64,000 nt of DNA from Psychrobacillus sp. FSL K6-2836 (lineage in GTDB: Bacteria > Bacillota > Bacilli > Bacillales_A > Planococcaceae), in assembly GCF_038003085.1 (NCBI RefSeq), contig NZ_JBBOOM010000001.1, positions 1,054,001 to 1,118,000 of the forward strand. The letters run 5' to 3'. The notes beneath the pieces are model-generated. The model had not been told where the DNA came from and made no database searches. It saw only the letters and a program-made list of their open reading frames with translations. Position numbers and translations under genes: made by a program. This document shows, piece by piece, positions 1 through 64,000 of this stretch. Every line of letters starts with the position of its first letter. Positions within the stretch are counted from its first letter, which is position 1.

Positions 1-94
1 AGCCTGCTGGATTTTTTTTGATAAATTTCAAGAAACTCTTCCAAACAGATTTTTTAGGTAGGGCTAATGAATCTTCTTTTGATACTAATGCCAT
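1..94 (-). CDS. Peptide ABC transporter permease (DppC/OppC type), N-terminus only
   Basis: Only the first 31 codons lie in the window. The ATG at 94-92 shares one base with the TAA of the upstream permease gene (TAATG overlap), which indicates translational coupling. The visible peptide starts MALVSKEDSLALPKK and continues WKSFLKFIKKNPAG, a polar leader then a Trp/Lys-rich stretch just before the first membrane helix, typical of DppC/OppC subunits. By family it would pair with the DppB-like permease at 94-1026 to form the membrane channel. The remainder of the gene lies to the left of position 1. Confidence 0.8.
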   Translation of the reverse strand, partial: MALVSKEDSLALPKKSVWKSFLKFIKKNPAG

Positions 95-1026
95 TAATGA
101 CTCCCCTTTCCCGTTTTAATACGTGGGTCAATTATGGAATAACTTAAATCTACGAGTAAATTAACAACAACCATAATGATTGCTAAAAATATTACGCCCC
201 CCTGAATGACTGGGTAATCCCGTTGATTGATTGCATCTATTATCAATCTACCAACTCCCGGCCACGAAAAAACTTGCTCTACTATAACGGTTCCACCTAG
301 TAGTGAACCAAATTGTAACCCTAAAAAAGTAATCGTCGGTAATAATGCATTTCTAAATGCATGCTGTATAATAACAGACCATGTACTTATCCCTTTTGAC
401 TTTGCGGTTGATATATATTGTTGATTCAACACTTCAAGCATAGATGATCGAACCAATCTGGCTAAAATTCCCGACAAAATCATTCCTAATGTAATAGATG
501 GGAGGATTAAAGATGAAAAACCATCAAAACCTGAAGACGGCAGCCACTGCAAGGTAACTGCAAATACTAGAATCAACATAATCCCCAACCAAAAGTTTGG
601 AAAGGAGATGCCAATTAAGGAGAAAATCCTTCCAAAAAAATCTACAGATGTTCCTCTTTTTACTGCCGATAGTATCCCTACAGGAAATGCTATAAGAATT
701 GCTACTACAATTCCACCTAGTGCAAGTGCTAATGTTGCACCAATTTTTTCTACTATTAAATCAGTAACGGGCATTCCGCTTCTAAAGGATTCTCCAAAAT
801 CCAGCGTCAACAGCCCCTTCAAAAATAATCCATACTGTATGTACAACGGCTTATCCAAGCCTAAGTTTTTTGTTACCTCTTCAATAGCCTCTTTTGATGG
901 TTCCCCTGCACTAAACATAACGGACACAGGATCACCTGTTAAACGGATGGAAAAGAAAACAATGAGTGAGATTACAAATATAACCATTATAGTATGGAAT
1001 AATCTTCGAATAACATAAGTTAACAT
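94..1026 (-). CDS. Peptide ABC transporter permease, DppB/OppB family
   Basis: This 310-residue integral membrane protein forms half of the inner-membrane channel of an oligopeptide/dipeptide-type importer. Hydrophobic segments lie near residues 9-29, 100-120, 135-158, 172-195, 240-262 and 275-298. A cytoplasmic EAA-like loop (residues about 195-235, including AKSKGIS and the following RNALLP) should dock on the ATPase subunits. The length fits the DppB family (about 305-315). It is the fifth gene of a minus-strand operon (ATPase, ATPase, IclR regulator, binding protein, permease, permease), and its stop overlaps the start of the next permease. The substrate cannot be told from sequence; peptides, opines or nickel are all possible. 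Confidence 0.92.
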   Translation of the reverse strand: MLTYVIRRLFHTIMVIFVISLIVFFSIRLTGDPVSVMFSAGEPSKEAIEEVTKNLGLDKPLYIQYGLFLKGLLTLDFGESFRSGMPVTDLIVEKIGATLALALGGIVVAILIAFPVGILSAVKRGTSVDFFGRIFSLIGISFPNFWLGIMLILVFAVTLQWLPSSGFDGFSSLILPSITLGMILSGILARLVRSSMLEVLNQQYISTAKSKGISTWSVIIQHAFRNALLPTITFLGLQFGSLLGGTVIVEQVFSWPGVGRLIIDAINQRDYPVIQGGVIFLAIIMVVVNLLVDLSYSIIDPRIKTGKGSH

Positions 1027-1056
1027 ATTTATTCCTCCGTATCTTTTAAAAGAAAG

Positions 1057-1083
1057 GGATAGTATGAGATGTTCATACTATCC
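1057..1083 (-). terminator. Intra-operon hairpin between binding-protein and permease genes
   Basis: A perfect 11-bp stem (GGATAGTATGA / TCATACTATCC) with a 5-base loop sits in the 72-base gap between the binding-protein gene and dppB. On the minus strand it is followed by CTTTCTTTT, a weak U-tract. Such hairpins after solute-binding-protein genes commonly attenuate read-through or protect the upstream mRNA, so that binding protein exceeds permease. Which of these applies here is inference. Confidence 0.6.
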
Positions 1084-1098
1084 TCTTTAACATTACTT

Positions 1099-2682
1099 TT
1101 ATTCAACCGTTACCTCTTCAAAGCGCATGCGGTCTTCATTAGGTGGTTGGAAATTTTTAAGACGTTTATTCACTGCATATAAATCTACTGCTTGATAAAG
1201 ATTTACTTCGGGTGCTAGTTCATATAACACTTCTGTTAATTCAAGGAAAATTGCTTCACGCTTTTCTTGATCAACCGTTGCACGCTCAGCTGCTAATAAT
1301 TCTTCTACTTTTTCATCTTTAAAGGATGGGTTCCATTGCTCCCCTTCGTGATACATCAAGTATGCAGTATTATCAAAGTCTAACGTCCAGCCACCCCATC
1401 CTTGGCGATACATATGACCTGCATCTCCTTTTGGAATAAGATCAGATGTTAAAGTTGTACTATCAACACTATTAATATTAAGTTTCAACCCAACTTCTTC
1501 TAAATAGAACGAAACTGCTTGGGCAATTTCTTTAAAGTTCCCATCTGTACCAGGGATGAATAAGTCTAGTGATGTTCCTTCTGCGACTCCTGCTTCTTTT
1601 AATAATTCTTTTGCTTTTTCAGGATCATATGGATAAGGTTTTAAATCTGGATTATTACCAAATGACAACTCACTTTGGTATGTACTAATCGGTTTTCCAT
1701 ATCCACCCAGTATTTCACTAATAATTTCTTCTTTATTAATAGCATAATTAAGTGCTTGACGTACTCTTACGTCCCCAAGAGGTTCTTTTGCTGTATCAAA
1801 TCTTAAAGAGTATACAGTTGGTGTTCCTACTTCTTTAAGCTCTAAGAAATCCGTGCTTTTTACTGTTTCTGCTTGAGCTACTTCAACACGTTTCATTACA
1901 TCGATTTTTCCAGTTTGCAATTCTGCCAAACGAGTAGAAGCTTCAGGGATTACTTTAAAAGTTATCCCATCTAATTTTGGAAGTCCTTCTTTCCAATAGT
2001 TTTCACTCTTTTCTAGGACAACCTCTTGATCTCGTTTATAGCCAGTCATTTTAAATGGACCTGTTCCTACTGGGTTATTATTAAAATGTTCGTCCCCGTT
2101 TTCTTCAATATATTTCGGTGGAACAATCACTGCACCGTAGCCAGAAAGTTTCGTTAATAACACTGGGTCTGCAGTACTCATATGCATTGTTATTGTGTAT
2201 TCATCGTTTACTTCCACAGATTCTATTGAACTATAGTTAGAATATTGAGGACCTTTTTTTCCTTCATCACCTAATAGTCGATCGAAAGTATATTTAACCG
2301 CATCTGCATTAAATGGTTCACCATTGTGAAACTGAACTCCTTGACGAAGTGTGAAGACAATCGTTTTATCATCCTTGTATTCCCATTTTTCCGCTAATCC
2401 TGGGACTAGTTCTAGATCAAGTGTACGATCTACAAGCCCTTCAAATACTGAGCTTGCTACTGAACTCCAGTCTAATAAAAATGTATCAATTGGATCCCAA
2501 CTTTGTGGATCACCAGATATTCCTACAACTATTTCATTTCCGCGACTTGCAGCTGGATTTTCCCCAGAAGAAGATTTTGTATCCCCCTCGGTAGATTTAC
2601 TCCCACCATTTGAACATGCCGCTAAAATTAACATTAATACTGCCATTACAGCAATTAGCCTAGGTTGTAATGTTTTCTTCAT
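1099..2682 (-). CDS. Peptide/nickel/opine ABC transporter substrate-binding lipoprotein (SBP_bac_5)
   Basis: This 527-residue extracytoplasmic solute receptor has a signal peptide that ends in a lipobox L20-A21-A22-C23, so Cys23 should be lipidated and anchor it to the outer face of the membrane. A Ser/Gly/Glu-rich linker follows, then a family 5 binding domain (EIVVGISGDPQSWDP near residue 50; LVPGLAEKW and FTLRQGVQFHNGEPF near residues 93-125). The length is typical of DppA/OppA-type receptors. It lies 12 bases after the iclR-type gene and before dppB, so the regulator gene sits between the ATPase and receptor genes. The ligand is unknown. Confidence 0.92.
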   Translation of the reverse strand: MKKTLQPRLIAVMAVLMLILAACSNGGSKSTEGDTKSSSGENPAASRGNEIVVGISGDPQSWDPIDTFLLDWSSVASSVFEGLVDRTLDLELVPGLAEKWEYKDDKTIVFTLRQGVQFHNGEPFNADAVKYTFDRLLGDEGKKGPQYSNYSSIESVEVNDEYTITMHMSTADPVLLTKLSGYGAVIVPPKYIEENGDEHFNNNPVGTGPFKMTGYKRDQEVVLEKSENYWKEGLPKLDGITFKVIPEASTRLAELQTGKIDVMKRVEVAQAETVKSTDFLELKEVGTPTVYSLRFDTAKEPLGDVRVRQALNYAINKEEIISEILGGYGKPISTYQSELSFGNNPDLKPYPYDPEKAKELLKEAGVAEGTSLDLFIPGTDGNFKEIAQAVSFYLEEVGLKLNINSVDSTTLTSDLIPKGDAGHMYRQGWGGWTLDFDNTAYLMYHEGEQWNPSFKDEKVEELLAAERATVDQEKREAIFLELTEVLYELAPEVNLYQAVDLYAVNKRLKNFQPPNEDRMRFEEVTVE

Positions 2683-2694
2683 TTCTTCATCCCC

Positions 2695-3504
2695 TTAATG
2701 TTTTTCAATATTTGAAAATCCATATGGATATGGATTCGTGTAACCTATTTTTTTGGAAATGGTTTCTGCCGTTTCCCAAAGAGGAACTAGGAAATCTTTC
2801 ACCTTTTCTCTCGGTAAGGAAGTAGAAAACCCTGCGATACTTATAGAAAACTCAACTTCCTTTAATCGATTAAAAATTGGAGCAGCAATAGACACCGTTC
2901 CTTCTTCTAGTTCTGAATCACTGTAAGCGTAGCCAGTTTTTCTGGTTTCATGAATAAAAGACCACACGTCCTCTACTTTTTGTGGAGTTTGACTTGCATA
3001 AAAAGTCATTGGTCGCTTTAAAATATCGGCAATTTCTTCATCTGGCAAAAAAGATAATAAGATTCGTGTGCAAGCCCCTGCATATAGTGGAGCTCTTCTA
3101 CCCGTTTTCGTATATAAACGGACAGGTCTTGTACTCTCCACTTTTTCAATATAAACACCTTCGTCCTTATCTCTTGAAACTAATTGGACTGCCTCATTAA
3201 ATTTTGATTGCAATATTTTCATATAAGGTAGTGATATATTACGAATTTCCAAGTTACTCGAAACGATACTTCCCAAATACATAAGTTTAAGTCCTAAAGA
3301 GTAAGTATCCCCTTCTACTAATACCCCGTTTTTCTCTATTTCTGATCGTTGTAAAAGGCCATAGTCGACAAAAGTCTTCAGTAATCGATGGACGGTTGGT
3401 TTAGGTATTTGAGTGTACGCAGATATTTCATCTAAGCGCCAAAAAGGTTTTTCTTCTGTAAACAGGTCTAGTAATTGAAAACCTTTTTCTATTGTTTTAC
3501 TCAT
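2695..3504 (-). CDS. IclR-family transcriptional regulator
   Basis: This 269-residue protein has an N-terminal winged helix-turn-helix (about residues 5-60; IPKPTVHRLLKTFVDYGLL is the recognition region) and a C-terminal IclR effector-binding domain (about residues 80-250). Its start overlaps the stop of the upstream ATPase gene (ATGA), so it is co-transcribed with the transporter it probably controls. IclR proteins bind small carboxylated or sugar-acid ligands and short palindromes. A candidate palindrome lies in the operon leader at 5514-5530. Control of this operon is inference from position. Confidence 0.92.
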   Translation of the reverse strand: MSKTIEKGFQLLDLFTEEKPFWRLDEISAYTQIPKPTVHRLLKTFVDYGLLQRSEIEKNGVLVEGDTYSLGLKLMYLGSIVSSNLEIRNISLPYMKILQSKFNEAVQLVSRDKDEGVYIEKVESTRPVRLYTKTGRRAPLYAGACTRILLSFLPDEEIADILKRPMTFYASQTPQKVEDVWSFIHETRKTGYAYSDSELEEGTVSIAAPIFNRLKEVEFSISIAGFSTSLPREKVKDFLVPLWETAETISKKIGYTNPYPYGFSNIEKH

Positions 3505-4499
3505 AGATTCACCACATCTTTCGGTTGGTGTAAATGGCAGGATACAAAATGGTTATTTTCCGACTCTGATAGAACTGGCTTTACTGTTTTACAAACATCC
3601 ATACAAGCAAAACATCTAGGATGAAAAGTACAACCCGACGGCGGATTGGCAGGACTAGGAACATCTCCCTTTAGAATAATCCTTTCCTTTTTTTGCAATG
3701 GATGCGAACTTGGAAGTGCTGATAGTAATGCAGTAGAGTATGGGTGGTTTGGATTATCATATAAATCATCTCTATCTGCAATTTCAACCATTTTCCCTAA
3801 ATACATAACTCCTATTCTGTCACAGAAATGTTTGACAACACTTAAATCATGGGAGATGAAAATGTAAGTTAAACCAAATTCTTTTTGTAAATCCCTCATT
3901 AAATTTAATACTTGAGATTGAATGGATACATCTAATGCTGAGACAGGTTCATCTGCGATAATAAGCTTAGGCTTAGATACCAATGCTCTAGCAATGCCAA
4001 TCCTTTGTCTTTGTCCACCCGAAAATTCATGAGGAAGACGTTTCAGTTGCCTAATCGTTAGCCCCACTTGATCGGCTACCTCTAATACTCTTCTTTCTCT
4101 TTCTTCCTTATTAGTAATTCCAAAGTTAATAAGTGGTTCCTCAATTATGTCAAAAACTCTCATTCGAGGGTTCAAAGAAGCGAATGGGTCTTGAAAAACA
4201 ATCTGTATATCTTTTCTCATTAACCTCATTTTGTTTTGATCAAGTGAAGCAAGGTCTGTCCCTTCAAAAAAGACAGATCCCCCAGTCGGCTCTAACAATC
4301 TTAAAATCGTTCGACCGACTGTACTTTTTCCACATCCTGATTCTCCAACGATTCCAAAAGTTTCTCCGCGTCTTACTACAAATGAAATATCATCAACGGC
4401 TTTTACTTGCTGAAGTGTTTTTTTACCAAATACCCCACCTTTAATGGGAAAATACTTCTTTAAATTCTCCACTTTTAATATTGCATCTTCAATGTTCAT
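3501..4499 (-). CDS. Peptide ABC transporter ATP-binding protein, DppF/OppF type
   Basis: This 332-residue cytoplasmic ATPase subunit has Walker [10 protein letters not shown] (about residues 53-61), the signature [13 protein letters not shown] (about 160-172), Walker B IIADEP (about 182-187) and a switch His in ISHDLSVV. The C-terminal oligo_HPY extension contains [10 protein letters not shown] with Cys residues, as in DppF/OppF. It overlaps the DppD-like gene by 11 bases and the IclR gene by 4 bases, as expected for tight translational coupling. It should form the heterodimeric motor with the DppD-like protein. Confidence 0.93.
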
Positions 4500-5487
4500 T
4501 ATTAATCACCTCAGCTGTCGTTTCCGAATCATACAACCAACATTGAACACGGGTATTATCTACCGTTGTAAAAAGTGGTGGCTGCGTTGAACATCTGTCA
4601 TGTGCTTTACTACATCTTGGTGCAAAGCGACATCCTGATGGCATACTTCCTGGAGCCGGTACAACTCCTGGTATAGAAGATAAATATTCCTTTTGTACTG
4701 CAACATCTGGTAGCGATTCCATTAGTCCTTTTGTATAAGGATGTTTAGGTGAATCAAATAAGTTCACAACATCTGCTTCTTCAACTATTTCACCGGCATA
4801 CATCACTATTACTCGGTCACACATTTCGGAAACTACCCCCAAATCATGTGTGATCAATACAATAGACATATGTAATTTATCTTGTAAGCCTTTCATTAAT
4901 TCTAAAATTTGCGCTTGAATCGTAACATCTAGTGCTGTAGTCGGTTCGTCTGCGATTAGTATTTCCGGATTGCATGCTAAAGCGATGGCAATCATAATAC
5001 GCTGCCTCATTCCTCCGGATAGCTGATGCGGATACTCATTTATTACTTGCTCCGGTCTAGGTATTCCAACTAGCTTTAACATTTCTATAGCACGAGTTTT
5101 AGCTTCCTTTTTTGAAATAGACTCATGACTCAAAATCATTTCTACAATTTGTCTACCTATTGTATATACCGGATTCAAAGAACTCATTGGTTCTTGGAAT
5201 ATCATCGATATCTTTTTCCCACGAACCTTTCTCCAATCTTTGTTTTTAAATTGCTTAAAGTGTAGATCCCCTACTTGGACATCCCCATTTTGCCACTCGA
5301 CTCCTGGAGGAAGTAATCCCATTAAAGAAAGTGATGTCATACTTTTACCACACCCTGATTCTCCGACAATTCCCAAAGTTTCGGCTTTTTTTAGCCGAAA
5401 GCTGATGCCGTTTACAATCGCAATATCTTCATCATTATCCTTTATCCCGACTTGAAGATTCTCTACATTCATAACTTCCGAAATCAT
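4489..5487 (-). CDS. Peptide ABC transporter ATP-binding protein, DppD/OppD type
   Basis: This is the first gene of the transporter operon, encoding 332 residues. Walker A is GESGCGKSM (about residues 42-50), the signature is [12 protein letters not shown] (about 157-168), Walker B is ILIADEP and the switch His is in ITHDLGVV. The C-terminal oligo_HPY region includes [10 protein letters not shown]. It is the motor partner of the DppF-like subunit. The ATG at 5487 is preceded by GAGGGGTGACTAA, an acceptable ribosome site. A good promoter and a candidate IclR operator lie just upstream. Confidence 0.93.
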
Positions 5488-5513
5488 TTAGTCACCCCTC
5501 ATCGTTTCAATAT

Positions 5514-5530
5514 ATGGAACGGCATTTCAT
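5514..5530. promoter_or_regulatory. Candidate IclR operator in the transporter operon leader
   Basis: ATGGAACGGCATTTCAT is an imperfect palindrome (6 of 8 arm pairs match) of the TGGAA-N5-TTCCA type seen for IclR-family sites. It lies just downstream of the predicted transcription start and about 27 bases upstream of the first ATG, where bound protein would block transcription. Assignment to the operon's own IclR protein is inferred. Confidence 0.45.
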
Positions 5531-5545
5531 TTCTTAATTATTTTA

Positions 5546-5574
5546 ATTGTAAACAACTTTCTAACTAATTACAA
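5546..5574 (-). promoter_or_regulatory. SigA-type promoter of the peptide transporter operon
   Basis: On the minus strand, TTGTAA (5574-5569) and TACAAT (5551-5546) are separated by exactly 17 bases. This would place the start of transcription near 5539, just before the candidate operator. Confidence 0.55.
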
Positions 5575-5604
5575 TATTTTTTCTTTTACAATAACTCTTA
5601 TGAA

Positions 5605-5641
5605 TAAAAAAAATCCAACGAGAGTGTTACTCGTTGGATTT
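5605..5641 (-). terminator. Rho-independent terminator after the VOC gene
   Basis: A 12-bp stem AAATCCAACGAG / CTCGTTGGATTT (5611-5622 and 5630-5641) has a 7-base loop and, on the minus strand, a run of T (A-tract at 5605-5613). It would end leftward transcripts before the transporter promoter. Confidence 0.75.
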
Positions 5642-5884
5642 CTTATCATCTATAATTTTCTTGAAACCATTCACACTTCACCATTGCATCTCCGACTTTT
5701 CTTTATGACTAAGTATCTTCTTCAAACTACTACTCGCTTACGGATACATACTAGCAATTTATGATAAGCTATTCGCAATATTATTGAGCGCACAATATTT
5801 CTGCTTCTCGAAAGGTTTGAAGTCATTCTCTCAATATTAAGGGCTGACCACACGTTACCTAGTTGGAAAAACTATTCCTTAATA
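5642..5884. other. Intergenic stretch, possible decayed coding fragment
   Basis: No intact gene is visible between the terminator and the VOC gene. On the minus strand a short open stretch (about 5703-5650) reads KVGDAMVKCEWFQENYR then stop, with stop codons immediately upstream. It may be the tail of a decayed gene, but it is too short to identify. Confidence 0.3.
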
Positions 5885-6313
5885 TTATTGTGGCATTTGA
5901 TCGGTTTCGTGGCTAAATTGCCATTCGATACCGAATTTGTCTCTTAATGATCCGTAACATTTACTCCAAAACGTTTCTTGGAGATCCATGCTTACTTTAC
6001 CGCCCTCTTTTAGTGCATTAAATGCGGATTTAACCACTTCTTCTTCTTTACTTACAAAAGCTAAACTGATATTATTTCCTGCTATAAACGGAGATCCTGG
6101 AAATGTATCAGAGAACATTACATTGCTACCATTAATATTTAAGCGAGTGTGTAGAACTAAATCTTTTGCTTCGTCAGGCAATACATAATCCGGGTTTTGT
6201 GGCGATTCACCAAATGTCATAATTTCTGGTTTTTCTGTCTTAAATACTTCCGCATAAAATTCCGCAGCTTCTCGACAATTCCCGTTAAAAGTAAGGTATA
6301 CATCTATAGCCAT
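5885..6313 (-). CDS. VOC-family protein, PhnB/YjdN type
   Basis: This 142-residue protein of the glyoxalase/bleomycin-resistance (vicinal oxygen chelate) superfamily is of the PhnB/3-demethylubiquinone methyltransferase-like branch. It starts with the characteristic YLTFNGNCREAAEFYAEVF, has NVMFSDTFPG in the middle and ends FGIEWQFSHE. These are small cytosolic beta-alpha-beta-beta-beta proteins, usually dimers, with a metal or ligand pocket; no particular reaction can be assigned here. A good ribosome site (AGAGGAGTG) precedes the ATG. It stands alone between its own terminator and guaC. Confidence 0.88.
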   Translation of the reverse strand: MAIDVYLTFNGNCREAAEFYAEVFKTEKPEIMTFGESPQNPDYVLPDEAKDLVLHTRLNINGSNVMFSDTFPGSPFIAGNNISLAFVSKEEEVVKSAFNALKEGGKVSMDLQETFWSKCYGSLRDKFGIEWQFSHETDQMPQ

Positions 6314-6406
6314 TTAGAACACTCCTCTTTTTAAAATAATGTTATTATTCAAATGTTAAATAACACCTTTATTGTAGCATTTGGGAGTCCTAAATAACAC
6401 AAATAT

Positions 6407-7390
6407 TTAGTAAACTTTATCTCCGTTGAAAATAGAGTTTTTTACAATTACATAATCTACATTACGAATCGATTCTAATTTATTTCCACCTGAATAAGAA
6501 ATAGAGGACTGTAAATCTTGTTCCATTTCTCTCAAAGTATCTTCTAGTGGTCCTTTATATTCCACAAACATTTTTTTACCTTCAACGTTTTTCTTTTCAC
6601 CTTTTTGGAATTCAGATGCTGACCCAAAATATTCTTTATATTGTTTACCATCCTTCTCGACTGTAACACCAGGAGATTCTTCATGTCCTGCAAATAGAGA
6701 TCCAATCATAACCATGGAAGCCCCGAAGCGAACGGACTTCGCAATATCACCATGTGTACGGATTCCACCGTCTGCAATTATAGGCTTACTAGCTGCTTTT
6801 GCACACCAGCGTAGTGCCGCAAGTTGCCATCCACCAGTTCCAAATCCTGTTTTAATCTTCGTGATACACACTTTCCCTGGTCCGATACCAACTTTTGTTG
6901 CATCCGCTCCAGCATTTTCTAGCTCTCTCACTGCTTCTGGAGTACCTACGTTACCAGCGATGACAAAGCTCTCCGGTAAATGTTTTTTAAGGTGTTTAAT
7001 CATATCAATTACTGCATTAGAATGACCATGTGCAATATCTATTGTAATGAATTCAGGTACAAGGTTCTCTTCCGCCAACTGCTCTACAAAAGCGTACTCT
7101 TCCTCTTTGACACCCACGCTAATAGAGGCAATTAAGCCACGTGACTGCATACTCTTGATAAACGCAATACGTTTTTGTGGTTCAAAGCGGTGCATAATAT
7201 AAAAATAACCATTTTCAGCTAAATAATTTGCAATATTTTCATCTATAATTGTCTGCATATTAGCAGGGACTACTGGCAATTTAAATGTATGTCCCCCAAG
7301 TTTGACTGTAGTATCACATTCCGATCTACTATTAACCACACATTTTGCCGGAATTAATTGAATATCTTCATAATCGAATACATTTTCCAT
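6407..7390 (-). CDS. guaC: GMP reductase
   Basis: Converts GMP to IMP with NADPH in purine salvage; cytosolic and tetrameric in the family. The 327-residue product starting [17 protein letters not shown] is very close to Bacillus GuaC (326 residues). It shows the catalytic Cys loop [11 protein letters not shown], a [11 protein letters not shown] phosphate-binding segment, and lacks the CBS domains of IMP dehydrogenase. A longer reading frame reaches 7447, but the predicted transcription start lies at about 7446 and GGGAG is 8 bases before the ATG at 7390, so 7390 is preferred (7393 is an alternative). It is a single-gene unit with its own promoter. Confidence 0.96.
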
Positions 7391-7452
7391 CATTAACACT
7401 CCCAAATACGAATATTTATTATCAAATGAACTGAAATGTTCGTCCATTTGGT

Positions 7453-7481
7453 AATTTACATCATATTTAGTAGTATGTCAA
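7453..7481 (-). promoter_or_regulatory. Promoter of guaC
   Basis: Consensus TTGACA (7481-7476) and TAAATT (7458-7453) on the minus strand are separated by 17 bases. The 5' leader would be about 55 bases. Confidence 0.6.
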
Positions 7482-7508
7482 TCTATATGATACTCATGCG
7501 CGAATATT

Positions 7509-7706
7509 TTAGTGAATCGTTTTCCGTTTGTTTATCTCTACATGCATTTCAAGTATTTTTATCCGGTCACTTAACTCTAAAACTGCTTGCATAATTTGAT
7601 GCTGATCTGCCTTTGACATATGTGTATGACGTTCTACCTGGTCAACTGTTTCTTCTACTTTTTGTATACTCCGATTCATTATTTGAACTAGATATTCAAC
7701 AGTCAT
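7509..7706 (-). CDS. Small hypothetical protein
   Basis: A 65-residue protein I do not recognise. It is predicted to be almost wholly helical and amphipathic (VEETVDQVERHTHMSKADQH, then LELSDRIKILEMHVEINKRK), so a short coiled-coil or dimerising protein is likely; it has no signal peptide or membrane helix. Support for a real gene comes from a strong ribosome site (AAAGGAG, 11 bases before the ATG) and a promoter just upstream. It is transcribed towards guaC, but guaC has its own promoter. Confidence 0.65.
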   Translation of the reverse strand: MTVEYLVQIMNRSIQKVEETVDQVERHTHMSKADQHQIMQAVLELSDRIKILEMHVEINKRKTIH

Positions 7707-7733
7707 AGCTTACCTACTCCTTTCATTTCCTTT

Positions 7734-7761
7734 ATTGTATCCACTTATCAAGTTAATTCAA
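7734..7761 (-). promoter_or_regulatory. Promoter of the small protein at 7509-7706
   Basis: TTGAAT (7761-7756) and TACAAT (7739-7734) on the minus strand are 16 bases apart. The predicted start lies just before the ribosome site. Confidence 0.45.
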
Positions 7762-7911
7762 TTGTCGGAATTCATCATTAAATAAGACTATGGCATTTCT
7801 ACGACCTTTTCGATATAAGATTTTATTTTTACAGCGATTTTGCTATTTAAAATAATTTTTTAATGTTTCATGTCATATTTTATTTTTGAATAATATAATA
7901 ATAGAAAGGGT

Positions 7912-8067
7912 ATGAGGAGGAAATTTTCTATTAAACCAAATCCAGTTGAACCAGAAGAAATGGCTTATAGAAATGACCCAGATATACAAGCTTCCCTTCA
8001 TATGATTTCGGAGGGAGCACCTGTTTCACCAATGGATATGGAGAAAGAGGAGTCCGGTCCGCAATAA
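7912..8067 (+). CDS. Very small hypothetical protein (51 aa)
   Basis: A 51-codon reading frame, MRRKFSIKPNPVEPEEM then acidic and Pro/Met-rich sequence ending EKEESGPQ. GAAAGGG lies just before the ATG, a TATAAT box lies at 7894-7899, and a clean terminator follows 5 bases after the stop, so it has the layout of a real one-gene transcription unit. No signal peptide or membrane segment is present. I do not recognise the family. The AGGAGG at codons 2-3 could instead serve an undetected non-ATG start. Confidence 0.55.
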   Translation: MRRKFSIKPNPVEPEEMAYRNDPDIQASLHMISEGAPVSPMDMEKEESGPQ

Positions 8068-8071
8068 TTCC

Positions 8072-8095
8072 CCCTACTTTTGTAGGGCTTTTTTA
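8072..8095 (+). terminator. Rho-independent terminator
   Basis: CCCTAC-TTTT-GTAGGG followed by C and six T. It directly follows the small reading frame ending at 8067. Confidence 0.8.
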
Positions 8096-8154
8096 TTTGT
8101 TTTAAAAGCTGAGACATATTAAGTTAAATGATATTGTGAACTAAAGGATAAAAA

Positions 8155-8271
8155 ATGAAAATCCATGGTTTTTGTATACTTTACGAGGAGGATATCATTT
8201 CCCCGGAAATATGGAAGATGACCGTTTTAGAAGTACCGAATGGTATAGATTTGGTTTCTAGCCGAATATGA
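8155..8271 (+). pseudogene. Possible short coding remnant (38 codons)
   Basis: In the 398-base gap before the proline dehydrogenase gene an ATG-initiated frame encodes a plausible peptide (MKIHGFCILYEEDIISPEIW, ending DLVSSRI). It lacks a ribosome site and looks like the N-terminal piece of a longer protein. It may be a gene remnant or chance; the rest of 8096-8440 holds nothing I can name. Confidence 0.25.
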
Positions 8272-8452
8272 AAGTAATTTAATGTTATATGTTGGGTACA
8301 ATAGTATTTTAAGAAGAAGACTAGTTCTAACGTATCTACTTTAGTGTTTCACATGTTAGAATACAAAATGTTACAATTGAAACCTTTCACTTGATACAAT
8401 ATGACAAAACAGAAGTCTTCTGTTACAGGGTTATATATTATGTAGAAATTTA

Positions 8453-8461
8453 TGATATAAT
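8453..8461 (+). promoter_or_regulatory. Extended -10 promoter of proline dehydrogenase gene
   Basis: TGATATAAT is a TGn-TATAAT extended -10 element, 33 bases before the ATG. No good -35 hexamer is present, as is common for extended -10 promoters. Confidence 0.5.
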
Positions 8462-8493
8462 TTAGGCATCCAAACAGAGATAGGAGCATTACA

Positions 8494-9471
8494 ATGTTAA
8501 AAGATATTTTTATGGCTTTGTCGGAGAATCAAGTACTAAATGGTGCGGCAAAAAGATATGGTTTAAAAATGGGTGCACAGCATGTTGTTGCTGGAACAAA
8601 CATTGAGGAAACAATTGAAAGTATTAAAAAGCTCAACGCAATGGGTATCTCTTGTACAGTAGATAATTTAGGTGAATTTGTTTTCGAAAAAGAAGAAGCA
8701 TTAGCTGCCAAAGCACAAATTATCGCAGTAATCGAAGCAATCGAGGAACATCAAGTAGATGCACATATATCTTTAAAACCATCACAGCTTGGTTTAGATA
8801 TTGACTATGAGTTCGCTTTAAATAACTTAAAAGAAATTGTAGAAATCGCACATAAATATGGTACATTCATCAATATTGACATGGAATCCAACAAGCATTT
8901 ACAACCATCTTTTGATATTTTGGACGAGCTTTCAAAAGAATATGATAACGTTGGAACTGTTATTCAAGCATACTTCTATCGTGCAGTTGAAGATATTCAA
9001 AAGTACAAGAACTTCCGTCTACGTATCGTAAAAGGGGCTTATAAGGAGCCTGTTGAATATGCTTACCAGACAAAGGAAGAAATTGACAAAAACTATGTCG
9101 AGTTAATAGAATGGCATTTATTAAATGGTAAATTCACTTCTATCGCTACACATGATCATAATGTGATTAACCATATTAAACAGTTCATCAAAGACAATAA
9201 TATTCCTTATGATAAATTTGAATTCCAAATGTTATACGGTTTCCGCACAGAAATGCAGCTTCAGCTTGCAAAAGAAGGCTATAACTTCTGCACGTATGTT
9301 CCATTTGGTCAAGACTGGTATGGCTATTTCATGCGTCGCCTAGCAGAGCGTCCAGCCAATATGAACTTAGTTGTAAAACAAGTTTTCAATAAAAACACGA
9401 ATACAATGATCGGTCTTGCTGCTGGTGCATTTGCACTTGGTCGTTTAACAAAACGGAACAAACGTAAATAA
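8494..9471 (+). CDS. Proline dehydrogenase family protein (PutB/FadM-like)
   Basis: A 325-residue flavoenzyme-type TIM barrel that by family oxidises L-proline to pyrroline-5-carboxylate and passes electrons to the membrane quinone pool. Family features include INIDMESNKHLQPSFDIL, RIVKGAYKEP (about residues 178-187), FATHD-like SIATHDHNVI and the C-terminal substrate/FAD motif YGFRTEMQLQ...YVPFGQDWYGYFMRRLAERP. It is slightly longer than Bacillus PutB/YusM (about 302) through a C-terminal Ala/Gly-rich hydrophobic tail and basic end (RLTKRNKRK), perhaps a membrane contact. No pyrroline-5-carboxylate dehydrogenase gene is adjacent. AGGAG lies 9 bases before the ATG. Confidence 0.9.
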   Translation: MLKDIFMALSENQVLNGAAKRYGLKMGAQHVVAGTNIEETIESIKKLNAMGISCTVDNLGEFVFEKEEALAAKAQIIAVIEAIEEHQVDAHISLKPSQLGLDIDYEFALNNLKEIVEIAHKYGTFINIDMESNKHLQPSFDILDELSKEYDNVGTVIQAYFYRAVEDIQKYKNFRLRIVKGAYKEPVEYAYQTKEEIDKNYVELIEWHLLNGKFTSIATHDHNVINHIKQFIKDNNIPYDKFEFQMLYGFRTEMQLQLAKEGYNFCTYVPFGQDWYGYFMRRLAERPANMNLVVKQVFNKNTNTMIGLAAGAFALGRLTKRNKRK

Positions 9472-9480
9472 TCACTAAGG

Positions 9481-9690
9481 AAAACCGGGCAAAAAAAGCC
9501 TAGTCCTTTAAGTTTCGAAACCTGTTTCTATCGTTTTCCAAGTGCTTTGAACAGACTTGTTGCTATACTTATTACTGATTGTTCTTTGGAGATGCTGGTC
9601 GTGACTGATGTCACGACTAGCATCTCTTTTTTCGGTAATTTTATGGCGTTCGTCTGTTTGCCGCCCTTCTACTACTTTTAGGATCAGGTT
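9481..9690. repeat. Long palindromic element, copy 1
   Basis: A leading hairpin (ACCGGGC-A7-GCCTAGT, 9484-9505) is followed by an element bounded by AACCTG (9519) and CAGGTT (9690). The outer arms of about 58 bases are imperfect inverted repeats, and the centre is a near-perfect stem GATGCTGGTCGTGAC-TGAT-GTCACGACTAGCATC (9590-9623), then T6. The same architecture occurs at 25552-25730 and 49135-49304 and as a half copy at 62996-63072. It begins 10 bases after the proline dehydrogenase stop and probably also terminates that transcript. Confidence 0.85.
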
Positions 9691-9727
9691 AGTGCATTTA
9701 TGGATAACTAGAGACCTATCTATTAAA

Positions 9728-9765
9728 AAAACGCACTCTCCTAAATGGAAAGTGCGATTTTTTAT
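9728..9765. terminator. Bidirectional terminator
   Basis: CGCACTCTCC-TAAAT-GGAAAGTGCG (9732-9756) is flanked by an A-tract on the left and a T-tract on the right, so it can act on both strands. Confidence 0.65.
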
Positions 9766-9805
9766 GCTAAATATTATTAGTACAAGTTATGAATCCAAAT
9801 TATAA

Positions 9806-9842
9806 AAACCTCACTCTACGGGGAATGTATAGAGTAAGGTTT
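9806..9842. terminator. Terminator-like hairpin after the PepSY operon
   Basis: AAACCTCACTCTA / TAGAGTAAGGTTT with one mismatch and an 11-base loop. It has A-rich flanks, giving a U-tract on the minus strand, and lies 165 bases beyond the stop of the PepSY gene. Confidence 0.5.
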
Positions 9843-10006
9843 ATTCATTTACGTGACTATTTAGATAGTAATACGAAATTTAAGGTTGGTTGCCCTAATA
9901 TAGTTCCCCTGTTTACTATTCTTTTGCAATATTCATTTGTTATTTCTATCATATAGAAAGTAAATGAGAATTTCTGGAGAGTTAAATTAGAATTTGATGA
10001 GAGTAT

Positions 10007-11074
10007 TTACTCCCAAGTAATCGATAGTACTTTTCCGGATATCGCATGTACTTGCACAGTTGCTTTTGTTTTCTTCTCTTTTGATGATTCTATTCCCAGA
10101 ACAACTAGGTAATAGCCACCTTCATCTGTTCGAATAAAGGTATTACTTTCCAATACTCCTTTTTGAGATGCAAGCGCTAGCTTAATAGCCTCTTCCGCAG
10201 TAATAAGAACAGTGGCGTTTTTCTCTGCATCCTCTTTCTTTTCCTCTGATTTAATTGAGCTAGTCTCTTTGGAGGATTGCGATTCTTCAGATTTAGGAAC
10301 TTCAGCTGTTTCTGTTTTGGGCGAATCTGCTATTGCTGTTTCTGACTTTAAAACTTCTATCTTCTCAGGTTCTATCTTAATTGGATCGGATTCAATTGCT
10401 GCTTTAGAAACTTCTGCTTTTGCTATTTCTTCTTTTTTTACTTCTTCTACTTTTTTCTTTTCTTTAATAGCCGTTTCTGTTTTGTTTTCTTCTTTATTTA
10501 ACACGTCTTTGAAAGAATCTTTATTGACTTTTTTAGTAGGTTTCTCTTCTACTTTTTCCTCTTTTTTAGAAGAGGTATCTTTCTTTGTTTTAATTTCCGT
10601 GTCTTTTGGATTTTCAACAACTTTTACTTTCTCGGAGGATTCTTTTGGTTTTTCTGCGACAACCAATTTAGAAGCTCCACTAGAGGGAATTACTTTATTT
10701 TTCACTTTTTCATCTGTGGACGGATTTTTTGTTGGACTATTATCTACTATCTCATTGGTTATTTCTTTACTTGTAAATGGGACTTCTTGTATGAGGAACT
10801 CATCTGTGTGTTCTAACGAATTAACATCACCAGTGGCGGCATTCATTTCCACCAAATACACTTGTCCACTCTTCGCGATAATTGCCTCGTAGACATCTTC
10901 ATTTTTTTTCACTTCTGCTACTTCTGCATCATACATTTGCTCAAGTTGGGAGCGGACGTTGTTTTCTGTTATAGGTATATGATTATCGTCAATGATATTG
11001 GCTGTAAATATTACTATTATACCGAATGTTGCAATACCTACGAATACAAAATTGTTCTTTTTTGCAAACCTCAT
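10007..11074 (-). CDS. PepSY-domain membrane-anchored protein
   Basis: A 355-residue protein with an uncleaved N-terminal anchor (about residues 9-28), a first PepSY-like segment (about 35-85: NNVRSQLEQMYDAEVAEV...VYLVEMNAATGDV), a roughly 190-residue low-complexity linker very rich in Lys, Glu, Ser and Thr, and a C-terminal PepSY repeat (about 290-355: ITAEEAIKLALASQKG...VQVHAISGKVLSITWE). The extracellular PepSY domains probably inhibit a wall protease or sense the envelope. It is the third gene of an operon with a response regulator and kinase, resembling ykoG-ykoH-ykoI of B. subtilis, where YkoI is also a PepSY protein. The linker length looks expandable. Confidence 0.87.
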   Translation of the reverse strand: MRFAKKNNFVFVGIATFGIIVIFTANIIDDNHIPITENNVRSQLEQMYDAEVAEVKKNEDVYEAIIAKSGQVYLVEMNAATGDVNSLEHTDEFLIQEVPFTSKEITNEIVDNSPTKNPSTDEKVKNKVIPSSGASKLVVAEKPKESSEKVKVVENPKDTEIKTKKDTSSKKEEKVEEKPTKKVNKDSFKDVLNKEENKTETAIKEKKKVEEVKKEEIAKAEVSKAAIESDPIKIEPEKIEVLKSETAIADSPKTETAEVPKSEESQSSKETSSIKSEEKKEDAEKNATVLITAEEAIKLALASQKGVLESNTFIRTDEGGYYLVVLGIESSKEKKTKATVQVHAISGKVLSITWE

Positions 11075-11113
11075 TCACGCATCCCCCCTCCAATTCATCT
11101 TAAGTGACGAACA

Positions 11114-12475
11114 TTAAAAATCGATGAGAATTTGATTAGAAGGAAGAAAAATATGGATGGTTGTACCAAATCCTACCGTACTTTCAATTGTTATTTTGGC
11201 TGAAAGTCGATCTGCAATATCTTTTGCAATAGCCATCCCAAGTCCAGTGCCTCCCGTTTTGCGGTTTCGAGCTTCGTCCACACGATAAAAACGATCAAAA
11301 ATGCGATCCAAGTCTTTTTTGGGGATACCATCACCATAATCCACGATCGAGATAGTTGTTCCTTCCTCATTTTCTGAGATAGTTGTCTTGATTTCTTTTT
11401 CGCTATATTTTCGTGCGTTATCTAAAATGATAAAAAGCAACTGTCTCAATTGCTCTGTATCAGTATTCACATAAAAAGGACCCTCACCTTTTAATAAGAA
11501 CTTCCGATCGTAAGCAATTCGCATTGATCGTAATGTTTCTTCGATTAATGTTTGCACTTCAACCATTTCATAACGATGTTTTTGTTTTCCGTTACTATTT
11601 GCTAGAACTAGCATTTGAGACACCATTTCTTTCATTCTGCTCGTTTCATTAATGATGGCACGTACTGATTCTTCCGCAATTTCGATATCACTAAATCCAT
11701 GCCGAGATAGGAGTTTTGCGTAGCTTTCTATAACAGTTAATGGAGTTTTTAATTCGTGCGAAGCATTAGATACGAACTGCTCCTGTTTTTTATAATTTTG
11801 CTCTAGCTGTTCCATCATTTCATTAAAAGCTATACCCATTTGAGCCATTTCGTCTTTCCTATTCGGTCGAACTGCTATCTTTTCATATTTTCCAGAAATT
11901 CTACTATGAGACATAGTATTTATTAATTTATTGATCGGTTTTGTAATAATTTTCCCTAATGTTATACTTGAAGCGGTCATTAATAACATTCCAGTTATCG
12001 TGACGCCAACTAAAATAAGACGAAGGAAATCTAAATTATTTCCTACATCTAATAATTGTTTCATCATCTGTACTTCTACTACTTCCCCGTTAGACCAAAT
12101 AACAGGTTTATTTATCGTTAAAACAGGTGTACCCTCAAGCGTCCCTACAGAGTACGGTTCACCCACATCAAAATGAGGTTGGTAGGACGTCATTTCTTCC
12201 ATTGTTTGAACAACTAATTGTAACTCTCCTTTACTATCTAAGACCCTTATTCCTCCACTAGGCGGTAAATATGTGCGTAAGATTGTGGCAGGATCATCTT
12301 CTTTTTGCATCTTACTTAATGCTCCAATCATCTCATCGACATCCGAGTTAAGCTGAGTGTATTCCGTATCAAAGGCCATTTCTTCAAATAAAAAATATAC
12401 ACCTATATTCATTAACCCCATAATTATAAGCGTTAATAAGGTAGAAAATAGATGTATTTTCGTTTTAAGATTCAT
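11114..12475 (-). CDS. Two-component sensor histidine kinase (YkoH/ArlS-like)
   Basis: A 453-residue membrane kinase. Membrane helices lie at about residues 9-30 and 150-172 with an extracytoplasmic sensor region between them. A HAMP domain (about 173-226) comes next, then HisKA with the phosphorylated His240 in NASHELKTPL, and HATPase with an N-box (ILDNARKYS), DYGDGIP, and TGGTGLGMAIAKDI. It overlaps the response-regulator gene by 11 bases, so the two are coupled. It probably senses the envelope together with the downstream PepSY protein, as in ArlRS- and YkoGH-type systems; the signal is unknown. Confidence 0.92.
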   Translation of the reverse strand: MNLKTKIHLFSTLLTLIIMGLMNIGVYFLFEEMAFDTEYTQLNSDVDEMIGALSKMQKEDDPATILRTYLPPSGGIRVLDSKGELQLVVQTMEEMTSYQPHFDVGEPYSVGTLEGTPVLTINKPVIWSNGEVVEVQMMKQLLDVGNNLDFLRLILVGVTITGMLLMTASSITLGKIITKPINKLINTMSHSRISGKYEKIAVRPNRKDEMAQMGIAFNEMMEQLEQNYKKQEQFVSNASHELKTPLTVIESYAKLLSRHGFSDIEIAEESVRAIINETSRMKEMVSQMLVLANSNGKQKHRYEMVEVQTLIEETLRSMRIAYDRKFLLKGEGPFYVNTDTEQLRQLLFIILDNARKYSEKEIKTTISENEEGTTISIVDYGDGIPKKDLDRIFDRFYRVDEARNRKTGGTGLGMAIAKDIADRLSAKITIESTVGFGTTIHIFLPSNQILIDF

Positions 12476-13172
12476 TCTTTTGCTCCTTCAACACATATCC
12501 GACACCGCGTACCGTTTGTATAAGAGATGATTGCTGGTTTTCTTCTAACTTTTTGCGAACATAACGTATATAAACATCTACAACATTCGTATCCCCATAA
12601 TAATCGAACCCCCATACAGCATCTAAGAGCTGCTCTCGTGTCAACACTTGGTTAGGGTGCTTCATCATATATAACAATAAATCATATTCTCGAGGTGTCA
12701 GATTAATAGACACTCCAGCATTAGTAATTTCACGTGTTTGCTCGTTCAATAAAAGCGACTCAAACATATGTACATTTTCGTCATGAACAGGCACTGTTGT
12801 GGGTGATTTAGCAAAACGAATTGCCGAACGTACGCGAGCTAGTAATTCCTCAATTTCAAAGGGTTTAGTTATATAATCATTCGCGCCAAGATCCAAACCA
12901 GTTACTTTATCTTCTGTATTATTTTTTGCCGTTAACAAAATTACAGGTGTTTCATCCTCCGTAGCACGAATCCTTCTTAATACATCCAACCCATTTAAAC
13001 CAGGAAGCATTAAGTCAAGTAAAACTAAATCCCATTTTTGCTCTCTATATTTGATCAAACCATCTATTCCTGTATATGCAATATCTACAGCGTATCCCTC
13101 GAACTCTAGTTCTAACTGAAGAACACGAGCAATATTTTTTTCATCTTCTACAATTAACACCTTGTCCTTCAT
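12465..13172 (-). CDS. OmpR/PhoB-family response regulator (YkoG/ArlR-like)
   Basis: A 235-residue regulator with a receiver domain (residues 1-120; acidic pocket E9/D10, phospho-acceptor D53 in VLLDLMLP, T and K in LLTAK and TKPF) and a C-terminal winged-helix DNA-binding domain (about 135-230; LTPREYDLLLYMMKHPNQVL, VDVYIRYVRKKL, TVRGVGYVL). A strong ribosome site, AAAGGAG, lies 7 bases before the ATG. It is the first gene of the operon and divergent from the transposase gene at 13442. Confidence 0.94.
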   Translation of the reverse strand: MKDKVLIVEDEKNIARVLQLELEFEGYAVDIAYTGIDGLIKYREQKWDLVLLDLMLPGLNGLDVLRRIRATEDETPVILLTAKNNTEDKVTGLDLGANDYITKPFEIEELLARVRSAIRFAKSPTTVPVHDENVHMFESLLLNEQTREITNAGVSINLTPREYDLLLYMMKHPNQVLTREQLLDAVWGFDYYGDTNVVDVYIRYVRKKLEENQQSSLIQTVRGVGYVLKEQKNES

Positions 13173-13441
13173 GGAAACACTCCTTTTTCCCTATTTTATC
13201 ATACAATAGAGCAGTTTCTAAATAAGAGTTTAATAGGAAAAAACTTATCCAACTCTGTAATATAGTTAAAAATACTTTCGAATAAAATTTTATTTTGAAA
13301 GCAATTATCGAGGCAAAGCTAAATTTCGAAAGAGTTTTTGAATTAGGAATGGAATTGTTGTTTATAATAATGAATTGTGACAATTGTTGTTTACACTATT
13401 TTAATATATGGTGTTGTCAATAACGAGGAGGCGAAGTTCCT

Positions 13442-14041
13442 ATGGGAAATATCCGAAAGGTTTGGCAACCCGAAATTTTTTATCATATTACGATGCGCGG
13501 TAATAACAAACAACGTATTTTTATAAATAAAGGAGATTTCAAGTTCTTTACTCATACCCTTGGGCAAGCAAATTCAATTTACTCGTTTACGATTATTGCT
13601 TATAGTTTAGTGAACAATCACTATCATTTACTTATACGTTCTCCTCGAGCGCCGCTTTCTGAAGTGTTGATTTTTATCAATCAACAATACTCCAATTACT
13701 TTAAGCGTAAGTATAAATTCGTTGACCAATTATATGAAACTAGATATTACACTAATATGATTTCTGATCCGAAGGAGTTATTAAAAGTGAGCAAGTATAT
13801 ACATCAAAATCATCTTTATACACAACGAACGATTTTAGGGAAATTAGAGAGTTACCCGTATAGCTCTTATCCATTTTATGCGGATGAAAAAAAGTGTAAA
13901 CCTTCATATATAAATACAAATTTATTACCTTCTTTGATCAAAAAATATCCTGAATTAAAGATGGAAAGTTACAATATGTACTGCGAGAATATTCTATTAG
14001 AAGTAGAAAAAACCTTCCATCGTCAATATAGTTTGACATAG
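13442..14041 (+). CDS. REP-associated tyrosine transposase (RAYT; HUH Y1 superfamily)
   Basis: A 199-residue single-strand DNA nickase/transposase of the IS200-like Y1 superfamily. The start YHITMRGNNKQRIF is the RAYT family signature, the HUH-type metal motif is H60-Y61-H62 in NNHYHLLI, and the likely nucleophile is Tyr119 in KYIHQNHL. RAYTs act on REP-type hairpins rather than on classical insertion-sequence ends. The gene has a good ribosome site (GAGGAGG) and no visible insertion-sequence ends or target duplication, so it sits as a domesticated-looking single gene. Its length is at the upper end for IS200 transposases and usual for RAYT. Confidence 0.88.
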   Translation: MGNIRKVWQPEIFYHITMRGNNKQRIFINKGDFKFFTHTLGQANSIYSFTIIAYSLVNNHYHLLIRSPRAPLSEVLIFINQQYSNYFKRKYKFVDQLYETRYYTNMISDPKELLKVSKYIHQNHLYTQRTILGKLESYPYSSYPFYADEKKCKPSYINTNLLPSLIKKYPELKMESYNMYCENILLEVEKTFHRQYSLT

Positions 14042-14063
14042 GAAGGATTTCTTCAATCAATCA

Positions 14064-14861
14064 TTATGCTATTGTCTCTGCAGATGGGAGTAGTTCGATA
14101 GCCACACCAGTCATTTTACTTGCCTCTATAAGAGCATTAAAAATCGGACGTACAGTATCCACTTGTGCTTCCATCATTTCGGGGTGCCATTGAACTGCTA
14201 CAACAAATCGGTTTGGCTCTTCCCATTCCATTCCTTCTATAATTCCATCAGGAGCAATCATCGTCGCTTTAAAACCTTTACCTAGCTCTTTTACTGCTTG
14301 GTGATGGAAACTATTTACTCTCAGCTCCTCACCTTGAAAAATATCATATAATATAGAGCTAATTTCAATTCGAACTGGATGAAATCCATGATGTCTAATT
14401 GATTTCGGTACGGAGTGGTTGATCCCGTCTGGTTTTTGGGATGCTAAATCCTGATAAAGTTTGCCTCCTGTTGCTACCGTGAGTAACTGCATTCCACGGC
14501 AAATGCCAAGTACCGGAATAGTCATTTCCGATAAAACCTTTCTAGCTAGCCTAACTTCATGTACATCCCTTTTTGGCTCAATAGCTCCTAAGCCAAACTT
14601 CGGATATTCTTCATAGAAATAGGGATCTATATCAGAGCCTCCAGAAAATAATATCCCGTCCAACTTTTGAAGTAGTGGAGTCAAAGTCTCTATATCTTCT
14701 GTGATAGGCAAAATAACTGGAACTCCTCCAGCTCTTTCAATAGCTACTATATAATCATCTGCCAGCAACTGCCATTCCTGATTTTTTGCACCGATACCTG
14801 CTGAAATTCCAACTGCGTCGTCCGATAAATAGTTAGCGCATATACCAATTAGTGGTTTCAT
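14064..14861 (-). CDS. Class-I glutamine amidotransferase-like hydrolase (peptidase C26, PuuD-like)
   Basis: A 265-residue cytosolic hydrolase of the gamma-glutamyl-gamma-aminobutyrate hydrolase family. The nucleophile elbow is C121 in LGICRGMQLL, the general-base His is in VQWHPEMM, and FSGGSDIDPYFYEE is the family loop near residue 75. By family it removes gamma-linked glutamate from small amines, as in putrescine breakdown. No other polyamine gene is adjacent; it follows ilvE on the same strand after 66 bases. A second member lies at 55197-55898. Confidence 0.87.
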   Translation of the reverse strand: MKPLIGICANYLSDDAVGISAGIGAKNQEWQLLADDYIVAIERAGGVPVILPITEDIETLTPLLQKLDGILFSGGSDIDPYFYEEYPKFGLGAIEPKRDVHEVRLARKVLSEMTIPVLGICRGMQLLTVATGGKLYQDLASQKPDGINHSVPKSIRHHGFHPVRIEISSILYDIFQGEELRVNSFHHQAVKELGKGFKATMIAPDGIIEGMEWEEPNRFVVAVQWHPEMMEAQVDTVRPIFNALIEASKMTGVAIELLPSAETIA

Positions 14862-14892
14862 CGTTATTCTCCGTTCTGTCTTAACAAAATGA

Positions 14893-14916
14893 TCGCCTCT
14901 CAGTGACGAGAAGCGA
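14893..14916 (-). terminator. Hairpin between ilvE and the amidotransferase gene
   Basis: TCGCCTCTC / GAGAAGCGA with one internal mismatch and a short loop. On the minus strand it is followed by TCATTTTGTT, so termination would be partial at best. Confidence 0.4.
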
Positions 14917-14927
14917 CTAGTAAAACA

Positions 14928-16004
14928 TTATTTTTCTAACTCCACAACCCAGCCAAATGGATCTTCGATAATGCCACGTTGAATTCCAGTTAATGTATCA
15001 TATAATTTTTGAGAAAGTTCTCCTGTTTCTCCGTTATTAACGTAGAATAACTCACCCTTCCAGCGTAATTCTCCGATTGGTGAAATAACAGCGGCAGTAC
15101 CAGTTCCAAAAGCTTCGTCCAGTTTACCTTTCAAGTAAGCTTCACGAATTTCTTCCATTGAAACTTTACGTTCTGTTACTGGAACACCCCAGTACTTTAA
15201 TAATTCAATGATAGATTTTCTCGTAATACCATCTAAAATACTACCATTCAAAGCTGGAGTAACTACTTCCCCATCAATTTTGAAAAACACATTCATGCTT
15301 CCTACTTCTTCAATATATTTTCTCTCAAGTCCATCTAACCACAGAACCTGCGCGTATCCTTCACGATCCGCTACTTCCTGCGCTTTTAGGCTAGAGGCAT
15401 AGTTTCCTGCAGTTTTAGCAGTTCCCGTACCACCAGCAACTGCCCGAACATATTCACTTTCCACTAATATTTTCACTGGATGAATACCTTCTTTGTAATA
15501 AGATCCAACCGGCGACATGATAATGATGAAGCTATACGTTTTAGAAGCTGATACTCCAAGATGTGCTTCTGTTGCAATCATAAAAGGTCTGATATAAAGA
15601 GATGTTCCAGGCTCTTTAGGTACCCATTCTTTGTCTATTTCAATTAATTGTTTTAAAGCATCAATAGCTAGTTCTTCTTCTATTTGTGGCATGCTTATGC
15701 GATCAGCTGAAATATTCATGCGTTTCATATTTTGTTCTGGACGGAACAAGCGAACGATTCCATCCTCCGATAGATAAGCTTTCATTCCCTCAAAAACCGT
15801 TTGACCATAATGTAATATAGATGCAGACGGATCTAAAGTAAGTGGCTGATAAGGGACGATACGATGATCATGCCAACCTGTACCTTCTGTATAATCGGCG
15901 ATAAACATATGATCTGTAAATTTAGTTCCAAAAACTAGTTGGTCTGCTGGTGTTTTCTCGTTCTTCAGTTCGTTTTCAGTAAATTGAATTTTTAGATTAT
16001 TCAT
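14928..16004 (-). CDS. ilvE: Branched-chain amino acid aminotransferase
   Basis: A 358-residue PLP-dependent fold-IV transaminase that interconverts Leu, Ile and Val with their 2-oxo acids; cytosolic dimer. Diagnostic features are LHYGQTVFEGMKAY (about residues 65-78), RPEQNMKRMN, LYIRPFM, the PLP-Lys region AKTAGNYASSLKAQ (about 200-213), YIEEVGSMNVFF and FGTGTAAVISP. The length matches Bacillus IlvK/YbgE (about 356-363). It is not in an ilv-leu operon, so it serves as a stand-alone aminotransferase. A candidate CodY site lies about 110 bases upstream of the start, agreeing with nutrient control of this family in Bacillus. Confidence 0.95.
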   Translation of the reverse strand: MNNLKIQFTENELKNEKTPADQLVFGTKFTDHMFIADYTEGTGWHDHRIVPYQPLTLDPSASILHYGQTVFEGMKAYLSEDGIVRLFRPEQNMKRMNISADRISMPQIEEELAIDALKQLIEIDKEWVPKEPGTSLYIRPFMIATEAHLGVSASKTYSFIIIMSPVGSYYKEGIHPVKILVESEYVRAVAGGTGTAKTAGNYASSLKAQEVADREGYAQVLWLDGLERKYIEEVGSMNVFFKIDGEVVTPALNGSILDGITRKSIIELLKYWGVPVTERKVSMEEIREAYLKGKLDEAFGTGTAAVISPIGELRWKGELFYVNNGETGELSQKLYDTLTGIQRGIIEDPFGWVVELEK

Positions 16005-16114
16005 AATGTGTTTCCCCTATCAATTAAATTAGTAAATTGCAACAATTTTAAGTGTGCAATATATTATATGCAATTATACTACTTTTACGAAATTTAGAAA
16101 TAGCTTTTTAAAAT

Positions 16115-16129
16115 TATTTTCAAAAAATT
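16115..16129. promoter_or_regulatory. Candidate CodY box upstream of ilvE
   Basis: TATTTTCAAAAAATT matches 13 of 15 positions of the published CodY consensus AATTTTCWGAAAATT. It lies in the divergent region between ilvE and the secreted-protein gene at 16240. Confidence 0.5.
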
Positions 16130-16239
16130 TTATACAATTTCTTATTTTTACTACAAAATTTCCAATTCTTATAACAAACATAGATTTTTAGTCGATATAC
16201 TGTCTAGGACTATTTATAAAATTATGAGGAGGAGAAAAT

Positions 16240-17877
16240 TTGTTCAAGAAGTTATTATTTATTCCAATTCTGTTTCTGTGCACTTTACTTTTTTTACCAT
16301 CCGAAACATTTGGAGCAACACTTATTAAAGGAAACTTTGAAAATGTAACTTTTGAGACTGTTGAGCAAAGTGATGGCTCATATCAAAAAAATCTCAAGTC
16401 AATTACCATTAAAAATAATAAAAATAAAAAATTGACACTTAAAATCGATAAGTATACAAGACTTTCAGTAAATTCTCTTCCAACTTCTATTGATGCTTTT
16501 AAAATAGGCATGGAACTTGAAGCAGACGTTAACTTAGGCAAGGTAGTAGAACTTCGTGGTACATCCTATGTATCTCAAGAAAATACAGATGCAATAGGCA
16601 AATCATTTTCTGGAACGATAAATAGAATTGACAAAAAAGGAACCTTTCTTTCCGTTAGATTAGATAGCGGAATCTCTAAAACTTACTATATAAATGATGA
16701 CACAGAGTTTTATAAAGATACAAAAATATCCGATCTTAGTGTTTTGTATGAAGGCGATCGTATAAAATTAAAGTTAGACGAATATGACTCTAGAATAATT
16801 ACATCAGTAGATATAAACACTCAAGGAGAGGTTATAGAAAATCTGTATAAAGGAAAAATACAGAAAATTGATCCTATCCAAAACAAATTAATCGTAAATG
16901 ATGAACAAATTTTTCGTGATTGGAAGTGGCAATCACAAATTTCGATAGATAATTCAACGAAAACTTTCACCGATAAAACTCCGATATATGTAGGAAACAA
17001 GCAAATTAAACAGGATCAATTACGATATTATACATACGATGAAGTTTACTATGTTACTGCAAAGCAATTCGGAAAAGAAGTAATACAAAAGATGGTTATT
17101 AAACGAGATAATGAACGCACATATTATGAACCTATGACTTCTATTAACACATCTATCAAAAAAATAGGTTTAAGAAATATAGGTCTATTACCTTATCATG
17201 ACGGTTCTATTCTTATCCGAAATGGAAGATTAGTTGATTCGTATAGTCTACAGTCAAGTGGAACTGCTTTTGTTGTGACTGACGGACCGAGCACTAGCAA
17301 ATATGCAAATGTTATTCATATTACTAACGATGGGTTTATGAGTCCTAATCTTGCAGATCACACCGTTTATTTCGGAAAAATTGGTTACACTGGAACCTAC
17401 AATTTAACTATTATCAATGCAAAAAAATTATCTAATAATTATTGGTCAAATGCTGCAACACCAACGCTTAACTTTAGTGACGACACTAATGTAGTGGAAG
17501 ACTTTAGACGTTCCACACTAAAAGTAGTTCCTAGGAATGAAATGGATGAGAGAATCGGGAAATATGGATACTTTTACGTAAAAAACAATCAAATTATTGC
17601 TAGCCATATCGTAGGAAGCTCATCACCTATTTCCAATTTAGTGTCGGTAGGTCGTTTAGAAAACACAATAGGTGGGACAACTATTCGTGTCCAAAACGTT
17701 AGTCAGTGGCAAAATGGCATATGGAAAGAAGCAGGTAAAATATACAATATGAATATAGAACAAGCAACTATTATTAAAGAGGGAAAAGTAATTTCTATTA
17801 ATGACTTAAAGCCTAATGATAGATTGTTTATAATTCATGAATCGATTATTAAAGGTCGACTAATTTTTGTAGATTAA
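16240..17877 (+). CDS. Secreted protein of unknown function
   Basis: A 545-residue protein starting at TTG (GAGGAGGAG lies 6 bases upstream; the nearby ATG at 16224 is out of frame). A classical signal peptide runs to about residue 26 (LLFLPSETFGA). The remainder is beta-rich, with several repeats of the form Gxi-x-IDxx-x-xLxVxxD...TxFYKxxxISDLxxLYEGDxIKLKL (about residues 95-190 and 200-280). These resemble small OB-like repeat domains such as DUF5666, but I cannot assign a family. No LPXTG, SLH or lipobox is seen. It precedes the SLH proteins and may belong to the same surface layer. Confidence 0.8.
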   Translation: MFKKLLFIPILFLCTLLFLPSETFGATLIKGNFENVTFETVEQSDGSYQKNLKSITIKNNKNKKLTLKIDKYTRLSVNSLPTSIDAFKIGMELEADVNLGKVVELRGTSYVSQENTDAIGKSFSGTINRIDKKGTFLSVRLDSGISKTYYINDDTEFYKDTKISDLSVLYEGDRIKLKLDEYDSRIITSVDINTQGEVIENLYKGKIQKIDPIQNKLIVNDEQIFRDWKWQSQISIDNSTKTFTDKTPIYVGNKQIKQDQLRYYTYDEVYYVTAKQFGKEVIQKMVIKRDNERTYYEPMTSINTSIKKIGLRNIGLLPYHDGSILIRNGRLVDSYSLQSSGTAFVVTDGPSTSKYANVIHITNDGFMSPNLADHTVYFGKIGYTGTYNLTIINAKKLSNNYWSNAATPTLNFSDDTNVVEDFRRSTLKVVPRNEMDERIGKYGYFYVKNNQIIASHIVGSSSPISNLVSVGRLENTIGGTTIRVQNVSQWQNGIWKEAGKIYNMNIEQATIIKEGKVISINDLKPNDRLFIIHESIIKGRLIFVD

Positions 17878-17885
17878 TAAGAAAA

Positions 17886-17907
17886 ACCAGGCAAAGAGAC
17901 GCCCGGT
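17886..17907 (+). terminator. Terminator-like hairpin shared with the palindromic elements
   Basis: ACCAGGC-AAAGAGAC-GCCCGGT then CCTTTAA, 8 bases after the stop of the secreted-protein gene. Near-identical hairpins lead the palindromic elements at 9484 and 62963. Confidence 0.5.
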
Positions 17908-17938
17908 CCTTTAAGAACTGATACGTAGATATGCCATT

Positions 17939-18063
17939 GATTTCCGCTACGAGCGGACGCTTTCCGTGGGCACGGCTTCAGCCGCTTCCCTCCCTTACGC
18001 TCAGTCCAGGGTCTTCAGCTCGCGCTGTTCCCACTGGAGTCGCCGCTCTGCACTCCAATCAAC
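17939..18063 (-). repeat. GC-richer interspersed repeat, copy 1 (minus orientation)
   Basis: About 125 bases. Read on the minus strand it begins GTTGATTGGAGTG, contains GCGACTCCAGTGGGA and GGAAAGCGTCCGCTC, and ends GCGGAAATC. An inverted copy lies at 18300-18430; shorter relatives lie at 26110-26155 and 49650-49735. It is markedly richer in G+C than its surroundings. Confidence 0.8.
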
Positions 18064-18299
18064 TAGTTCCACTTTTTATAAACGAATACTTGGATATAAA
18101 ACCACCAAAATATACGTGTTTTATCTTCAAATAAGTAAAGATGAGATGGACTCAGATAAAAGAATATCTACTTTCTTCTTTCATTATAAAGTAGTATTCC
18201 TAACTGGATGGACGGTTTTATCCCTCTATAAACTTTTACTACTATTATCATCTAAGCGATAAGCTTTGCTAAATCTCAGAGTGGAGAACTACACTATAT

Positions 18300-18430
18300 G
18301 TTGATTGGAGTGAAATGTGGCTACTCCAGCGGGATAAGCGAGAAAGTCGAGACCCCACAGGGAAGAAGCGTGCGCCTGAATGAGGAGGCTCGGCCTCGTC
18401 GCGGAAAGCGTCCACATGTAACGGAAATCA
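18300..18430 (+). repeat. GC-richer interspersed repeat, copy 2 (plus orientation)
   Basis: Starts GTTGATTGGAGTGAAATG, contains CTACTCCAGCGGGATAAGCG and CGGAAAGCGTCCACATG, and ends ACGGAAATC. It is the inverted partner of 17939-18063, with 236 bases between them, so the transcript of the region could fold into one large hairpin. The leader TTATCATCTAAGCGATAAGC (18246-18265) recurs at 26054 and 49600. Confidence 0.8.
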
Positions 18431-18594
18431 GTAGTATTATTCATTCTTAAAAGTTCCATAAAACCAGTGTTCATGCAGCTTTTTTTGTACTTTTTTTGAA
18501 CAAAAGTGCAAATCGCTGGAGTCTTGACGGATAATCACTTGTATAAAGTTATCCTCTTGCCGTAGATTTTATTATTTACTAAAACATAAATAAA

Positions 18595-18622
18595 CGACAT
18601 ATAGTTACTAAACTATATGTCG
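18595..18622. promoter_or_regulatory. Perfect 12-bp palindrome in the leader of the AUU-start SLH gene
   Basis: CGACATATAGTT-ACTA-AACTATATGTCG lies 31 bases before the presumed AUU codon, with no U-tract after it. It could be an operator or an mRNA hairpin; no matching site is seen elsewhere in the window. Confidence 0.45.
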
Positions 18623-18653
18623 ATTCAACTTTGACACGAGATGAGGGTTTACA

Positions 18654-20105
18654 ATTAATAAAAAATCAAGCATTAAACGGATATCTACCTATTTAGCAGC
18701 CATAGTTTTATCACTAATTCTCTTTAATACAGAGACAAAAGCAAAAGCACCCGATTTTAATGGTGGTGTTCTGAACGAGTATACGTATGAAGAGGCTTTC
18801 TTCTTATCAGGGGCTCCTATTAAATTTAGTGGAAAAGCTACTATTTCAGAGCGAACAAGTAAAAACTTGGTTACAACTACATACAAGTTCAATCTATCTA
18901 ATCCCAATGGGGACAAACTAACTAGAAGCATGTCATACGTTTCGACATTAGAAGCACATTTAGATAAAGGACAAACTACCTCCAATACATCTATAAAAAG
19001 CTACTCAGAAAAAGTAATAATTAATGGAGATACTTATACGTTAGATGATTATCAATTCTCTCAAGCATCTGTAATTGATAATCGCCCAGCGAGTGATTAC
19101 TATTCTGGGAATGTAGTAGGGAGAAAAATATATCTAAAAAAAGCTAAGGGAGCTAAAAACACAGAAACCATTACCGTGTTTCTGAACGGAAGAGATGTTG
19201 GCTATAAAAACTTCTGGGGAGCAACGGAGACACAGCTACTAGATTTTGAGATAAATACTAGTAAAGGCACTGCTTATGTAACAAGTAAGGTTTCTGATAG
19301 CAAATCACGAACACTTCAATATGAGCCTAATACCCCTTCCTTCTCAAGCTTTGTTGGAGGACATTCTGTTATTAGCTCCAGTAATATGATTTCTGAATAC
19401 AATTATGATATTCCATTTGCAAAAAGTTACAAAGATTCCAAGGGTGTTATACATCTCAACCAAGTTAATGTCCCAAAAATCGATCGTCTAATTGTGCCGA
19501 AGTTTCGTGACTTATCCAATCATTGGGCTAAGAGTGATATAGAGAAGTTATATTCATTAGGTATTTTTGATGAAGCAAGTCAATTTTTCTCTCCCAATAC
19601 TCCAATGGTGAGATTCCAATTTACAGTAGGCGTGTTAAAGGCTGTTAACTTACGGGTTTTTGAAGAACCTCAAAAGAAAGCAGCTTCGAAAAAGGCAATT
19701 TTCGCCGATCTTGATCCTAAACATCCTGATTATCCGTACATTGAAAGTGCTGTGGAAAAAGGAATCATTAATGGAGTTAATCCGAATTCGTTCGGGACTA
19801 ATCAACCAATTAAACGAGCTCAAGCAGTAGCGATTCTTGTACGAGCTTTAGGTATGGAAGGACGTGCTCCTAGTCCAGGATTCTCTACTAACTACGCTGA
19901 TGACAAGATTATACCTGCATATGCCAAAGATAGTGTGTATGTTGCAACAGAGCTAGGACTTATTAATGGAGATGGTAAAAACCGTTTCAATCCAAACCAA
20001 CCTCTTACAAGGGCACAATCTTCGGCAATGATTTCTAGATTTTTAACTTTCTTAGAGTCTGATTTAAAACAAAATTATCGTGATGACATGCTCTTCTTTG
20101 ACTGA
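18654..20105 (+). CDS. SLH-domain surface protein, probable AUU start
   Basis: The frame runs open upstream of the first TTG (18867) and encodes a textbook signal peptide: NKKSSIKRISTYLAAIVLSL then ILFNTETKAKA. The only plausible start is ATT at 18654, 7 bases after GATGAGGG; a TGA in frame at 18642 rules out anything earlier. With it the product is 483 residues. The mature part has an N-terminal beta-rich domain (about 33-270) and three SLH repeats (about 284-335, 350-405, 415-470; FRDLSNHWAKSDIEKL, IFADLDPKHPDYPYIESAVE, YADDKIIPAYAKDSVYVATE) for attachment to pyruvylated wall polymer. It is followed after 17 bases by the SLH-VWA gene. Alternatively ATT is a mutated ATG and the gene is poorly translated. 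Confidence 0.82.
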   Translation: MNKKSSIKRISTYLAAIVLSLILFNTETKAKAPDFNGGVLNEYTYEEAFFLSGAPIKFSGKATISERTSKNLVTTTYKFNLSNPNGDKLTRSMSYVSTLEAHLDKGQTTSNTSIKSYSEKVIINGDTYTLDDYQFSQASVIDNRPASDYYSGNVVGRKIYLKKAKGAKNTETITVFLNGRDVGYKNFWGATETQLLDFEINTSKGTAYVTSKVSDSKSRTLQYEPNTPSFSSFVGGHSVISSSNMISEYNYDIPFAKSYKDSKGVIHLNQVNVPKIDRLIVPKFRDLSNHWAKSDIEKLYSLGIFDEASQFFSPNTPMVRFQFTVGVLKAVNLRVFEEPQKKAASKKAIFADLDPKHPDYPYIESAVEKGIINGVNPNSFGTNQPIKRAQAVAILVRALGMEGRAPSPGFSTNYADDKIIPAYAKDSVYVATELGLINGDGKNRFNPNQPLTRAQSSAMISRFLTFLESDLKQNYRDDMLFFD

Positions 20106-20122
20106 TAGAAAGGAACGATTAG

Positions 20123-22378
20123 ATGAAAAAAACTACTTTACGGTCATTACTTCTATTTATTGTTTTGTTTCTAGCAATTCCATTTACACAACAAAGTATA
20201 AGTGCTGCTAGTCTATACAAAGATATCAAAAATGATTTTTGGGCATATCCATCGATTGAATGGGCAAGTAAAGCTGGCATAATGCAGGGCTATCCCGACG
20301 GAACTTTTGGTCCGCAGAAAGAAATCACAGAATCTCAGTTAGTTTCCGTATTATCCAAATTTGATACGTCTTATAAGGCAATCTCCCCTTATGTGGCTAA
20401 GAAAAATGAAGATAGTGCATCTGGATATTATCGATATTTCAAAAGTAAAAATATGCCAGTAAATGGGTATACTAATACAAAAATTAGAGGAAAAGCAGTA
20501 ACTAGAGGCCAATTTGCACGAATTATCGCTGCTATTGACGGTTATGACCTCACAGAAACCTATGCAGTCCAATATTTGTATACGCAAAATTTATCTACTG
20601 GAACGAATGGCAAAAAAACATATGAGGATTTTAAACCTTCGCGCACATTGACCCGTGTGGATGCAACTGTCTTTCTTAATAGAATTGCAAAACGAGGAAC
20701 TTTCAGTATTAAAGGTCTACGTGGTGCCCCTTCTGGGAAGGACAATGTAGCAAGTGAATTACCTACTGATTTTCCAGATGGAGGAACGATTGTTTTTCCT
20801 ACACCTAGTACCGAGGAGCCTGCAAAACCACCATCTTCCACTCATGATGCGCGTATTGCAAGTCTGGATATCGAATCCCCTACACTTATCGCAAACGGTG
20901 TAGATACGTCATTTATCACAATAATATTAAAGGACTGCTACGGAAATAATATTTCTTACGAAGAATCCATCCCATTTGTAATTACATCCAAGTCTGGAGC
21001 GGTTATTACCAATGAAAAAGGTGGAAAGGTTTCTGGTTCCCCTATTCTTTACACGGATGGAGCTGATTTAACTGCAGAGATTACAGCAAAAAAATCAACT
21101 AAAACTGTAGTTGACACAATTTCCTTTAAAGTTAGTGACAGCAGAAGCAATGATTTAAACATGTCCTGCTATAGAACACCAGTTAACGTAAATGTTACCT
21201 ACGTACCACAAGCAGAATTACGTCTAGAGCATGTAGTTGAAAATAATAATAAAGATGGATTAGTAACTATAAAAGCCACTATTGTCCTTCCGGGTGGACA
21301 AGTAATTTCTGATTATAAAGGGAAAGTAGTTTTCAATTCATCAGACCTTTCTTTTGCAAATAAAGAAGTAAGCTTTGTGAATGGTGTTGCCCGTACTAGC
21401 GTCAATTCTTATGCCTGGGGTGATTCTTCCTGGAGTGCAAGGATTTCTGTGAAGGATCCAAGATACTCAAGCGAACTATCTTCTATTGTAAATAAGACGC
21501 ATAGTCATCGGATTCAAATCGCTCGTCCACTTACAACAGACTATAGCTGTCCAAGGAATTTTGAGGTTGGATTTATTATAGATTCCTCGGGAAGTATGAA
21601 AAGAAGTGACCCTGAACGATTAAGAGTGTCTAAATCGCAAGAGTTCATTTCAGCACTTCATGCTTCTACAAATGTTGGTGCTCATTTTAATTCTAAAGGA
21701 CATTTCTTAGCGAAGGGTACGGCTAGCTATGTTGGTTCTACCTTTGTAAATGTTGGTCAATCCGGTGGTACTAATATTGCAGATGGATTAGATGTAGCAA
21801 TTGACAAGTTTTCAAATGATTCTAAACCAAAAATTGCTATTTTATTAACAGACGGAAAATCTAACACTAGTAAAATACTTTCATCACTTCAAAAAGCAAA
21901 AGATAAAAATATTAAGATATTCACTATTGGCCTTGGTTCTGTAAATCAATTAAATGAACCTTTGTTGGAACAAATTGCAAATAGTACGGGCGGAAGTTAT
22001 TATCATGTAGAAAAAAATGTAGACCTATCCGCTACTTATCAATCTATTCTGGATGAAGTCACTTGTGAAACGCATCCACCTGGCTGCTCAAATAATAACC
22101 AAGGATTTATCTCGCCGACGATTCAGTCCACACCATCAAACTTTTATATGAATACATTTATTGATATGAGCTGTGGTGATGTGGAGAGAGTTATTGTACG
22201 ATTCTCCTCTTTAGAAGGGCAAATTGATTATGAACTAATTTATCGGGGACAAAACTATTTTGCTCTTGAAAAAAAATTAGATGAAATTATTGATCTTTCC
22301 CTTTTCTCAGAAGGAATGTTTTTAAGCTATGATGCATCTGGCAATCTCGTTGGATCAAAAGTAGTAACAATTAAGTAA
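20123..22378 (+). CDS. SLH-anchored von Willebrand factor A domain protein
   Basis: A 751-residue surface protein. A signal peptide (to about residue 29, SISAAS) is followed by three SLH repeats (about 30-205; IKNDFWAYPSIEWASKAGIM, GYPDGTFGPQKEIT), a Pro/Ser/Thr linker, two Ig-like/invasin-type beta domains (about 245-330 and 355-465), and a VWA domain (about 478-660) with a complete MIDAS: D-S-S-G-S near residue 487, Thr in GGTNIADGLD and Asp in LLTDGKSN. The MIDAS suggests metal-dependent adhesion. A C-terminal region contains several Cys residues. It is co-oriented with and 17 bases after the other SLH gene, so both are probably one operon. Confidence 0.9.
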   Translation: MKKTTLRSLLLFIVLFLAIPFTQQSISAASLYKDIKNDFWAYPSIEWASKAGIMQGYPDGTFGPQKEITESQLVSVLSKFDTSYKAISPYVAKKNEDSASGYYRYFKSKNMPVNGYTNTKIRGKAVTRGQFARIIAAIDGYDLTETYAVQYLYTQNLSTGTNGKKTYEDFKPSRTLTRVDATVFLNRIAKRGTFSIKGLRGAPSGKDNVASELPTDFPDGGTIVFPTPSTEEPAKPPSSTHDARIASLDIESPTLIANGVDTSFITIILKDCYGNNISYEESIPFVITSKSGAVITNEKGGKVSGSPILYTDGADLTAEITAKKSTKTVVDTISFKVSDSRSNDLNMSCYRTPVNVNVTYVPQAELRLEHVVENNNKDGLVTIKATIVLPGGQVISDYKGKVVFNSSDLSFANKEVSFVNGVARTSVNSYAWGDSSWSARISVKDPRYSSELSSIVNKTHSHRIQIARPLTTDYSCPRNFEVGFIIDSSGSMKRSDPERLRVSKSQEFISALHASTNVGAHFNSKGHFLAKGTASYVGSTFVNVGQSGGTNIADGLDVAIDKFSNDSKPKIAILLTDGKSNTSKILSSLQKAKDKNIKIFTIGLGSVNQLNEPLLEQIANSTGGSYYHVEKNVDLSATYQSILDEVTCETHPPGCSNNNQGFISPTIQSTPSNFYMNTFIDMSCGDVERVIVRFSSLEGQIDYELIYRGQNYFALEKKLDEIIDLSLFSEGMFLSYDASGNLVGSKVVTIK

Positions 22379-22484
22379 GACGAAACTCCATTCAGTGGGT
22401 GCCTTATCCACACTGATTGGAGATGGTACCATATTGGGTTTTACAGTGCCTATTAATAGGGATTATTTTTTTCCAATTTATACT

Positions 22485-22723
22485 GGCTGGGACAGAACCC
22501 CAAAACAGCATTTTTCTCTGTGAGAAAAATGCTGTTTTTTTGCTGTGCACAAAATTGATTTCCATTCCAGGGACGCTTTCCACGGGCGTGGACTGAGCCT
22601 GTAGACTCAGGTGTCACGCTATTCCCGTAGGAGTCGCCCCTCCATTCCAATCAATTTTATTAAATATCCATTATTAGTAAAGGTTTCTACTTATCCAATA
22701 AAATTTCTACTTCTGTCCCAGCC
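22485..22723 (+). mobile_element. MITE-like element with terminal inverted repeats, copy A
   Basis: This 239-bp element is bounded by GGCTGGGACAGAA (22485-22497) and its exact inverse TTCTGTCCCAGCC (22711-22723). It holds a strong internal hairpin AACAGCATTTTTCTC / GAGAAAAATGCTGTT near one end. An inverted copy is at 52013-52250. No transposase gene is inside; the short open frames in it are not genes. It lies between convergent genes, where the hairpin would terminate both. Confidence 0.85.
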
Positions 22724-22881
22724 TCTATTCCTTTTGTTATTTATGTTGCAATCTCTTTATACTATGGATTTCATCGCTTCTTTTGTTTTCTCCCTTAGGT
22801 AATAACCCGCCCTTCACATGGACTCTTTTAAAGTACAATCACCCCTTTATTTACGGGACATTTTTATATGCTCTCTTATCT

Positions 22882-22915
22882 AAAAAAACCGTTTCAGCTA
22901 TGAGCTGAAACGGTT
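22882..22915 (-). terminator. Terminator of the NlpC/P60 gene
   Basis: AACCGTTTCAGCT / AGCTGAAACGGTT, a 13-bp stem with a 3-base loop. On the minus strand a run of seven T follows. It starts 11 bases after the hydrolase stop. Confidence 0.85.
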
Positions 22916-22925
22916 GAATTTAGGA

Positions 22926-23411
22926 TTATTTTTTTGCTACTGTTACCGTCGCTACTCTTTTAGCACCAACGTATTTTTTACCCCAGTAATAAGGATCATT
23001 TAATTTATCTACGCGAATACCTTTAGATGTTGAAGCATGGATGAATTTACCGCTACCTATGTACATTCCAACATGTGATACGCCTTTACCAGATGTATTG
23101 AAGAAAACTAAGTCCCCCACTGCTAAATTTGATTTATTTACCTTTTTTCCAGAGTTGTACATTCCTGCTGCAGTTCTTGGTAAATAAATTCCTTTACTTT
23201 TATATACGTATCCGATATAACCTGAACAATCAAAACCTGCCTTCGTTGTTCCACCATAACGATATTTAATTCCTACTAAACTTTTCGCACTCGATACTAT
23301 TTCATTGGATGCTACAGTGCTTGCTGCTTCTGTATTTCCTGCAAATGTTCCCGCGGCTAAAACTACAGTTAAACTAAAGATAGTGATGATTTTCTTAAAC
23401 AATGAAGTCAA
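22926..23411 (-). CDS. NlpC/P60 peptidoglycan endopeptidase
   Basis: A 161-residue secreted D,L-endopeptidase that cuts gamma-D-Glu-diamino-acid bonds in stem peptides. The start is TTG at 23411, 10 bases after GGAGG. The signal peptide ends near residue 29 and the whole mature protein is one NlpC/P60 domain with catalytic C62 (FDCSGYIGYV), H113 (VSHVGMYIG) and H125 (FIHASTSKG). It has no LysM or SH3 binding domain, so it is a minimal form. Tandem WalR-type sites lie upstream, as for LytE, CwlO and YocH of B. subtilis, indicating control by the essential WalRK cell-wall system. Confidence 0.93.
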   Translation of the reverse strand: MTSLFKKIITIFSLTVVLAAGTFAGNTEAASTVASNEIVSSAKSLVGIKYRYGGTTKAGFDCSGYIGYVYKSKGIYLPRTAAGMYNSGKKVNKSNLAVGDLVFFNTSGKGVSHVGMYIGSGKFIHASTSKGIRVDKLNDPYYWGKKYVGAKRVATVTVAKK

Positions 23412-23510
23412 AATTTATGTTCCTCCAAGATGTGTATTGAAAAATTCGATTTAATATGTTTTCTGAAAATTTCTCTATACCCATACTATCACCTTTTAAA
23501 CTAAAGTAAC

Positions 23511-23538
23511 TTTACAATTGTGTAACAATAATATTACA
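23511..23538 (-). promoter_or_regulatory. Tandem WalR-type binding sites (three half-sites)
   Basis: On the minus strand the sequence reads TGTAAT-ATTAT-TGTTAC-ACAAT-TGTAAA, three hexamers at exact 11-base spacing, each fitting the WalR (YycF) half-site TGTWAH with N5 spacers. It lies 100-127 bases upstream of the NlpC/P60 start. Confidence 0.65.
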
Positions 23539-23598
23539 AGCTTTTCGTTATAAACTTACTAAGTCCGACAAATTTAATATCTTAAAGTCCTAATTATT

Positions 23599-23615
23599 GT
23601 TACAAAACCTTTACA
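23599..23615 (-). promoter_or_regulatory. Second WalR-type binding site
   Basis: On the minus strand it reads TGTAAA-GGTTT-TGTAAC, a full match to TGTWAH-N5-TGTWAH. It lies about 60 bases further upstream of the first cluster, in the region shared with the divergent chemoreceptor gene. The rest of 23412-23803 holds no gene. Confidence 0.6.
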
Positions 23616-23803
23616 ACATATTGTTTTCTACAATAATTGGATAACCAAATAACTAAAAACCAAGACTATAGGATATAACTTGGAAGTTAATTAGTCACAT
23701 ATTCGTGTTATTTCTATTTATTAAACTGTATCTTTTTTACCTCTTTTTATGGTATAAATGTGTATATACGTTTTATGTAAAGGTAGACAGGAGAGAATTT
23801 ATA

Positions 23804-25504
23804 ATGAAAAATACCTTAACAGTGCATTTAGGGATGATTATTGTTGGAATCATCGCTTCTATGCTGTTAATTACTTCGGTGGCTACATACAATACAGCTT
23901 ATGATGAACTTTATAAGGCAGCGGGTATTGAAGCTTATGGGTGCGCAAATATTACTACCGGATTGATCCAAGCTGATGATGTTAAGAAAATCATTGCAGG
24001 AGATACGTCAGCAATCGATAAGGTTGGTGAGCAACTAAATTGGACTACCGCACACAAAGACATATTTGAAACGCAGTATATTATAGATTTAGATGGTAAA
24101 TTACTCGCTATGGATGACAAGTTAAAGGAAGATGGCTTTAAAGCTGGAGATCAGTTTTATATAGATAAGGAAGCTACTGCTATGTTAGTAGAAATGCAAC
24201 ATCCTACCTATTCAGATGCTTATGAGTTTGCTGGCTTAGAAAGACTTTCTGGCTATGCACCTATTTTTGAAGATCATGATCCTTCTAAAGATATTATAGC
24301 TATTAGCGTCATTGATTTTGATGCATCTATCGTTACAGATCGCACCTGGGATGTTGTTAGTGGAGGAATACTTATTAGTCTAATTCCATTGATTTTGGCA
24401 TCATTAGTTACGTTATTTTTAATAAGAAGAAAAACAAAGCCACTTTCAGCACTTATTGCACACGCTGGTGAAATTGCTAATGGTAATCTAGCTGTCAAGG
24501 ATACGCATTTCACAAGTAAAGATGAGGTTGGAGATTTAAGTAAAACATTAAATACATTAGCGTCGAACCTACGAGAAATTATAGGAACGATTCAAACAAC
24601 TTCCGTTCAATTAACTAATAATGTCGAGCACAATTCTATTTCACTAAACGAAATGAAAGACGCAGTGCACCAAGTATCAACTAATATGAGTGAAACTGCC
24701 GCATCAGTATCTGATGGAACGATAACAGCTGAGCGTTCCTCCAATATTTTGCAAAGCCTAGCACAAGATTTACAAGTTTCAAAAGACCGTGCAGATACAA
24801 CTGTCATAAATTCCAAAACAACTATGCACACTGCCGAAGAAGGGTTGACTCGAGCAAGTGAAATTAGTCGTGACATGGATAAAATCAAATCTGCTTCCAT
24901 TGAAACGAGTGAAACAATAGGACGACTCAATGAGGCAACTACACAAATCCAACAAATTACGAGCTCCATCTCAGCAATAGCTGCTCAAACTAATTTACTA
25001 GCACTTAACGCTTCAATTGAGGCAGCTCGCGCAGGTGAGCATGGAAAAGGATTTGCAGTAGTCGCGGAGGAAGTTAGAAAACTAGCCGAGCAGTCGAATA
25101 CTGAAGTAGAGCAAGTAGAAACAATTATTAAAGACATTACGGAAAGCATTAAGCTAGTAGTAGATTCTACAGAAGAAAGTACGAAGTTAATCGAAACGGG
25201 CTCTTCGACTGTACTTCAAACATCTCAGTCATTAAGTGATATTTCTACAGCAGTTGCAAAAACAGTTGAAGAAATATCCATGATTTCAGCTATGTCAACT
25301 ACAGAAGCAGATAATTCAAAACAAGTCGTATTGTTGATCAATCAGCTTACCGAATCAATAAGAGAGATTGAACAAGTTACTACATCTATTTCAGCAGCAA
25401 CAGAACAAACGACAGCTTCGATCGATGAGATTGCAAACCGTTCAAACGAAACAAATGATATTGCACATCAATTAAATCAGATCGTAGGTAAATTTAAGCT
25501 TTAG
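23804..25504 (+). CDS. Methyl-accepting chemotaxis protein
   Basis: A 566-residue transmembrane chemoreceptor. Membrane helices lie at about residues 7-28 and 190-210, flanking a single-cache-like extracytoplasmic sensor. A HAMP domain follows (about 211-265) and then the long signalling coiled coil with the invariant hairpin tip [20 protein letters not shown]. The open frame extends upstream to 23705, but ACAGGAGAG lies 9 bases before the ATG at 23804 and the hydrophobic start [16 protein letters not shown] is a proper membrane anchor, so 23804 is chosen. It signals through CheA/CheW; no other chemotaxis gene is in the window. A TGGTATAAA extended -10 lies at 23750-23758. Confidence 0.93.
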
Positions 25505-25551
25505 TCTAATAGTAAAAAGGAGCAAAAAGATGTCCTGTCCTCTAATGTTAA

Positions 25552-25730
25552 AACCTGTTTCTATCGTTTTCGAAGGGCTTTGAATAGGCGTTTTGCTATA
25601 TAATTACCAAGTGAAATTTTAGGAGTGCTGGTTGGTTGTGACGGACGTCACAACCAACCAGCACTCCTTTTTTCGGTAATCTTATGGCGTTTGACTGTCC
25701 GTCGCCCTTCAACAACTTTTTGAAACAGGT
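25552..25730. repeat. Long palindromic element, copy 2
   Basis: Bounded by AACCTGTTTC (25552) and GAAACAGGT (ending 25730), with imperfect inverted arms of about 58 bases and an apical stem AGTGCTGGTTGGTTGTGAC-GGAC and its inverse (25626-25669), followed by T6. It starts 48 bases after the chemoreceptor stop. Confidence 0.85.
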
Positions 25731-26160
25731 AAATGCATTTTTGGAAAACTATAGAAAAGACACCTTCCTATTCAGAGAGCAGATGACAGTCTAAGTACGC
25801 GACATCGTGGTGCTCCTGCGCAAAGCTCGTCGCAAAATAAAGAAACATTTCGCAACGACTGCCTGACCCGCATCGTGCTGGCCCCGAAGATGCAATTTCG
25901 TTCGCTATTTCACTTCTTATAGATCAAGCACTTACTACTTCTCTTTATTTCCACTAGAAAAAAAGTAAATCTACATTCTTAATTTATCATTAACTAATTT
26001 CAGCTCTAATTCAGAAGTGATTAAAAATAATTTTATCACTTTCTAAAATTTGAACAATCTTATCATCTAAGCGATAAGCATGCTTAATCTTCTTGTTGGG
26101 TACTACTACTTTAATTGATTGTAGTGTAAGGTGGCGACTCCAGCGAGATGAGTGAGCCAG
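25731..26160. repeat. Composite repeat body, copy 1
   Basis: Continues directly from the palindromic element. Positions 25782-25841 are identical to 49355-49414 (60 bases, starting GATGACAGTCTAAGTACGCG), and similarity continues through TGCAATTTCGTTCGCTATTTC, CTCTTTATTTCCACTAG, TTATCATCTAAGCGATAAGC (26054-26073) and a remnant of the GC-richer repeat (26110-26155). With the palindromic element it forms a roughly 600-bp composite present twice in the window. No credible gene is inside. Confidence 0.75.
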
Positions 26161-26263
26161 ATGAGCCATCACATCGACGCATTGAGCTGTGGTGATGGCT
26201 CATCTCTCCCCCCGCGGGGGCTAACAGGATGTTGGTCACGAAGGCGTTGCCACACGATGTGGC
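26161..26263 (+). repeat. Hairpin cluster with AGGAU-type loops
   Basis: A 12-bp perfect stem ATGAGCCATCAC / GTGATGGCTCAT (26161-26172, 26192-26203) is followed by CTAAC-AGGAT-GTTGG (26221-26235) and GCCAC-ACGAT-GTGGC (26249-26263). Related hairpins are at 50770-50911. No protein-coding content is credible. Confidence 0.55.
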
Positions 26264-26376
26264 GCTCTTAGCCTTTGAACCCCACCCAAAACGAAATCAA
26301 TATTATTATTCATTCACTCAAGTCCCACGAACTCAGTATTCACGTGACTCTTTTTTATACTTTCTTTTACGACAAA

Positions 26377-26415
26377 GGAGCAACTCTCTAAGTACCGAGA
26401 AGCTGCTCCATTTTT
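26377..26415 (+). terminator. Terminator-like hairpin downstream of gdhA
   Basis: GGAGCA..CTCTC-TAAGTAC-CGAGAAG..TGCTCC followed by ATTTTTCTT on the plus strand. It starts at the end of the gdhA reading frame; on the minus strand only a weak U-tract follows. Confidence 0.45.
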
Positions 26416-26419
26416 CTTA

Positions 26420-27802
26420 TTAATGAATTCCGTGTGCCACCATTGCTTCTGCCACTTTAAGGAATCCTGCTATATTTGCTCCTATCACTAAATTACCTGG
26501 ATGTCCGTAGCTTTCTGCGGCATTATAGCAGCTAATGTATATGTTCTTCATAACCTGCTTTAACTTTTCATCTACTTCTTCAACCGTCCACGATAAGCGC
26601 ATACTATTTTGTGACATCTCCATTGCAGAAACAGCTACTCCACCAGCGTTTGCCGCTTTAGCTGGGGCAAATAATACACCGCTTGCTTGGAAGGCAAGAA
26701 TGGCATCTTCTGTGCAAGGCATATTAGCACCTTCCCCTATTGCTCGTACCCCATTCTCAATTAACATAATAGCATCGTCTTTTTCCATTTCATTTTGAGT
26801 GGCGCAAGGTAAAGCAATGTCACACGCCACCGACCAAATATCCGTACAGCCCTCATGATAGACAGCTTTTGGATGATTCTTTGTATATTCTTTAATTCTT
26901 TTACTATCAAATTCTTTTAACTGTTTAATCGTTTCTACATCAATACCCTTAGGATCATAAATGTATCCAGAGGAGTCACTACATGCCAGCACCACTGCAC
27001 CAAGCTCAATCGCCTTCTCCATAGCGTAGATTGCAACGTTACCGGATCCAGAGACAACTACTTTTTTCCCTTTAAAGCTGTCATTTACTGTCTTTAACAT
27101 TTCTTCAACAAAATAGACTGTGCCGTAACCTGTAGCCTCTTTACGACCGAGACTCCCTCCATGATTTGGATCTTTTCCAGTAAACACACCAGCCTCATAG
27201 CCACCTTTTAAACGATTATACTGGCCGAACATATAACCTATTTCTCTCTTTCCAACTCCAATATCTCCAGCTGGAACATCCATATCAGGCCCAATATATT
27301 TACTTAACTCGGTGATAAAACTTTGTGTAAATCGCATAATTTCACGGTCTGACTTTCCTTTTGGATTAAAATCTGATCCACCTTTACCTGCGCCAATCGG
27401 CTGTCCCGTCAATGCATTTTTAAATGTCTGCTCGAAGGCAAGAAATTTCATAATACTACTGTTTACCGTCGGATGAAAACGAATTCCACCCTTATAAGGT
27501 CCTAAGCTATTATTAAACTGTACTCGAAAACCACGGTTTACCTGAACCTTTCCAGTATCGTCTTCCCATGCAACTCGAAACGTAATAACTCGATCAGGTT
27601 CCGTTATGCGTTCTAATATTCCATTATGTATATATTCAGGATGTTTTAGAAATACAGGTCGTAGCGAATCAAAGATCTCACGTGTTGCCTGTAAAAATTC
27701 TTTTTCCCCTTGGTTTCTTTCTTTTACTAATTCGAATACTTCGTGGACATAGTCATTTGCTCTACTTTTATGTTCTATATTAGTCCTTGTTGTTATTTCC
27801 AT
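26420..27802 (-). CDS. gdhA: NADP-specific glutamate dehydrogenase (hexameric)
   Basis: A 460-residue cytosolic enzyme that aminates 2-oxoglutarate with NADPH, assimilating ammonia. It is of the 450-residue GdhA class rather than the RocG/GudB class, as shown by the N-terminal extension, GPYKGGIRFHPTVNSSIMKFLAFEQTFKN (about residues 105-133), the active-site Lys in PIGAGKGGSDFNPKGKSD, PAGDIGVGKREIGYMFGQY (about 180-198) and the nucleotide-binding VVSGSGNVAIYA. The C-terminal ANAGGVAVSAMEMSQNS is also typical. AGGAG lies 7 bases before the ATG. It is monocistronic, with repeat-rich DNA downstream. Confidence 0.95.
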   Translation of the reverse strand: MEITTRTNIEHKSRANDYVHEVFELVKERNQGEKEFLQATREIFDSLRPVFLKHPEYIHNGILERITEPDRVITFRVAWEDDTGKVQVNRGFRVQFNNSLGPYKGGIRFHPTVNSSIMKFLAFEQTFKNALTGQPIGAGKGGSDFNPKGKSDREIMRFTQSFITELSKYIGPDMDVPAGDIGVGKREIGYMFGQYNRLKGGYEAGVFTGKDPNHGGSLGRKEATGYGTVYFVEEMLKTVNDSFKGKKVVVSGSGNVAIYAMEKAIELGAVVLACSDSSGYIYDPKGIDVETIKQLKEFDSKRIKEYTKNHPKAVYHEGCTDIWSVACDIALPCATQNEMEKDDAIMLIENGVRAIGEGANMPCTEDAILAFQASGVLFAPAKAANAGGVAVSAMEMSQNSMRLSWTVEEVDEKLKQVMKNIYISCYNAAESYGHPGNLVIGANIAGFLKVAEAMVAHGIH

Positions 27803-28086
27803 TCAATTACTCCTATCGTAAAAAATTATTAGTTTCATTATCTCTAAAAACCGTTAACTATTCAACAGATTAGTAGGCAAAATATTATAAATATACAAAA
27901 TAGTCTTATAAAATTCATATTTATACGGACAGGGATGATTTACTTTTTTACATAGCCTTCTCTCGCAAGTGAAAGTGGATAATTTTTTCGTTCCGCCAGT
28001 AATTCATTATTCAAAGTAACTAAACTGACAGTAACAGCAAGTAACTATAAGTTGAAAGCAAGTATGTTCCTCTCAAGAGCAAGAAA
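27803..28086. other. Intergenic region between rocB-like gene and gdhA
   Basis: AT-rich, without credible reading frames or clear promoter boxes. The leftward gdhA promoter must lie here, but I could not choose a -35/-10 pair with confidence. It contains short AAGTAACTAAACTG/AGTAACTATAAG similarities near 28015-28050 of unknown meaning. Confidence 0.4.
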
Positions 28087-28109
28087 AGACTTCCCATTAT
28101 AGGAAGTCT
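28087..28109 (-). terminator. Terminator of the rocB-like gene
   Basis: AGACTTCC-CATTATA-... 8-bp stem with GGAAGTCT. On the minus strand TTTTCTT follows, 13 bases after the stop of the gene. Confidence 0.7.
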
Positions 28110-28121
28110 GTATCCATATAT

Positions 28122-29717
28122 TTAATACAGGCTCTTAAGCAATGTCTCTAACATTACTGGCATCTCTACAAATGCACTATCTACATGAAGTCGCTCTGTT
28201 TTTTGATGCGCATCCTTTCCGAATGGTCCCACGTTCAGAACTGGTCCCTTAAGTTTAGCCATATCTTCAAATGGTATGTTATAGGTGTCACCCCATACAG
28301 GCGTATTATTTTCAAAAGCAGTCCAACCTTTACCTTCATCTTCATAGTTCACATAACTTAAATCGCAAATTCCATTGAAATAATGGATTTGATCAATTTT
28401 ATTATTAAACGTTAATCCTGATTGCTTCATCAATTCCACCGCATCTCTAATCAATGGATCATTGGAGGTATTAACTGCTGGGTAGAAAGGTGGTGCGAAA
28501 AGGATAACTGTTGCTGGTGCTAATTCCTGACATTGAATCATTAGGTCATCTACAATACGAAGTGACTTTTCTCGGTCATCCCATTCTTCGTTTTCTAGTG
28601 TTTGTTTTTTAAGTTGTTCCACTTGGTCCGTTCCTAGTTTTTTATTTGCATATGCTAGTAGGTCTTCATAGCGGATAACTTTTACTTCCCCTACGCCCGT
28701 TACCTGCTCACGCTCACAAATCATAGAATAATTTTCGTTCAATTCATGCATTGCCTCTTCTGCAACTTGCTCAAACAAATTCATCACTTCCGAAGCAGTA
28801 CGCTTCAGTAAAAACACATTATATAAGGCAACAGCACGATACGGTGTTTGCGTAGAATAAGACAGTTTCAAATCCTTTTGCTGTAATGAAACTGGTAAAG
28901 GCGTACTTTCTCCTAGATCCGTCTCACGGAATGAGTCATTCCATTCCATTCGTTGCGTTAAGAAGGATGCAATATAATTAGCTGTCATGCCTTTCATAGG
29001 TTCTCCCACATGCGTTTCCTTCCCGTAAAACAATGCTGCAGGCATGATTTTACCGATTGTACCGGTATAAATGTACTCTGCAATATCAGTAGGGTTTTGA
29101 GAAAATGATGGCTCGCTATTTAAAAATAGCTTATAAGTTAATCCGAACTCTTCACGAATACGCACTAGGTGAGTGACCGCAGCACGCATACCAGCTGAAT
29201 TGACTTCTTCATCCGGAACAGTTGTCAAAATAAGATTGATCGGCCATTGCTCAACACTCGCTTTTTCTATCAGCTGCATATGTAACGCAAGCCCCATTTT
29301 CATATCCATTGTTCCGCGGCCAAACAAATACTTACCAGTTTCCAAATCAGTACGAGCACCTTCTGGCAATTCTTCGGGGTTCTCCATTAACTTTTTTGTT
29401 AACTCCTCTGGAAAATAAGCAAGCGGCTCCAAAACACCGTACTCCTCCGTCTGAACTGTATCAAAATGACTGATCAGTACAACCGTTTCTGTCGCTTCCG
29501 GGTGTTTATACAATGCAGTCACTACTTGTCTACCAAGCCCTGCATCATGCATCTGTAATAGACTCGGATGATCTTGAAAATAACTTAATTCTCTAAGCTT
29601 CTGCACTAATTTAGGAGCAAACGCTCGCTCCCCCTCAGTTAATGTAATACTATCCCAGCTAACCAATTCGCATAACAAAGCACGTAGTCTCTCAGGTGTA
29701 TCCCATAATTTACTCAT
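28122..29717 (-). CDS. rocB: M20-family peptidase, RocB type
   Basis: A 531-residue metal-dependent hydrolase of the M20/ArgE superfamily, closest by length and ends to Bacillus RocB of the arginine-utilisation regulon, whose exact reaction is unsettled. The dinuclear metal ligands are visible: H84 and D86 in LISHFDTVQT, D138 in GRGTMDMKMG, and the E170-E171 pair in VPDEEVNSAG. It ends in the family tail ...GKDAHQKTERLHVDSAF with a late conserved His. No rocA, rocC or rocF is nearby. GGAGAG lies about 10 bases before the ATG. Confidence 0.85.
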   Translation of the reverse strand: MSKLWDTPERLRALLCELVSWDSITLTEGERAFAPKLVQKLRELSYFQDHPSLLQMHDAGLGRQVVTALYKHPEATETVVLISHFDTVQTEEYGVLEPLAYFPEELTKKLMENPEELPEGARTDLETGKYLFGRGTMDMKMGLALHMQLIEKASVEQWPINLILTTVPDEEVNSAGMRAAVTHLVRIREEFGLTYKLFLNSEPSFSQNPTDIAEYIYTGTIGKIMPAALFYGKETHVGEPMKGMTANYIASFLTQRMEWNDSFRETDLGESTPLPVSLQQKDLKLSYSTQTPYRAVALYNVFLLKRTASEVMNLFEQVAEEAMHELNENYSMICEREQVTGVGEVKVIRYEDLLAYANKKLGTDQVEQLKKQTLENEEWDDREKSLRIVDDLMIQCQELAPATVILFAPPFYPAVNTSNDPLIRDAVELMKQSGLTFNNKIDQIHYFNGICDLSYVNYEDEGKGWTAFENNTPVWGDTYNIPFEDMAKLKGPVLNVGPFGKDAHQKTERLHVDSAFVEMPVMLETLLKSLY

Positions 29718-29940
29718 AATTGTTTCTCTCCAATCCCAACATCCTATAAAGTCTCTATTTAAAATATAGGTGCTCCCCTATAAACTGTCAATCTATTTTG
29801 AATTTTTATTAATATTACTTATTTATTTTAAAACTTCTTATTAATTAATTCTTGATTCTATCAAGGCATGTCAAACATTATAGAAGTCTGGCTGATAAAT
29901 TTGTACCGACAGCTCTTATACTAACTTGCTTATAGTTTAT

Positions 29941-30078
29941 TCCATAAAACGGAAAATTATAGCACCGAAAATTTCGGTACCACATAAACCATTCCAACTA
30001 CCACTTACTTCTTCTTAACTACCACATTAACTCTTCCAACTACCACATAAATCCCTTAACCAACACTTAAAAGTTTCC
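29941..30078. repeat. Degenerate 21-bp tandem array
   Basis: Units end ..TACC or ..ACTACC at 29981, 30002, 30023 and 30044, that is, at exactly 21-base intervals. Examples are ACATAAACCATTCCAACTACC, ACTTACTTCTTCTTAACTACC and ACATTAACTCTTCCAACTACC (each split 21-mer shown once here as its ends ACATAA..CTACC, ACTTAC..CTACC, ACATTA..CTACC). It occupies the gap upstream of the RocB gene. The remaining gap from 29718 is AT-rich without a gene. Confidence 0.7.
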
Positions 30079-30130
30079 GGTTGCATCAGAAACCATATAT
30101 TAATAAGGAAAACTTACTTTATTAAAAAAA

Positions 30131-30162
30131 AAAAGCAATTGTCCATGATGACAATTGCTTTT
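30131..30162. terminator. Bidirectional terminator after the HEAT-repeat gene
   Basis: AAAAGCAATTGTC / GACAATTGCTTTT, a 13-bp stem with a 6-base loop. A-rich on the left and T-rich on the right, it ends 8 bases from the stop of the minus-strand gene. Confidence 0.8.
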
Positions 30163-30169
30163 TTGTTTA

Positions 30170-30607
30170 TTATTTTAAGTTAGACCATTCTTTTTCTAGC
30201 CAAGTTTTGAATTCGTCGCCTTTGTCACCTTCATACGTATCATATACGTCGATGCGCATTCTTTTTAATTTTGTTAAAAATTCTTCAAAAGTATGATCCT
30301 TAGGTAAGCTTTTCTTAACACGAACAAACACTTTGTTTGCTCCTTTTACTAATTCAAACTTTTTACGCTTCGGTAACTGAGCTTCTTCCCCAAAATCTAA
30401 TAAACTTTGGAAAGCAGCCTCTTGTACTTTATAAACCGGATCATTCGCAAGGCGTGTTCTTAAAATGTCCTTCACTTGATTATGATTGTACATTCCTAAT
30501 TCAACTACTGCGTCATAACGTGCTTTCCAGCTTGCAGTACGATTTGCAGCTTTCTTTAGTTCCTCGTAATTCGCTGGTAATTCATTTTTTATAGTTTTGT
30601 TTCCCAT
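30170..30607 (-). CDS. Small HEAT-repeat-like protein
   Basis: A 145-residue soluble protein starting MGNKTIKNELPANYEELKKA. A HEAT/PBS-lyase-type alpha repeat is visible at about residues 20-70 (WKARYDAVVELGMYNHNQVK, then LRTRLANDPVYKVQEAAFQS), followed by a basic region and a C-terminal acidic helix. The open frame begins at TTG 30616, but AAAGGAG is 1 base before that codon and 10 bases before the ATG at 30607, which is preferred. A protein-binding scaffold role is inferred. It is monocistronic with its own terminator. Confidence 0.82.
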   Translation of the reverse strand: MGNKTIKNELPANYEELKKAANRTASWKARYDAVVELGMYNHNQVKDILRTRLANDPVYKVQEAAFQSLLDFGEEAQLPKRKKFELVKGANKVFVRVKKSLPKDHTFEEFLTKLKRMRIDVYDTYEGDKGDEFKTWLEKEWSNLK

Positions 30608-30809
30608 ATGATTCAAACTCCTTTATATTCTCTAATTCAGTATTTTCAGCATCCCTTCATTATATACTACTTAAGTCGTATCACCTAATTTATTTCTATT
30701 AGAAGGACTTCCTCATTAAGTCTCATAAACTATATACCCAATAAAACTATTTTCTATCTATTAACCTTTATCAGGACGAGTGATATACTTCGTTAAAGGA
30801 GGGAGAATT

Positions 30810-31010
30810 TTGCGTAAAGCTGGTGAATTGAAAAAGTATAAATTTCACCTAAAGTTTAAAGGTGGTAATAATCTGATATTCGAAACGAATACAGATATCC
30901 GAACAGCTGAAAGGAATAAAGTTAATGGTGGGCTATTTGTAGATACCGAAAACAATTATACGATCAACCTAGCGCAATTGGAAAGTTTAAATGTCAAAAT
31001 ACTTCATTGA
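30810..31010 (+). CDS. Small hypothetical protein (66 aa)
   Basis: Starts at TTG 30810, 7 bases after a full AAAGGAGGG; an in-frame GTG at 30780 precedes this ribosome site and is rejected. The product (MRKAGELKKYKFHLKFKGGN, then acidic/polar sequence) is a short beta-rich protein with alternating hydrophobic residues and no signal peptide. I do not recognise it. It is convergent with the type VII cassette and separated from it by a bidirectional terminator, so it is probably not part of that system. Confidence 0.7.
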   Translation: MRKAGELKKYKFHLKFKGGNNLIFETNTDIRTAERNKVNGGLFVDTENNYTINLAQLESLNVKILH

Positions 31011-31035
31011 AAATACATAAGAATTACAATCTAAC

Positions 31036-31083
31036 AGACATCAAGCACTCTATTCGACTGTACGAAAAAAGTGCTTGATGTCT
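31036..31083. terminator. Bidirectional terminator closing the type VII locus
   Basis: AGACATCAAGCACT / AGTGCTTGATGTCT, a 14-bp perfect stem with a 20-base loop. It lies between the small plus-strand gene and the last gene of the minus-strand secretion cluster. Confidence 0.75.
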
Positions 31084-31093
31084 CTACTTTTAT

Positions 31094-31888
31094 TTATTTA
31101 ATCGTTACTTTCTTATCCTGTATCCTTACTAAAACCTCTAAAATCTCCGAAACAATGTCCACATTTGTACTTTGTTTTCCTTCCAATAATTCCTGATTGT
31201 TCTTCTGAATCATTTGGAAAGTCCAATTATTATTCGGTGATGTCAAAACATGCATACCTTCGATAACCCAATTGGAATCCTCTTTGAAAAATACCATTAA
31301 CCGATTATTATGTATCATACTTTTTAATGCAGCATCCAATTGACTACTGACCCTTTTCCAGTTTTCACCTGAATTGATAGCTTCCAAGCTGTACACATCT
31401 GTCACTGTTCTCGCTTTTACCCACGAATTATATGCAGCAGTAGATATAAAGATAGTTTCACCTGCACTGGCAGATTGACTTTCTACACCTACAAGCATAC
31501 GGGGGTAAATGACATTATTCCATACATGATCCGGAGTTCCATGCACGTATAACGTATATTCACCTTCTTCGTTCTCTTTGCATTCCACTACATGGTCTTT
31601 ACTAAAATAAAAATAACTTTTCTGACGTCCGTCTTTTAATATTTCCACAACCATATTAGTACGCGACATGATCCATAGAGCATTTCCAAATTTTTCTTCT
31701 AATTTTATTTCCTTATTTACTAGATCAATAAGATTAAGCTTATGAAGTTTTTTATAGGTTTTCTCCCACTCTCTTTCCATTTCATACTTTGTTAAATGTT
31801 CGAAGGGATTAGAAAAACCTATTAAAGTTTTCGTATTTAACGTTTGCATCATGACAAAAATATCCTGAACTGTAAATGTTGGAATCAT
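31094..31888 (-). CDS. EspG-like protein of the LXG cassette (putative secretion chaperone)
   Basis: A 264-residue cytosolic protein at the end of the type VII locus. Its layout resembles ESX EspG proteins: an N-terminal helical part with FTVQDIFVMMQTLN, then YEMEREWEKTYKKLHKLNLI followed by a short EIKLEEKFGNALWIM helix and TNMVVEI (compare ERxxxxxAxxxLxxRGLv-D....L..L..La.P..vvev), followed by an antiparallel beta sheet (YFYFSKDHVVECKENEEGEYTLYV split by turns). In actinobacteria EspG binds PE-PPE pairs to keep them soluble. Here the substrate pair would be the LXG protein and its small partners. The similarity is my pattern reading, not a search; the alternative is an unrelated cassette protein. 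Confidence 0.6.
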   Translation of the reverse strand: MIPTFTVQDIFVMMQTLNTKTLIGFSNPFEHLTKYEMEREWEKTYKKLHKLNLIDLVNKEIKLEEKFGNALWIMSRTNMVVEILKDGRQKSYFYFSKDHVVECKENEEGEYTLYVHGTPDHVWNNVIYPRMLVGVESQSASAGETIFISTAAYNSWVKARTVTDVYSLEAINSGENWKRVSSQLDAALKSMIHNNRLMVFFKEDSNWVIEGMHVLTSPNNNWTFQMIQKNNQELLEGKQSTNVDIVSEILEVLVRIQDKKVTIK

Positions 31889-31952
31889 TATTTTCCCTTC
31901 TTTCTTTTTTCTTTTGGAATTTTCCTTTAATTAAATAGAACTCAAAAATCGA

Positions 31953-32666
31953 TTATTTTTTCTTTTTCTTCCGTTTCGTATACCTCTCACTCTTTGGCAA
32001 TCCAAATTCAGGGAACCGCTGTTTCACTAAATCCATATTTTTATTAATAAAGAAATATCGATGAATGTTAATCGAAAAAAAAGCAGTACAAAGAGATAGT
32101 ATTGATATCCCAACTATCATCAAAATATTTACAGCTGAATCTGAGTAGATAAAGGATAGAATAATTTGACCGATAATGTAAGAACTACCACCAATAGCTG
32201 TCCAGACTACAGGTATAGTTCTTTTTTGTTGTAATTTATAATATGTTCCACTGTATAGTGCTTTCCAGTTCAACCAATTGATTCCTCCCAATAAGAGGAT
32301 AAACAAAACTAAATTAATGACAAAAGGAGCGCTCCCTTTCCATTCCATGTTTACATATATTAATTTCAAAATGACTAAGAAAAATACATAAGTATTCACG
32401 ACTCCGTATATACCAAAGAATAAGTAATACGATTTCTCGTATTTATATGGATCAATCAGATAAACAATTGCCCATACTTGAATAATTATGATTGGTATAA
32501 TTGCAGCTAGGAAAAAAGGGAAAGAGAACGGTACTCCTAATATTGGTATCATTCCAACTACATATAACAGTATTAGGAAATACCCAATAATACCACTTCT
32601 GTTTTCCTGGGGTGATTCAAGATTTAAATACGATAATTTTATATTATTTCTTCTCTTCTCTTCCAC
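31953..32666 (-). CDS. Polytopic membrane protein, candidate immunity protein for the LXG toxin
   Basis: A 237-residue protein with a polar N-terminus, about six hydrophobic helices (roughly 25-43, 47-70, 79-101, 112-131, 152-172 and 177-198) and a very basic C-terminus (KRKKKKK). It starts at GTG 32666 and follows the LXG gene by 21 bases. Immunity genes in type VIIb systems lie directly after the toxin gene, and a membrane-located immunity protein (such as TsaI with TspA in S. aureus) is expected when the toxin attacks the membrane. I cannot assign a family; its role is inferred from position and topology. Confidence 0.62.
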   Translation of the reverse strand: MEEKRRNNIKLSYLNLESPQENRSGIIGYFLILLYVVGMIPILGVPFSFPFFLAAIIPIIIIQVWAIVYLIDPYKYEKSYYLFFGIYGVVNTYVFFLVILKLIYVNMEWKGSAPFVINLVLFILLLGGINWLNWKALYSGTYYKLQQKRTIPVVWTAIGGSSYIIGQIILSFIYSDSAVNILMIVGISILSLCTAFFSINIHRYFFINKNMDLVKQRFPEFGLPKSERYTKRKKKKK

Positions 32667-32687
32667 TTTAATTTTAATCTCTCCTAT

Positions 32688-34136
32688 CTATTTAAACCAA
32701 GACGATACAGAATCGATTAATCCTTTTGTTCCTATCTTAATTGCATCACCTATTGAATCATCACGTCCATCGTTATTAACATCCATAATTTTAAACTCAC
32801 TTAACGCAGCTGTTACAACTACACCAACCACTAATCCTACTGCTGCTCCAGCTACTACTCCAACAGGCCCTCCTAGTGCACCTGCTGCAGCACCCGTTTT
32901 TGCACCTAACCATGCTGATGCAGCCATAGAAGCTCCAGCTATTGCAACATCTCCAGTTACATTACCAGCTATTTGACTTGCCGACTCTTCATTTTGTACA
33001 CCATGTACAATATCTCCACCCACTGTCGCAAATATGCCGACATATCCTAGCTTATTAGTAGACCATCGGAATGTCGATTTAACATTGGACGCTCCGTTAA
33101 CTCGTTTCCAAATTTTCTCATAGTTTGTTGCATTGGTCCCACTATATGTTTTTTTATTGGCTCCAATCAATTCTGGATGAGTTAGCTTAACTACTGGTCT
33201 AGGAACACCTTTTACTTCTTTTTTAGTAAGTGTGATACCAAACCCTTTGGAAGCCAATCTTACATCCTTATATGTTGCATTCCCCGCTGCAGCAAATCCG
33301 ACAAAATTGGCAGCAGCATTTATAGGCTTGTTTTCCCAATCATTAATATCTAGCCCGACAGTAGTCATTATACCTTCCCATAAACTCTTCTCTGTATAGG
33401 CAGGGGCAGATACTTCCACATCATTCTGTTCTACTCGTGGATCTGCAGCAAGCATGTCTATTTGGTGCTGCATATAAAATTGACCAATCGGCGTCGCATC
33501 CTGCACATAATTCCAATCCTCTGCTGGGAAGTTAACATCCGTTAATCCCTCTTCCATTAAATATTCAATATCTGTTAGCCAGACTTCCATATTTAAAATG
33601 GCAGCTTCTATTAGAAGTAGTGCATTTGTTTGAGTCAAATCGAATTCATTTAGATCAGTAATCGTATTATCTCTTGAGGTTCTAGCACTAGTTACACCTT
33701 CCTGCACACCACTGTCATCTAAATGCGGCAACGCTACTATGTCGGTAACAGAATCCATAATACTATTGGATTCATCCGTTAAATTAGTCGTTACTTGGGA
33801 AATTTCCGTCAATCCTTCTTCTACTTCTCCTTCTAAATAAGCCTGGCGAATATAGCCATTGGCATCTGGCTCTAAACTATCCAGTGCAGAATTCATCGTA
33901 GTAAGGGTTGTATTAAATATGGATTTAAACGTCAAAAAGAAATGTAGAAAAGGTAAATGGCAATCATTATAAAATGATCTTATTGCATTTCCACCCTCCC
34001 CTTTAAGCGTTTCCTCCATAGCCACTAAGCCTTGAACTGCAGCTTGAATGGCATTGATTTCCCCTTCAAGGCGAGTAAGCATATTAATATTACGCCCTAG
34101 ACCATCATGAAATGGTTGTACGTCTAGTATTTTCAT
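32688..34136 (-). CDS. LXG-domain type VII secretion substrate, putative membrane-active toxin
   Basis: A 482-residue substrate. The N-terminal LXG domain (about residues 1-210; MKILDVQPFHDGLGRNINML with the LxG near residue 12) is a long helical hairpin that targets T7SSb. The central region (210-390) is variable. The C-terminal part is a Gly/Ala-rich hydrophobic stretch (391-445) with repeated GxxxG spacing, followed by an EF-hand-like D452-V-N-N-D-G-R-D-D460 loop and an amphipathic end. No nuclease, NADase or lipase motif is seen. By analogy with TspA, a pore-forming or depolarising toxin is likely. Its ATG overlaps the stop of the upstream partner gene (4 bases). Confidence 0.8.
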   Translation of the reverse strand: MKILDVQPFHDGLGRNINMLTRLEGEINAIQAAVQGLVAMEETLKGEGGNAIRSFYNDCHLPFLHFFLTFKSIFNTTLTTMNSALDSLEPDANGYIRQAYLEGEVEEGLTEISQVTTNLTDESNSIMDSVTDIVALPHLDDSGVQEGVTSARTSRDNTITDLNEFDLTQTNALLLIEAAILNMEVWLTDIEYLMEEGLTDVNFPAEDWNYVQDATPIGQFYMQHQIDMLAADPRVEQNDVEVSAPAYTEKSLWEGIMTTVGLDINDWENKPINAAANFVGFAAAGNATYKDVRLASKGFGITLTKKEVKGVPRPVVKLTHPELIGANKKTYSGTNATNYEKIWKRVNGASNVKSTFRWSTNKLGYVGIFATVGGDIVHGVQNEESASQIAGNVTGDVAIAGASMAASAWLGAKTGAAAGALGGPVGVVAGAAVGLVVGVVVTAALSEFKIMDVNNDGRDDSIGDAIKIGTKGLIDSVSSWFK

Positions 34137-34435
34137 CGTGACACCACCCCTGTTCCATCAATGGTACACTGCATAGCTGCTGATATTTTTTGATCGGACT
34201 CTTCCATAAAGTCTATTGAAGCAGATGTAGTTTGAATATTTTTGGATGATAATGTTTGATATTTGACTAATAATTGGTCCAATTTTACGGATAATTCATT
34301 GAACTTTGTAACGACATCTAGTATATTACCCGTAATAGGCGGCTCTGCTTTTGGGTTTAGCAGGTCAACCGCACCAGTCATTTCTCCAAGTTGATTTTCC
34401 ACATCAGCATATACGATTTTAACTTCCGTAGACAT
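34133..34435 (-). CDS. DUF5344/YxiC-like LXG partner protein
   Basis: A 100-residue, all-helical WXG100-sized protein (MSTEVKIVYADVENQLGEMT, then a turn around PKAEPPITGN and a second long helix). It belongs by position and size to the small helical partners encoded before LXG genes (YxiB-YxiC-YxiD order in B. subtilis), which bind the LXG stem and form the export signal. It overlaps the LXG gene by 4 bases and has a strong ribosome site (AAGGGGGAG). No signal peptide is present, as expected for T7SS substrates or co-substrates. Confidence 0.72.
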   Translation of the reverse strand: MSTEVKIVYADVENQLGEMTGAVDLLNPKAEPPITGNILDVVTKFNELSVKLDQLLVKYQTLSSKNIQTTSASIDFMEESDQKISAAMQCTIDGTGVVSR

Positions 34436-34456
34436 AACGTTTCTCCCCCTTGCAAG

Positions 34457-34816
34457 TTAGTTTGCTTTCTCTTGACGCCTGCGTTCTTGCTCCGCTAAAA
34501 TATTGGCGATCGTTTGTTCAATAGATGCTATTTCAGTATTCAATTCACTTATTCTCGTAGAGATTGCACTAAATACATTAGAAAATTGACTTCCGGATAT
34601 ATCCACATAGCTAGTATGAATTCCTGATTCTCGAATATCGTCAAACTTATCTCCATGAGTTCCCTGCCAAGTAGTGGCAGTTAGCTCTGGCTCTAAACAC
34701 TTATGTTCATTTGTATTAAATTCGGATTGCTTTCCTTGCAAGGAAGACTGGCATGCAGTTAATCTTTGCAAGTCATCCTTCTTTTTAGCTAGTAAAGCAT
34801 AATAATATCCTGGCAT
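34457..34816 (-). CDS. DUF5082/YxiB-like LXG partner protein
   Basis: A 119-residue helical protein. MPGYYYALLAKKKDDLQRLT followed by a helix, a W-x-G-like turn (TTWQGTHGDKFDDIRE, about residues 67-82) and a long C-terminal helix ending AEQERRRQEKAN matches the YxiB/DUF5082 pattern. It is encoded 18 bases after essA and 21 bases before the second partner, so the LXG module is co-transcribed with the secretion machinery. It is thought to be exported with, or to chaperone, the LXG protein. Confidence 0.75.
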   Translation of the reverse strand: MPGYYYALLAKKKDDLQRLTACQSSLQGKQSEFNTNEHKCLEPELTATTWQGTHGDKFDDIRESGIHTSYVDISGSQFSNVFSAISTRISELNTEIASIEQTIANILAEQERRRQEKAN

Positions 34817-34834
34817 ATATATTCACTCCCTTTT

Positions 34835-35350
34835 TCATTTGGCTGATTCAGTAGACTCTGAGGTACTTACTAACCTCGGTAAGAAAATGACAAACAAAGT
34901 AAGAATACCAATCCCTATTACACCAAAAAATAGGATTGTCCTCGCACTATTACTAGCGGATTCCTCTTCTATTTGGGATACTGAAACATCTGCTAGAGTA
35001 ATATCTTTTTCAGAAAATAACTTTAACTCAGAGGATTTTGCTGTTACGGTACTTTTCTCCCCACGCTCAGCCGTTTGAAACAAATAGGAAGTGTCTCCTC
35101 TGTTAGGAAGCTTCTTTCTCCCATCAAAATATATATCAACTTGCTTCTTAGGAATTGTATTTTTCATTTCCGTTTTTTTCTTATCATGCAGATAATCCGT
35201 ATTTTTCTTAAATTCTAGTTTTTCATAAATAACAGGATCTAAGTCTTCTACCTTTTTTGGTTCTTCCGCTAAAACAACAAAACCATTTCCAACTAGCGTT
35301 AAAAACAATATTGGAAACAAAAGACGAGGGTTAACTTTCATACGCTTCAT
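34835..35350 (-). CDS. essA: Type VII secretion protein EssA
   Basis: A 171-residue membrane protein of the T7SSb machine. It has an N-terminal signal/anchor (about residues 9-29), an extracytoplasmic polar region and a C-terminal transmembrane helix (about 137-159) with a short Ser/Thr-rich tail, the usual EssA layout. The start overlaps the end of esaA by 20 bases. Its precise role in the channel is not established in the family; it is required for EsxA export in S. aureus. Confidence 0.88.
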   Translation of the reverse strand: MKRMKVNPRLLFPILFLTLVGNGFVVLAEEPKKVEDLDPVIYEKLEFKKNTDYLHDKKKTEMKNTIPKKQVDIYFDGRKKLPNRGDTSYLFQTAERGEKSTVTAKSSELKLFSEKDITLADVSVSQIEEESASNSARTILFFGVIGIGILTLFVIFLPRLVSTSESTESAK

Positions 35351-38186
35351 CTGCCGCAGATGCTTTTGATCTTTTATTTTTGTTTTTATTCATCAAGTAA
35401 GTTGTTGCTAACATCACTATTGCTATAACCGCTGTGATTACTGCTCCCCACATAAAGCTAGTTTCTGGTTCATATTTGATAGACATATAAACAGCAGACA
35501 ACATATCAGGAATATTAATATCGGGCACTGCAAGTATTAGTAATGGAATGATATATAAGCACATCAACGCCAAGCTAGCAAGCCACCCAACTGATTGGCC
35601 GAATTCTAAAGCCACGCGAATGATGGCTGCGCCTGCAAGCAATAAAAGAATTGTAAAAATTGTCCATTCAAGCGCACGATGGTCATTTAAAATATACATA
35701 TAGATACTGTAGAAACTAATAATTAGTCCAACAAGTACGGATAATAAAGCTGTCATAGCTAATTGGAGCCCAATCGGACCATCTTTCATCTGATAAGAGA
35801 AATATCCGATCAACAAACTACTGATTAATAGAATGATAAATAAAATAACAGGAGGGACTTTCTCCATTTCATCAGAAACTGCTGCTTCTCCTTTTACATC
35901 AAGTGGATTTACAAAATGATTAAAGGCATATCCGTTTTCCTGACCATCGACATATGTATTGGCAAGAAAGTCTTGAATATCATTATCGAATTCAGACATG
36001 GCAGCTACATTCGTATCCCATTTACCACTAAATTCATTGGACGTCTCTTTTATATTTTCTGCTTTCACAGTTAGGTCATTTGCGTAATCTACTAAACTGC
36101 TTTGTTTTTGTGATAATGATTGAATCATTCCACTTAACGTTACAAGCTGATTAGTCACATTTTGTTGACCAGCCATTACTTCCCCTTCAGAAGTAGCTGC
36201 CACTGGCTCCCCAGACGGAATCATATTCGTAGGATTTTGAATTTGCGCAAGTAAGACATTTGCTTGTTGATCAATAGAGTTTAGTTCATTGATTAATGAT
36301 GCATGCTGCTGTTCCGCAGTTTCTTTATAACCAGACATGATGGCAGCAAACGTTGTACTAAGGTCGGACATTCCTAGTTCTGTTTCTGGAATAGTCTCTG
36401 ATACAGAATTCCAACCCTCCAATTCCAATTCGTTAATTTCCACTACATTTTTCAGTAAAGCTGTCAAAATTTCATCCTTTAAAACAGCATCCTTATTGAC
36501 ACTATCTCCGCCTTCATTGAGAGTGAATTCAAATTGTTCTAACGTAGCATAGTAGGATAACAAAGAACTTGTATCTGTTTTAGCTGCACCTTTTGCAAAT
36601 AGCTTTTGTAATCTAGCTCGCTGATTTTTTGATAGGTTAGTATTAGCCAACAAGTCTTCTTCTTTTAGTATTATTTCCATTCCTATTCGTGCAGTATCTG
36701 TTGGATAAGTATTTACAACCTGTTGGACAGATTCGTATTCTCTATAAATAGAGCTATAGTTTTCTAATAGCTTTGTATACTCTGTAGAAGCTTTTGAATA
36801 GTCAGCATTTCCGGTTTGGTTTGCATTAACCCAAGTTGTTTCTCTTTCAGCTAAGCCAGCTGTAATCGACTCAAGTTCCACCTGAAGCTGATCAATTTCA
36901 CTTATAAAAGTAGATGCAGGATCCGTTTCTGCTACCTTTGTTTTTAAGGAAGTTAATGCGGATAATATACTTTCTACTTTCCAGCGTTCTTGTTCTAATC
37001 CAGGTAAAATAGTAGAGGCTTTCTCCGCTGCTTTTTGTTCTAGCTGATCTTTAATAGAAGTAAGTTGATTTGGCTCTATTCCTAAAGAAGCTGCAGAAAG
37101 CACTGCATTGCTACTTTTTCCTGTCTCAATGCCTTTTTCAAGATTATCTAAAATTGTATTATTATAACGATCGATTGCAGTACCTTGCACTGCTAGTAAA
37201 TCCTTAGCCTGCCGATCTACTTCTTTTTTTCGTAGTTCTGATAATTCATTAAATTTTTCTTTATTTGTCTCCACAATATTATTCACTTTTTGAATTTCTT
37301 CATTTAATTTATTATTACTATCCTCCAGCATTTGAACGGACTGATTGAACTGCTCTGCTTGTGTTGCTGCAGCTGCATGAATTTTCGCTAAACTATCATC
37401 CTGTACTTGCTGTAGTATTTGTCTTTGTGTATTCTGAAACTCCTTATATTGCTGTACATAGGTGATGAAGTTGTTCATTTGTAATCCAAACGAATCGGCA
37501 TTTTCAATACGGCTAGTATGAGCATTATTTGCAGATCCGATTGTAGTTTGCAATGATGCCATTTGGTCCTTTTGTCTTTGCATCTGTTCAGCCAATGTTT
37601 CTGATTCTGGCTTATAATAGGCTGACATTGCACTTAGGAATTCTGTTTCTTTTCCTAAAATACTCGTAAACTCTTTTTTAATATGATTCATTTCCTGCGC
37701 TATATAGCTCCAGTACAAAGTGGAAATTTTATCATTTACTCGATCTGTTGCTACTTCTATTTCATGTAAAACCTGTTCTTTCCGTAATCCTGTTTTCTGA
37801 CGCTGTACTTGATAGGCAAACTCTGCTTTTTTCGGATTTTGTTCGTCATAAGACATTATATTTTCCGAGAAATTGGAAGGAATATATACAATTGCGTCGT
37901 ATTGGTTGGATTTTATTCCATTCTCCGCGGCCCCACGTCCCATTACTTCCCATTCGTAATCTGAGTCATCCGCTAAAATGGATACTACTTCAACACCCAT
38001 TTGTACCTTTTCTGAATCCTTCGTTAAACCCATATCTTCATTTACGATAGCAATCGTACGTTTATTTGCGTTATTCAAATCGAGAATATTAACACCCATC
38101 AGCTGGAAGAAAATAATGGGAACAGCTAATATTAATAGAATTCCAACACCGTATTTTAGTAATTTGGTATTTTTTGTTGATTTCAT
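35331..38186 (-). CDS. esaA: Type VII secretion protein EsaA (YueB homologue)
   Basis: A 951-residue polytopic membrane protein. A single N-terminal helix (about residues 11-30) is followed by a very long extracellular coiled-coil and beta domain (about 40-790), then about six C-terminal helices (about 795-935) and a Lys/Ser-rich cytoplasmic tail. This is the EsaA/YueB architecture, in which a dimeric shaft spans the cell wall; YueB is also the SPP1 phage receptor. The start overlaps the essC stop by 4 bases. Confidence 0.93.
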   Translation of the reverse strand: MKSTKNTKLLKYGVGILLILAVPIIFFQLMGVNILDLNNANKRTIAIVNEDMGLTKDSEKVQMGVEVVSILADDSDYEWEVMGRGAAENGIKSNQYDAIVYIPSNFSENIMSYDEQNPKKAEFAYQVQRQKTGLRKEQVLHEIEVATDRVNDKISTLYWSYIAQEMNHIKKEFTSILGKETEFLSAMSAYYKPESETLAEQMQRQKDQMASLQTTIGSANNAHTSRIENADSFGLQMNNFITYVQQYKEFQNTQRQILQQVQDDSLAKIHAAAATQAEQFNQSVQMLEDSNNKLNEEIQKVNNIVETNKEKFNELSELRKKEVDRQAKDLLAVQGTAIDRYNNTILDNLEKGIETGKSSNAVLSAASLGIEPNQLTSIKDQLEQKAAEKASTILPGLEQERWKVESILSALTSLKTKVAETDPASTFISEIDQLQVELESITAGLAERETTWVNANQTGNADYSKASTEYTKLLENYSSIYREYESVQQVVNTYPTDTARIGMEIILKEEDLLANTNLSKNQRARLQKLFAKGAAKTDTSSLLSYYATLEQFEFTLNEGGDSVNKDAVLKDEILTALLKNVVEINELELEGWNSVSETIPETELGMSDLSTTFAAIMSGYKETAEQQHASLINELNSIDQQANVLLAQIQNPTNMIPSGEPVAATSEGEVMAGQQNVTNQLVTLSGMIQSLSQKQSSLVDYANDLTVKAENIKETSNEFSGKWDTNVAAMSEFDNDIQDFLANTYVDGQENGYAFNHFVNPLDVKGEAAVSDEMEKVPPVILFIILLISSLLIGYFSYQMKDGPIGLQLAMTALLSVLVGLIISFYSIYMYILNDHRALEWTIFTILLLLAGAAIIRVALEFGQSVGWLASLALMCLYIIPLLILAVPDINIPDMLSAVYMSIKYEPETSFMWGAVITAVIAIVMLATTYLMNKNKNKRSKASAADEAYES

Positions 38187-41100
38187 TGTATGTTCGTCCT
38201 CTCCAACTCACTTAATGGAATTTTTACTTTCGTTGCGTTCCCATTCAAAATATAATGTGCAAATCCAAGTGGAAGCTCTGCTTCTTTGCGCTCATACGCT
38301 ACTGTAAACAAAGTTTGTTCCGATTTTTTCATGTACACGAGCGCCTGTCGGACAAGCTTCAACTCATTCGTAAAGGCATCATAGCCCTTCGTGATTTCTG
38401 CATTATTTCCTGACATGACGACATTAAAGCCTAAGTGAGCATAACGCTTCATCAATTTTGCTAGTCTATCCTGCAGGCTAATATCAGCTACTTGTAAGAA
38501 TCTTGTATATCCATCAATGACGAAATAAGAAAGTGTAATTTCTACAGATTTCCCTTGTTGAATATTTTCGAGGTAAATCCGCTCTACTTCCGCATAATAT
38601 TGCTCTGTTCGAGTAATCCATTCTGCCAAATTCTCTTTCGTTTCCAGATAGTCAATGGAATCATGCTCAGCGAATCTTGATAATCCTCGGTCAAACGAAT
38701 CAAATATAGAAATGAATCCCGTCTTCTGTTCTAAAAGTGTGTGAAGCATCCAAGTAATCGTATTTGTCTTCCCTCTTTGAACCTGCCCAATAAGTAGACA
38801 ATGACGATTTTTCTTAAAGTCAATGGAAATTGGAAGCACTGTATCCTCATCCAACCCAATTGGAACGATTCCATCTTTGTTCTTTCCATCCAAGTAGAAG
38901 GAAAAGTTTGTAGATGTAAGCTCGAGCGGGAGCATCGGAATTGGTTTCGGAAGATTTTCTTCCAAGTATTGCGTTCGTAAATTACTCACTTTTACCTTAA
39001 TGGATTCTAATACTTCGTAGTCATCTGCCCCACTAGCAGGGAGATAAATTTGTGCAAAGTAAGCATCCTCTTTTTTCAGAATTGCTCTACCTGGGAATGG
39101 TTCTAAGTCAAACGGTACACGACCGATTACTGTAAATGACTCCGTAGTATCCATTAAATAATGAACAATTTTCGTTTTTAAGTTATTCATTAGGGACTGT
39201 CGAACTGATTGAACTCTTGTCGCAGCCACAAATAAATAGATTCCTAGTGATTGACCATCTCGACCAAATTGAATTAGTTGAGCCTCTAACTCTTCCATTT
39301 CTTCACGGACAATATCATAATTATCTACGACTATATATAGAAAAGGTAACGTCGAAGCTGATAGTTTATTGAACATATGGATGTTACTAACCTCTGATTG
39401 TTGGAAGGCAATTTTTCGCTTAGCAATTTCTTCTTTTATTAACTTAACTAATTTATCTCTTTTCAGTTCTTCATCGATCGTGAAATAATCAGCTGTATGT
39501 GGGAGCTGTCTAAGAGGTAGTAACGAACCATTTCCGTAATCGAGTAAGTAAAAGTTTGCTTCTTCTGGAGTTAGGTTTTCCGCAAGTCCCAATAAAGTTG
39601 TGAGCAATGTATATGATTTCCCATATCCAGAGGAACCAAATACGCCAAGATTTCCATCCTTTGTCCAGTTATAAGCAATTGGTGTCTGGCTTTGCTTATC
39701 TGGTTCGTCAATCATCCCTATAGGGAATCCCGTTTGACTTCTAGGTATATCGTGTTGTTTTTCAAGACGTAACGCTAACGGCTCTAACCAAGGACTAGCT
39801 ACTTTTTGAATATTCATATCAGCGGTTGACTCCGCAATTTTCGCTGTCACTGCTTCCATTTCGGTCATTCCACTAGATTTCTTTTTCACATTTGTTGCTA
39901 TACCAGAAAGTGGATACAAGCCTAGATCCGTGACAATTGCCACATCATCTTCTCCTTCTAGCACTTCTTCCTTATAAGGGGCACCGCTCCATGCAGATTG
40001 GAATAGCTCATACACTTCATTGTTTCCAACTTGTAGATAACCACGACCAGTTACGGTGATAGATGCGGCATCTCCATTTTTTAAGATTTCTTTACTATCC
40101 GATGCATCCTGTACCTTTAATGCAACTCGGAATCTTGCATTACTCCAAATCTGTTCGTCTATAACTCCTCCTGGCTTTTGAGTAGCTAAAATAAGATGTA
40201 CTCCTAAACTTCGTCCGATGCGAGCTGTACTCACAAGCTCTCGTATAAATTCTGGTTCCTCACGTTTCAGCTCTGCAAATTCATCGGAAATGAGGAACAA
40301 ATGAGGAAGGGGTTCCATCGCTTTTCCTTCTTTATAAAGTGTCGTGTAATCATCAATATGCGTAACGACGTATTGATCGAAAAGTCGCTGTCTTCGTTTC
40401 AGCTCACTATTTATAGAAGCTAGTGCCCGCATACTAAAGTTTTTACTGCCTTCAATATTCGTAATCGTTCCTAATAAATGCGGGATATGCTTGAACGGCT
40501 GTGCCATTCCTCCGCCTTTGTAGTCGATTAATAAGAAAGCTACTTCGTGTGGATGATAATGAACTGCAAGTGATAATATATACGTCTGTAAAAATTCACT
40601 TTTACCAGAGCCCGTTGTACCTGCTAACAAACCATGAGGACCATGAGCCTTCTCATGTAAGTTCAATGCGACGAGTTCATTTTTTCCTTTAAAACCAATC
40701 GGCACAGCAAGTGATTTTGCCGACTCATTCAATGTCCAATTTCTAGCTATTGGAACATCCTCAATATCCTTAACGCCGAACATCTCTAGAAAACTAACCG
40801 AGTTTGGTATAGAGTTTTTTATGCCTATTTGATGGTTCAATGTTCGCAGCATTCTGGTAAATCGTTCGTTGGTCGTAGTATCAAATTCATCTAAATTGAA
40901 TGCAATATCTACTGCTTTACCTGCCTCGATGAGGATATCCCCTTCACGTTCGTTTACATATCGAATAAGTGTGTGCACATTCTCAGTCATTCTTTCCTGA
41001 GCGGATTCTGCGAAGATAACCGATATTCCAAGGTCTTTTGTATGTTTGCCTTCTAAGTATTCCAAAATGACATGCTCTGCAAGCAATGAGTAATCCGAAA

Positions 41101-42670
41101 CAAAGAAAACTAAATGTGGGGCAAATATTGTTTTACCCTTCTGATCATCTGTATCTCGCTCGCGAATAATTTCATATAACGAAGACAATAATTGATCTCT
41201 TGTTTCCTCGTTATGTATCAAACCTCTAGCATGCATATGCGGCAGCTTAAAATGGGGTAGCCATTTCATCCACTCTACATCGGCATATTCATCATGATTG
41301 AAAATATATATAAATCTTGTATCATGATAACTTTGAGAAAATGCCAATTGACCAATTATTTGCTGAAGTTCACGCTTAATCACTGATTCTTTGCCAGTTA
41401 AGCCTAAAATACCTTCGGGTAATTTCGTTGTAATTGGTGCAGCAGGAATCTCTTTGTAAACCTGTTCCATTCGCTGAGCTTGTTCGAGCAAATCATCTAT
41501 TTCTCTATTAGCTAAATCACCAGAGGATAGTTTAATATCATAGCTAGCTTTTACATTTCCAGTTCCTAATCTAAACTCTAAAAAGTCATGGCTCTCAAGT
41601 GATCTTTCCCAAATTCTACTGGATAAATCATTAGTCATTTGTTTCATTTCTTCAAAATCAGGGAAATGATAGTTCAACACTTTCTTTTGTTTCTCTGAAA
41701 GCTCGTAAAGCTCTTCTCTCATGTTTTCTAAATACGCTTTATACACACGGCGCCGTTTTTCTGCATTCCGCTTATGCTTCTTTTTGTCACGGAAATATTG
41801 AACAGTGGAGGTGACTAGAAATGTTAAAAACATTGTGATAGAAATAATAACGAAAATTCCTCTTGGGATAAAAATTGCTACAAGTGCCATGACAACGAGC
41901 ATCACCAGTGGTGGGGCTATTATAAGCCATAATCCTCTTCCGGAATCATCCGTTTCCTGGGTAGGAAATGTTAATGAAATTTTGTCATCTGGAAGATCAT
42001 AAATCATTCTCGGTGTACGACGATAATCAGGATACATCTGCAGAATTTCAGACTCCGGGACATCTATAATAGACAATTTCGTGGCATAAGGAACCGATGC
42101 AGTTACCTCTAGTAAGTCTTTTTGGAGTAATTTCATTTCCATAAATGCCCACTGAAGAATATCTCCATCGGCAAGAACTGTGTTAGATTCCACTAACTTA
42201 CCGTTTACATATAAAGGACAGCCAAAGTCTTTCTTTATAATCCAGCCATCTTTTATTTTATTTATCGAGAAATGTCCAGACTCTACTCTTGGAAAACTTG
42301 TTTTCAGTCTTTGAAATGTCGCAATTTCTAATTGGGTATCAAACGAAACCTCATTGTCAAAGTCTATAAAGTAAGTTTTAGAAGTTAGTGGAGTAGACGA
42401 AGTATACAAATGAAGCACTTTTTCTTTCTGTTCAATCGTAAGACCCTCATCGTCTGTGATTCTTCCAAAAGATTTGTCTCCACTATAAATAACGAGTACA
42501 TTATCCTCTTTTTTTAATGTAAAAGGACCATTCACAAAAGGAAATGTCTGTATCGTAATATCATGTTCTATGGCAGGTCCAATTGTTAAAGATGTAAAGT
42601 CACTTTCTGGTAGAGTTATCCACTGATAATTTTCGTCGTAAAACAACCATAGTTGTTGCAATAGCCACAC
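38183..42670 (-). CDS. essC: Type VII secretion motor ATPase EssC
   Basis: The 1495-residue FtsK/SpoIIIE-type motor. Two N-terminal FHA-like domains (about residues 1-200) precede two transmembrane helices (about 232-275) and three ATPase domains with Walker A motifs GTTGSGKSE (about residue 665), GSSGYGKSY (about 1005) and GQVQRGKTN (about 1285). Walker B VFLLIDYKGGG-type sequence supports the first as active. The last ATPase domains recognise substrates and vary between strains. A TTG at 42661, 8 bases after GAAGG, is a better start than the GTG at 42670 and would shorten the product by 3 residues. Confidence 0.95.
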   Translation of the reverse strand: MWLLQQLWLFYDENYQWITLPESDFTSLTIGPAIEHDITIQTFPFVNGPFTLKKEDNVLVIYSGDKSFGRITDDEGLTIEQKEKVLHLYTSSTPLTSKTYFIDFDNEVSFDTQLEIATFQRLKTSFPRVESGHFSINKIKDGWIIKKDFGCPLYVNGKLVESNTVLADGDILQWAFMEMKLLQKDLLEVTASVPYATKLSIIDVPESEILQMYPDYRRTPRMIYDLPDDKISLTFPTQETDDSGRGLWLIIAPPLVMLVVMALVAIFIPRGIFVIISITMFLTFLVTSTVQYFRDKKKHKRNAEKRRRVYKAYLENMREELYELSEKQKKVLNYHFPDFEEMKQMTNDLSSRIWERSLESHDFLEFRLGTGNVKASYDIKLSSGDLANREIDDLLEQAQRMEQVYKEIPAAPITTKLPEGILGLTGKESVIKRELQQIIGQLAFSQSYHDTRFIYIFNHDEYADVEWMKWLPHFKLPHMHARGLIHNEETRDQLLSSLYEIIRERDTDDQKGKTIFAPHLVFFVSDYSLLAEHVILEYLEGKHTKDLGISVIFAESAQERMTENVHTLIRYVNEREGDILIEAGKAVDIAFNLDEFDTTTNERFTRMLRTLNHQIGIKNSIPNSVSFLEMFGVKDIEDVPIARNWTLNESAKSLAVPIGFKGKNELVALNLHEKAHGPHGLLAGTTGSGKSEFLQTYILSLAVHYHPHEVAFLLIDYKGGGMAQPFKHIPHLLGTITNIEGSKNFSMRALASINSELKRRQRLFDQYVVTHIDDYTTLYKEGKAMEPLPHLFLISDEFAELKREEPEFIRELVSTARIGRSLGVHLILATQKPGGVIDEQIWSNARFRVALKVQDASDSKEILKNGDAASITVTGRGYLQVGNNEVYELFQSAWSGAPYKEEVLEGEDDVAIVTDLGLYPLSGIATNVKKKSSGMTEMEAVTAKIAESTADMNIQKVASPWLEPLALRLEKQHDIPRSQTGFPIGMIDEPDKQSQTPIAYNWTKDGNLGVFGSSGYGKSYTLLTTLLGLAENLTPEEANFYLLDYGNGSLLPLRQLPHTADYFTIDEELKRDKLVKLIKEEIAKRKIAFQQSEVSNIHMFNKLSASTLPFLYIVVDNYDIVREEMEELEAQLIQFGRDGQSLGIYLFVAATRVQSVRQSLMNNLKTKIVHYLMDTTESFTVIGRVPFDLEPFPGRAILKKEDAYFAQIYLPASGADDYEVLESIKVKVSNLRTQYLEENLPKPIPMLPLELTSTNFSFYLDGKNKDGIVPIGLDEDTVLPISIDFKKNRHCLLIGQVQRGKTNTITWMLHTLLEQKTGFISIFDSFDRGLSRFAEHDSIDYLETKENLAEWITRTEQYYAEVERIYLENIQQGKSVEITLSYFVIDGYTRFLQVADISLQDRLAKLMKRYAHLGFNVVMSGNNAEITKGYDAFTNELKLVRQALVYMKKSEQTLFTVAYERKEAELPLGFAHYILNGNATKVKIPLSELERTNIQ

Positions 42671-42727
42671 CTTCTTTCAAACTACTTTAGAATTTTATCT
42701 ATTCTTTATTTCTTTTCCTGTTTACTG

Positions 42728-44098
42728 TTACTTTGTTTGATCTGTTTGTTGTTGCTGTTTTTCTTGTTGTTCTTTTTGCTTTTGTTCTAGTTCCTGTTGT
42801 TCTTTTTGCTTTTGTTCTAGCTCCTGTTGTTCTTTTTGCTTTTGTTCTAGCTCCTGCTTTTCTTTTTCTTTTTGCTCTAGTTCTTGCTGTTCCTGTTGTG
42901 CCTGCTCTAGTTCTTGCTGCTCTTGTAGTTCCTGTTCTTCCACTTCTTCCATTAACTTTTCATATTCCTCTACTTCTTGATCAATTTCGTTTAGTAGTTC
43001 TTGCATTTCTTCACCAGTTAAATCTTTATCTGCCTTCACTTCTTCTCTTCTTTTCAACAATGCATAGGTGATTAACTCCCCATCTTCCATTGCTCTTGCA
43101 ATATCTACAGCATTTTCTGCCTCTCCACGACCGAGATAAATCCAATATCTAAAATAATCTGCATCAGTTTGCAATGTAATATTAGAAAGCACATTTTCTT
43201 TTTGTTCTTCATCCAAGCGTTCATTGGTAACAGATGAGTACGCAAGTTCGTAAAGAACAATATATGGCATAGACTTAACGCTATAAGGGCTTAAAGTTGT
43301 TACTACTTGACTGTAGTTTTGACCGAGGAAGGATGCTTGACTATTGATAAATGCATCTGTTTTTGGCTTTTCGTGTACAAAATAAATTACAGTAAATATA
43401 ATTGCAGGAATAATAAGTACACCTAACCCAATAGATATCCATTTGGTAATTTTCCACTTTTTTCGAGGAAGCTTCACATTTTCTAGTTCTTTTACTTCTA
43501 GTTGCTCCATTTGCTGACTTATGAAGTCCAGTAAAGAGTCACTTTCTTTCATGGACATAATGGTAGCGCCCATTTCCTTCAGTTCAAGAATCTCGGAATA
43601 CTTTAAATACTCTTCAAATGTGAAAGAGCCGTCTATTGCGGCTGCAACTACGGCTTTTGTTTCTAACCAGACGCGCTCATCATTTGTTTCAAAGGGCGGT
43701 AAACTCCCTAACACTCCATAATAAAGAAAAACAGGATCCATCCCTCGGCTATACACAATGTTTTCCGGGGAAACGACTAAATTTAAGCGTGGATATGGAT
43801 GGGAATAAACCTTCTCCACTAGTTGGTATGCAAACATCCAACGAGATTTTTCATCCTCTCCTTGAATGTCATCAAAACGCTTAAAAGAGGCTGGGATATC
43901 CGCTTGAATAATTAGCTCGTCGTCGGTTATTACTATATCTTTTTTTATTTTTGGATTAACTTCCTTTAGAAAAATAATTTCTTCAGTTCGCTTAAATCCC
44001 ACTCTCTCTTTTTGAAAGACAAAAGTAGTTTTAAGTGGTTCTTCATTTATTTCTGCACCTATTCGGTTTTTTAAGTATGTATGTGAACGTTTGGCCAT
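42728..44098 (-). CDS. essB: Type VII secretion protein EssB (YukC homologue)
   Basis: A 456-residue membrane protein starting MAKRSHTYLKNRIGAEI. The open frame begins at 44134, but GAAGGAG lies 8 bases before the ATG at 44098, which also removes an overlap with esaB. An N-terminal pseudokinase domain (about 1-210) is followed by one membrane helix (about 219-242) and an extracytoplasmic helical domain. The C-terminus (about 390-456) is an unusually long Gln/Glu/Lys coiled coil made of tandem decapeptides (LEQKQKEQQE). EssB links EssC to the outer parts of the channel. Confidence 0.93.
   Translation of the reverse strand: MAKRSHTYLKNRIGAEINEEPLKTTFVFQKERVGFKRTEEIIFLKEVNPKIKKDIVITDDELIIQADIPASFKRFDDIQGEDEKSRWMFAYQLVEKVYSHPYPRLNLVVSPENIVYSRGMDPVFLYYGVLGSLPPFETNDERVWLETKAVVAAAIDGSFTFEEYLKYSEILELKEMGATIMSMKESDSLLDFISQQMEQLEVKELENVKLPRKKWKITKWISIGLGVLIIPAIIFTVIYFVHEKPKTDAFINSQASFLGQNYSQVVTTLSPYSVKSMPYIVLYELAYSSVTNERLDEEQKENVLSNITLQTDADYFRYWIYLGRGEAENAVDIARAMEDGELITYALLKRREEVKADKDLTGEEMQELLNEIDQEVEEYEKLMEEVEEQELQEQQELEQAQQEQQELEQKEKEKQELEQKQKEQQELEQKQKEQQELEQKQKEQQEKQQQQTDQTK
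42762..42884 (-). repeat. 30-bp in-frame tandem repeat in essB
   Basis: Four consecutive 30-base units encode LEQKEKEKQE and three copies of LEQKQKEQQE. The three left-hand units are nearly identical at the DNA level, so copy number is likely to vary between strains. Confidence 0.85.
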
Positions 44099-44111
44099 CT
44101 TTGTAGCTCCT

Positions 44112-44351
44112 TCAAATAATTTCAATTCGGTCACCTGTCGTTATTCCGCAATGGGCTAACGTCAAATGTCCTGGGAATATTTTATCTTTATTCACTACGC
44201 GCACCCAATGGCCTTCGCGTGGAGTTTTGGATATAGAATTGGCCTGCCAGGCTATATCAATCATTTTTTTCATTGTGTAGTAATCAGAAAGTCTTAGATC
44301 TAAGACTTTTCCATCGTATTTAGAAAGATCTACAGTAATTTCTATATACAC
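44112..44351 (-). CDS. esaB: Ubiquitin-like type VII protein EsaB (YukD homologue)
   Basis: A 79-residue cytosolic protein with a ubiquitin-like beta-grasp fold (MYIEITVDLSKYDGKVLDLR start, GITTGDRIEII end, lacking the C-terminal Gly-Gly). The start codon is GTG at 44351, preceded by GGGGTGAGA. It is second in the locus, after an attenuator-like hairpin downstream of esxA. In the family it modulates secretion and is not exported. Confidence 0.9.
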   Translation of the reverse strand: MYIEITVDLSKYDGKVLDLRLSDYYTMKKMIDIAWQANSISKTPREGHWVRVVNKDKIFPGHLTLAHCGITTGDRIEII

Positions 44352-44369
44352 TCTCTCACCCCAATTAAG

Positions 44370-44401
44370 GAAAAAGCGCCTTCCTGTGTGGGAATGACGC
44401 T
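44370..44401 (-). terminator. Attenuator-like terminator between esxA and esaB
   Basis: AGCGCCTTCC-TGTGTG-GGAATGACGCT folds into an imperfect stem. On the minus strand it is followed by TTTTT (44375-44371). Partial read-through would give high esxA mRNA and lower levels of the machinery genes. Confidence 0.65.
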
Positions 44402-44428
44402 CTACTATTTTGACTTGCGGAACTATTG

Positions 44429-44722
44429 TTATCCGCGAATTTGACTAGCAACTTGTTGGTCAGCATCTTGCAACGCTTGACCAGCACGGCTTAATTGAAT
44501 ACCTACTTCACTTAATAATTCACGCATTTCATTGAAATGAGGTTTAAGTCTCTCATATTGCTCAGCGAAGGCAGCACTAGAAGAACCTTCCCACATTGAC
44601 TGCAATTCACCGATCATGCCATCTAGGCGACCAATTTGAGAAGCAACCTCCCCTGATTCATGGTTGTAGCGAGAAGCCATAGCATCTAACTCAGCTGGTG
44701 TTACGCGAATAATTCCTGACAT
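44429..44722 (-). CDS. esxA: WXG100 protein EsxA (YukE homologue)
   Basis: A 97-residue secreted substrate and co-factor of T7SSb. The helix-turn-helix hairpin has the WXG turn at W-E-G in LQSMWEGSSSAAF (about residues 40-52) and forms a dimer. The open frame starts at 44758, but GGGAG lies 9 bases before the ATG at 44722, giving the canonical start MSGIIRVTPAEL. It is the first gene of the locus, behind a promoter at 44879-44907 and a long leader. Confidence 0.95.
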   Translation of the reverse strand: MSGIIRVTPAELDAMASRYNHESGEVASQIGRLDGMIGELQSMWEGSSSAAFAEQYERLKPHFNEMRELLSEVGIQLSRAGQALQDADQQVASQIRG

Positions 44723-44878
44723 TCCATACATCTCCCTTATCTTGAAATTTTGTGGCATTTATAAAATAACTGTGTAGTGCTTTTATAAGGACCCACAGGT
44801 ACTTCCTACATTGGTAAAAATGGGTAATAGAAGTCGACTAACACCCAATACCCTACCCTACTACTTTATAAACCTATT

Positions 44879-44907
44879 TTTATAATTAATTTCATAAAAC
44901 TTGTAAA
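44879..44907 (-). promoter_or_regulatory. Candidate promoter of the type VII locus
   Basis: TTTACA (44907-44902) and TATAAA (44884-44879) on the minus strand with 17-base spacing. It would give an esxA leader of about 150 bases. Confidence 0.5.
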
Positions 44908-45520
44908 TAGTAAGATTCGTACAACACTGATTTCCACTCCAGACAAATGTTCTTCTAGACACTCAAACAAATCGAGTTAAAAAAACAATTATAGTTATGT
45001 GATATGACGTACGTAAATTCATGTTTTTAATTGAACCAACTAATTATGAAATTGAGTTTCTATAATAGGTTTTGAAACTGTTTAGAAAAGTTATTAACTA
45101 CTTAATATTGTAGAAGTACTAGAAAACTTTTCCTTTAATATAATAAATACCACTACATAATCTTATAGTCAAAAATCCTATAAAAATCCGAAAAACTTAC
45201 TAGAACTATAAACTCATAGACTTTTGTCACGTAAGCTAACCACAAAATATATATAACATTTTTTTGTTTTTAATTTTGGACAAAAAGAGAATATTTAAAC
45301 GAAAAAATACCAAATAAAAATTATTTGATTACTTTTTACTCATTTTTTCAATATTACTCCTAAAAAAATACCTCGATATAAAGATACTCAAATCTACGAT
45401 TTTTTTCCAATACGAACCAATTTAGTATTCTTTTCGTATTGTAAATTTCCCTCAATGTATTTCTAATTTATTTATAAATAAAAATTATTAGACTATTAAT
45501 TATCGGCACAGACAATATAA
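44908..45520. other. Long AT-rich intergenic region upstream of the type VII locus
   Basis: About 600 bases without any reading frame with a ribosome site, notably rich in A/T runs (AAAAAATACC occurs twice, near 45305 and 45364). Nothing here resembles the repeats found elsewhere in the window. It may hold distal regulatory sites for esxA or be decayed sequence. Confidence 0.4.
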
Positions 45521-45522
45521 AA

Positions 45523-45555
45523 AGCATTCTATTCAAATGACTAAAATAGAATGCT
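45523..45555 (-). terminator. Terminator of the acyl-CoA ligase gene
   Basis: AGCATTCTATT / AATAGAATGCT, an 11-bp stem with an 11-base loop. On the minus strand TTTTTATA follows, 12 bases after the stop. Confidence 0.75.
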
Positions 45556-45567
45556 AAGTTATCTAAT

Positions 45568-47061
45568 TTAATTGCGCAGTATAGTCTTTAGCACTTTTCC
45601 ACTTGCATTGCGTGGTAAACTATCGATGAATTCTACTTCTACTGGTAGCTTATATTTAGCCAATTTTTTTGAGCATATTGTCAAAACATCTTCTTCTTTC
45701 AGTTCCTTACCTTCCTTCAATACAACATACGCTTTCGGAACCTCACCGTATATCTCGTGGGGGATACCAATTACTGCAGCTTCTAGTACTTCAGGTATTT
45801 CATATAGAACCTCTTCCACTTCTACTGGAAATACATTTTCCCCGCCGCGATTTATCATATCTTTTTTCCGATCCACAATATATAAAAGTCCATCTTCATC
45901 CATTCGTCCCAAGTCGCCACTATATAACCAACCATTTCTAATCGCCTGTTTCGTAGCTTCTTCATTTTTTAAATATCCCTTCATTAGCTGAGGACCCTTT
46001 ATGACAATTTCTCCTACTTGACCAGGAGGAAGTGGTTTGCCCTGCTCATCAACAACTTGGACCTGTGTTCCTGGTACCGGCTCTCCTACAGAACCTACTT
46101 TATCAAGCGCATAATGATCCTTTAATGTTGTTGCCGCTGGTGAGTTTTCTGTTTGGCCATATATATTCTGGACCTTAACTTCTGGGAACATTGCTTTTGT
46201 TTTCCGAATTAACTCAAATGGCATAGGAGATGCACCATACGTAAATAATCTTAAATTAGGTAGCCTGAGCGTTTCCATTTTGGCACTATTCAATAAAATA
46301 CTATACATTGCCGGTACACCAAAGAAAACGGTGATTTTTTCTTGTTCCAATGTTTCCATCGTTTGTTTTGGAGAAAATCCTTCTTCAATAACGACAGTTC
46401 CACCAGCATAAATAACCGGAATACTAAATACATGACTTGCTGCACAATGAAAAAGAGGAGCTACAATTTGCATGCGATCCTCTGAATTCAGTTCAAGAGC
46501 CTCACCATAAAGCTTTGCCGTTGCTCGAACATTTGCTGCTGATAGCATAACCCCTTTCGGCTTACCTGTCGTACCCGAAGTATAGAATATAACTGTCGTT
46601 GTATTTGCATCTACCTTTACTTCATTAAATAACAAACTTTCATCATTAAATACGGTGAGTAGCGTATCTTTCTCCCCTAAATATAGAAGATCATCGAAAC
46701 TATTCAATGTTTCTGGAATATCGTCTAATATCGATTGTAAACGAGTGTCATATATTAAAGCCTTTGCCTCTGAATGAGAAAATATATAATTGACTTCTGG
46801 CGCTGTTAACTTTGTATTAATCGGTAATATCGTAAATCCACCTAGCTGGCAGGCATAATAACATGTCAAAAAGTAATCCGAGTTTATCAAATATACGGCT
46901 ATAATATCTTCTTGTTTATACCCTTTCGATTGGAAATATCCCGCAAGCCGTTTAGCCTGCTCAAATAATTTTTCGTAGCTTGTCTCCCTGCCTTTAAAAG
47001 AAGTGATGATTTTCGTTGGTTGTTCCTTCGCTAAATATGCCAATCTCTCTGATACTAACAT
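45568..47061 (-). CDS. Long-chain fatty-acid/acyl-CoA ligase (AMP-binding family)
   Basis: A 497-residue adenylate-forming enzyme that activates a carboxylic acid with ATP and joins it to CoA. Key motifs are the P-loop YTSGTTGKPKGV (about residues 156-167), NIYGQTENSP, YSGDLGRMDEDG, DRKKDMINRGGENVFPVEVE and the catalytic Lys in RNASGKVLK near the C-terminus. The length and GGENV variant suit medium- or long-chain acyl-CoA ligases such as the LcfA/YngI type; MenE is possible but has different neighbours. It is monocistronic with its own terminator. Confidence 0.88.
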   Translation of the reverse strand: MLVSERLAYLAKEQPTKIITSFKGRETSYEKLFEQAKRLAGYFQSKGYKQEDIIAVYLINSDYFLTCYYACQLGGFTILPINTKLTAPEVNYIFSHSEAKALIYDTRLQSILDDIPETLNSFDDLLYLGEKDTLLTVFNDESLLFNEVKVDANTTTVIFYTSGTTGKPKGVMLSAANVRATAKLYGEALELNSEDRMQIVAPLFHCAASHVFSIPVIYAGGTVVIEEGFSPKQTMETLEQEKITVFFGVPAMYSILLNSAKMETLRLPNLRLFTYGASPMPFELIRKTKAMFPEVKVQNIYGQTENSPAATTLKDHYALDKVGSVGEPVPGTQVQVVDEQGKPLPPGQVGEIVIKGPQLMKGYLKNEEATKQAIRNGWLYSGDLGRMDEDGLLYIVDRKKDMINRGGENVFPVEVEEVLYEIPEVLEAAVIGIPHEIYGEVPKAYVVLKEGKELKEEDVLTICSKKLAKYKLPVEVEFIDSLPRNASGKVLKTILRN

Positions 47062-47230
47062 TCTATTCCCCCTTTTATTGTCGCCCTATTCTAATATTTA
47101 CAAATTACTGAATATTAAAACTTTAATACTATTATACATAAATAGTAGAGAAATCATAACTAATTTCTGTGGTAATCAATAAGAGTGGGGATAGATATAT
47201 AATCGGGCAAAAACGTTCTTTTCTCAGAAA

Positions 47231-47264
47231 AAAAAGCTCCAGCGAGATTATTTCTCGCTGAAGC
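47231..47264 (-). terminator. Terminator of the MscS-like gene
   Basis: GCTCCAGCGAG / CTCGCTGAAGC with a short AT loop. On the minus strand a run of eight T follows, directly after the stop codon. Confidence 0.8.
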
Positions 47265-47270
47265 CATTTC

Positions 47271-49022
47271 TTATCGTTCATCTTTTCTTTCGTCAATCGG
47301 AGGTAAGTCCTCGAACGGGTGAAGATCATCCGTCGATGGAATATTATAGCCCGTGCTAGGTGAATCTTCCTCATGTGCAGGATTTACTTCATTTACATTC
47401 GCTTCTCTAATAGGACTCATTTCGTCCATATGAGGACTTGCCCCTTTTAAACTTTGCTCTGTTTTTGTAGGGTCTTGAAAGTTCTCTGTAAATGATTCTT
47501 TCATCGATTCTTTTTCTTGTTGAAATTTTTCTTTTGATACTTCTGCATCATCTAAGCTTTTTTCCATTTTCGTTAAATATTTTGCAGCATGCTCACGGCC
47601 TCCAAGTCCAAATGCAAGTCCAAATGCCAATGCTACACCACCCAGGATTAGGATGAATGCTGCATTAATAATAGAAGCTGCGATACCTAATTGATCTAAC
47701 GCCATGAAAAACGCAAAGGCTAAAATAGCATATTTCGCTACATAACGTAGGAAATGTGGTGTTCCTGACGAATGAGTCATCACGTTTCCAACTATTTTTT
47801 CTACTAAACTAGCTAACCAAAATCCTACTGCTAGAATGATAATCGCTGCAATTACTGATGGCAAGTAAGCAAAGATACCTGTAGCTAGCGTTACCATAAA
47901 GTCCAGCTCTAATAATTGAAGTGCTTCTACTACGAATAACAAGATTATAACAACTTGGACAATCGTCCCTATTAAAGTTGCAAACGATGGAGCTGCTCCA
48001 CTAGCAGATTTGAATCCCATTTTTCCAAAAATAGAATTCACACCTAATTTTTCTAGTAAGGAGATAACCACATCCTTTACCCATTTAGCAGCAATAATGC
48101 CCACTAACACTAGTACAATTGCTACGAAAATCTTCGGCAACATCGTCATAACATCATTTAACATGGCTATGGCTGGTCCTGAAATACCCTCTAAATCTAA
48201 AATCTCTAGTGCTGTAATCGATACTGGAATCATGATTAGTATAAATGCAATGATTCCAACTATTTTTGATAAACTTGTACCCTCAATAAATGAAGATAGC
48301 TTCCATTTATCTACTACACGATCCACTCCCGCTGACTGCAATAATTTCTCTAGTAAATTACGAACTAGTTTCGCAACAAACCAACCAATTGCAAATACGA
48401 TTACTGCTGATATTAACTTAGGTATAAAATTAAAGAAGCTTGCTAGCATTCCTTCAAATGGTCCACTTAATCCATCTATTCCTAATGCATTCAACACTGC
48501 TGGAATGAACAAAAGGAATATTAAATAATATGCAACTTTAGCTGCAGTATCTGTCCACTTGGCTTGGTGTTCAGGTTTTGCTTCGAATCCTGCCTTCTCC
48601 GAGTATTTATTTAGATTGAGCTTCGATCCAGCCATTTGAATGCCTTTTTTTACAACAGTAGCTAAAACCCAAGCAAATAATAATATTAAAGCGGCTTTTA
48701 GTACGTTCAGGAAAGCTCCAGTCAATCCTGAATACATTGAAACAAATGGTGTTGCCATTGTATTTAAATTCAAAATATTAAAGAATAAAACTAGTGCTAA
48801 AATCAATATAATAACAAATACTACCTTACTAATAATCTTCTCTACGGTCCATTTGGACTTCGTATTTCCTAAACGTTCATTTACCCGAAACTTTCTCAAT
48901 AACTTGTGAGTAGCATTTTCCAACACTTTTGCGACGATAAATCCAATAACAAGTACAAGTATTGCAACGATTAACTCAGGTAAATATGATAATGTATCAT
49001 TCCAATAATAGCGATCTAGCAT
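47271..49022 (-). CDS. Mechanosensitive ion channel family protein (conserved-TM-helix repeats)
   Basis: A 583-residue polytopic membrane protein with four recurring modules of two helices joined by a GWFVAKLVRNLLEKLL-like amphipathic stretch (around residues 20-50, 95-120, 205-235, 300-335 and 385-415), the conserved TM helix of the CmpX/MscS-related group. A final Gly/Ala-rich helix LILGGVALAFGLAFGLGGRE (about 450-470) is the MscS pore-lining signature. The last 110 residues are a charged, Pro/Ser/Asp-rich cytoplasmic tail. It probably acts in osmotic or mechanical adaptation. A strong ribosome site (AAGGAGG) precedes the ATG. Confidence 0.85.
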   Translation of the reverse strand: MLDRYYWNDTLSYLPELIVAILVLVIGFIVAKVLENATHKLLRKFRVNERLGNTKSKWTVEKIISKVVFVIILILALVLFFNILNLNTMATPFVSMYSGLTGAFLNVLKAALILLFAWVLATVVKKGIQMAGSKLNLNKYSEKAGFEAKPEHQAKWTDTAAKVAYYLIFLLFIPAVLNALGIDGLSGPFEGMLASFFNFIPKLISAVIVFAIGWFVAKLVRNLLEKLLQSAGVDRVVDKWKLSSFIEGTSLSKIVGIIAFILIMIPVSITALEILDLEGISGPAIAMLNDVMTMLPKIFVAIVLVLVGIIAAKWVKDVVISLLEKLGVNSIFGKMGFKSASGAAPSFATLIGTIVQVVIILLFVVEALQLLELDFMVTLATGIFAYLPSVIAAIIILAVGFWLASLVEKIVGNVMTHSSGTPHFLRYVAKYAILAFAFFMALDQLGIAASIINAAFILILGGVALAFGLAFGLGGREHAAKYLTKMEKSLDDAEVSKEKFQQEKESMKESFTENFQDPTKTEQSLKGASPHMDEMSPIREANVNEVNPAHEEDSPSTGYNIPSTDDLHPFEDLPPIDERKDER

Positions 49023-49134
49023 ACTTTTTCCTCCTTTTATTCAACGTTATTCATGTTGTGCATATAAATTAGTTACCCCCCGTGTAATAAAATTAAACAG
49101 ATAATGGGTAAGCACAAGAATATTTTAAGTTCAA

Positions 49135-49304
49135 AACCCGTTTCTATCGTTTTCGAAGGGCTTAAGTCAGACATTTTGCTATAAGATTACTGTGTGAATT
49201 TTTTATGATATTGGTTGTGACGCCCGTCACAACCAATATCACTTTTTTCGTAATCTTATAGCTATTGTCTGTCCGTTGCTCTTCTACAAATCTTAGAAAC
49301 AGGT
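49135..49304. repeat. Long palindromic element, copy 3
   Basis: Bounded by AACCCGTTTC (49135) and GAAACAGGT (ending 49304). The apical stem is GATATTGGTTGTGAC-GCCC-GTCACAACCAATATC (49208-49241), then T6. The outer arms match the other copies. It is in the region upstream of the MscS-like gene. Confidence 0.85.
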
Positions 49305-49735
49305 AAGTGCATTTGTTGATAACTAGAGAAAAGCTACTTTCCTATTCAAAGAGGGATGACAGTCTAAGTACGCGACATCGTGGTGCTCCTGCGCAAAGCT
49401 CGTCGCAAAATAAAAAAACATTTCGCAACGACTGCCTGCCCCGCGTCGTGCTGGCCTCGAAGATGCAATTTCGTTCGCTATTTCGCTCCTTTATTGGAAA
49501 AACACTTACTATTCCTCTTTATTTCCACTAGTATAAAAGAAAATCTGCTTGCTTCCTCTAATATTGGATAATCGCATTTTTAATTAAGATTTGACCAGAC
49601 TTATCATCTAAGCGATAAGCTATGCTAAAACTAATACTGGGTACTACACACTAATTGATTGCACTGGAAGGTGACGACTCAGGCAGGATGAGTGAGACAG
49701 ATGTAATGGAAATCAGTCGTTTTATTCATTTTCAA
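49305..49735. repeat. Composite repeat body, copy 2
   Basis: Matches 25731-26160 block by block: the 60-base identical run (49355-49414), TGCAATTTCGTTCGCTATTTC, CTCTTTATTTCCACTAG, TTATCATCTAAGCGATAAGC (49600-49619), and a shortened form of the GC-richer repeat (ATTGATTGCACTGGAAGGTG to ATGGAAATCAGTCG). The open frames that cross it are also found in the other copy only as repeat sequence and are not genes. Confidence 0.75.
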
Positions 49736-49785
49736 AAGTGCCACAAACCCAGTGTTCACAGGACATATTTATATACTTTTTCAAA

Positions 49786-49823
49786 AAAAAAAAAATCCAA
49801 CGCCTCAATTAGAGGATTGGATT
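49786..49823 (-). terminator. Terminator of the RsbR-like gene
   Basis: AATCCAA..CCTC-AATTA-GAGG..TTGGATT followed, on the minus strand, by thirteen T. It lies 13 bases beyond the stop. Confidence 0.8.
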
Positions 49824-49835
49824 AACTAAATTCTA

Positions 49836-50651
49836 TTATTTTAAACTATCAATTGCCTGTTTTACACTTCCATATGTATCAAAAGAAGTAAAATCAATTC
49901 CAGCTTTAACTACCGTCATCGATAAATTAGGACGAATTCCAGAGAATAACACATGAATCCCTAATAGTCCAAGCACATTGTGAATCGTGAATATATGCTG
50001 AGCTATTTCTGTATCTATTGCTAAAATACCACTAAAGTCGATAATCAGATGGTCAACCTTTAAATTAGGAATGCTAGGAACTACATAATTTAACAAATGT
50101 TGAACACGAGTATAATCAATGGCACCTATTAATGGTAAAACTGCCACCCCGTCTTGAATAGGAACAATGGGTGCAGATAGCTCATTAATTTCTCGCTGAT
50201 GATCCTTCATTAATTTATCACGATACATTTCATATGCTTGAATAGTTTCTGACATACTTATATCCATTAAATAACAGAATCTATTATTTACTTTAACAAC
50301 GTCTTCTGTTGATAACCCATGCTCCATTGAAATTTGAGATATTTTTTGTAAAAATAACAACCGATTAACTGCATATGGCTTTATAACGGAAGAAAATTGA
50401 TGAAACACCCTCGCTTCTTCTTCACCATTTTGTTTACTCCACTCTTTCAGCACTTCCTCTGCTGACTCCTTAGAATCTTGTAGAGACTCAGACAGCAATA
50501 CCAAAAACTGTACGTTTTTTTGAATGGCATGTTCAAGATCTTCCGGTGATAAGTTTATACTCAAATTGTCCAGTGCTGTATCCGTAATATCTCGTATAAT
50601 CGCCTCTGCATTATTCACTAAATAATTACTTACTTTTTGTATAGGTGCCAT
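49836..50651 (-). CDS. RsbR-family STAS co-antagonist (stressosome component)
   Basis: A 271-residue cytosolic protein starting MAPIQKVSNYLVNNAEAIIR; the frame opens at 50690, but GGAG lies 7 bases before the ATG at 50651. The N-terminal helical/non-heme-globin-like domain (about 1-140) is the RsbRB-RD type sensor, and the C-terminal STAS domain (about 155-270) has VAVLPLIGAIDYTRV, IDFSGILAIDTEIA (Thr at the phosphorylated position) and LFSGIRPNLSMTV. It would build stressosomes with RsbS and RsbT, which are not in this window, to control SigB or c-di-GMP output. Confidence 0.87.
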   Translation of the reverse strand: MAPIQKVSNYLVNNAEAIIRDITDTALDNLSINLSPEDLEHAIQKNVQFLVLLSESLQDSKESAEEVLKEWSKQNGEEEARVFHQFSSVIKPYAVNRLLFLQKISQISMEHGLSTEDVVKVNNRFCYLMDISMSETIQAYEMYRDKLMKDHQREINELSAPIVPIQDGVAVLPLIGAIDYTRVQHLLNYVVPSIPNLKVDHLIIDFSGILAIDTEIAQHIFTIHNVLGLLGIHVLFSGIRPNLSMTVVKAGIDFTSFDTYGSVKQAIDSLK

Positions 50652-50727
50652 TCCTTTGCTCCATTCTTTATAAAGTGAAACTTCAATCATTGAATCTGTT
50701 CTTCATCCGTCAATGATTGAAAATTGA

Positions 50728-50911
50728 ACTCAGGTAAATAACCCTGCATCTTGCGGCAAACCTGAGTGACCAACATCCTGTTGGCCCGAACCATTCGGAC
50801 TTTTACGGGCAGTTCACTCCCACTTATACTTTGTTACTTTGACCACTCCTTGAGGTGGGGGTCTTATGACGTACAGGACGTACTAATTCCGATGTTGCCA
50901 CAGGACGTGGC
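50728..50911. repeat. Cluster of short hairpins with AGGAU/AGGAC loops
   Basis: An 8-bp stem ACTCAGGT / ACCTGAGT (50728-50735, 50760-50767), then CCAACATCCTGTTGG (50770-50784; minus strand CCAAC-AGGAT-GTTGG), CCAC/GTGG (50843-50858), GTAC-AGGAC-GTAC (50871-50883) and GCCAC-AGGAC-GTGGC (50897-50911). A fragment resembling CCTGTTGGCCCGAACC recurs at 51967-51985. It fills the 249-base gap between the YtxJ and RsbR-like genes; no coding content is seen. Confidence 0.65.
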
Positions 50912-50939
50912 GACTTTAATAGGCCTGCCCTTTAATGCA

Positions 50940-51272
50940 TTATAAAGATTCTGTTACCTTGTCTAACTCTTTTTTTGTAATTTTCCAGTGCGATGCATTC
51001 CATATAGCTTCTCCATTCGCTATTACAAATGCTTGAGGAGATTCATGTTGAATTCCCAGGTCAATTGATATTTCGTTGGATACAGGACGGTTCTCTATAA
51101 CCTTCACCAAATAACGATCCATCAATTTTTCAAATGCGCTGAATTCTCCGTATGCATGAGCACTTACTGGACAGGTTGTACTATGTTTGAACACGACTAC
51201 TGGTTTTTCACTTGACTGCTCCAAGACATTCTTCCATTGATCAACAGACGTAATTTCCATATAATTCTCCAT
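50940..51272 (-). CDS. ytxJ: YtxJ-like bacilliredoxin (monothiol, bacillithiol system)
   Basis: A 110-residue cytosolic thioredoxin-fold protein. The active site reads TTCPVSAHAYGEF (about residues 33-45), the CPVS monothiol motif of YtxJ/BrxC, followed by ENRPVSNEISIDLGIQHESP with the cis-Pro-containing HESPQ. It removes bacillithiol from, or reduces, oxidised protein thiols in Firmicutes that make bacillithiol. It is monocistronic; AGGAAGG lies 8 bases before the ATG. Confidence 0.9.
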   Translation of the reverse strand: MENYMEITSVDQWKNVLEQSSEKPVVVFKHSTTCPVSAHAYGEFSAFEKLMDRYLVKVIENRPVSNEISIDLGIQHESPQAFVIANGEAIWNASHWKITKKELDKVTESL

Positions 51273-51467
51273 TCAATCACCTTCCTAATTTATAATAACC
51301 TTACCATACTTTTACCCACACTTACCTCAACCTAATCCTCTTATTCATAACAATGTATTGGTTACACTATTCAAAATAATTACTAAGTCAAAGACATTTG
51401 TTTAATCCAGAATATTTTAGGTTATTAATATACTAAAGGTTTTTATGCCTCGAAAGGAGTAGACATC

Positions 51468-51961
51468 ATGAAAACGTCAAAATATAAAATACTCAGCGCT
51501 ACATTATTAACCTCCGCACTAGTTCTAGGAGCATGCGGCGGCAACAATAATGACGAACCTGAAGAGAATGTTCCTAATGGTACTGTTGTAAATCCAGAAG
51601 AGGATAGTACGGTAGATGAGACATTAACTGATGAGAATCCCGAAAATGAATATGGCTTCACCAACTTCGACCTGCACATCGATACACCTGATAACAGTGA
51701 TGCTGTAGTGGCTCAATACAATGTCGAAACAGAGGAAGCAGTATATATATTAATATGCATGCCGCCTCTAGTTTAAAAGGTGATGCTGCCTATGCGCTTC
51801 TTCAACCAATATTCTTAGAACTACAACCCATGAAGGATATGAGTGATGAAGAAGTAATCCAAAGAGTAGCGTCGGCATTTGAAGTAGATGAGTACACAAA
51901 GGTTGATCTGAAAATCGAGTATGAAGACGGAGAGACTAAAACCTATACCGATGAAAATTAA
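51468..51961 (+). pseudogene. YusW-domain lipoprotein gene, frameshifted in a TA repeat
   Basis: The first frame (51468-51776) gives a lipoprotein signal with lipobox L20-G21-A22-C23 (LVLGACGG), an acidic linker and the start of the domain (YGFTNFDLHIDTPDN). It then breaks. The second frame (from about 51750 to 51961) continues it: NMHAASSLKGDAAYALLQPI ... MSDEEVIQRVASAFEVDEYTK, the C-terminal half of a YusW domain. Removing one TA from TATATATAT (51742-51750) restores a single 163-codon frame reading EEAVYINMHAAS, so a two-base insertion by slippage explains the break. It may be a switchable gene or a sequencing error. Confidence 0.78.
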
Positions 51962-52012
51962 TAAAACCTGTTGTCCCGAACCACGACCTTTTATGAGATA
52001 AAACATAAAGAA

Positions 52013-52250
52013 GCTGGGACAGAAGTAGAAATTTTATTGGATAAGGAGAAACCTTTACTAAATAATGGATATTTAATAAAATTGATTAGAATGGAGGCGC
52101 GACTCCTACAGGAATAGCGTGATGCCTGAGACTACGGGCTCAGGCCACGCCCGTGGAAAGCGTCCCTGGAATGGAAGTCAATTTTGTGCAAAACAAAAAA
52201 CAGCATTTTTCTCACAGAGAAAAATGCTGTTTTGGGGTTCTGTCCCAGCC
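52013..52250 (-). mobile_element. MITE-like element with terminal inverted repeats, copy B
   Basis: A 238-bp element bounded by GCTGGGACAGAA and TTCTGTCCCAGC, inverted relative to copy A at 22485-22723. The hairpin CAGCATTTTTCTC / GAGAAAAATGCTG is near its right end (52201-52229). It occupies the gap after the broken lipoprotein gene and before yuiD, where its hairpin would terminate both. Confidence 0.85.
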
Positions 52251-52268
52251 TCTTTAATCAAGAATGGA

Positions 52269-52733
52269 TCAATCTTCCAACTTAGCGCATAATACGCCGT
52301 AAGCAGTTCCAAATAGTGCACCAGCCAAAACTTCTACTGGTTGATGACCTAAAAGTTCCTTTAATTCGATTTCTCGTTGAACATATTCAAAGCTAGGGAA
52401 ATTTCCTGAAAGGGCTACAATATTATCTTCCAAGTCATTTACTAATTGTGCAATTTCACCTGTATGTCTTCGAATTCCTTGTGCATCATACATAACAATT
52501 GCCCCGAAAACAACAGCTAATGCAGTTTCTGTATGACGAGTTCCTTTATTTGCAGCAACGTATGATGCTAATGCTGCGACACCTGCAGAGTGAGAACTTG
52601 GCATTCCACCAGTTGTAAATGCTTGCTTCCAATCCCAATTACCTGTTAGCTTTTTATGTGTTAATACCTTCAAGCCTTGTGCTAGCCCAATTGCCGAAAG
52701 TGCAGTTATAATTCCTCTATTCATTTTCGTCAT
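52269..52733 (-). CDS. yuiD: Divergent PAP2 family membrane protein (YuiD)
   Basis: A 154-residue polytopic membrane protein of the DUF212/divergent PAP2 family. The diagnostic phosphatase-like motif is TTGGMPSSHSAGVAALA (about residues 40-56), with the second His in IRRHTGEIAQLVNDL; membrane helices lie near 10-28, 50-70, 80-98 and 130-150. The frame opens at 52754, but GGTGGAG lies 8 bases before the ATG at 52733. Its substrate is not established in the family. Confidence 0.9.
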   Translation of the reverse strand: MTKMNRGIITALSAIGLAQGLKVLTHKKLTGNWDWKQAFTTGGMPSSHSAGVAALASYVAANKGTRHTETALAVVFGAIVMYDAQGIRRHTGEIAQLVNDLEDNIVALSGNFPSFEYVQREIELKELLGHQPVEVLAGALFGTAYGVLCAKLED

Positions 52734-52822
52734 TTGTATTCTCCACCATTTCAAAATTTATGTATTTTCTTTTTTACGATACCCTTTTACAGTATTAATA
52801 ATCAAAAAGAACTAAATTTTTT

Positions 52823-53488
52823 TCATTCAATAGATACCGGTGAGAAAACATAGTTGCCTCTTTCGACTGTCTCCCCAATTCTTATCGGAACCCTTTTTGA
52901 AAAAATTGGACCGTCTACAACAACCGTATGAAATTCTCCATTTTCTCCGCAAGCATCGATTCCTAGCGCTTCTAATTCTACTATTAACTCATTTGAAAAC
53001 TTTCTTCCAATAAACTCGGCAGGCATCATCGTTGTATTCACAACTACAATCCAAGCTTCAAAGCCCACATCTAACAATTCCTCTATAATCTTGCGACGAG
53101 GCTCCTTCCATAATGGATGCACTGCAACAATATTCGATTTTGCACAGGTTTTCTGTACCCATTCTAAGTGACCCTCCAGATCAATATCTCCAAATACACC
53201 ATGCGTAATTCCTTCCGTACGACATTTATCCATTGCATCTATAAATTGTCCTTCATATGAATTCCAGCTTGCTTCCTTTATTGATAGTGGCACTCCTAAA
53301 TGTTCTGCCTGAGCTGTGACTACTTCAAGGGGAAGTGCATGGGATTTCGAAATATCTCCTTCCTCTTCGAACATGGTCAGTAACTTTTTCGGTCTCATCC
53401 CCATTTTCATTGCCCGGTAATAGGCCATTGCAGAATCCTTCCCGCCACTCCAAGAACATACAAATGGAATATCTTTCAATTTTGGCAC
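52823..53488 (-). CDS. Dph6-related ATP pyrophosphatase
   Basis: A 221-residue protein of the N-type ATP pyrophosphatase family (diphthine-ammonia ligase-like). The PP-loop SWSGGKDSAMAYY is at residues 13-25, with GVFGDIDLEGHLEW near 95-108 and HPLW near 122. Eukaryotic and archaeal members amidate diphthine on EF-2, which bacteria lack, so here it probably adenylates another substrate. It is close to yuiD but separated by 89 bases. Confidence 0.85.
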   Translation of the reverse strand: MPKLKDIPFVCSWSGGKDSAMAYYRAMKMGMRPKKLLTMFEEEGDISKSHALPLEVVTAQAEHLGVPLSIKEASWNSYEGQFIDAMDKCRTEGITHGVFGDIDLEGHLEWVQKTCAKSNIVAVHPLWKEPRRKIIEELLDVGFEAWIVVVNTTMMPAEFIGRKFSNELIVELEALGIDACGENGEFHTVVVDGPIFSKRVPIRIGETVERGNYVFSPVSIE

Positions 53489-53596
53489 ATCCTTTCCTAA
53501 CTATTTTCATTGTAATCTAATTTTTGTAAATGAAGAATATAATCTGTCACTTCCATCACATACTTATAGAAAAACATGAAAGGAGTTCTCTTTCTA

Positions 53597-53932
53597 ATGC
53601 AATCCATTTCTTCCATTTTGCCACAAAACAAACTGATCAAAATGGGAATTGTCCTATTAATACTCGCTACATTCGATGCTCTATTTACCGATTTTGGCAT
53701 TCAGAATCATCATATAACAGAAGCTAATCCGATTATGCTTAGTATATATGAAGCCAACGTCACAGGCTTTTATCTTATAAAAATTGCTCTGCCTGTTTTA
53801 TTAATCAGTATTGTAGCCAAATTAGAATCAAAACCCTTTATATTGTTTTTGTTAAATGTAGCAATTTCCCTTTATGTAATTGTGCTGTTGCTTCACTTTT
53901 TTTGGCTAACACTTGCTTTTATTGATAAGTGA
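53597..53932 (+). CDS. Small four-helix membrane protein (DUF5658-like)
   Basis: A 111-residue integral membrane protein starting MQSISSILPQNK; AAAGGAG lies 11 bases before this ATG, while the upstream ATG at 53576 precedes the ribosome site. Helices lie at about 15-35, 52-72, 76-92 and 93-108. ATFDALFTDFGIQNHHITEANPIM, quoted here only by its key residues D, T, E-A-N-P (about 24-47), is the DUF5658 pattern. Function is unknown. It is divergent from the Dph6-like gene and convergent with the M23 gene. Confidence 0.72.
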   Translation: MQSISSILPQNKLIKMGIVLLILATFDALFTDFGIQNHHITEANPIMLSIYEANVTGFYLIKIALPVLLISIVAKLESKPFILFLLNVAISLYVIVLLLHFFWLTLAFIDK

Positions 53933-53944
53933 ATCCAGCAGCTA

Positions 53945-54955
53945 CTAACTTGCTGCTGGATTCTTTTTAGCACTCTTTTCCTGCTGCTCCCAACGCTTCA
54001 ATAATGGAAAAGGGTCGTAAGCCCACTCCGTGCGACCGTTAAATTTATACATTCCATAGTGTAGGTGTGGTGGGAATTTCCCCGAGGTTCCCTCACGACC
54101 ATAACCCGAACTACCAACGTAACCAATGACGGTTCCTGGTTCCAATATATCGCCTTCTTTTAACTCCTTTGTATAACCTGATAAATGGGCGTAGTAATGA
54201 TAGGTATTATTAACATCACGAATCCCTACACGCCAACCACCATAATCATTCCAGCCCTTTGTCTCGACAATGCCATAAGTTGTCGACTTCACTGGTACAC
54301 CATAGGAAGCGAACAAATCGGTCCCTTCATGCATTCGTCGCCCACCCCAGCCGCGTCTGTCACCCCAAGTGCTACGGTAACTGTAATTATGCTGTAAAGC
54401 CAATGGAAATGCACGTCCATCAAGGTCCACCGTATTATAATGCTGATAAATTTTAGCATTTGTCATAATCTGTTTGACTGCTTCATCTCGAGCATAATAT
54501 TCCTTCAAAGTTTTTTCAAAATCCTCAACTGTTACGACGCGTTCATTCAAATAATTAGTTAATGTAAACATTACGTCATCATCCTGTTTAAGATCAGCAA
54601 AGCCATCATTATTTCCATCAAGTCCTCTACCATCAAAGAAAGTAATTGATGTGCTATTCCGATCTTCTCTTATCGGATTCAATAATCCAACCCAAAAGTC
54701 ATTGGAAAATTGAAAAGCCACAATTCCATCTCGTTTCGGGAGATCACTTCGAACCTCTTGCAGATTACGCTCATATTGGTCAATTGCTGCCAAGTAATAC
54801 CACGGTAGCATCTCACTCGAATACTTTATATAGTAATCCATGCGCATTTCCAAAATCTGTTCCCTAGTCGGTTCCTTTTCCGCCGCCGAAACACTAGTGG
54901 AGATCAAAAAAGAAAGCACACAAACAGAAAACCCTCGCCTCAGCCAGCTTTTCAA
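53945..54955 (-). CDS. Secreted M23-family metallopeptidase
   Basis: A 336-residue secreted peptidoglycan endopeptidase. The ATG at 54976 lies before a full AAGGAGG, while TTG at 54955 is 8 bases after it and directly starts a good signal peptide (MKSWLRRGFSVCVLSFLIST, cleaved near VSAA), so 54955 is preferred. The N-terminal helical domain (about 30-180) precedes an M23 domain (about 195-325) with Zn ligands in MHEGTDLFAS (His and Asp), YAHLSGY and HLHYGMY. By family it cuts cross-bridges or stem peptides during growth or sporulation. It is monocistronic. Confidence 0.9.
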   Translation of the reverse strand: MKSWLRRGFSVCVLSFLISTSVSAAEKEPTREQILEMRMDYYIKYSSEMLPWYYLAAIDQYERNLQEVRSDLPKRDGIVAFQFSNDFWVGLLNPIREDRNSTSITFFDGRGLDGNNDGFADLKQDDDVMFTLTNYLNERVVTVEDFEKTLKEYYARDEAVKQIMTNAKIYQHYNTVDLDGRAFPLALQHNYSYRSTWGDRRGWGGRRMHEGTDLFASYGVPVKSTTYGIVETKGWNDYGGWRVGIRDVNNTYHYYAHLSGYTKELKEGDILEPGTVIGYVGSSGYGREGTSGKFPPHLHYGMYKFNGRTEWAYDPFPLLKRWEQQEKSAKKNPAAS

Positions 54956-55077
54956 AGCCACTACCTCCTTATTCATGATTCAAATAGCTTTCCCCAGAAA
55001 AAAAATTTCATGAATTGCATTTTTATATTAAAAAGGAGAATAATAAAAACGACTGCTATAAAAACAGTCGTCTGAAG

Positions 55078-55191
55078 AAAAGCGGAAGACGCCGATCTGC
55101 AGCGAAAAACGCTTGAAGATTGAAGTAAAAGGCGCTCTTGCCTTTTCTACAAGTCTGAAGCGATCGAGCTGCTGGCGTCTGGAACTAGACA
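55078..55191. repeat. Bacillaceae-type interspersed palindromic repeat
   Basis: From AAAAGCGGAAGACGCC to GCTGGCGTCTGGAACTAGAC. The ends are inversely related (GCGGAAGACGCC / GGCGTCTGGAAC), with an inner GTAAAAGGCGC-TCTT-GCCTTTTCTAC hairpin. I recognise this as a common intergenic repeat type in Bacillus-group genomes. A separate hairpin ACGACTG / CAGTCGT sits at 55049-55071. Confidence 0.65.
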
Positions 55192-55196
55192 TAGCA

Positions 55197-55898
55197 TTAC
55201 TTCTTGCATGCATTCATAAATGCCTCAAATATCGCGAGCGAACTAGCATCACCTTTACTTATTAAGCTCTCGGGATGCCACTGAACACCCATTACAAATG
55301 GATGCTTTGTGCTTTCAAAGGATTCAATAACGCCATCACTTGCAACACCGCTTACGATAAAACCTACCGGCATATTTCGCAGCGCTTGATGATGATAGCT
55401 ATTCACCTTAAATTTATCCACTCCAACAATTTTGCGTAACAATGACCCTTCTGTCACTTCTACAAAATGAGAGCCATGCCAATTTGGAGCCTCCTGATCA
55501 TGCTGTAATAATGGACCCTCTTTTTGCGAATAAATATCCTGATACATATCCCCGCCCATCGCAATACTCATAATCTGGGCACCACGACAAATTCCTAGAA
55601 TCGGCTTATTCAACTCCAACATCTTTTGAATTAGTGCCACTTCAAACAGATCTCGCTCTGGTACAATATTACCCAATCCAGGTAGTGGCTCTTCACCAAA
55701 CAACGTCGGATCGATATCTCCACCACCAGTTAATAATAGACCATCTATTGCTGCTGCAATCTCTTCAATTCCATCTCCAACTAAATTTGGCAGCACAATC
55801 GGAACTCCCCCGAACTGTGTGATCGCTCGCACATTGCTCATCGGAACTGACAGCAAATCCTCTTTTAAATTTGACGAAATCCCAATAATAGCACTCAA
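55197..55898 (-). CDS. Class-I glutamine amidotransferase-like hydrolase (peptidase C26), second copy
   Basis: A 233-residue paralogue of the protein at 14064-14861. The nucleophile is C104 in LGICRGAQIM, GGGDIDPTLF lies near residue 58, and the His-Glu pair is in GVQWHPESL. It starts at TTG 55898, after GAGGGGTG. By family it hydrolyses gamma-glutamyl amides. Its neighbours (repeat DNA and a dehydrogenase-like gene on the same strand) do not suggest a pathway. Confidence 0.86.
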   Translation of the reverse strand: MSAIIGISSNLKEDLLSVPMSNVRAITQFGGVPIVLPNLVGDGIEEIAAAIDGLLLTGGGDIDPTLFGEEPLPGLGNIVPERDLFEVALIQKMLELNKPILGICRGAQIMSIAMGGDMYQDIYSQKEGPLLQHDQEAPNWHGSHFVEVTEGSLLRKIVGVDKFKVNSYHHQALRNMPVGFIVSGVASDGVIESFESTKHPFVMGVQWHPESLISKGDASSLAIFEAFMNACKK

Positions 55899-56000
55899 TT
55901 TAGAACACCCCTCTAAGTAGAACTTTGTATTATATATTGAATGTATGTTTTCTAACAGAGCATGATTTCATTCTCAGTAAATGGATTAATGCAACTAAAC

Positions 56001-56894
56001 CTACTTCTCATTCATATTAGCTAATGCATCACTTATTAACCCTGGCAAATACTCCTTTAATTCTTTAAATTCATATCCTAATGACTTTGCTTTTACATTG
56101 CTGATCAGCCAAGTCTCTGAAATATTATATGGTGATCCGCTCTCTTCCTCCGTCGTTGCAACCACTTTCGCAGACTTCCCAACTTTTTCTTCTATATATT
56201 CAAGCAGCTCTCCCATTTTTACGTGTCCATTGGATGTCGCATTAATTGGACCCTCAAAATCGGATTGTCCAATCCATGCTAAAAAATCGCCAGCCTCTTC
56301 CTCTGATATATAATCCATAGCGGCATCTAAGTTGACGAAATGCACATCCTCTTGATCTCTTACTTTGCGAATATAATAATTCAGTCTCTCTGTATAGTCA
56401 TTAAGCCCAATGACAATCGGAAATCTTACTGCAACGACAGGAAAAGATGCACGCTGGAAAAATGCTGCTTCTGCTTGTCTTTTACCTTCAGCATAGGAAA
56501 AGTTTTCCTTTGGTCCTACGTTTAACTTGTATTCAAATGGATTGAAATTCTCTTCAGTAAATCCTTTACCTGTGCTAACTGATTCATAGACAGATTTAGA
56601 AGATGTAAATACATACTTTTTCGTTTTCTCAGTAAAAACGTCTATTGCATCTATCGCTTCCTGGGAGGAGTAACATATTTGATCAAATACTATATCCCAG
56701 TCCGTATCTACAAAATTCTTTTGCATATCGCCTACATCTAAGCGGTCGACCTTTACACGACTCACTTTATCTCCAAACGGATCCTCCACATTTCCTCGTG
56801 AGGCAATCGTCACATCAAACCCCTGTTTCAATAAAGTATCGACTAGCTGTACACCAAAAAATCTTGTTCCACCCAACACTAAGACCTTCCCCAT
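56001..56894 (-). CDS. NAD-dependent epimerase/dehydratase family protein (extended SDR)
   Basis: A 297-residue Rossmann-fold protein. The nucleotide-binding motif GGTRFFG is at residues 8-14 (a GGTxFxG variant typical of atypical SDRs and CSP41-like proteins). The usual YxxxK is present as YAEGKRQAE (about residues 155-163), with SSKSVYES near 120. It may act on a nucleotide sugar or be RNA-binding like CSP41; the substrate is not evident. The 21-bp repeat array lies directly upstream of its start. Confidence 0.8.
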   Translation of the reverse strand: MGKVLVLGGTRFFGVQLVDTLLKQGFDVTIASRGNVEDPFGDKVSRVKVDRLDVGDMQKNFVDTDWDIVFDQICYSSQEAIDAIDVFTEKTKKYVFTSSKSVYESVSTGKGFTEENFNPFEYKLNVGPKENFSYAEGKRQAEAAFFQRASFPVVAVRFPIVIGLNDYTERLNYYIRKVRDQEDVHFVNLDAAMDYISEEEAGDFLAWIGQSDFEGPINATSNGHVKMGELLEYIEEKVGKSAKVVATTEEESGSPYNISETWLISNVKAKSLGYEFKELKEYLPGLISDALANMNEK

Positions 56895-57020
56895 AATTTC
56901 ATCCCCTTTATTTGTTCATCTTCCCTAACTATCCCATTTCCATTACTAAATCGTCAATCAAATATTGCAAATTTTCTCTCAAACGTCTCGACTTGCCCCG
57001 ATATTGGTTCCGATATTTGA

Positions 57021-57496
57021 ATTACTTGCTCTCTATAGTACTTTACTTGCGGTCGACGGATATTTACTTATGCTCTTCATATAAATACTTGCTCTCATTT
57101 GCAAGTTACTTGCTTTCCAGAGGCATTTACTTGCGAAACGGATAATACTCCCAAATCCCTAGCAAATTTTAAAGGATTATTACGATTTTTCAATCAATAA
57201 TTGGACAGTTCTATTAGAAGAAAGTTATACGAGAGAGGTTTGTGTTTATACGAGAGCGTTGCATCTCTATCCGAGAGGGACTAACGCAATTATCATTCTA
57301 TACGAGAGTCATTCTACTCTATACGAGAGCAAGCCAGCTTTAATGTTGGAACCCGATCGCTCTCTCTTACTACTCCATTACTTGCGTTCGGCTACTATTA
57401 ACTTGCGCTCTTCGGATAAATACTTGCTTTCATTTGCTAGTTACTTGTTTTCAAGAGGCATTTACTCGTGAAATGGATAATACTTCCAAATCCTTC
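57021..57496. repeat. Three-part array of 21-bp units in alternating orientation
   Basis: TACTTGC cores occur at 57023, 57044, 57065, 57086, 57107 and 57128, exactly 21 bases apart, with an 18-base step to 57146. The inverse core TATACGAGAG occurs at 57226, 57247, 57268, 57299 and 57320 (21, 21, 31, 21). Plus-oriented units return, with TTGC-type cores at 57382, 57403, 57424, 57445 and 57466 and again an 18-base step to 57484. The gap 56895-57586 holds no credible gene. Confidence 0.8.
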
Positions 57497-57556
57497 TTAG
57501 AGTTCATGGAACTTCTTATTGCTGATAACAGCTTAGGAGAAGCATTTACCGTAACT

Positions 57557-57582
57557 AAAAAAACACTCCAAGGAGTGTTTTG
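57557..57582 (-). terminator. Terminator of the yvsG-like gene
   Basis: AAACACTCC-AA-GGAGTGTTT, 9-bp stem. On the minus strand TTTTTTAGTT follows; the hairpin lies just after the gene's stop. Confidence 0.75.
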
Positions 57583-57586
57583 GTTG

Positions 57587-58066
57587 CTAAAAATAATTTC
57601 CGAATACGCCGTAGCCGAAGTAGACAGTAAGTAGTGATAATACTGCGAATACGAGATACTCTACTGTGCCGCCTGTTCTCGTTGTAATGGGAAATCGGAC
57701 CGTTATCTTTAGTGGGTACAATAATTTGATGCCATTTTTGGTCGCCATATCTAATATGTAGTGACTAGCCATACCAACAAGAATACCCATAACGATAGAT
57801 TCGTTGTCGACAAACGAAGTCAAAAGAATGGCTATCAAAACTAAAAATAGTAAACTATGCGTGAAGGAACGGTGCCCGAAAAGGGCGTTGATCACCTTGG
57901 ATAATACTTTAAATTTACGACCGATTGTACTACCACCGTGGCAAATGTCCGGTATTAGGGCACCAACTACTCCTGCACCTACTAATAGAATAGGTTCAAA
58001 ATCTGTAACTTGGGCAAAAGCAAGACTTGCTGCAAGACCTCCTATGATGTGTGTGTTTCCTGTCAT
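57587..58066 (-). CDS. yvsG: Membrane-bound metal-dependent hydrolase (YdjM/YvsG family)
   Basis: A 159-residue polytopic membrane protein of the DUF457/YdjM family. Conserved metal-binding-type motifs are THIIGG (His6, near the N-terminus), IPDICHGGS (about 38-46), FGHRSFTHS (about 63-71) and ASHYILDMAT (about 99-108). Four to five helices span the rest. Related proteins are hydrolase-like and often under DNA-damage or stress control; the substrate is unknown. AAGGAG lies 8 bases before the ATG. Confidence 0.87.
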   Translation of the reverse strand: MTGNTHIIGGLAASLAFAQVTDFEPILLVGAGVVGALIPDICHGGSTIGRKFKVLSKVINALFGHRSFTHSLLFLVLIAILLTSFVDNESIVMGILVGMASHYILDMATKNGIKLLYPLKITVRFPITTRTGGTVEYLVFAVLSLLTVYFGYGVFGNYF

Positions 58067-58260
58067 GCTTTATTCTCCTTTTTCATGTATGTCGACAATT
58101 ATTTTACACTATTTTTAGTGTGAAAGTTATCGGGCATTTGTACTGTACATACGTTCTGTTACAGATATGCCTGATTAATAAAACAATCAAAAAAATGACA
58201 GATAAAAAAGGATTGAGCATGAAAAGAAGTGGGTATAGATATAGAAAGGGAGTGATGATT

Positions 58261-58662
58261 GTGGCAAACGGAAATAAAAGATCTATGATAATAGGGGCAG
58301 CTACCGCACTTGCAGCAGTATATCTCACAAGTAAAAACAATAAAGCACAATTAAAAACAGCAGTAAAAAATTCTAAAACAAAGATTGATTCTATGGTGGC
58401 TTCTAAAAATACAAAACCAAGTCAAATGACAAAAACAGGTTTCTCCGACCCGAACGATCCAGATGATAATCGTATGGTTGAAGAGGGTGCCATGACAAGC
58501 GTTCAATATTATAATGAAAATGTACAAGATGCTAATACAAAGGCAGAAGCAAAACAAGCTTTCCCTAAATCTCAGCAGAAAAAATTAGCTAAAAAAGTAG
58601 AATCTTTACCGGAAGACAACAACGATTCACCAGCAAAACAAGAAAATGCTGCACATTTATAG
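58261..58662 (+). CDS. Small membrane-anchored hypothetical protein
   Basis: A 133-residue protein starting at GTG 58261, 8 bases after AAAGGGAG. One N-terminal hydrophobic helix (about residues 9-25, SMIIGAATALAAVYLTS) is followed by a long Lys/Asn/Gln-rich hydrophilic tail. In-frame ATGs at 58219 and 58255 are possible starts; 58219 would add MKRSGYRYRKGVMI. I do not recognise the family, but the layout resembles YtxH-like general-stress proteins. It is divergent from yvsG. Confidence 0.7.
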   Translation: MANGNKRSMIIGAATALAAVYLTSKNNKAQLKTAVKNSKTKIDSMVASKNTKPSQMTKTGFSDPNDPDDNRMVEEGAMTSVQYYNENVQDANTKAEAKQAFPKSQQKKLAKKVESLPEDNNDSPAKQENAAHL

Positions 58663-58690
58663 GAATTTTTTATGATTCTAGGGTAAAGCA

Positions 58691-58725
58691 AAAACACCAT
58701 TGTCCCTTGTAGACAATGGTGTTTT
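58691..58725. terminator. Bidirectional terminator
   Basis: AAAACACCATTGTC / GACAATGGTGTTTT, 14-bp stem and 7-base loop. It separates the convergent small membrane protein and RNase H-like genes. Confidence 0.85.
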
Positions 58726-58762
58726 CAATATGTAGTTAGGAAACTAAGTAGGAAAAACAAAC

Positions 58763-59425
58763 CTAATCCCCCACCAATTCAATGACAGCCTGAATATCAA
58801 TACCATTTAAAGCCTGTGTAGCTAAACGGTCTGCTTCCCCATTCTTTTTCCTCGGTACTAACTCGTATTCCGCTTGAATTCCAAGACTCAATAGCTTCTC
58901 TTCAATTCGGTCTGCCCAACCAGTCAAATCCCTTTCAATTACTGGCCACTCGCCGTTTAAATGATTGATAACTACCTGTGAATCACCTATAAACCGAACA
59001 GGCAAATGATGAACACCCAGCAAATCCAATTCCTGTAACCCTAAATGCATCGCAGCATATTCCGCCTCATTATTCGATTCCAAACCTGTCGCGGGGGCAT
59101 TTCGTCTCAATCGATAAGCCTTGCCATTCTGCTCATAATAAATGACACAACCCAGACCAGAACTTTTCGTTTCACGGTCATATCCTCCATCAAAATATAC
59201 CGTCACATTATGTGGCTCGGTCTCAATACCTTTCAAATATCCCTTCAATTCTTTCACAGTCCAAGAACTATCGAACCGATCAACAAATGTCACCTGCTTT
59301 AGTCTTCCTGTACGTTCCATATCTTCCGAAAACAACAATGCCTGCGCAGCTGGCACCTCCTCTGAAAAGAACTCCATCTCCGCTCCTCTCGGCGTTTTGT
59401 ACACCCACTCCATCCGCACCTTCAT
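58763..59425 (-). CDS. RNase H-like (reverse-transcriptase-like) protein, YpeP/YpdQ type
   Basis: A 220-residue protein starting MKVRMEWVYKTPRG; the frame opens at 59461, but AAGGAGG lies 9 bases before the ATG at 59425. A short N-terminal domain (about 1-70) precedes an RNase HI fold (about 75-210) with the acidic residues in VYFDGGYD, NNEAEYAAMH, FIGDSQVVINH and GEADRLATQAL, so the DEDD-type active site looks complete. It may remove RNA from RNA-DNA hybrids; Bacillus YpdQ-type homologues often lack measurable activity. Confidence 0.88.
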   Translation of the reverse strand: MKVRMEWVYKTPRGAEMEFFSEEVPAAQALLFSEDMERTGRLKQVTFVDRFDSSWTVKELKGYLKGIETEPHNVTVYFDGGYDRETKSSGLGCVIYYEQNGKAYRLRRNAPATGLESNNEAEYAAMHLGLQELDLLGVHHLPVRFIGDSQVVINHLNGEWPVIERDLTGWADRIEEKLLSLGIQAEYELVPRKKNGEADRLATQALNGIDIQAVIELVGD

Positions 59426-59759
59426 CTCGCATTCCTCCTTATATAGCATTAGTATTTCCATTGTATATCAATTTATGACGCTTCTACGTGCTCACATATT
59501 TCTCTTTAGTACAAAAATAGCAGTCGAAATTAGTATTCGACCGCTTAAGAAAATATCCATTTATGCATACACTAAAGATTTTTTTTAGTATATCTAGTAT
59601 ATTTGAAATGCAAAAAGAAATTAATACACTTTTATTTAAGTATTTCGTACCCTTCTAAAATGCTCATAGAGTCTTAGGAAGTTTCAATACTTAAAATAAG
59701 ATTGGAGGAAACTATTCTATCAATAGAAGTTTAACGAAAATGCTAATAAGACACCCAGT
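59426..59759. other. Intergenic region between the RNase H-like and PlcR-like genes
   Basis: AT-rich. GCAGTCGAA-ATTAGTA-TTCGACCGC (59519-59545) is a hairpin that could terminate transcripts, and ACTAAAGA-T8-AGTATATCTAGTATAT (59570-59602) is a short dyad-rich patch. GGAGGAAAC at 59704 is not followed by a usual start codon. No PlcR box (TATGNAN4TNCATA) was found here. Confidence 0.4.
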
Positions 59760-60650
59760 CTAATCTAAATATTGCTTTTTATTCTGTTTAATCGCTTGAA
59801 TGTAGAATGGAAGCTCTTGAAATTCAAAGATGAATAGAGCTTGTCGGTATACTTCTCTAATTTCTGCAACTGGAGCAAGTTTTTTTTCTAAGCATTGACC
59901 CTTGTAATAGAGGAATTGCCCAGTAAAAAAGAAAAATGTTGATTCTTTAGCCTTTTGAATACCAAGGTTAGCGGTTTCTAAAGCTGCGTCAATGTCATTG
60001 ATATCATACAGTATTTTACACTTATTAAATAATACAATTATAAGTGTTTCATAAATTTTATAATCATTATAATTTTTATGGATATGTTCCTTCAATATTT
60101 TATTATAGTGATACAAACATTTATAACTTTCACCCTTATCTCCGTATATATTTGCAATTGAATTATTTATTTTAATATGAAGGAAACGGAACTGAATGGT
60201 AGTTTGGTTAGAAAAATTTAATATTCTTTTCAGACTAACTATACATTCATCAGGGTCAATCTGTTTTAAAGAATAGTTTGAAGTTAGTAATATGTATTCT
60301 AAATATAAGTTCAACCAAACATTATCTTCATCAAGTTTATTACTGTTAATAATAGAAATAACTTTTTGATAATTATGCTCTTTTAAATGAAACTCAATAT
60401 CTTTTATAAGTTTTTCGCTTTCTAAGACATTTTTATGAAATAACATCTCAATAAAATACTCGACTGGGACTTGTAGCTTTAGGGCTATCTTCAATAAAGT
60501 ATCTATTGCTGGATAAACTTCTCCGGCCTCTATTCGACTTATCGTCGACTGTGTACAAATATCTTTTGCGAGCTCCTTTTGGGAAAATCCCAGTTCAGCT
60601 CTCATTTTACTTATTTCAATGCCTAAGTATTTCATTTCCAACAGGATCAC
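59760..60650 (-). CDS. PlcR-like RNPP-family quorum-sensing regulator
   Basis: A 296-residue cytosolic regulator (291 if the ATG at 60635 is used; the first codon is GTG). An N-terminal Xre-type HTH (about residues 8-65) closely follows PlcR: ELAKDICTQSTISRIEAGEV then YPAIDTLLKIALKLQVPVEY. The C-terminal part (about 75-290) is a row of TPR helices that would bind the signalling peptide. Length and the QALFIFEFQELPFYIQAI-type final repeat also agree with PlcR (about 285). A secreted PapR-like peptide is encoded divergently 34 bases away. PlcR activates target promoters when bound to its re-imported heptapeptide. Confidence 0.87.
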   Translation of the reverse strand: MILLEMKYLGIEISKMRAELGFSQKELAKDICTQSTISRIEAGEVYPAIDTLLKIALKLQVPVEYFIEMLFHKNVLESEKLIKDIEFHLKEHNYQKVISIINSNKLDEDNVWLNLYLEYILLTSNYSLKQIDPDECIVSLKRILNFSNQTTIQFRFLHIKINNSIANIYGDKGESYKCLYHYNKILKEHIHKNYNDYKIYETLIIVLFNKCKILYDINDIDAALETANLGIQKAKESTFFFFTGQFLYYKGQCLEKKLAPVAEIREVYRQALFIFEFQELPFYIQAIKQNKKQYLD

Positions 60651-60683
60651 CCCATATTATATAAAAAAAGGACGGTAAAAAAC

Positions 60684-60809
60684 ATGAAAAAGTTATCTAT
60701 TATTCTATTAATCGTATTAGCAGTAGCTTTATTTCCAAATGTAAGTAACGAAACTGCTTTATCACTAAAAGGTCCAATTACTACATTAGATCTACCATTC
60801 GTCCACTAA
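60684..60809 (+). CDS. PapR-like secreted signalling peptide precursor
   Basis: A 41-codon gene, below the size limit of ordinary gene calling. The product has a signal-like start (MKKLSIILLIVLAVALFP, hydrophobic core at residues 4-17), a short polar middle (NVSNETALSLKGPITT) and ends LDLPFVH. B. cereus PapR is 48 residues with the same layout and ends in the active heptapeptide ADLPFEF, so D-L-P-F at residues 36-39 is the key match. AAAGGA lies 11 bases before the ATG and a strong terminator follows. It is divergent from the PlcR-like gene, whereas papR of B. cereus is downstream of plcR on the same strand. Confidence 0.82.
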   Translation: MKKLSIILLIVLAVALFPNVSNETALSLKGPITTLDLPFVH

Positions 60810-60816
60810 TTCAATC

Positions 60817-60856
60817 AAAATCCAATAAAATTATAACATTAATTTTATTGGATTTT
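60817..60856 (+). terminator. Terminator after the PapR-like gene
   Basis: AAAATCCAATAAAATT / AATTTTATTGGATTTT, a perfect 16-bp stem with an 8-base loop, beginning 8 bases after the stop. The right arm itself ends in TTTT. Confidence 0.8.
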
Positions 60857-60886
60857 CTTAAAAATATTATATAAGGAGAAAAACCA

Positions 60887-61825
60887 ATGCAGCCCACACC
60901 AAATCTTGATGTAAATCAGCTTTCATTACATAAGCATAGCGCAGATAAGAAAAATAATCATCAAAAAAATAGCATTTCTAATATAAATAGCATAGAAGGA
61001 ACTGATAGCGATCAAGTATTTGCATCTTCTCTGACTGCACTGGAATTGGACCTTGTAAATGCAATAGATCGAAACCAGTTTGAATTGTATTACCAACCTA
61101 AAGTCGATGCGAAGAAGAATTTAATCATTGGAGCCGAGGCCCTTATTAGATGGAATCATCCTGAATTAGGGTTAATCCTGCCTAACGATTTTATACCTTT
61201 GGCAGAAAAGATTGGTTTTATAAATAATATTGGAAAATGGGTTAAAAAAACTGCCTGTTCTCAAAACAAAACGTGGCAGGAAGCAAACTTACCTGCTATT
61301 CCAGTTTCTATCAATCTATCAGCTTCTCGCTTCATGGAGAAAGATTTAGTCAGCAGTATACAGGAAACACTGGAAGAAACTCAGCTTGAAGCCCAGTACT
61401 TAGAGATTGAAATTACCGAAACTTCTATTTTGAAGAACGAGGAAATTGTCTTCTCTCTATTAGATGAGTTAAAAAATTTAGGGATCAAAATAGCACTAGA
61501 TGATTTTGGGACTGGATACTCTTCTTTATCCCATCTGCATCATTTTAACGGGAAAATTGACATACTAAAAATTGATCGTACGTTTATACAGGATTTAAGT
61601 ATTGCCAAACAAGAGGATGCAAATTTCATCGTACATATGATTATTCAATTATCAAACCAATTGAAAATGGATGTAATCGCAGAAGGCGTCGAAACTATGG
61701 AGCAATTGGAGGTTCTACAAAACTATAATTGCAATACGGTGCAAGGCTATTTGTTCTCCAAACCAATGCCTGCGTATCAGTTTGCCGAGTTATTGAAAAA
61801 ACAGAGGATCGATCCTATTCGTTGA
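60887..61825 (+). CDS. EAL-domain cyclic-di-GMP phosphodiesterase
   Basis: A 312-residue protein with a polar, unstructured N-terminus (1-48) and one EAL domain (about 52-305). The catalytic set is visible: E84-A85-L86, N143 in SINLS, E176/E178 region in EIEITE, D205-D206 in LDDFGTGYS, K228 in ILKIDR and E266 in VIAEGVET, so the enzyme should hydrolyse c-di-GMP to pGpG. There is no GGDEF or membrane sensor. It is co-oriented with and 77 bases after the peptide gene, beyond a terminator, so read-through coupling is uncertain. AAGGAG lies 8 bases before the ATG. Confidence 0.9.
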   Translation: MQPTPNLDVNQLSLHKHSADKKNNHQKNSISNINSIEGTDSDQVFASSLTALELDLVNAIDRNQFELYYQPKVDAKKNLIIGAEALIRWNHPELGLILPNDFIPLAEKIGFINNIGKWVKKTACSQNKTWQEANLPAIPVSINLSASRFMEKDLVSSIQETLEETQLEAQYLEIEITETSILKNEEIVFSLLDELKNLGIKIALDDFGTGYSSLSHLHHFNGKIDILKIDRTFIQDLSIAKQEDANFIVHMIIQLSNQLKMDVIAEGVETMEQLEVLQNYNCNTVQGYLFSKPMPAYQFAELLKKQRIDPIR

Positions 61826-61828
61826 AAA

Positions 61829-61863
61829 AGGCTCCCTACATTAGGTAGGAAACCTCTTTTTTC
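61829..61863 (+). terminator. Terminator of the EAL gene
   Basis: AGG..CCTAC-ATTAG-GTAGG..CCT with an internal loop, then CTTTTTT. It starts 4 bases after the stop. Confidence 0.7.
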
Positions 61864-61891
61864 ATATTGCAATACAACCATGATTATTTCA

Positions 61892-62926
61892 CTATTTAAT
61901 AGGAAGAATTGCTCCACCGGGGTGTTTCCCCAAAGTAGACTCCCTTTCCCTCAAACGCACATCTAACTTAACATAATCACTGCCTTCATTCTTTTTTTCA
62001 ATCATGTCGATTAGGTGAGTAGTTGCGAGTTTCCCCAATTCATAAATTGGTTGTTCAATCGTACTAATTTCAGGGTCCACCATTTGAGTTAGTTGAATTC
62101 CATCAAATCCAATAATCGCTATTTCTTCTGGCACTTGAATATTCATTTGCTTTAACGTTTTTAGTCCACCGATTGCCATAAGATCGTTTCCGAAAAAAAT
62201 ACCATCACAATCTCTATGATCATTCAATAACTGTTTTATGAGCTTTTGACCACTTTCTAAAGAGAAATCACCTTCATAAATGCATTCTTCCTGAAAAGGA
62301 AGATATCGTTTCATCGCTTCTCGGTAGCCTTTCAGCCTCTCTGAGGAAGAAGGATAAGAGCTTGGTCCACTTATATGGGCAATTTTCTTACAACCTACCT
62401 CGATTAAATGCTCCACTGCGAGTTTAGCCCCTTCGCTGTTATCCACGCCGAAGGAATTATTTTCATCATCACCTACCGCACGGTCAATACGAACAAAAGG
62501 TAGATTCATATTCTCCATCCCTTTTAATACCTCTCCAGTGAATTGAAAGGACCCCAAAATCAAACCATCGATAAATCGACTTTCAAGACTTCTCCAAAAA
62601 CCGTTTGAATGAAGCAGCTCTTCTGGTGTATTTATTAAAAATAAGCTATAGCCTCTTGTTCTTGCAACGCCTTCAATGGCGACTACTAATTCGGGAAAGA
62701 ATGGATTCGTGATATCTGGTATAATTAGTGCAATCGTATTCGTTTTTCCAATAGATAGACTCCTTGCTACTTCATTTGGCTTATAATCTAGTCGTTCCAT
62801 TACTTCTTTAATTTTTTTCTCTGATTGCTCACTTAAATAGCCTTTGCCGTTTAGATATCTTGAAACAGTAGCGATGGATAAACCCGATTCTTTTGCTACA
62901 TCTCTAATCGTTACATTTTTTTTCAC
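61892..62926 (-). CDS. LacI-family transcriptional regulator
   Basis: A 344-residue repressor with an N-terminal LacI HTH and hinge (residues 5-60; VTIRDVAKESGLSIATVSRY, hinge NEVARSLS) and a periplasmic-binding-protein-like sugar domain (about 62-330; DITNPFFPELV, DNSEGAKLAVEHL, FFGNDLMAIGGLK, PEEIAIIGFD). It is of the RbsR/CcpA-like branch without an obvious specific ligand. It lies downstream of the partial beta-sandwich protein gene, on the same strand, and may regulate that catabolic unit; this is inference. Confidence 0.92.
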   Translation of the reverse strand: MKKNVTIRDVAKESGLSIATVSRYLNGKGYLSEQSEKKIKEVMERLDYKPNEVARSLSIGKTNTIALIIPDITNPFFPELVVAIEGVARTRGYSLFLINTPEELLHSNGFWRSLESRFIDGLILGSFQFTGEVLKGMENMNLPFVRIDRAVGDDENNSFGVDNSEGAKLAVEHLIEVGCKKIAHISGPSSYPSSSERLKGYREAMKRYLPFQEECIYEGDFSLESGQKLIKQLLNDHRDCDGIFFGNDLMAIGGLKTLKQMNIQVPEEIAIIGFDGIQLTQMVDPEISTIEQPIYELGKLATTHLIDMIEKKNEGSDYVKLDVRLRERESTLGKHPGGAILPIK

Positions 62927-62959
62927 GAAAGCTCAAACTCCCTGCCGAATTATGGTAAG

Positions 62960-63075
62960 AAAACCAGGCAAAAAATGCCCGGTATTTTAAGGTCAAAACC
63001 TGTTTTTAGCGTTTCCGAAGTGCTTTGGACAGACGTTTTGCTATAGAATCACCGAGTAAATTTTTAGTGAGTATC
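62960..63075. repeat. Palindromic element, copy 4 (left half only)
   Basis: The leading hairpin ACCAGGC-AAAAAAT-GCCCGGT (62963-62983) is followed by AACCTGTTTTTAGCGTTTCC and GACAGACGTTTTGCTATAG, matching the left arm of copies 1-3. The central stem is replaced by a weak GAGTA/TACTC pair (63068-63101) and the right arm is absent; the adjacent gene starts its 3' end at 63104. Confidence 0.7.
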
Positions 63076-63103
63076 GGTTCCTATAGCGGTTGCCTGATCG
63101 TAC

Positions 63104-64000
63104 TCATCCTACTTCCTTCACTTTAAATGATGAGATATCTAGTTCTCCCTTATCTAAACATCCAATTCCAATCATTCCAGAAGTGATTTTGTCATCTTCA
63201 TATTCCAAAATAATTTCATCATCGATAGAAAACCGAATATTTTTCCCTTTATATTGAACCTGGAAACGATACTTTTCACCAATTCCCCAAATAAAGGGTA
63301 CGGTGATTAAACGTTCGTAACCAAAATCATTTAAGATCAAGGATACTTTGTCTACTCCATCAAATCCTACAAGATAATGTCGTTGAATTCCTTGCGCTCT
63401 AAAGATCATTTTGTGGCTATCACCGCTAACTGGATGAACGTCGAATTCTATAATTGCGTCTTTTGTATAGTAATTTCCTGTATAACTCGAACAATTCCCT
63501 TCAGATAAACATGTCATCTTGTCTCCATTTAACGACCACTTACCATTATGATGTGCAAATGGAGTAATACTAAGAAATTCAACAGCTTGCTTTGAAAAGT
63601 CTATAGTATATTCAGAGTTCCCAAAGATATGGAAATTTTTCAAATAGATTGCGCCAAATGCACGTTCGAGCGAAGTAGATGGACTCTCCAGAATATATCC
63701 AATTTCATCTATCAATGCTCCACTCGTATCTGGAATTGTAAATTGTACACTAATCCATCGATGATTCTCGAGTTCAATTTTTTCGAATATCATACATTCC
63801 TTTGTAAAGGTATTACGAATATATGGTCTGATAAAAATACCGGAGCCTTGCCATTTATCTAAATACATATCAACCGCCACTTGCTGACCGCTATATGCTT
63901 TAGGAGCGAAAGTTGGTTTATATTTTTCATCATTGAATTCTTCTCTTCGATAGAAAGGCTTATAAAATATTTTACTTTGACTATCCCCATACATCCGGTC
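63104..64000 (-). CDS. Beta-sandwich-type domain protein, C-terminal part (gene continues off the window)
   Basis: 299 codons remain open to the right edge; the ATG at 63994 is preceded in frame by GAC CGG with no ribosome site, so the true start is beyond 64000. The visible part contains two beta-sandwich stretches: about residues 25-150 (MYLDKWQGSGIFIRPYIRNT, RWISVQFTIPDTSG) and 160-299 (GKWSLNGDKMTCLSEGNCSS, IEFDVHPVSGDSHKMIFRAQ, IRFSIDDEIILEYEDDKITS). The second half looks like the LamG/3-keto-disaccharide-hydrolase type concanavalin fold used in glycan-acting proteins. A LacI regulator lies downstream. The catalytic part is not visible, so no activity is assigned. Confidence 0.7.
   Translation of the reverse strand, partial: DRMYGDSQSKIFYKPFYRREEFNDEKYKPTFAPKAYSGQQVAVDMYLDKWQGSGIFIRPYIRNTFTKECMIFEKIELENHRWISVQFTIPDTSGALIDEIGYILESPSTSLERAFGAIYLKNFHIFGNSEYTIDFSKQAVEFLSITPFAHHNGKWSLNGDKMTCLSEGNCSSYTGNYYTKDAIIEFDVHPVSGDSHKMIFRAQGIQRHYLVGFDGVDKVSLILNDFGYERLITVPFIWGIGEKYRFQVQYKGKNIRFSIDDEIILEYEDDKITSGMIGIGCLDKGELDISSFKVKEVG

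Follow-up and report, generated by a model that had tools for sequence, protein, structure and literature searches.

A PlcR-like receptor gene and a divergent papR-like gene of Psychrobacillus sp. FSL K6-2836 form, with very high confidence, a sensor of the PlcR-PapR type. Together with a stand-alone EAL-domain gene behind papR they probably make up a Psychrobacillus quorum-sensing module of the PlcR-PapR type that contains its own output gene. The module is proposed because PlcR is the best sequence and fold match of the receptor and the peptide gene, conserved at 13/14 loci, is under purifying selection; because the EAL gene occurs in exactly the 13 genomes with papR and was lost with papR in the remaining receptor genome (G009); because receptor residue 89 and peptide residue 6 covary, synonymous change is low in the first 50 receptor codons, and a variant PlcR box is specific to receptor genomes; and because a PAS-GGDEF-EAL protein belongs to the B. 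cereus PlcR regulon (available text of PMC2464732). The pair is a genuine PlcR-PapR-type pair and not the strict B. cereus PlcR-PapR, from which it departs in gene order and in the Glu6 contact.

The window is the whole stretch of 64,000 nucleotides that was analysed, from a genome of 4.54 Mb in five contigs (G000); all coordinates are window positions.

59760..60641, minus strand: PlcR-like receptor gene (HTH and TPR); 293 aa (TTG start) or 296 aa (GTG start at 60650).
60684..60809, plus strand: papR-like gene; 41-aa precursor, ATG start, hydrophobic leader, C-terminus LDLPFVH.
60786..60806, plus strand: codons of the predicted mature heptapeptide LDLPFVH, aligned with PapR7 ADLPFEF (as given in the available text of PMC6568020).
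60642..60683: gap of 42 bases between both start codons; two ribosome-binding-like sequences, GGGGTGAT (minus) and AGGACGG (plus).
60817..60856, plus strand: hairpin separating papR from the EAL gene, perhaps a partial terminator; MFE -16.8, z -4.34 (computed for the window sequence only).
60887..61825, plus strand: stand-alone EAL-domain gene, 312 aa, predicted as probable output gene; Pfam EAL 237 bits.
59554..59569, plus strand: variant PlcR box TATCCATTTATGCATA, directed toward the 3' end of the receptor gene.
59598..59603, plus strand: -10-like TATATT, 28 bases past the variant box; spacing kept in 14/14 receptor genomes.
60500..60515: palindrome TATCTATTGCTGGATA, weak candidate papR operator, within receptor codons 43-48, low synonymous change.
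60550..60562, plus strand: TGTGTACAAATAT, weak candidate papR promoter element, within the receptor gene, identical in 13/13.
59519..59545, minus strand: terminator-like stem-loop behind the receptor gene; one found, 0.4 expected in shuffles.

Nineteen Psychrobacillus genomes were compared, 14 with the receptor and five without; six further loci are contigs of six among the same genomes, so that the sample is 14 genomes, not 20. Both open reading frames of a preliminary description of this DNA (59760-60650, minus strand, 296 aa from GTG; 60684-60809, plus strand, 41 aa from ATG, ending LDLPFVH) were recovered. Its 33-base gap is right from GTG to ATG, but the likelier start at TTG (60641) makes the gap 42 bases. 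This TTG is probably preferred over the GTG at 60650, because it is codon 1 in 13/13 receptor orthologues compared, because at three of six loci compared the frame above it reads WGD(I/F)LE and the GTG is not in frame, and because GGGGTGAT, read as a ribosome-binding sequence, lies just upstream.

The regulator is an RNPP receptor, with an N-terminal HTH followed by an RNPP C-terminal TPR domain: Pfam RNPP_C (125.5 bits) and HTH_3 both score above cut-off, the HTH motifs claimed beforehand are present in the translation, and no other protein of its genome matches RNPP_C. Sequence search of the PDB retrieved PlcR (2qfc; residues 6-288, E 1e-35); one further protein was matched weakly, in its HTH part. 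An AlphaFold2 model (35 sequences; mean pLDDT 90.2) has PlcR entries as its five top fold matches, the first being the PlcR-PapR7-DNA complex 3u3w (E 7e-14, TMq 0.73), followed by ComR, Rgg and PrgX. The PlcR likeness noted in the preliminary description is thus borne out by sequence and by fold. The receptor is PlcR-type in that it is closer to PlcR than to six other RNPP_C regulators: in a tree of 44 rows, a 100/100 branch separates the 38 PlcR-like rows from the outgroup of six other RNPP_C/TPR Xre regulators (NprR, Rap, AimR and PlcRa by name left out). Grouping with non-RNPP Xre regulators, named in advance as grounds against the proposal, was not seen, the receptor lying with PlcR on the same side of that branch. 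Within the PlcR-like side the Psychrobacillus receptors form a group (97/92) together with one metagenome protein and seven receptors from the same family, and PlcR sits in another subclade (93/92); an earlier tree without outgroup likewise parts the two.

A divergent peptide gene was found in 13/14 receptor genomes, always head-to-head, so that both the claimed arrangement and the proposed search for such genes in related genomes gave a positive result, and its absence from orthologous loci, which would have spoken against a pheromone, is not the rule. Neither G009 nor the five receptor-less genomes gave a match at a credible score. All 13 C-termini read xDLPxxx, with 11 kinds of heptapeptide: LDLPFVH and FDLPFIN (two genomes each); YDLPFTN, LDLPYVH, LDLPFIH, LDLPHIF, LDLPLIH, LDLPYIH, LDLPFIY, LDLPHTY and LDLPYTW (one each). 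D-L-P is invariant and positions 1, 5, 6 and 7 vary, which goes against the earlier assignment of a D-L-P-F core as the specificity part. The precursor begins with KK and a hydrophobic run, a putative signal peptide as read by eye, and fits the PapR-type pattern of a small protein, exported-type by the same reading, with a C-terminal heptapeptide containing LPF or a close form; the mature length is taken by analogy from PapR. A mean dN/dS of 0.29 (55 pairs from 11/13 genes, two 44-codon genes being left out) indicates purifying selection on the peptide gene.

That the 41-codon frame encodes a small membrane peptide, or is a conserved non-coding stretch, is very hard to credit: the protein is indeed without a family match, but the dN/dS value, the C-terminus common to 13/13 and the PapR-like C-termini beside PlcR relatives of other genera all oppose it. 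G009 (L034/L009) is a listener-only case provided by nature: its receptor frame has stayed open, it has neither the peptide gene nor the EAL gene any more, and its box unit is turned round to face the gene that follows.

Glu6 of PapR7 contacts Lys89, Gln237 and Tyr275 of PlcR, described as specific contacts in the available text of PMC6568020, and this contact marks the strict PlcR-PapR; it is not found in Psychrobacillus. Residue 6 is Val, Ile or Thr in 13/13 genomes, and the contact residues, whose inspection had been proposed, are His89 in 67/68, Gln237 in 53/68 and Tyr275 in 67/68 database relatives; Lys89 is present in 50/51 PlcR relatives. At loci of other genera, Glu6 peptides occur with Lys89 (L038, L039, L082, L083, L086), Gln89 (L035, L036, L047) or Gly89 (L090, L099), and among those with a recognised peptide never with His89. 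L081 and L103 have His89 and no peptide was found there to compare. This covariation supports, at the level of sequence, a PlcR-PapR-type pair with a re-coded signal; the suggestion that the system has its own pherotype is supported by it and by the 11 heptapeptides in 13 genomes. L043, from another genus of the same family, has an identical LDLPFVH, head-to-head, and His89; its neighbours encode a B12-binding radical SAM protein and an MFS transporter. In the tree it lies beside L035 (Gln89, Glu6) with support of 96/78, and therefore the paired change of residues 89 and 6 may have arisen twice, the support being less than full and rows within a genus not being independent.

Synonymous change is 0.50 of expected in the first 50 receptor codons (41 fully conserved codons) versus 0.85 in the rest (118 such codons), and 0/20000 permutations were as low. 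A papR promoter located within the receptor gene would produce such a pattern, to which translation initiation may contribute. The lowest seven-codon window alone is not significant (p 0.14), and the palindrome TATCTATTGCTGGATA may be a coding coincidence. As a genome-wide operator the pattern TATCNAN4TNGATA was rejected (15 sites, 13 in the control), and a promoter scan listed no promoter at TGTGTACAAATAT. A clear PlcR box at the papR promoter was not found, the nearby boxes being either intragenic and weak or situated past the distal end of the receptor gene, which weighs against the module. The canonical box was rejected as papR operator, matches with up to two mismatches within the window being at chance level (63, 61 expected); in the window's own genome TATGNAN4TNCATA with one mismatch gave at least 399 sites versus 304 in the control.

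The exact variant box TATCCATTT(A/G)TGCATA is present by the receptor gene in 14/14 receptor genomes and absent from the five receptor-less genomes. With one mismatch allowed it matches in all 19, the five included, which tells against the preferred reading. A wider pattern, TATCCAWWWDTGCATA, occurs 23 times across the 14 receptor genomes and never in the five others or in the control: 14 at the receptor gene; three upstream of secreted-protein genes; one intergenic, pointing away from the nearest gene; and five inside coding frames, taken as chance. The three lie about 90-190 bases upstream of genes for leader-bearing proteins in G005, G010 and G014 (L183, L184, L185); these genes are of two unrelated kinds, one common to G005 and G014 (327 aa) and one in G010 (182 aa), with no Pfam match where scanned. 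The strict box occurs only once in the window's own genome, so that no wider regulon is seen there, a further point against the module. A search of that genome for the box with TATANT at 24-32 bases was equally unproductive (four sites, three in the control).

The box unit points at the receptor 3' end in 13 genomes and in G009 the opposite way, to the next gene. In Psychrobacillus the box lies at +167 to +258 from the receptor stop; in relatives with a convergent papR it lies at +216 (L038), +235 (L083) and, with one mismatch, +209 (L082). Our reading is that the Psychrobacillus unit is the putative retained promoter of a convergent papR that has since been lost. A conserved stretch of about 115 bases surrounds the box at 13/13 loci (window 59554-59700; L021-L033), with AAATACTT repeats, TATATT and the box, and with no conserved ORF or fold. 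We considered and rejected the idea that the interval from the receptor stop to the 3' box hides a peptide or an RNA, there being no ORF common to the 13 loci, almost no conserved fold and no Rfam match up to E 1.

The receptor could have the opposite sign, repressing overlapping divergent promoters until the peptide relieves repression. The start regions do overlap (42 bases between start codons), and with the conserved sequence inside the receptor gene a bound receptor could block either promoter; PlcR is however an activator (available text of PMC6568020), the 28-base spacing from box to TATATT in 14/14 genomes fits an activator site, and repression is considered quite improbable.

The product of the EAL gene is an EAL domain alone, preceded by a short N-terminus that varies. 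A short EAL frame (280-361 aa, 66-100% identical) follows papR directly on the same strand in 13/13 papR genomes; at E<=1e-60 a short stand-alone EAL gene is found in 0/6 genomes without papR (G009 and the five receptor-less genomes), whose EAL proteins at this threshold are all in frames of at least 575 aa and at most 49% identical. G009 lost the gene together with papR and kept the receptor. The best PDB match is 4rni (E 5.5e-63), and the EAL, DDFGTGY, KIDR and AEGVE motifs are kept in the aligned rows (the G014 row cut at its first Met), so that domain and motifs conform to the EAL phosphodiesterase pattern and enzyme activity is predicted. The G014 frame has an interruption before the EAL domain, which does not favour an output gene. 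Six genomes have a longer protein whose EAL part is 60-66% identical to the short EAL; the one scanned is a PAS-GGDEF-EAL protein, a possible source of the bare gene by loss of domains. In B. cereus the PlcR regulon includes such a protein, Bc3747 (available text of PMC2464732), and in B. thuringiensis plcR transcription rises at high c-di-GMP (available text of PMC5816809).

The EAL gene might instead be a linked neighbour under its own control beside a real PlcR-PapR-type sensor, the true regulon being the secreted-protein genes behind the variant box, as in B. cereus. The boxes in G005, G010 and G014 agree with this, as do the lack of a box found between papR and the EAL gene and the hairpin that separates them, predicted in 13/13 genomes. 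Against it stands the strict linkage, 13/13 with papR and 0/6 without (E<=1e-60), always adjoining and on the same strand, and we consider such a neighbour unlikely.

In the preferred module, the 41-aa precursor would be exported and would yield its C-terminal heptapeptide (LDLPFVH), which would be taken up again by the cell and bind the PlcR-like receptor in its TPR groove. The peptide-bound receptor would activate variant-box promoters as well as the divergent promoter of its papR; papR would rise at high density, and the EAL gene with it by read-through of the hairpin. The soluble, sensor-less EAL phosphodiesterase would lower c-di-GMP, with a possible effect on motility or biofilm. We thus infer a PlcR-PapR-like working with the EAL gene as probable output.

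At E 1e-15, PlcR-like receptors were found in 38/261 genomes of the family (9/19 genera), and at E 1e-25 in 25/398 sampled genomes of the class. Sixteen plasmid records carry one, including Planococcus versutus pPS15-1, whose convergent 'hypothetical protein' is a frame ending TELPFEN. Peptide genes, head-to-head or tail-to-tail, were recognised at 6/16 loci L035-L050 and 5/25 loci L079-L103; none was found beside the other 10/16 and 20/25 PlcR relatives, which counts against the explanation preferred here. Convergent precursors of L086, L090 and L099 carry the heptapeptide three to five times in tandem (TELPYEY, KELPFEF, KEIPFEF). In L036 and L047 an SdpI-family gene and a DCC1-like oxidoreductase gene lie near the receptor and convergent peptide gene. 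A word search of the main text of two RRNPP surveys (PMC10075063, PMC9765709) found no mention of Psychrobacillus, a supplementary-table entry being possible; in the available text of one of them, Bacillales systems encode the pheromone downstream. Of the papers searched, one names Psychrobacillus together with PlcR, and PlcR only within a reference.

Taken jointly, and tentatively, these data would describe a circuit of PlcR type that exists beyond the B. cereus group. Its pheromone gene and bare EAL gene would make up a single divergent output unit, through which a secreted heptapeptide sets c-di-GMP directly; its code would have been rewired from Lys89 and Glu6 to His89 and a non-acidic residue 6; the same signal, LDLPFVH, would have emerged in another genus as well, so that the two genera could respond to each other; and the box behind the receptor gene would be the promoter left over from an ancestral convergent papR. 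PlcR-PapR, the model quorum sensor of virulence, is mostly described from the B. cereus group. In the soil genus Psychrobacillus a circuit of this kind is found with a different peptide code, and its relatives recur in other Bacilli; this natural series of receptor-peptide pairs allows the evolution of RRNPP specificity to be tested directly, and the fixed EAL link offers a path, open to testing, by which a Gram-positive peptide signal could reach c-di-GMP. New here are the EAL linkage, the residue 6/89 swap, the variant box with TATATT, and the head-to-head or tail-to-tail peptide genes in other genera. The preliminary interpretation largely holds; it had missed the EAL gene, the variant box, the relatives in other genera and the precedent of papRa/plcRa for upstream placement (available text of PMC3519770).

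Among known systems, the other-genus receptors (L035-L050, L079-L103) have the same Pfam architecture and like peptides (TELPFEN, Planococcus versutus plasmid; LDLPFVH, L043; TELPFEH, L082), but the genes are tail-to-tail in L036, L038, L039, L047, L082 and L083, and some precursors (L086, L090, L099) repeat the heptapeptide; an EAL gene was not seen among the listed flanking genes of L035-L050, scanned in part. PlcRa-PapRa of B. cereus, compared by description (available text of PMC3519770), is likewise a PlcR paralogue with the peptide gene (papRa) upstream of the receptor gene (plcRa); its heptapeptide CSIPYEY is internal to a 93-aa PapRa, whereas that of the window is C-terminal in 41 aa, and according to the same text no palindrome was found at PlcRa targets. 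Bc3747 is also a c-di-GMP-metabolising protein, under PlcR control in B. cereus, but is multidomain with sensor and cyclase domains and in the available text of PMC2464732 is not described beside papR, whereas the Psychrobacillus protein is a bare EAL encoded next to papR. PlcR-PapR of the B. cereus group differs in that papR lies downstream of plcR on the same strand and not head-to-head; Psychrobacillus is without Glu6, has His89 for Lys89, Ile64 for Tyr64 and, in the recognition helix region, Thr33 for Glu33, has one half-site of the box changed (one base) and an EAL gene attached, and falls in a separate subclade. Common to both are receptor fold and length; Asn159, Asn201, Lys204 and Tyr275, kept in nearly all 68 database relatives; an adjacent exported-type precursor with a C-terminal xxLPxxx heptapeptide; and a box close to TATGNAN4TNCATA, found also upstream of secreted-protein genes in three Psychrobacillus genomes.
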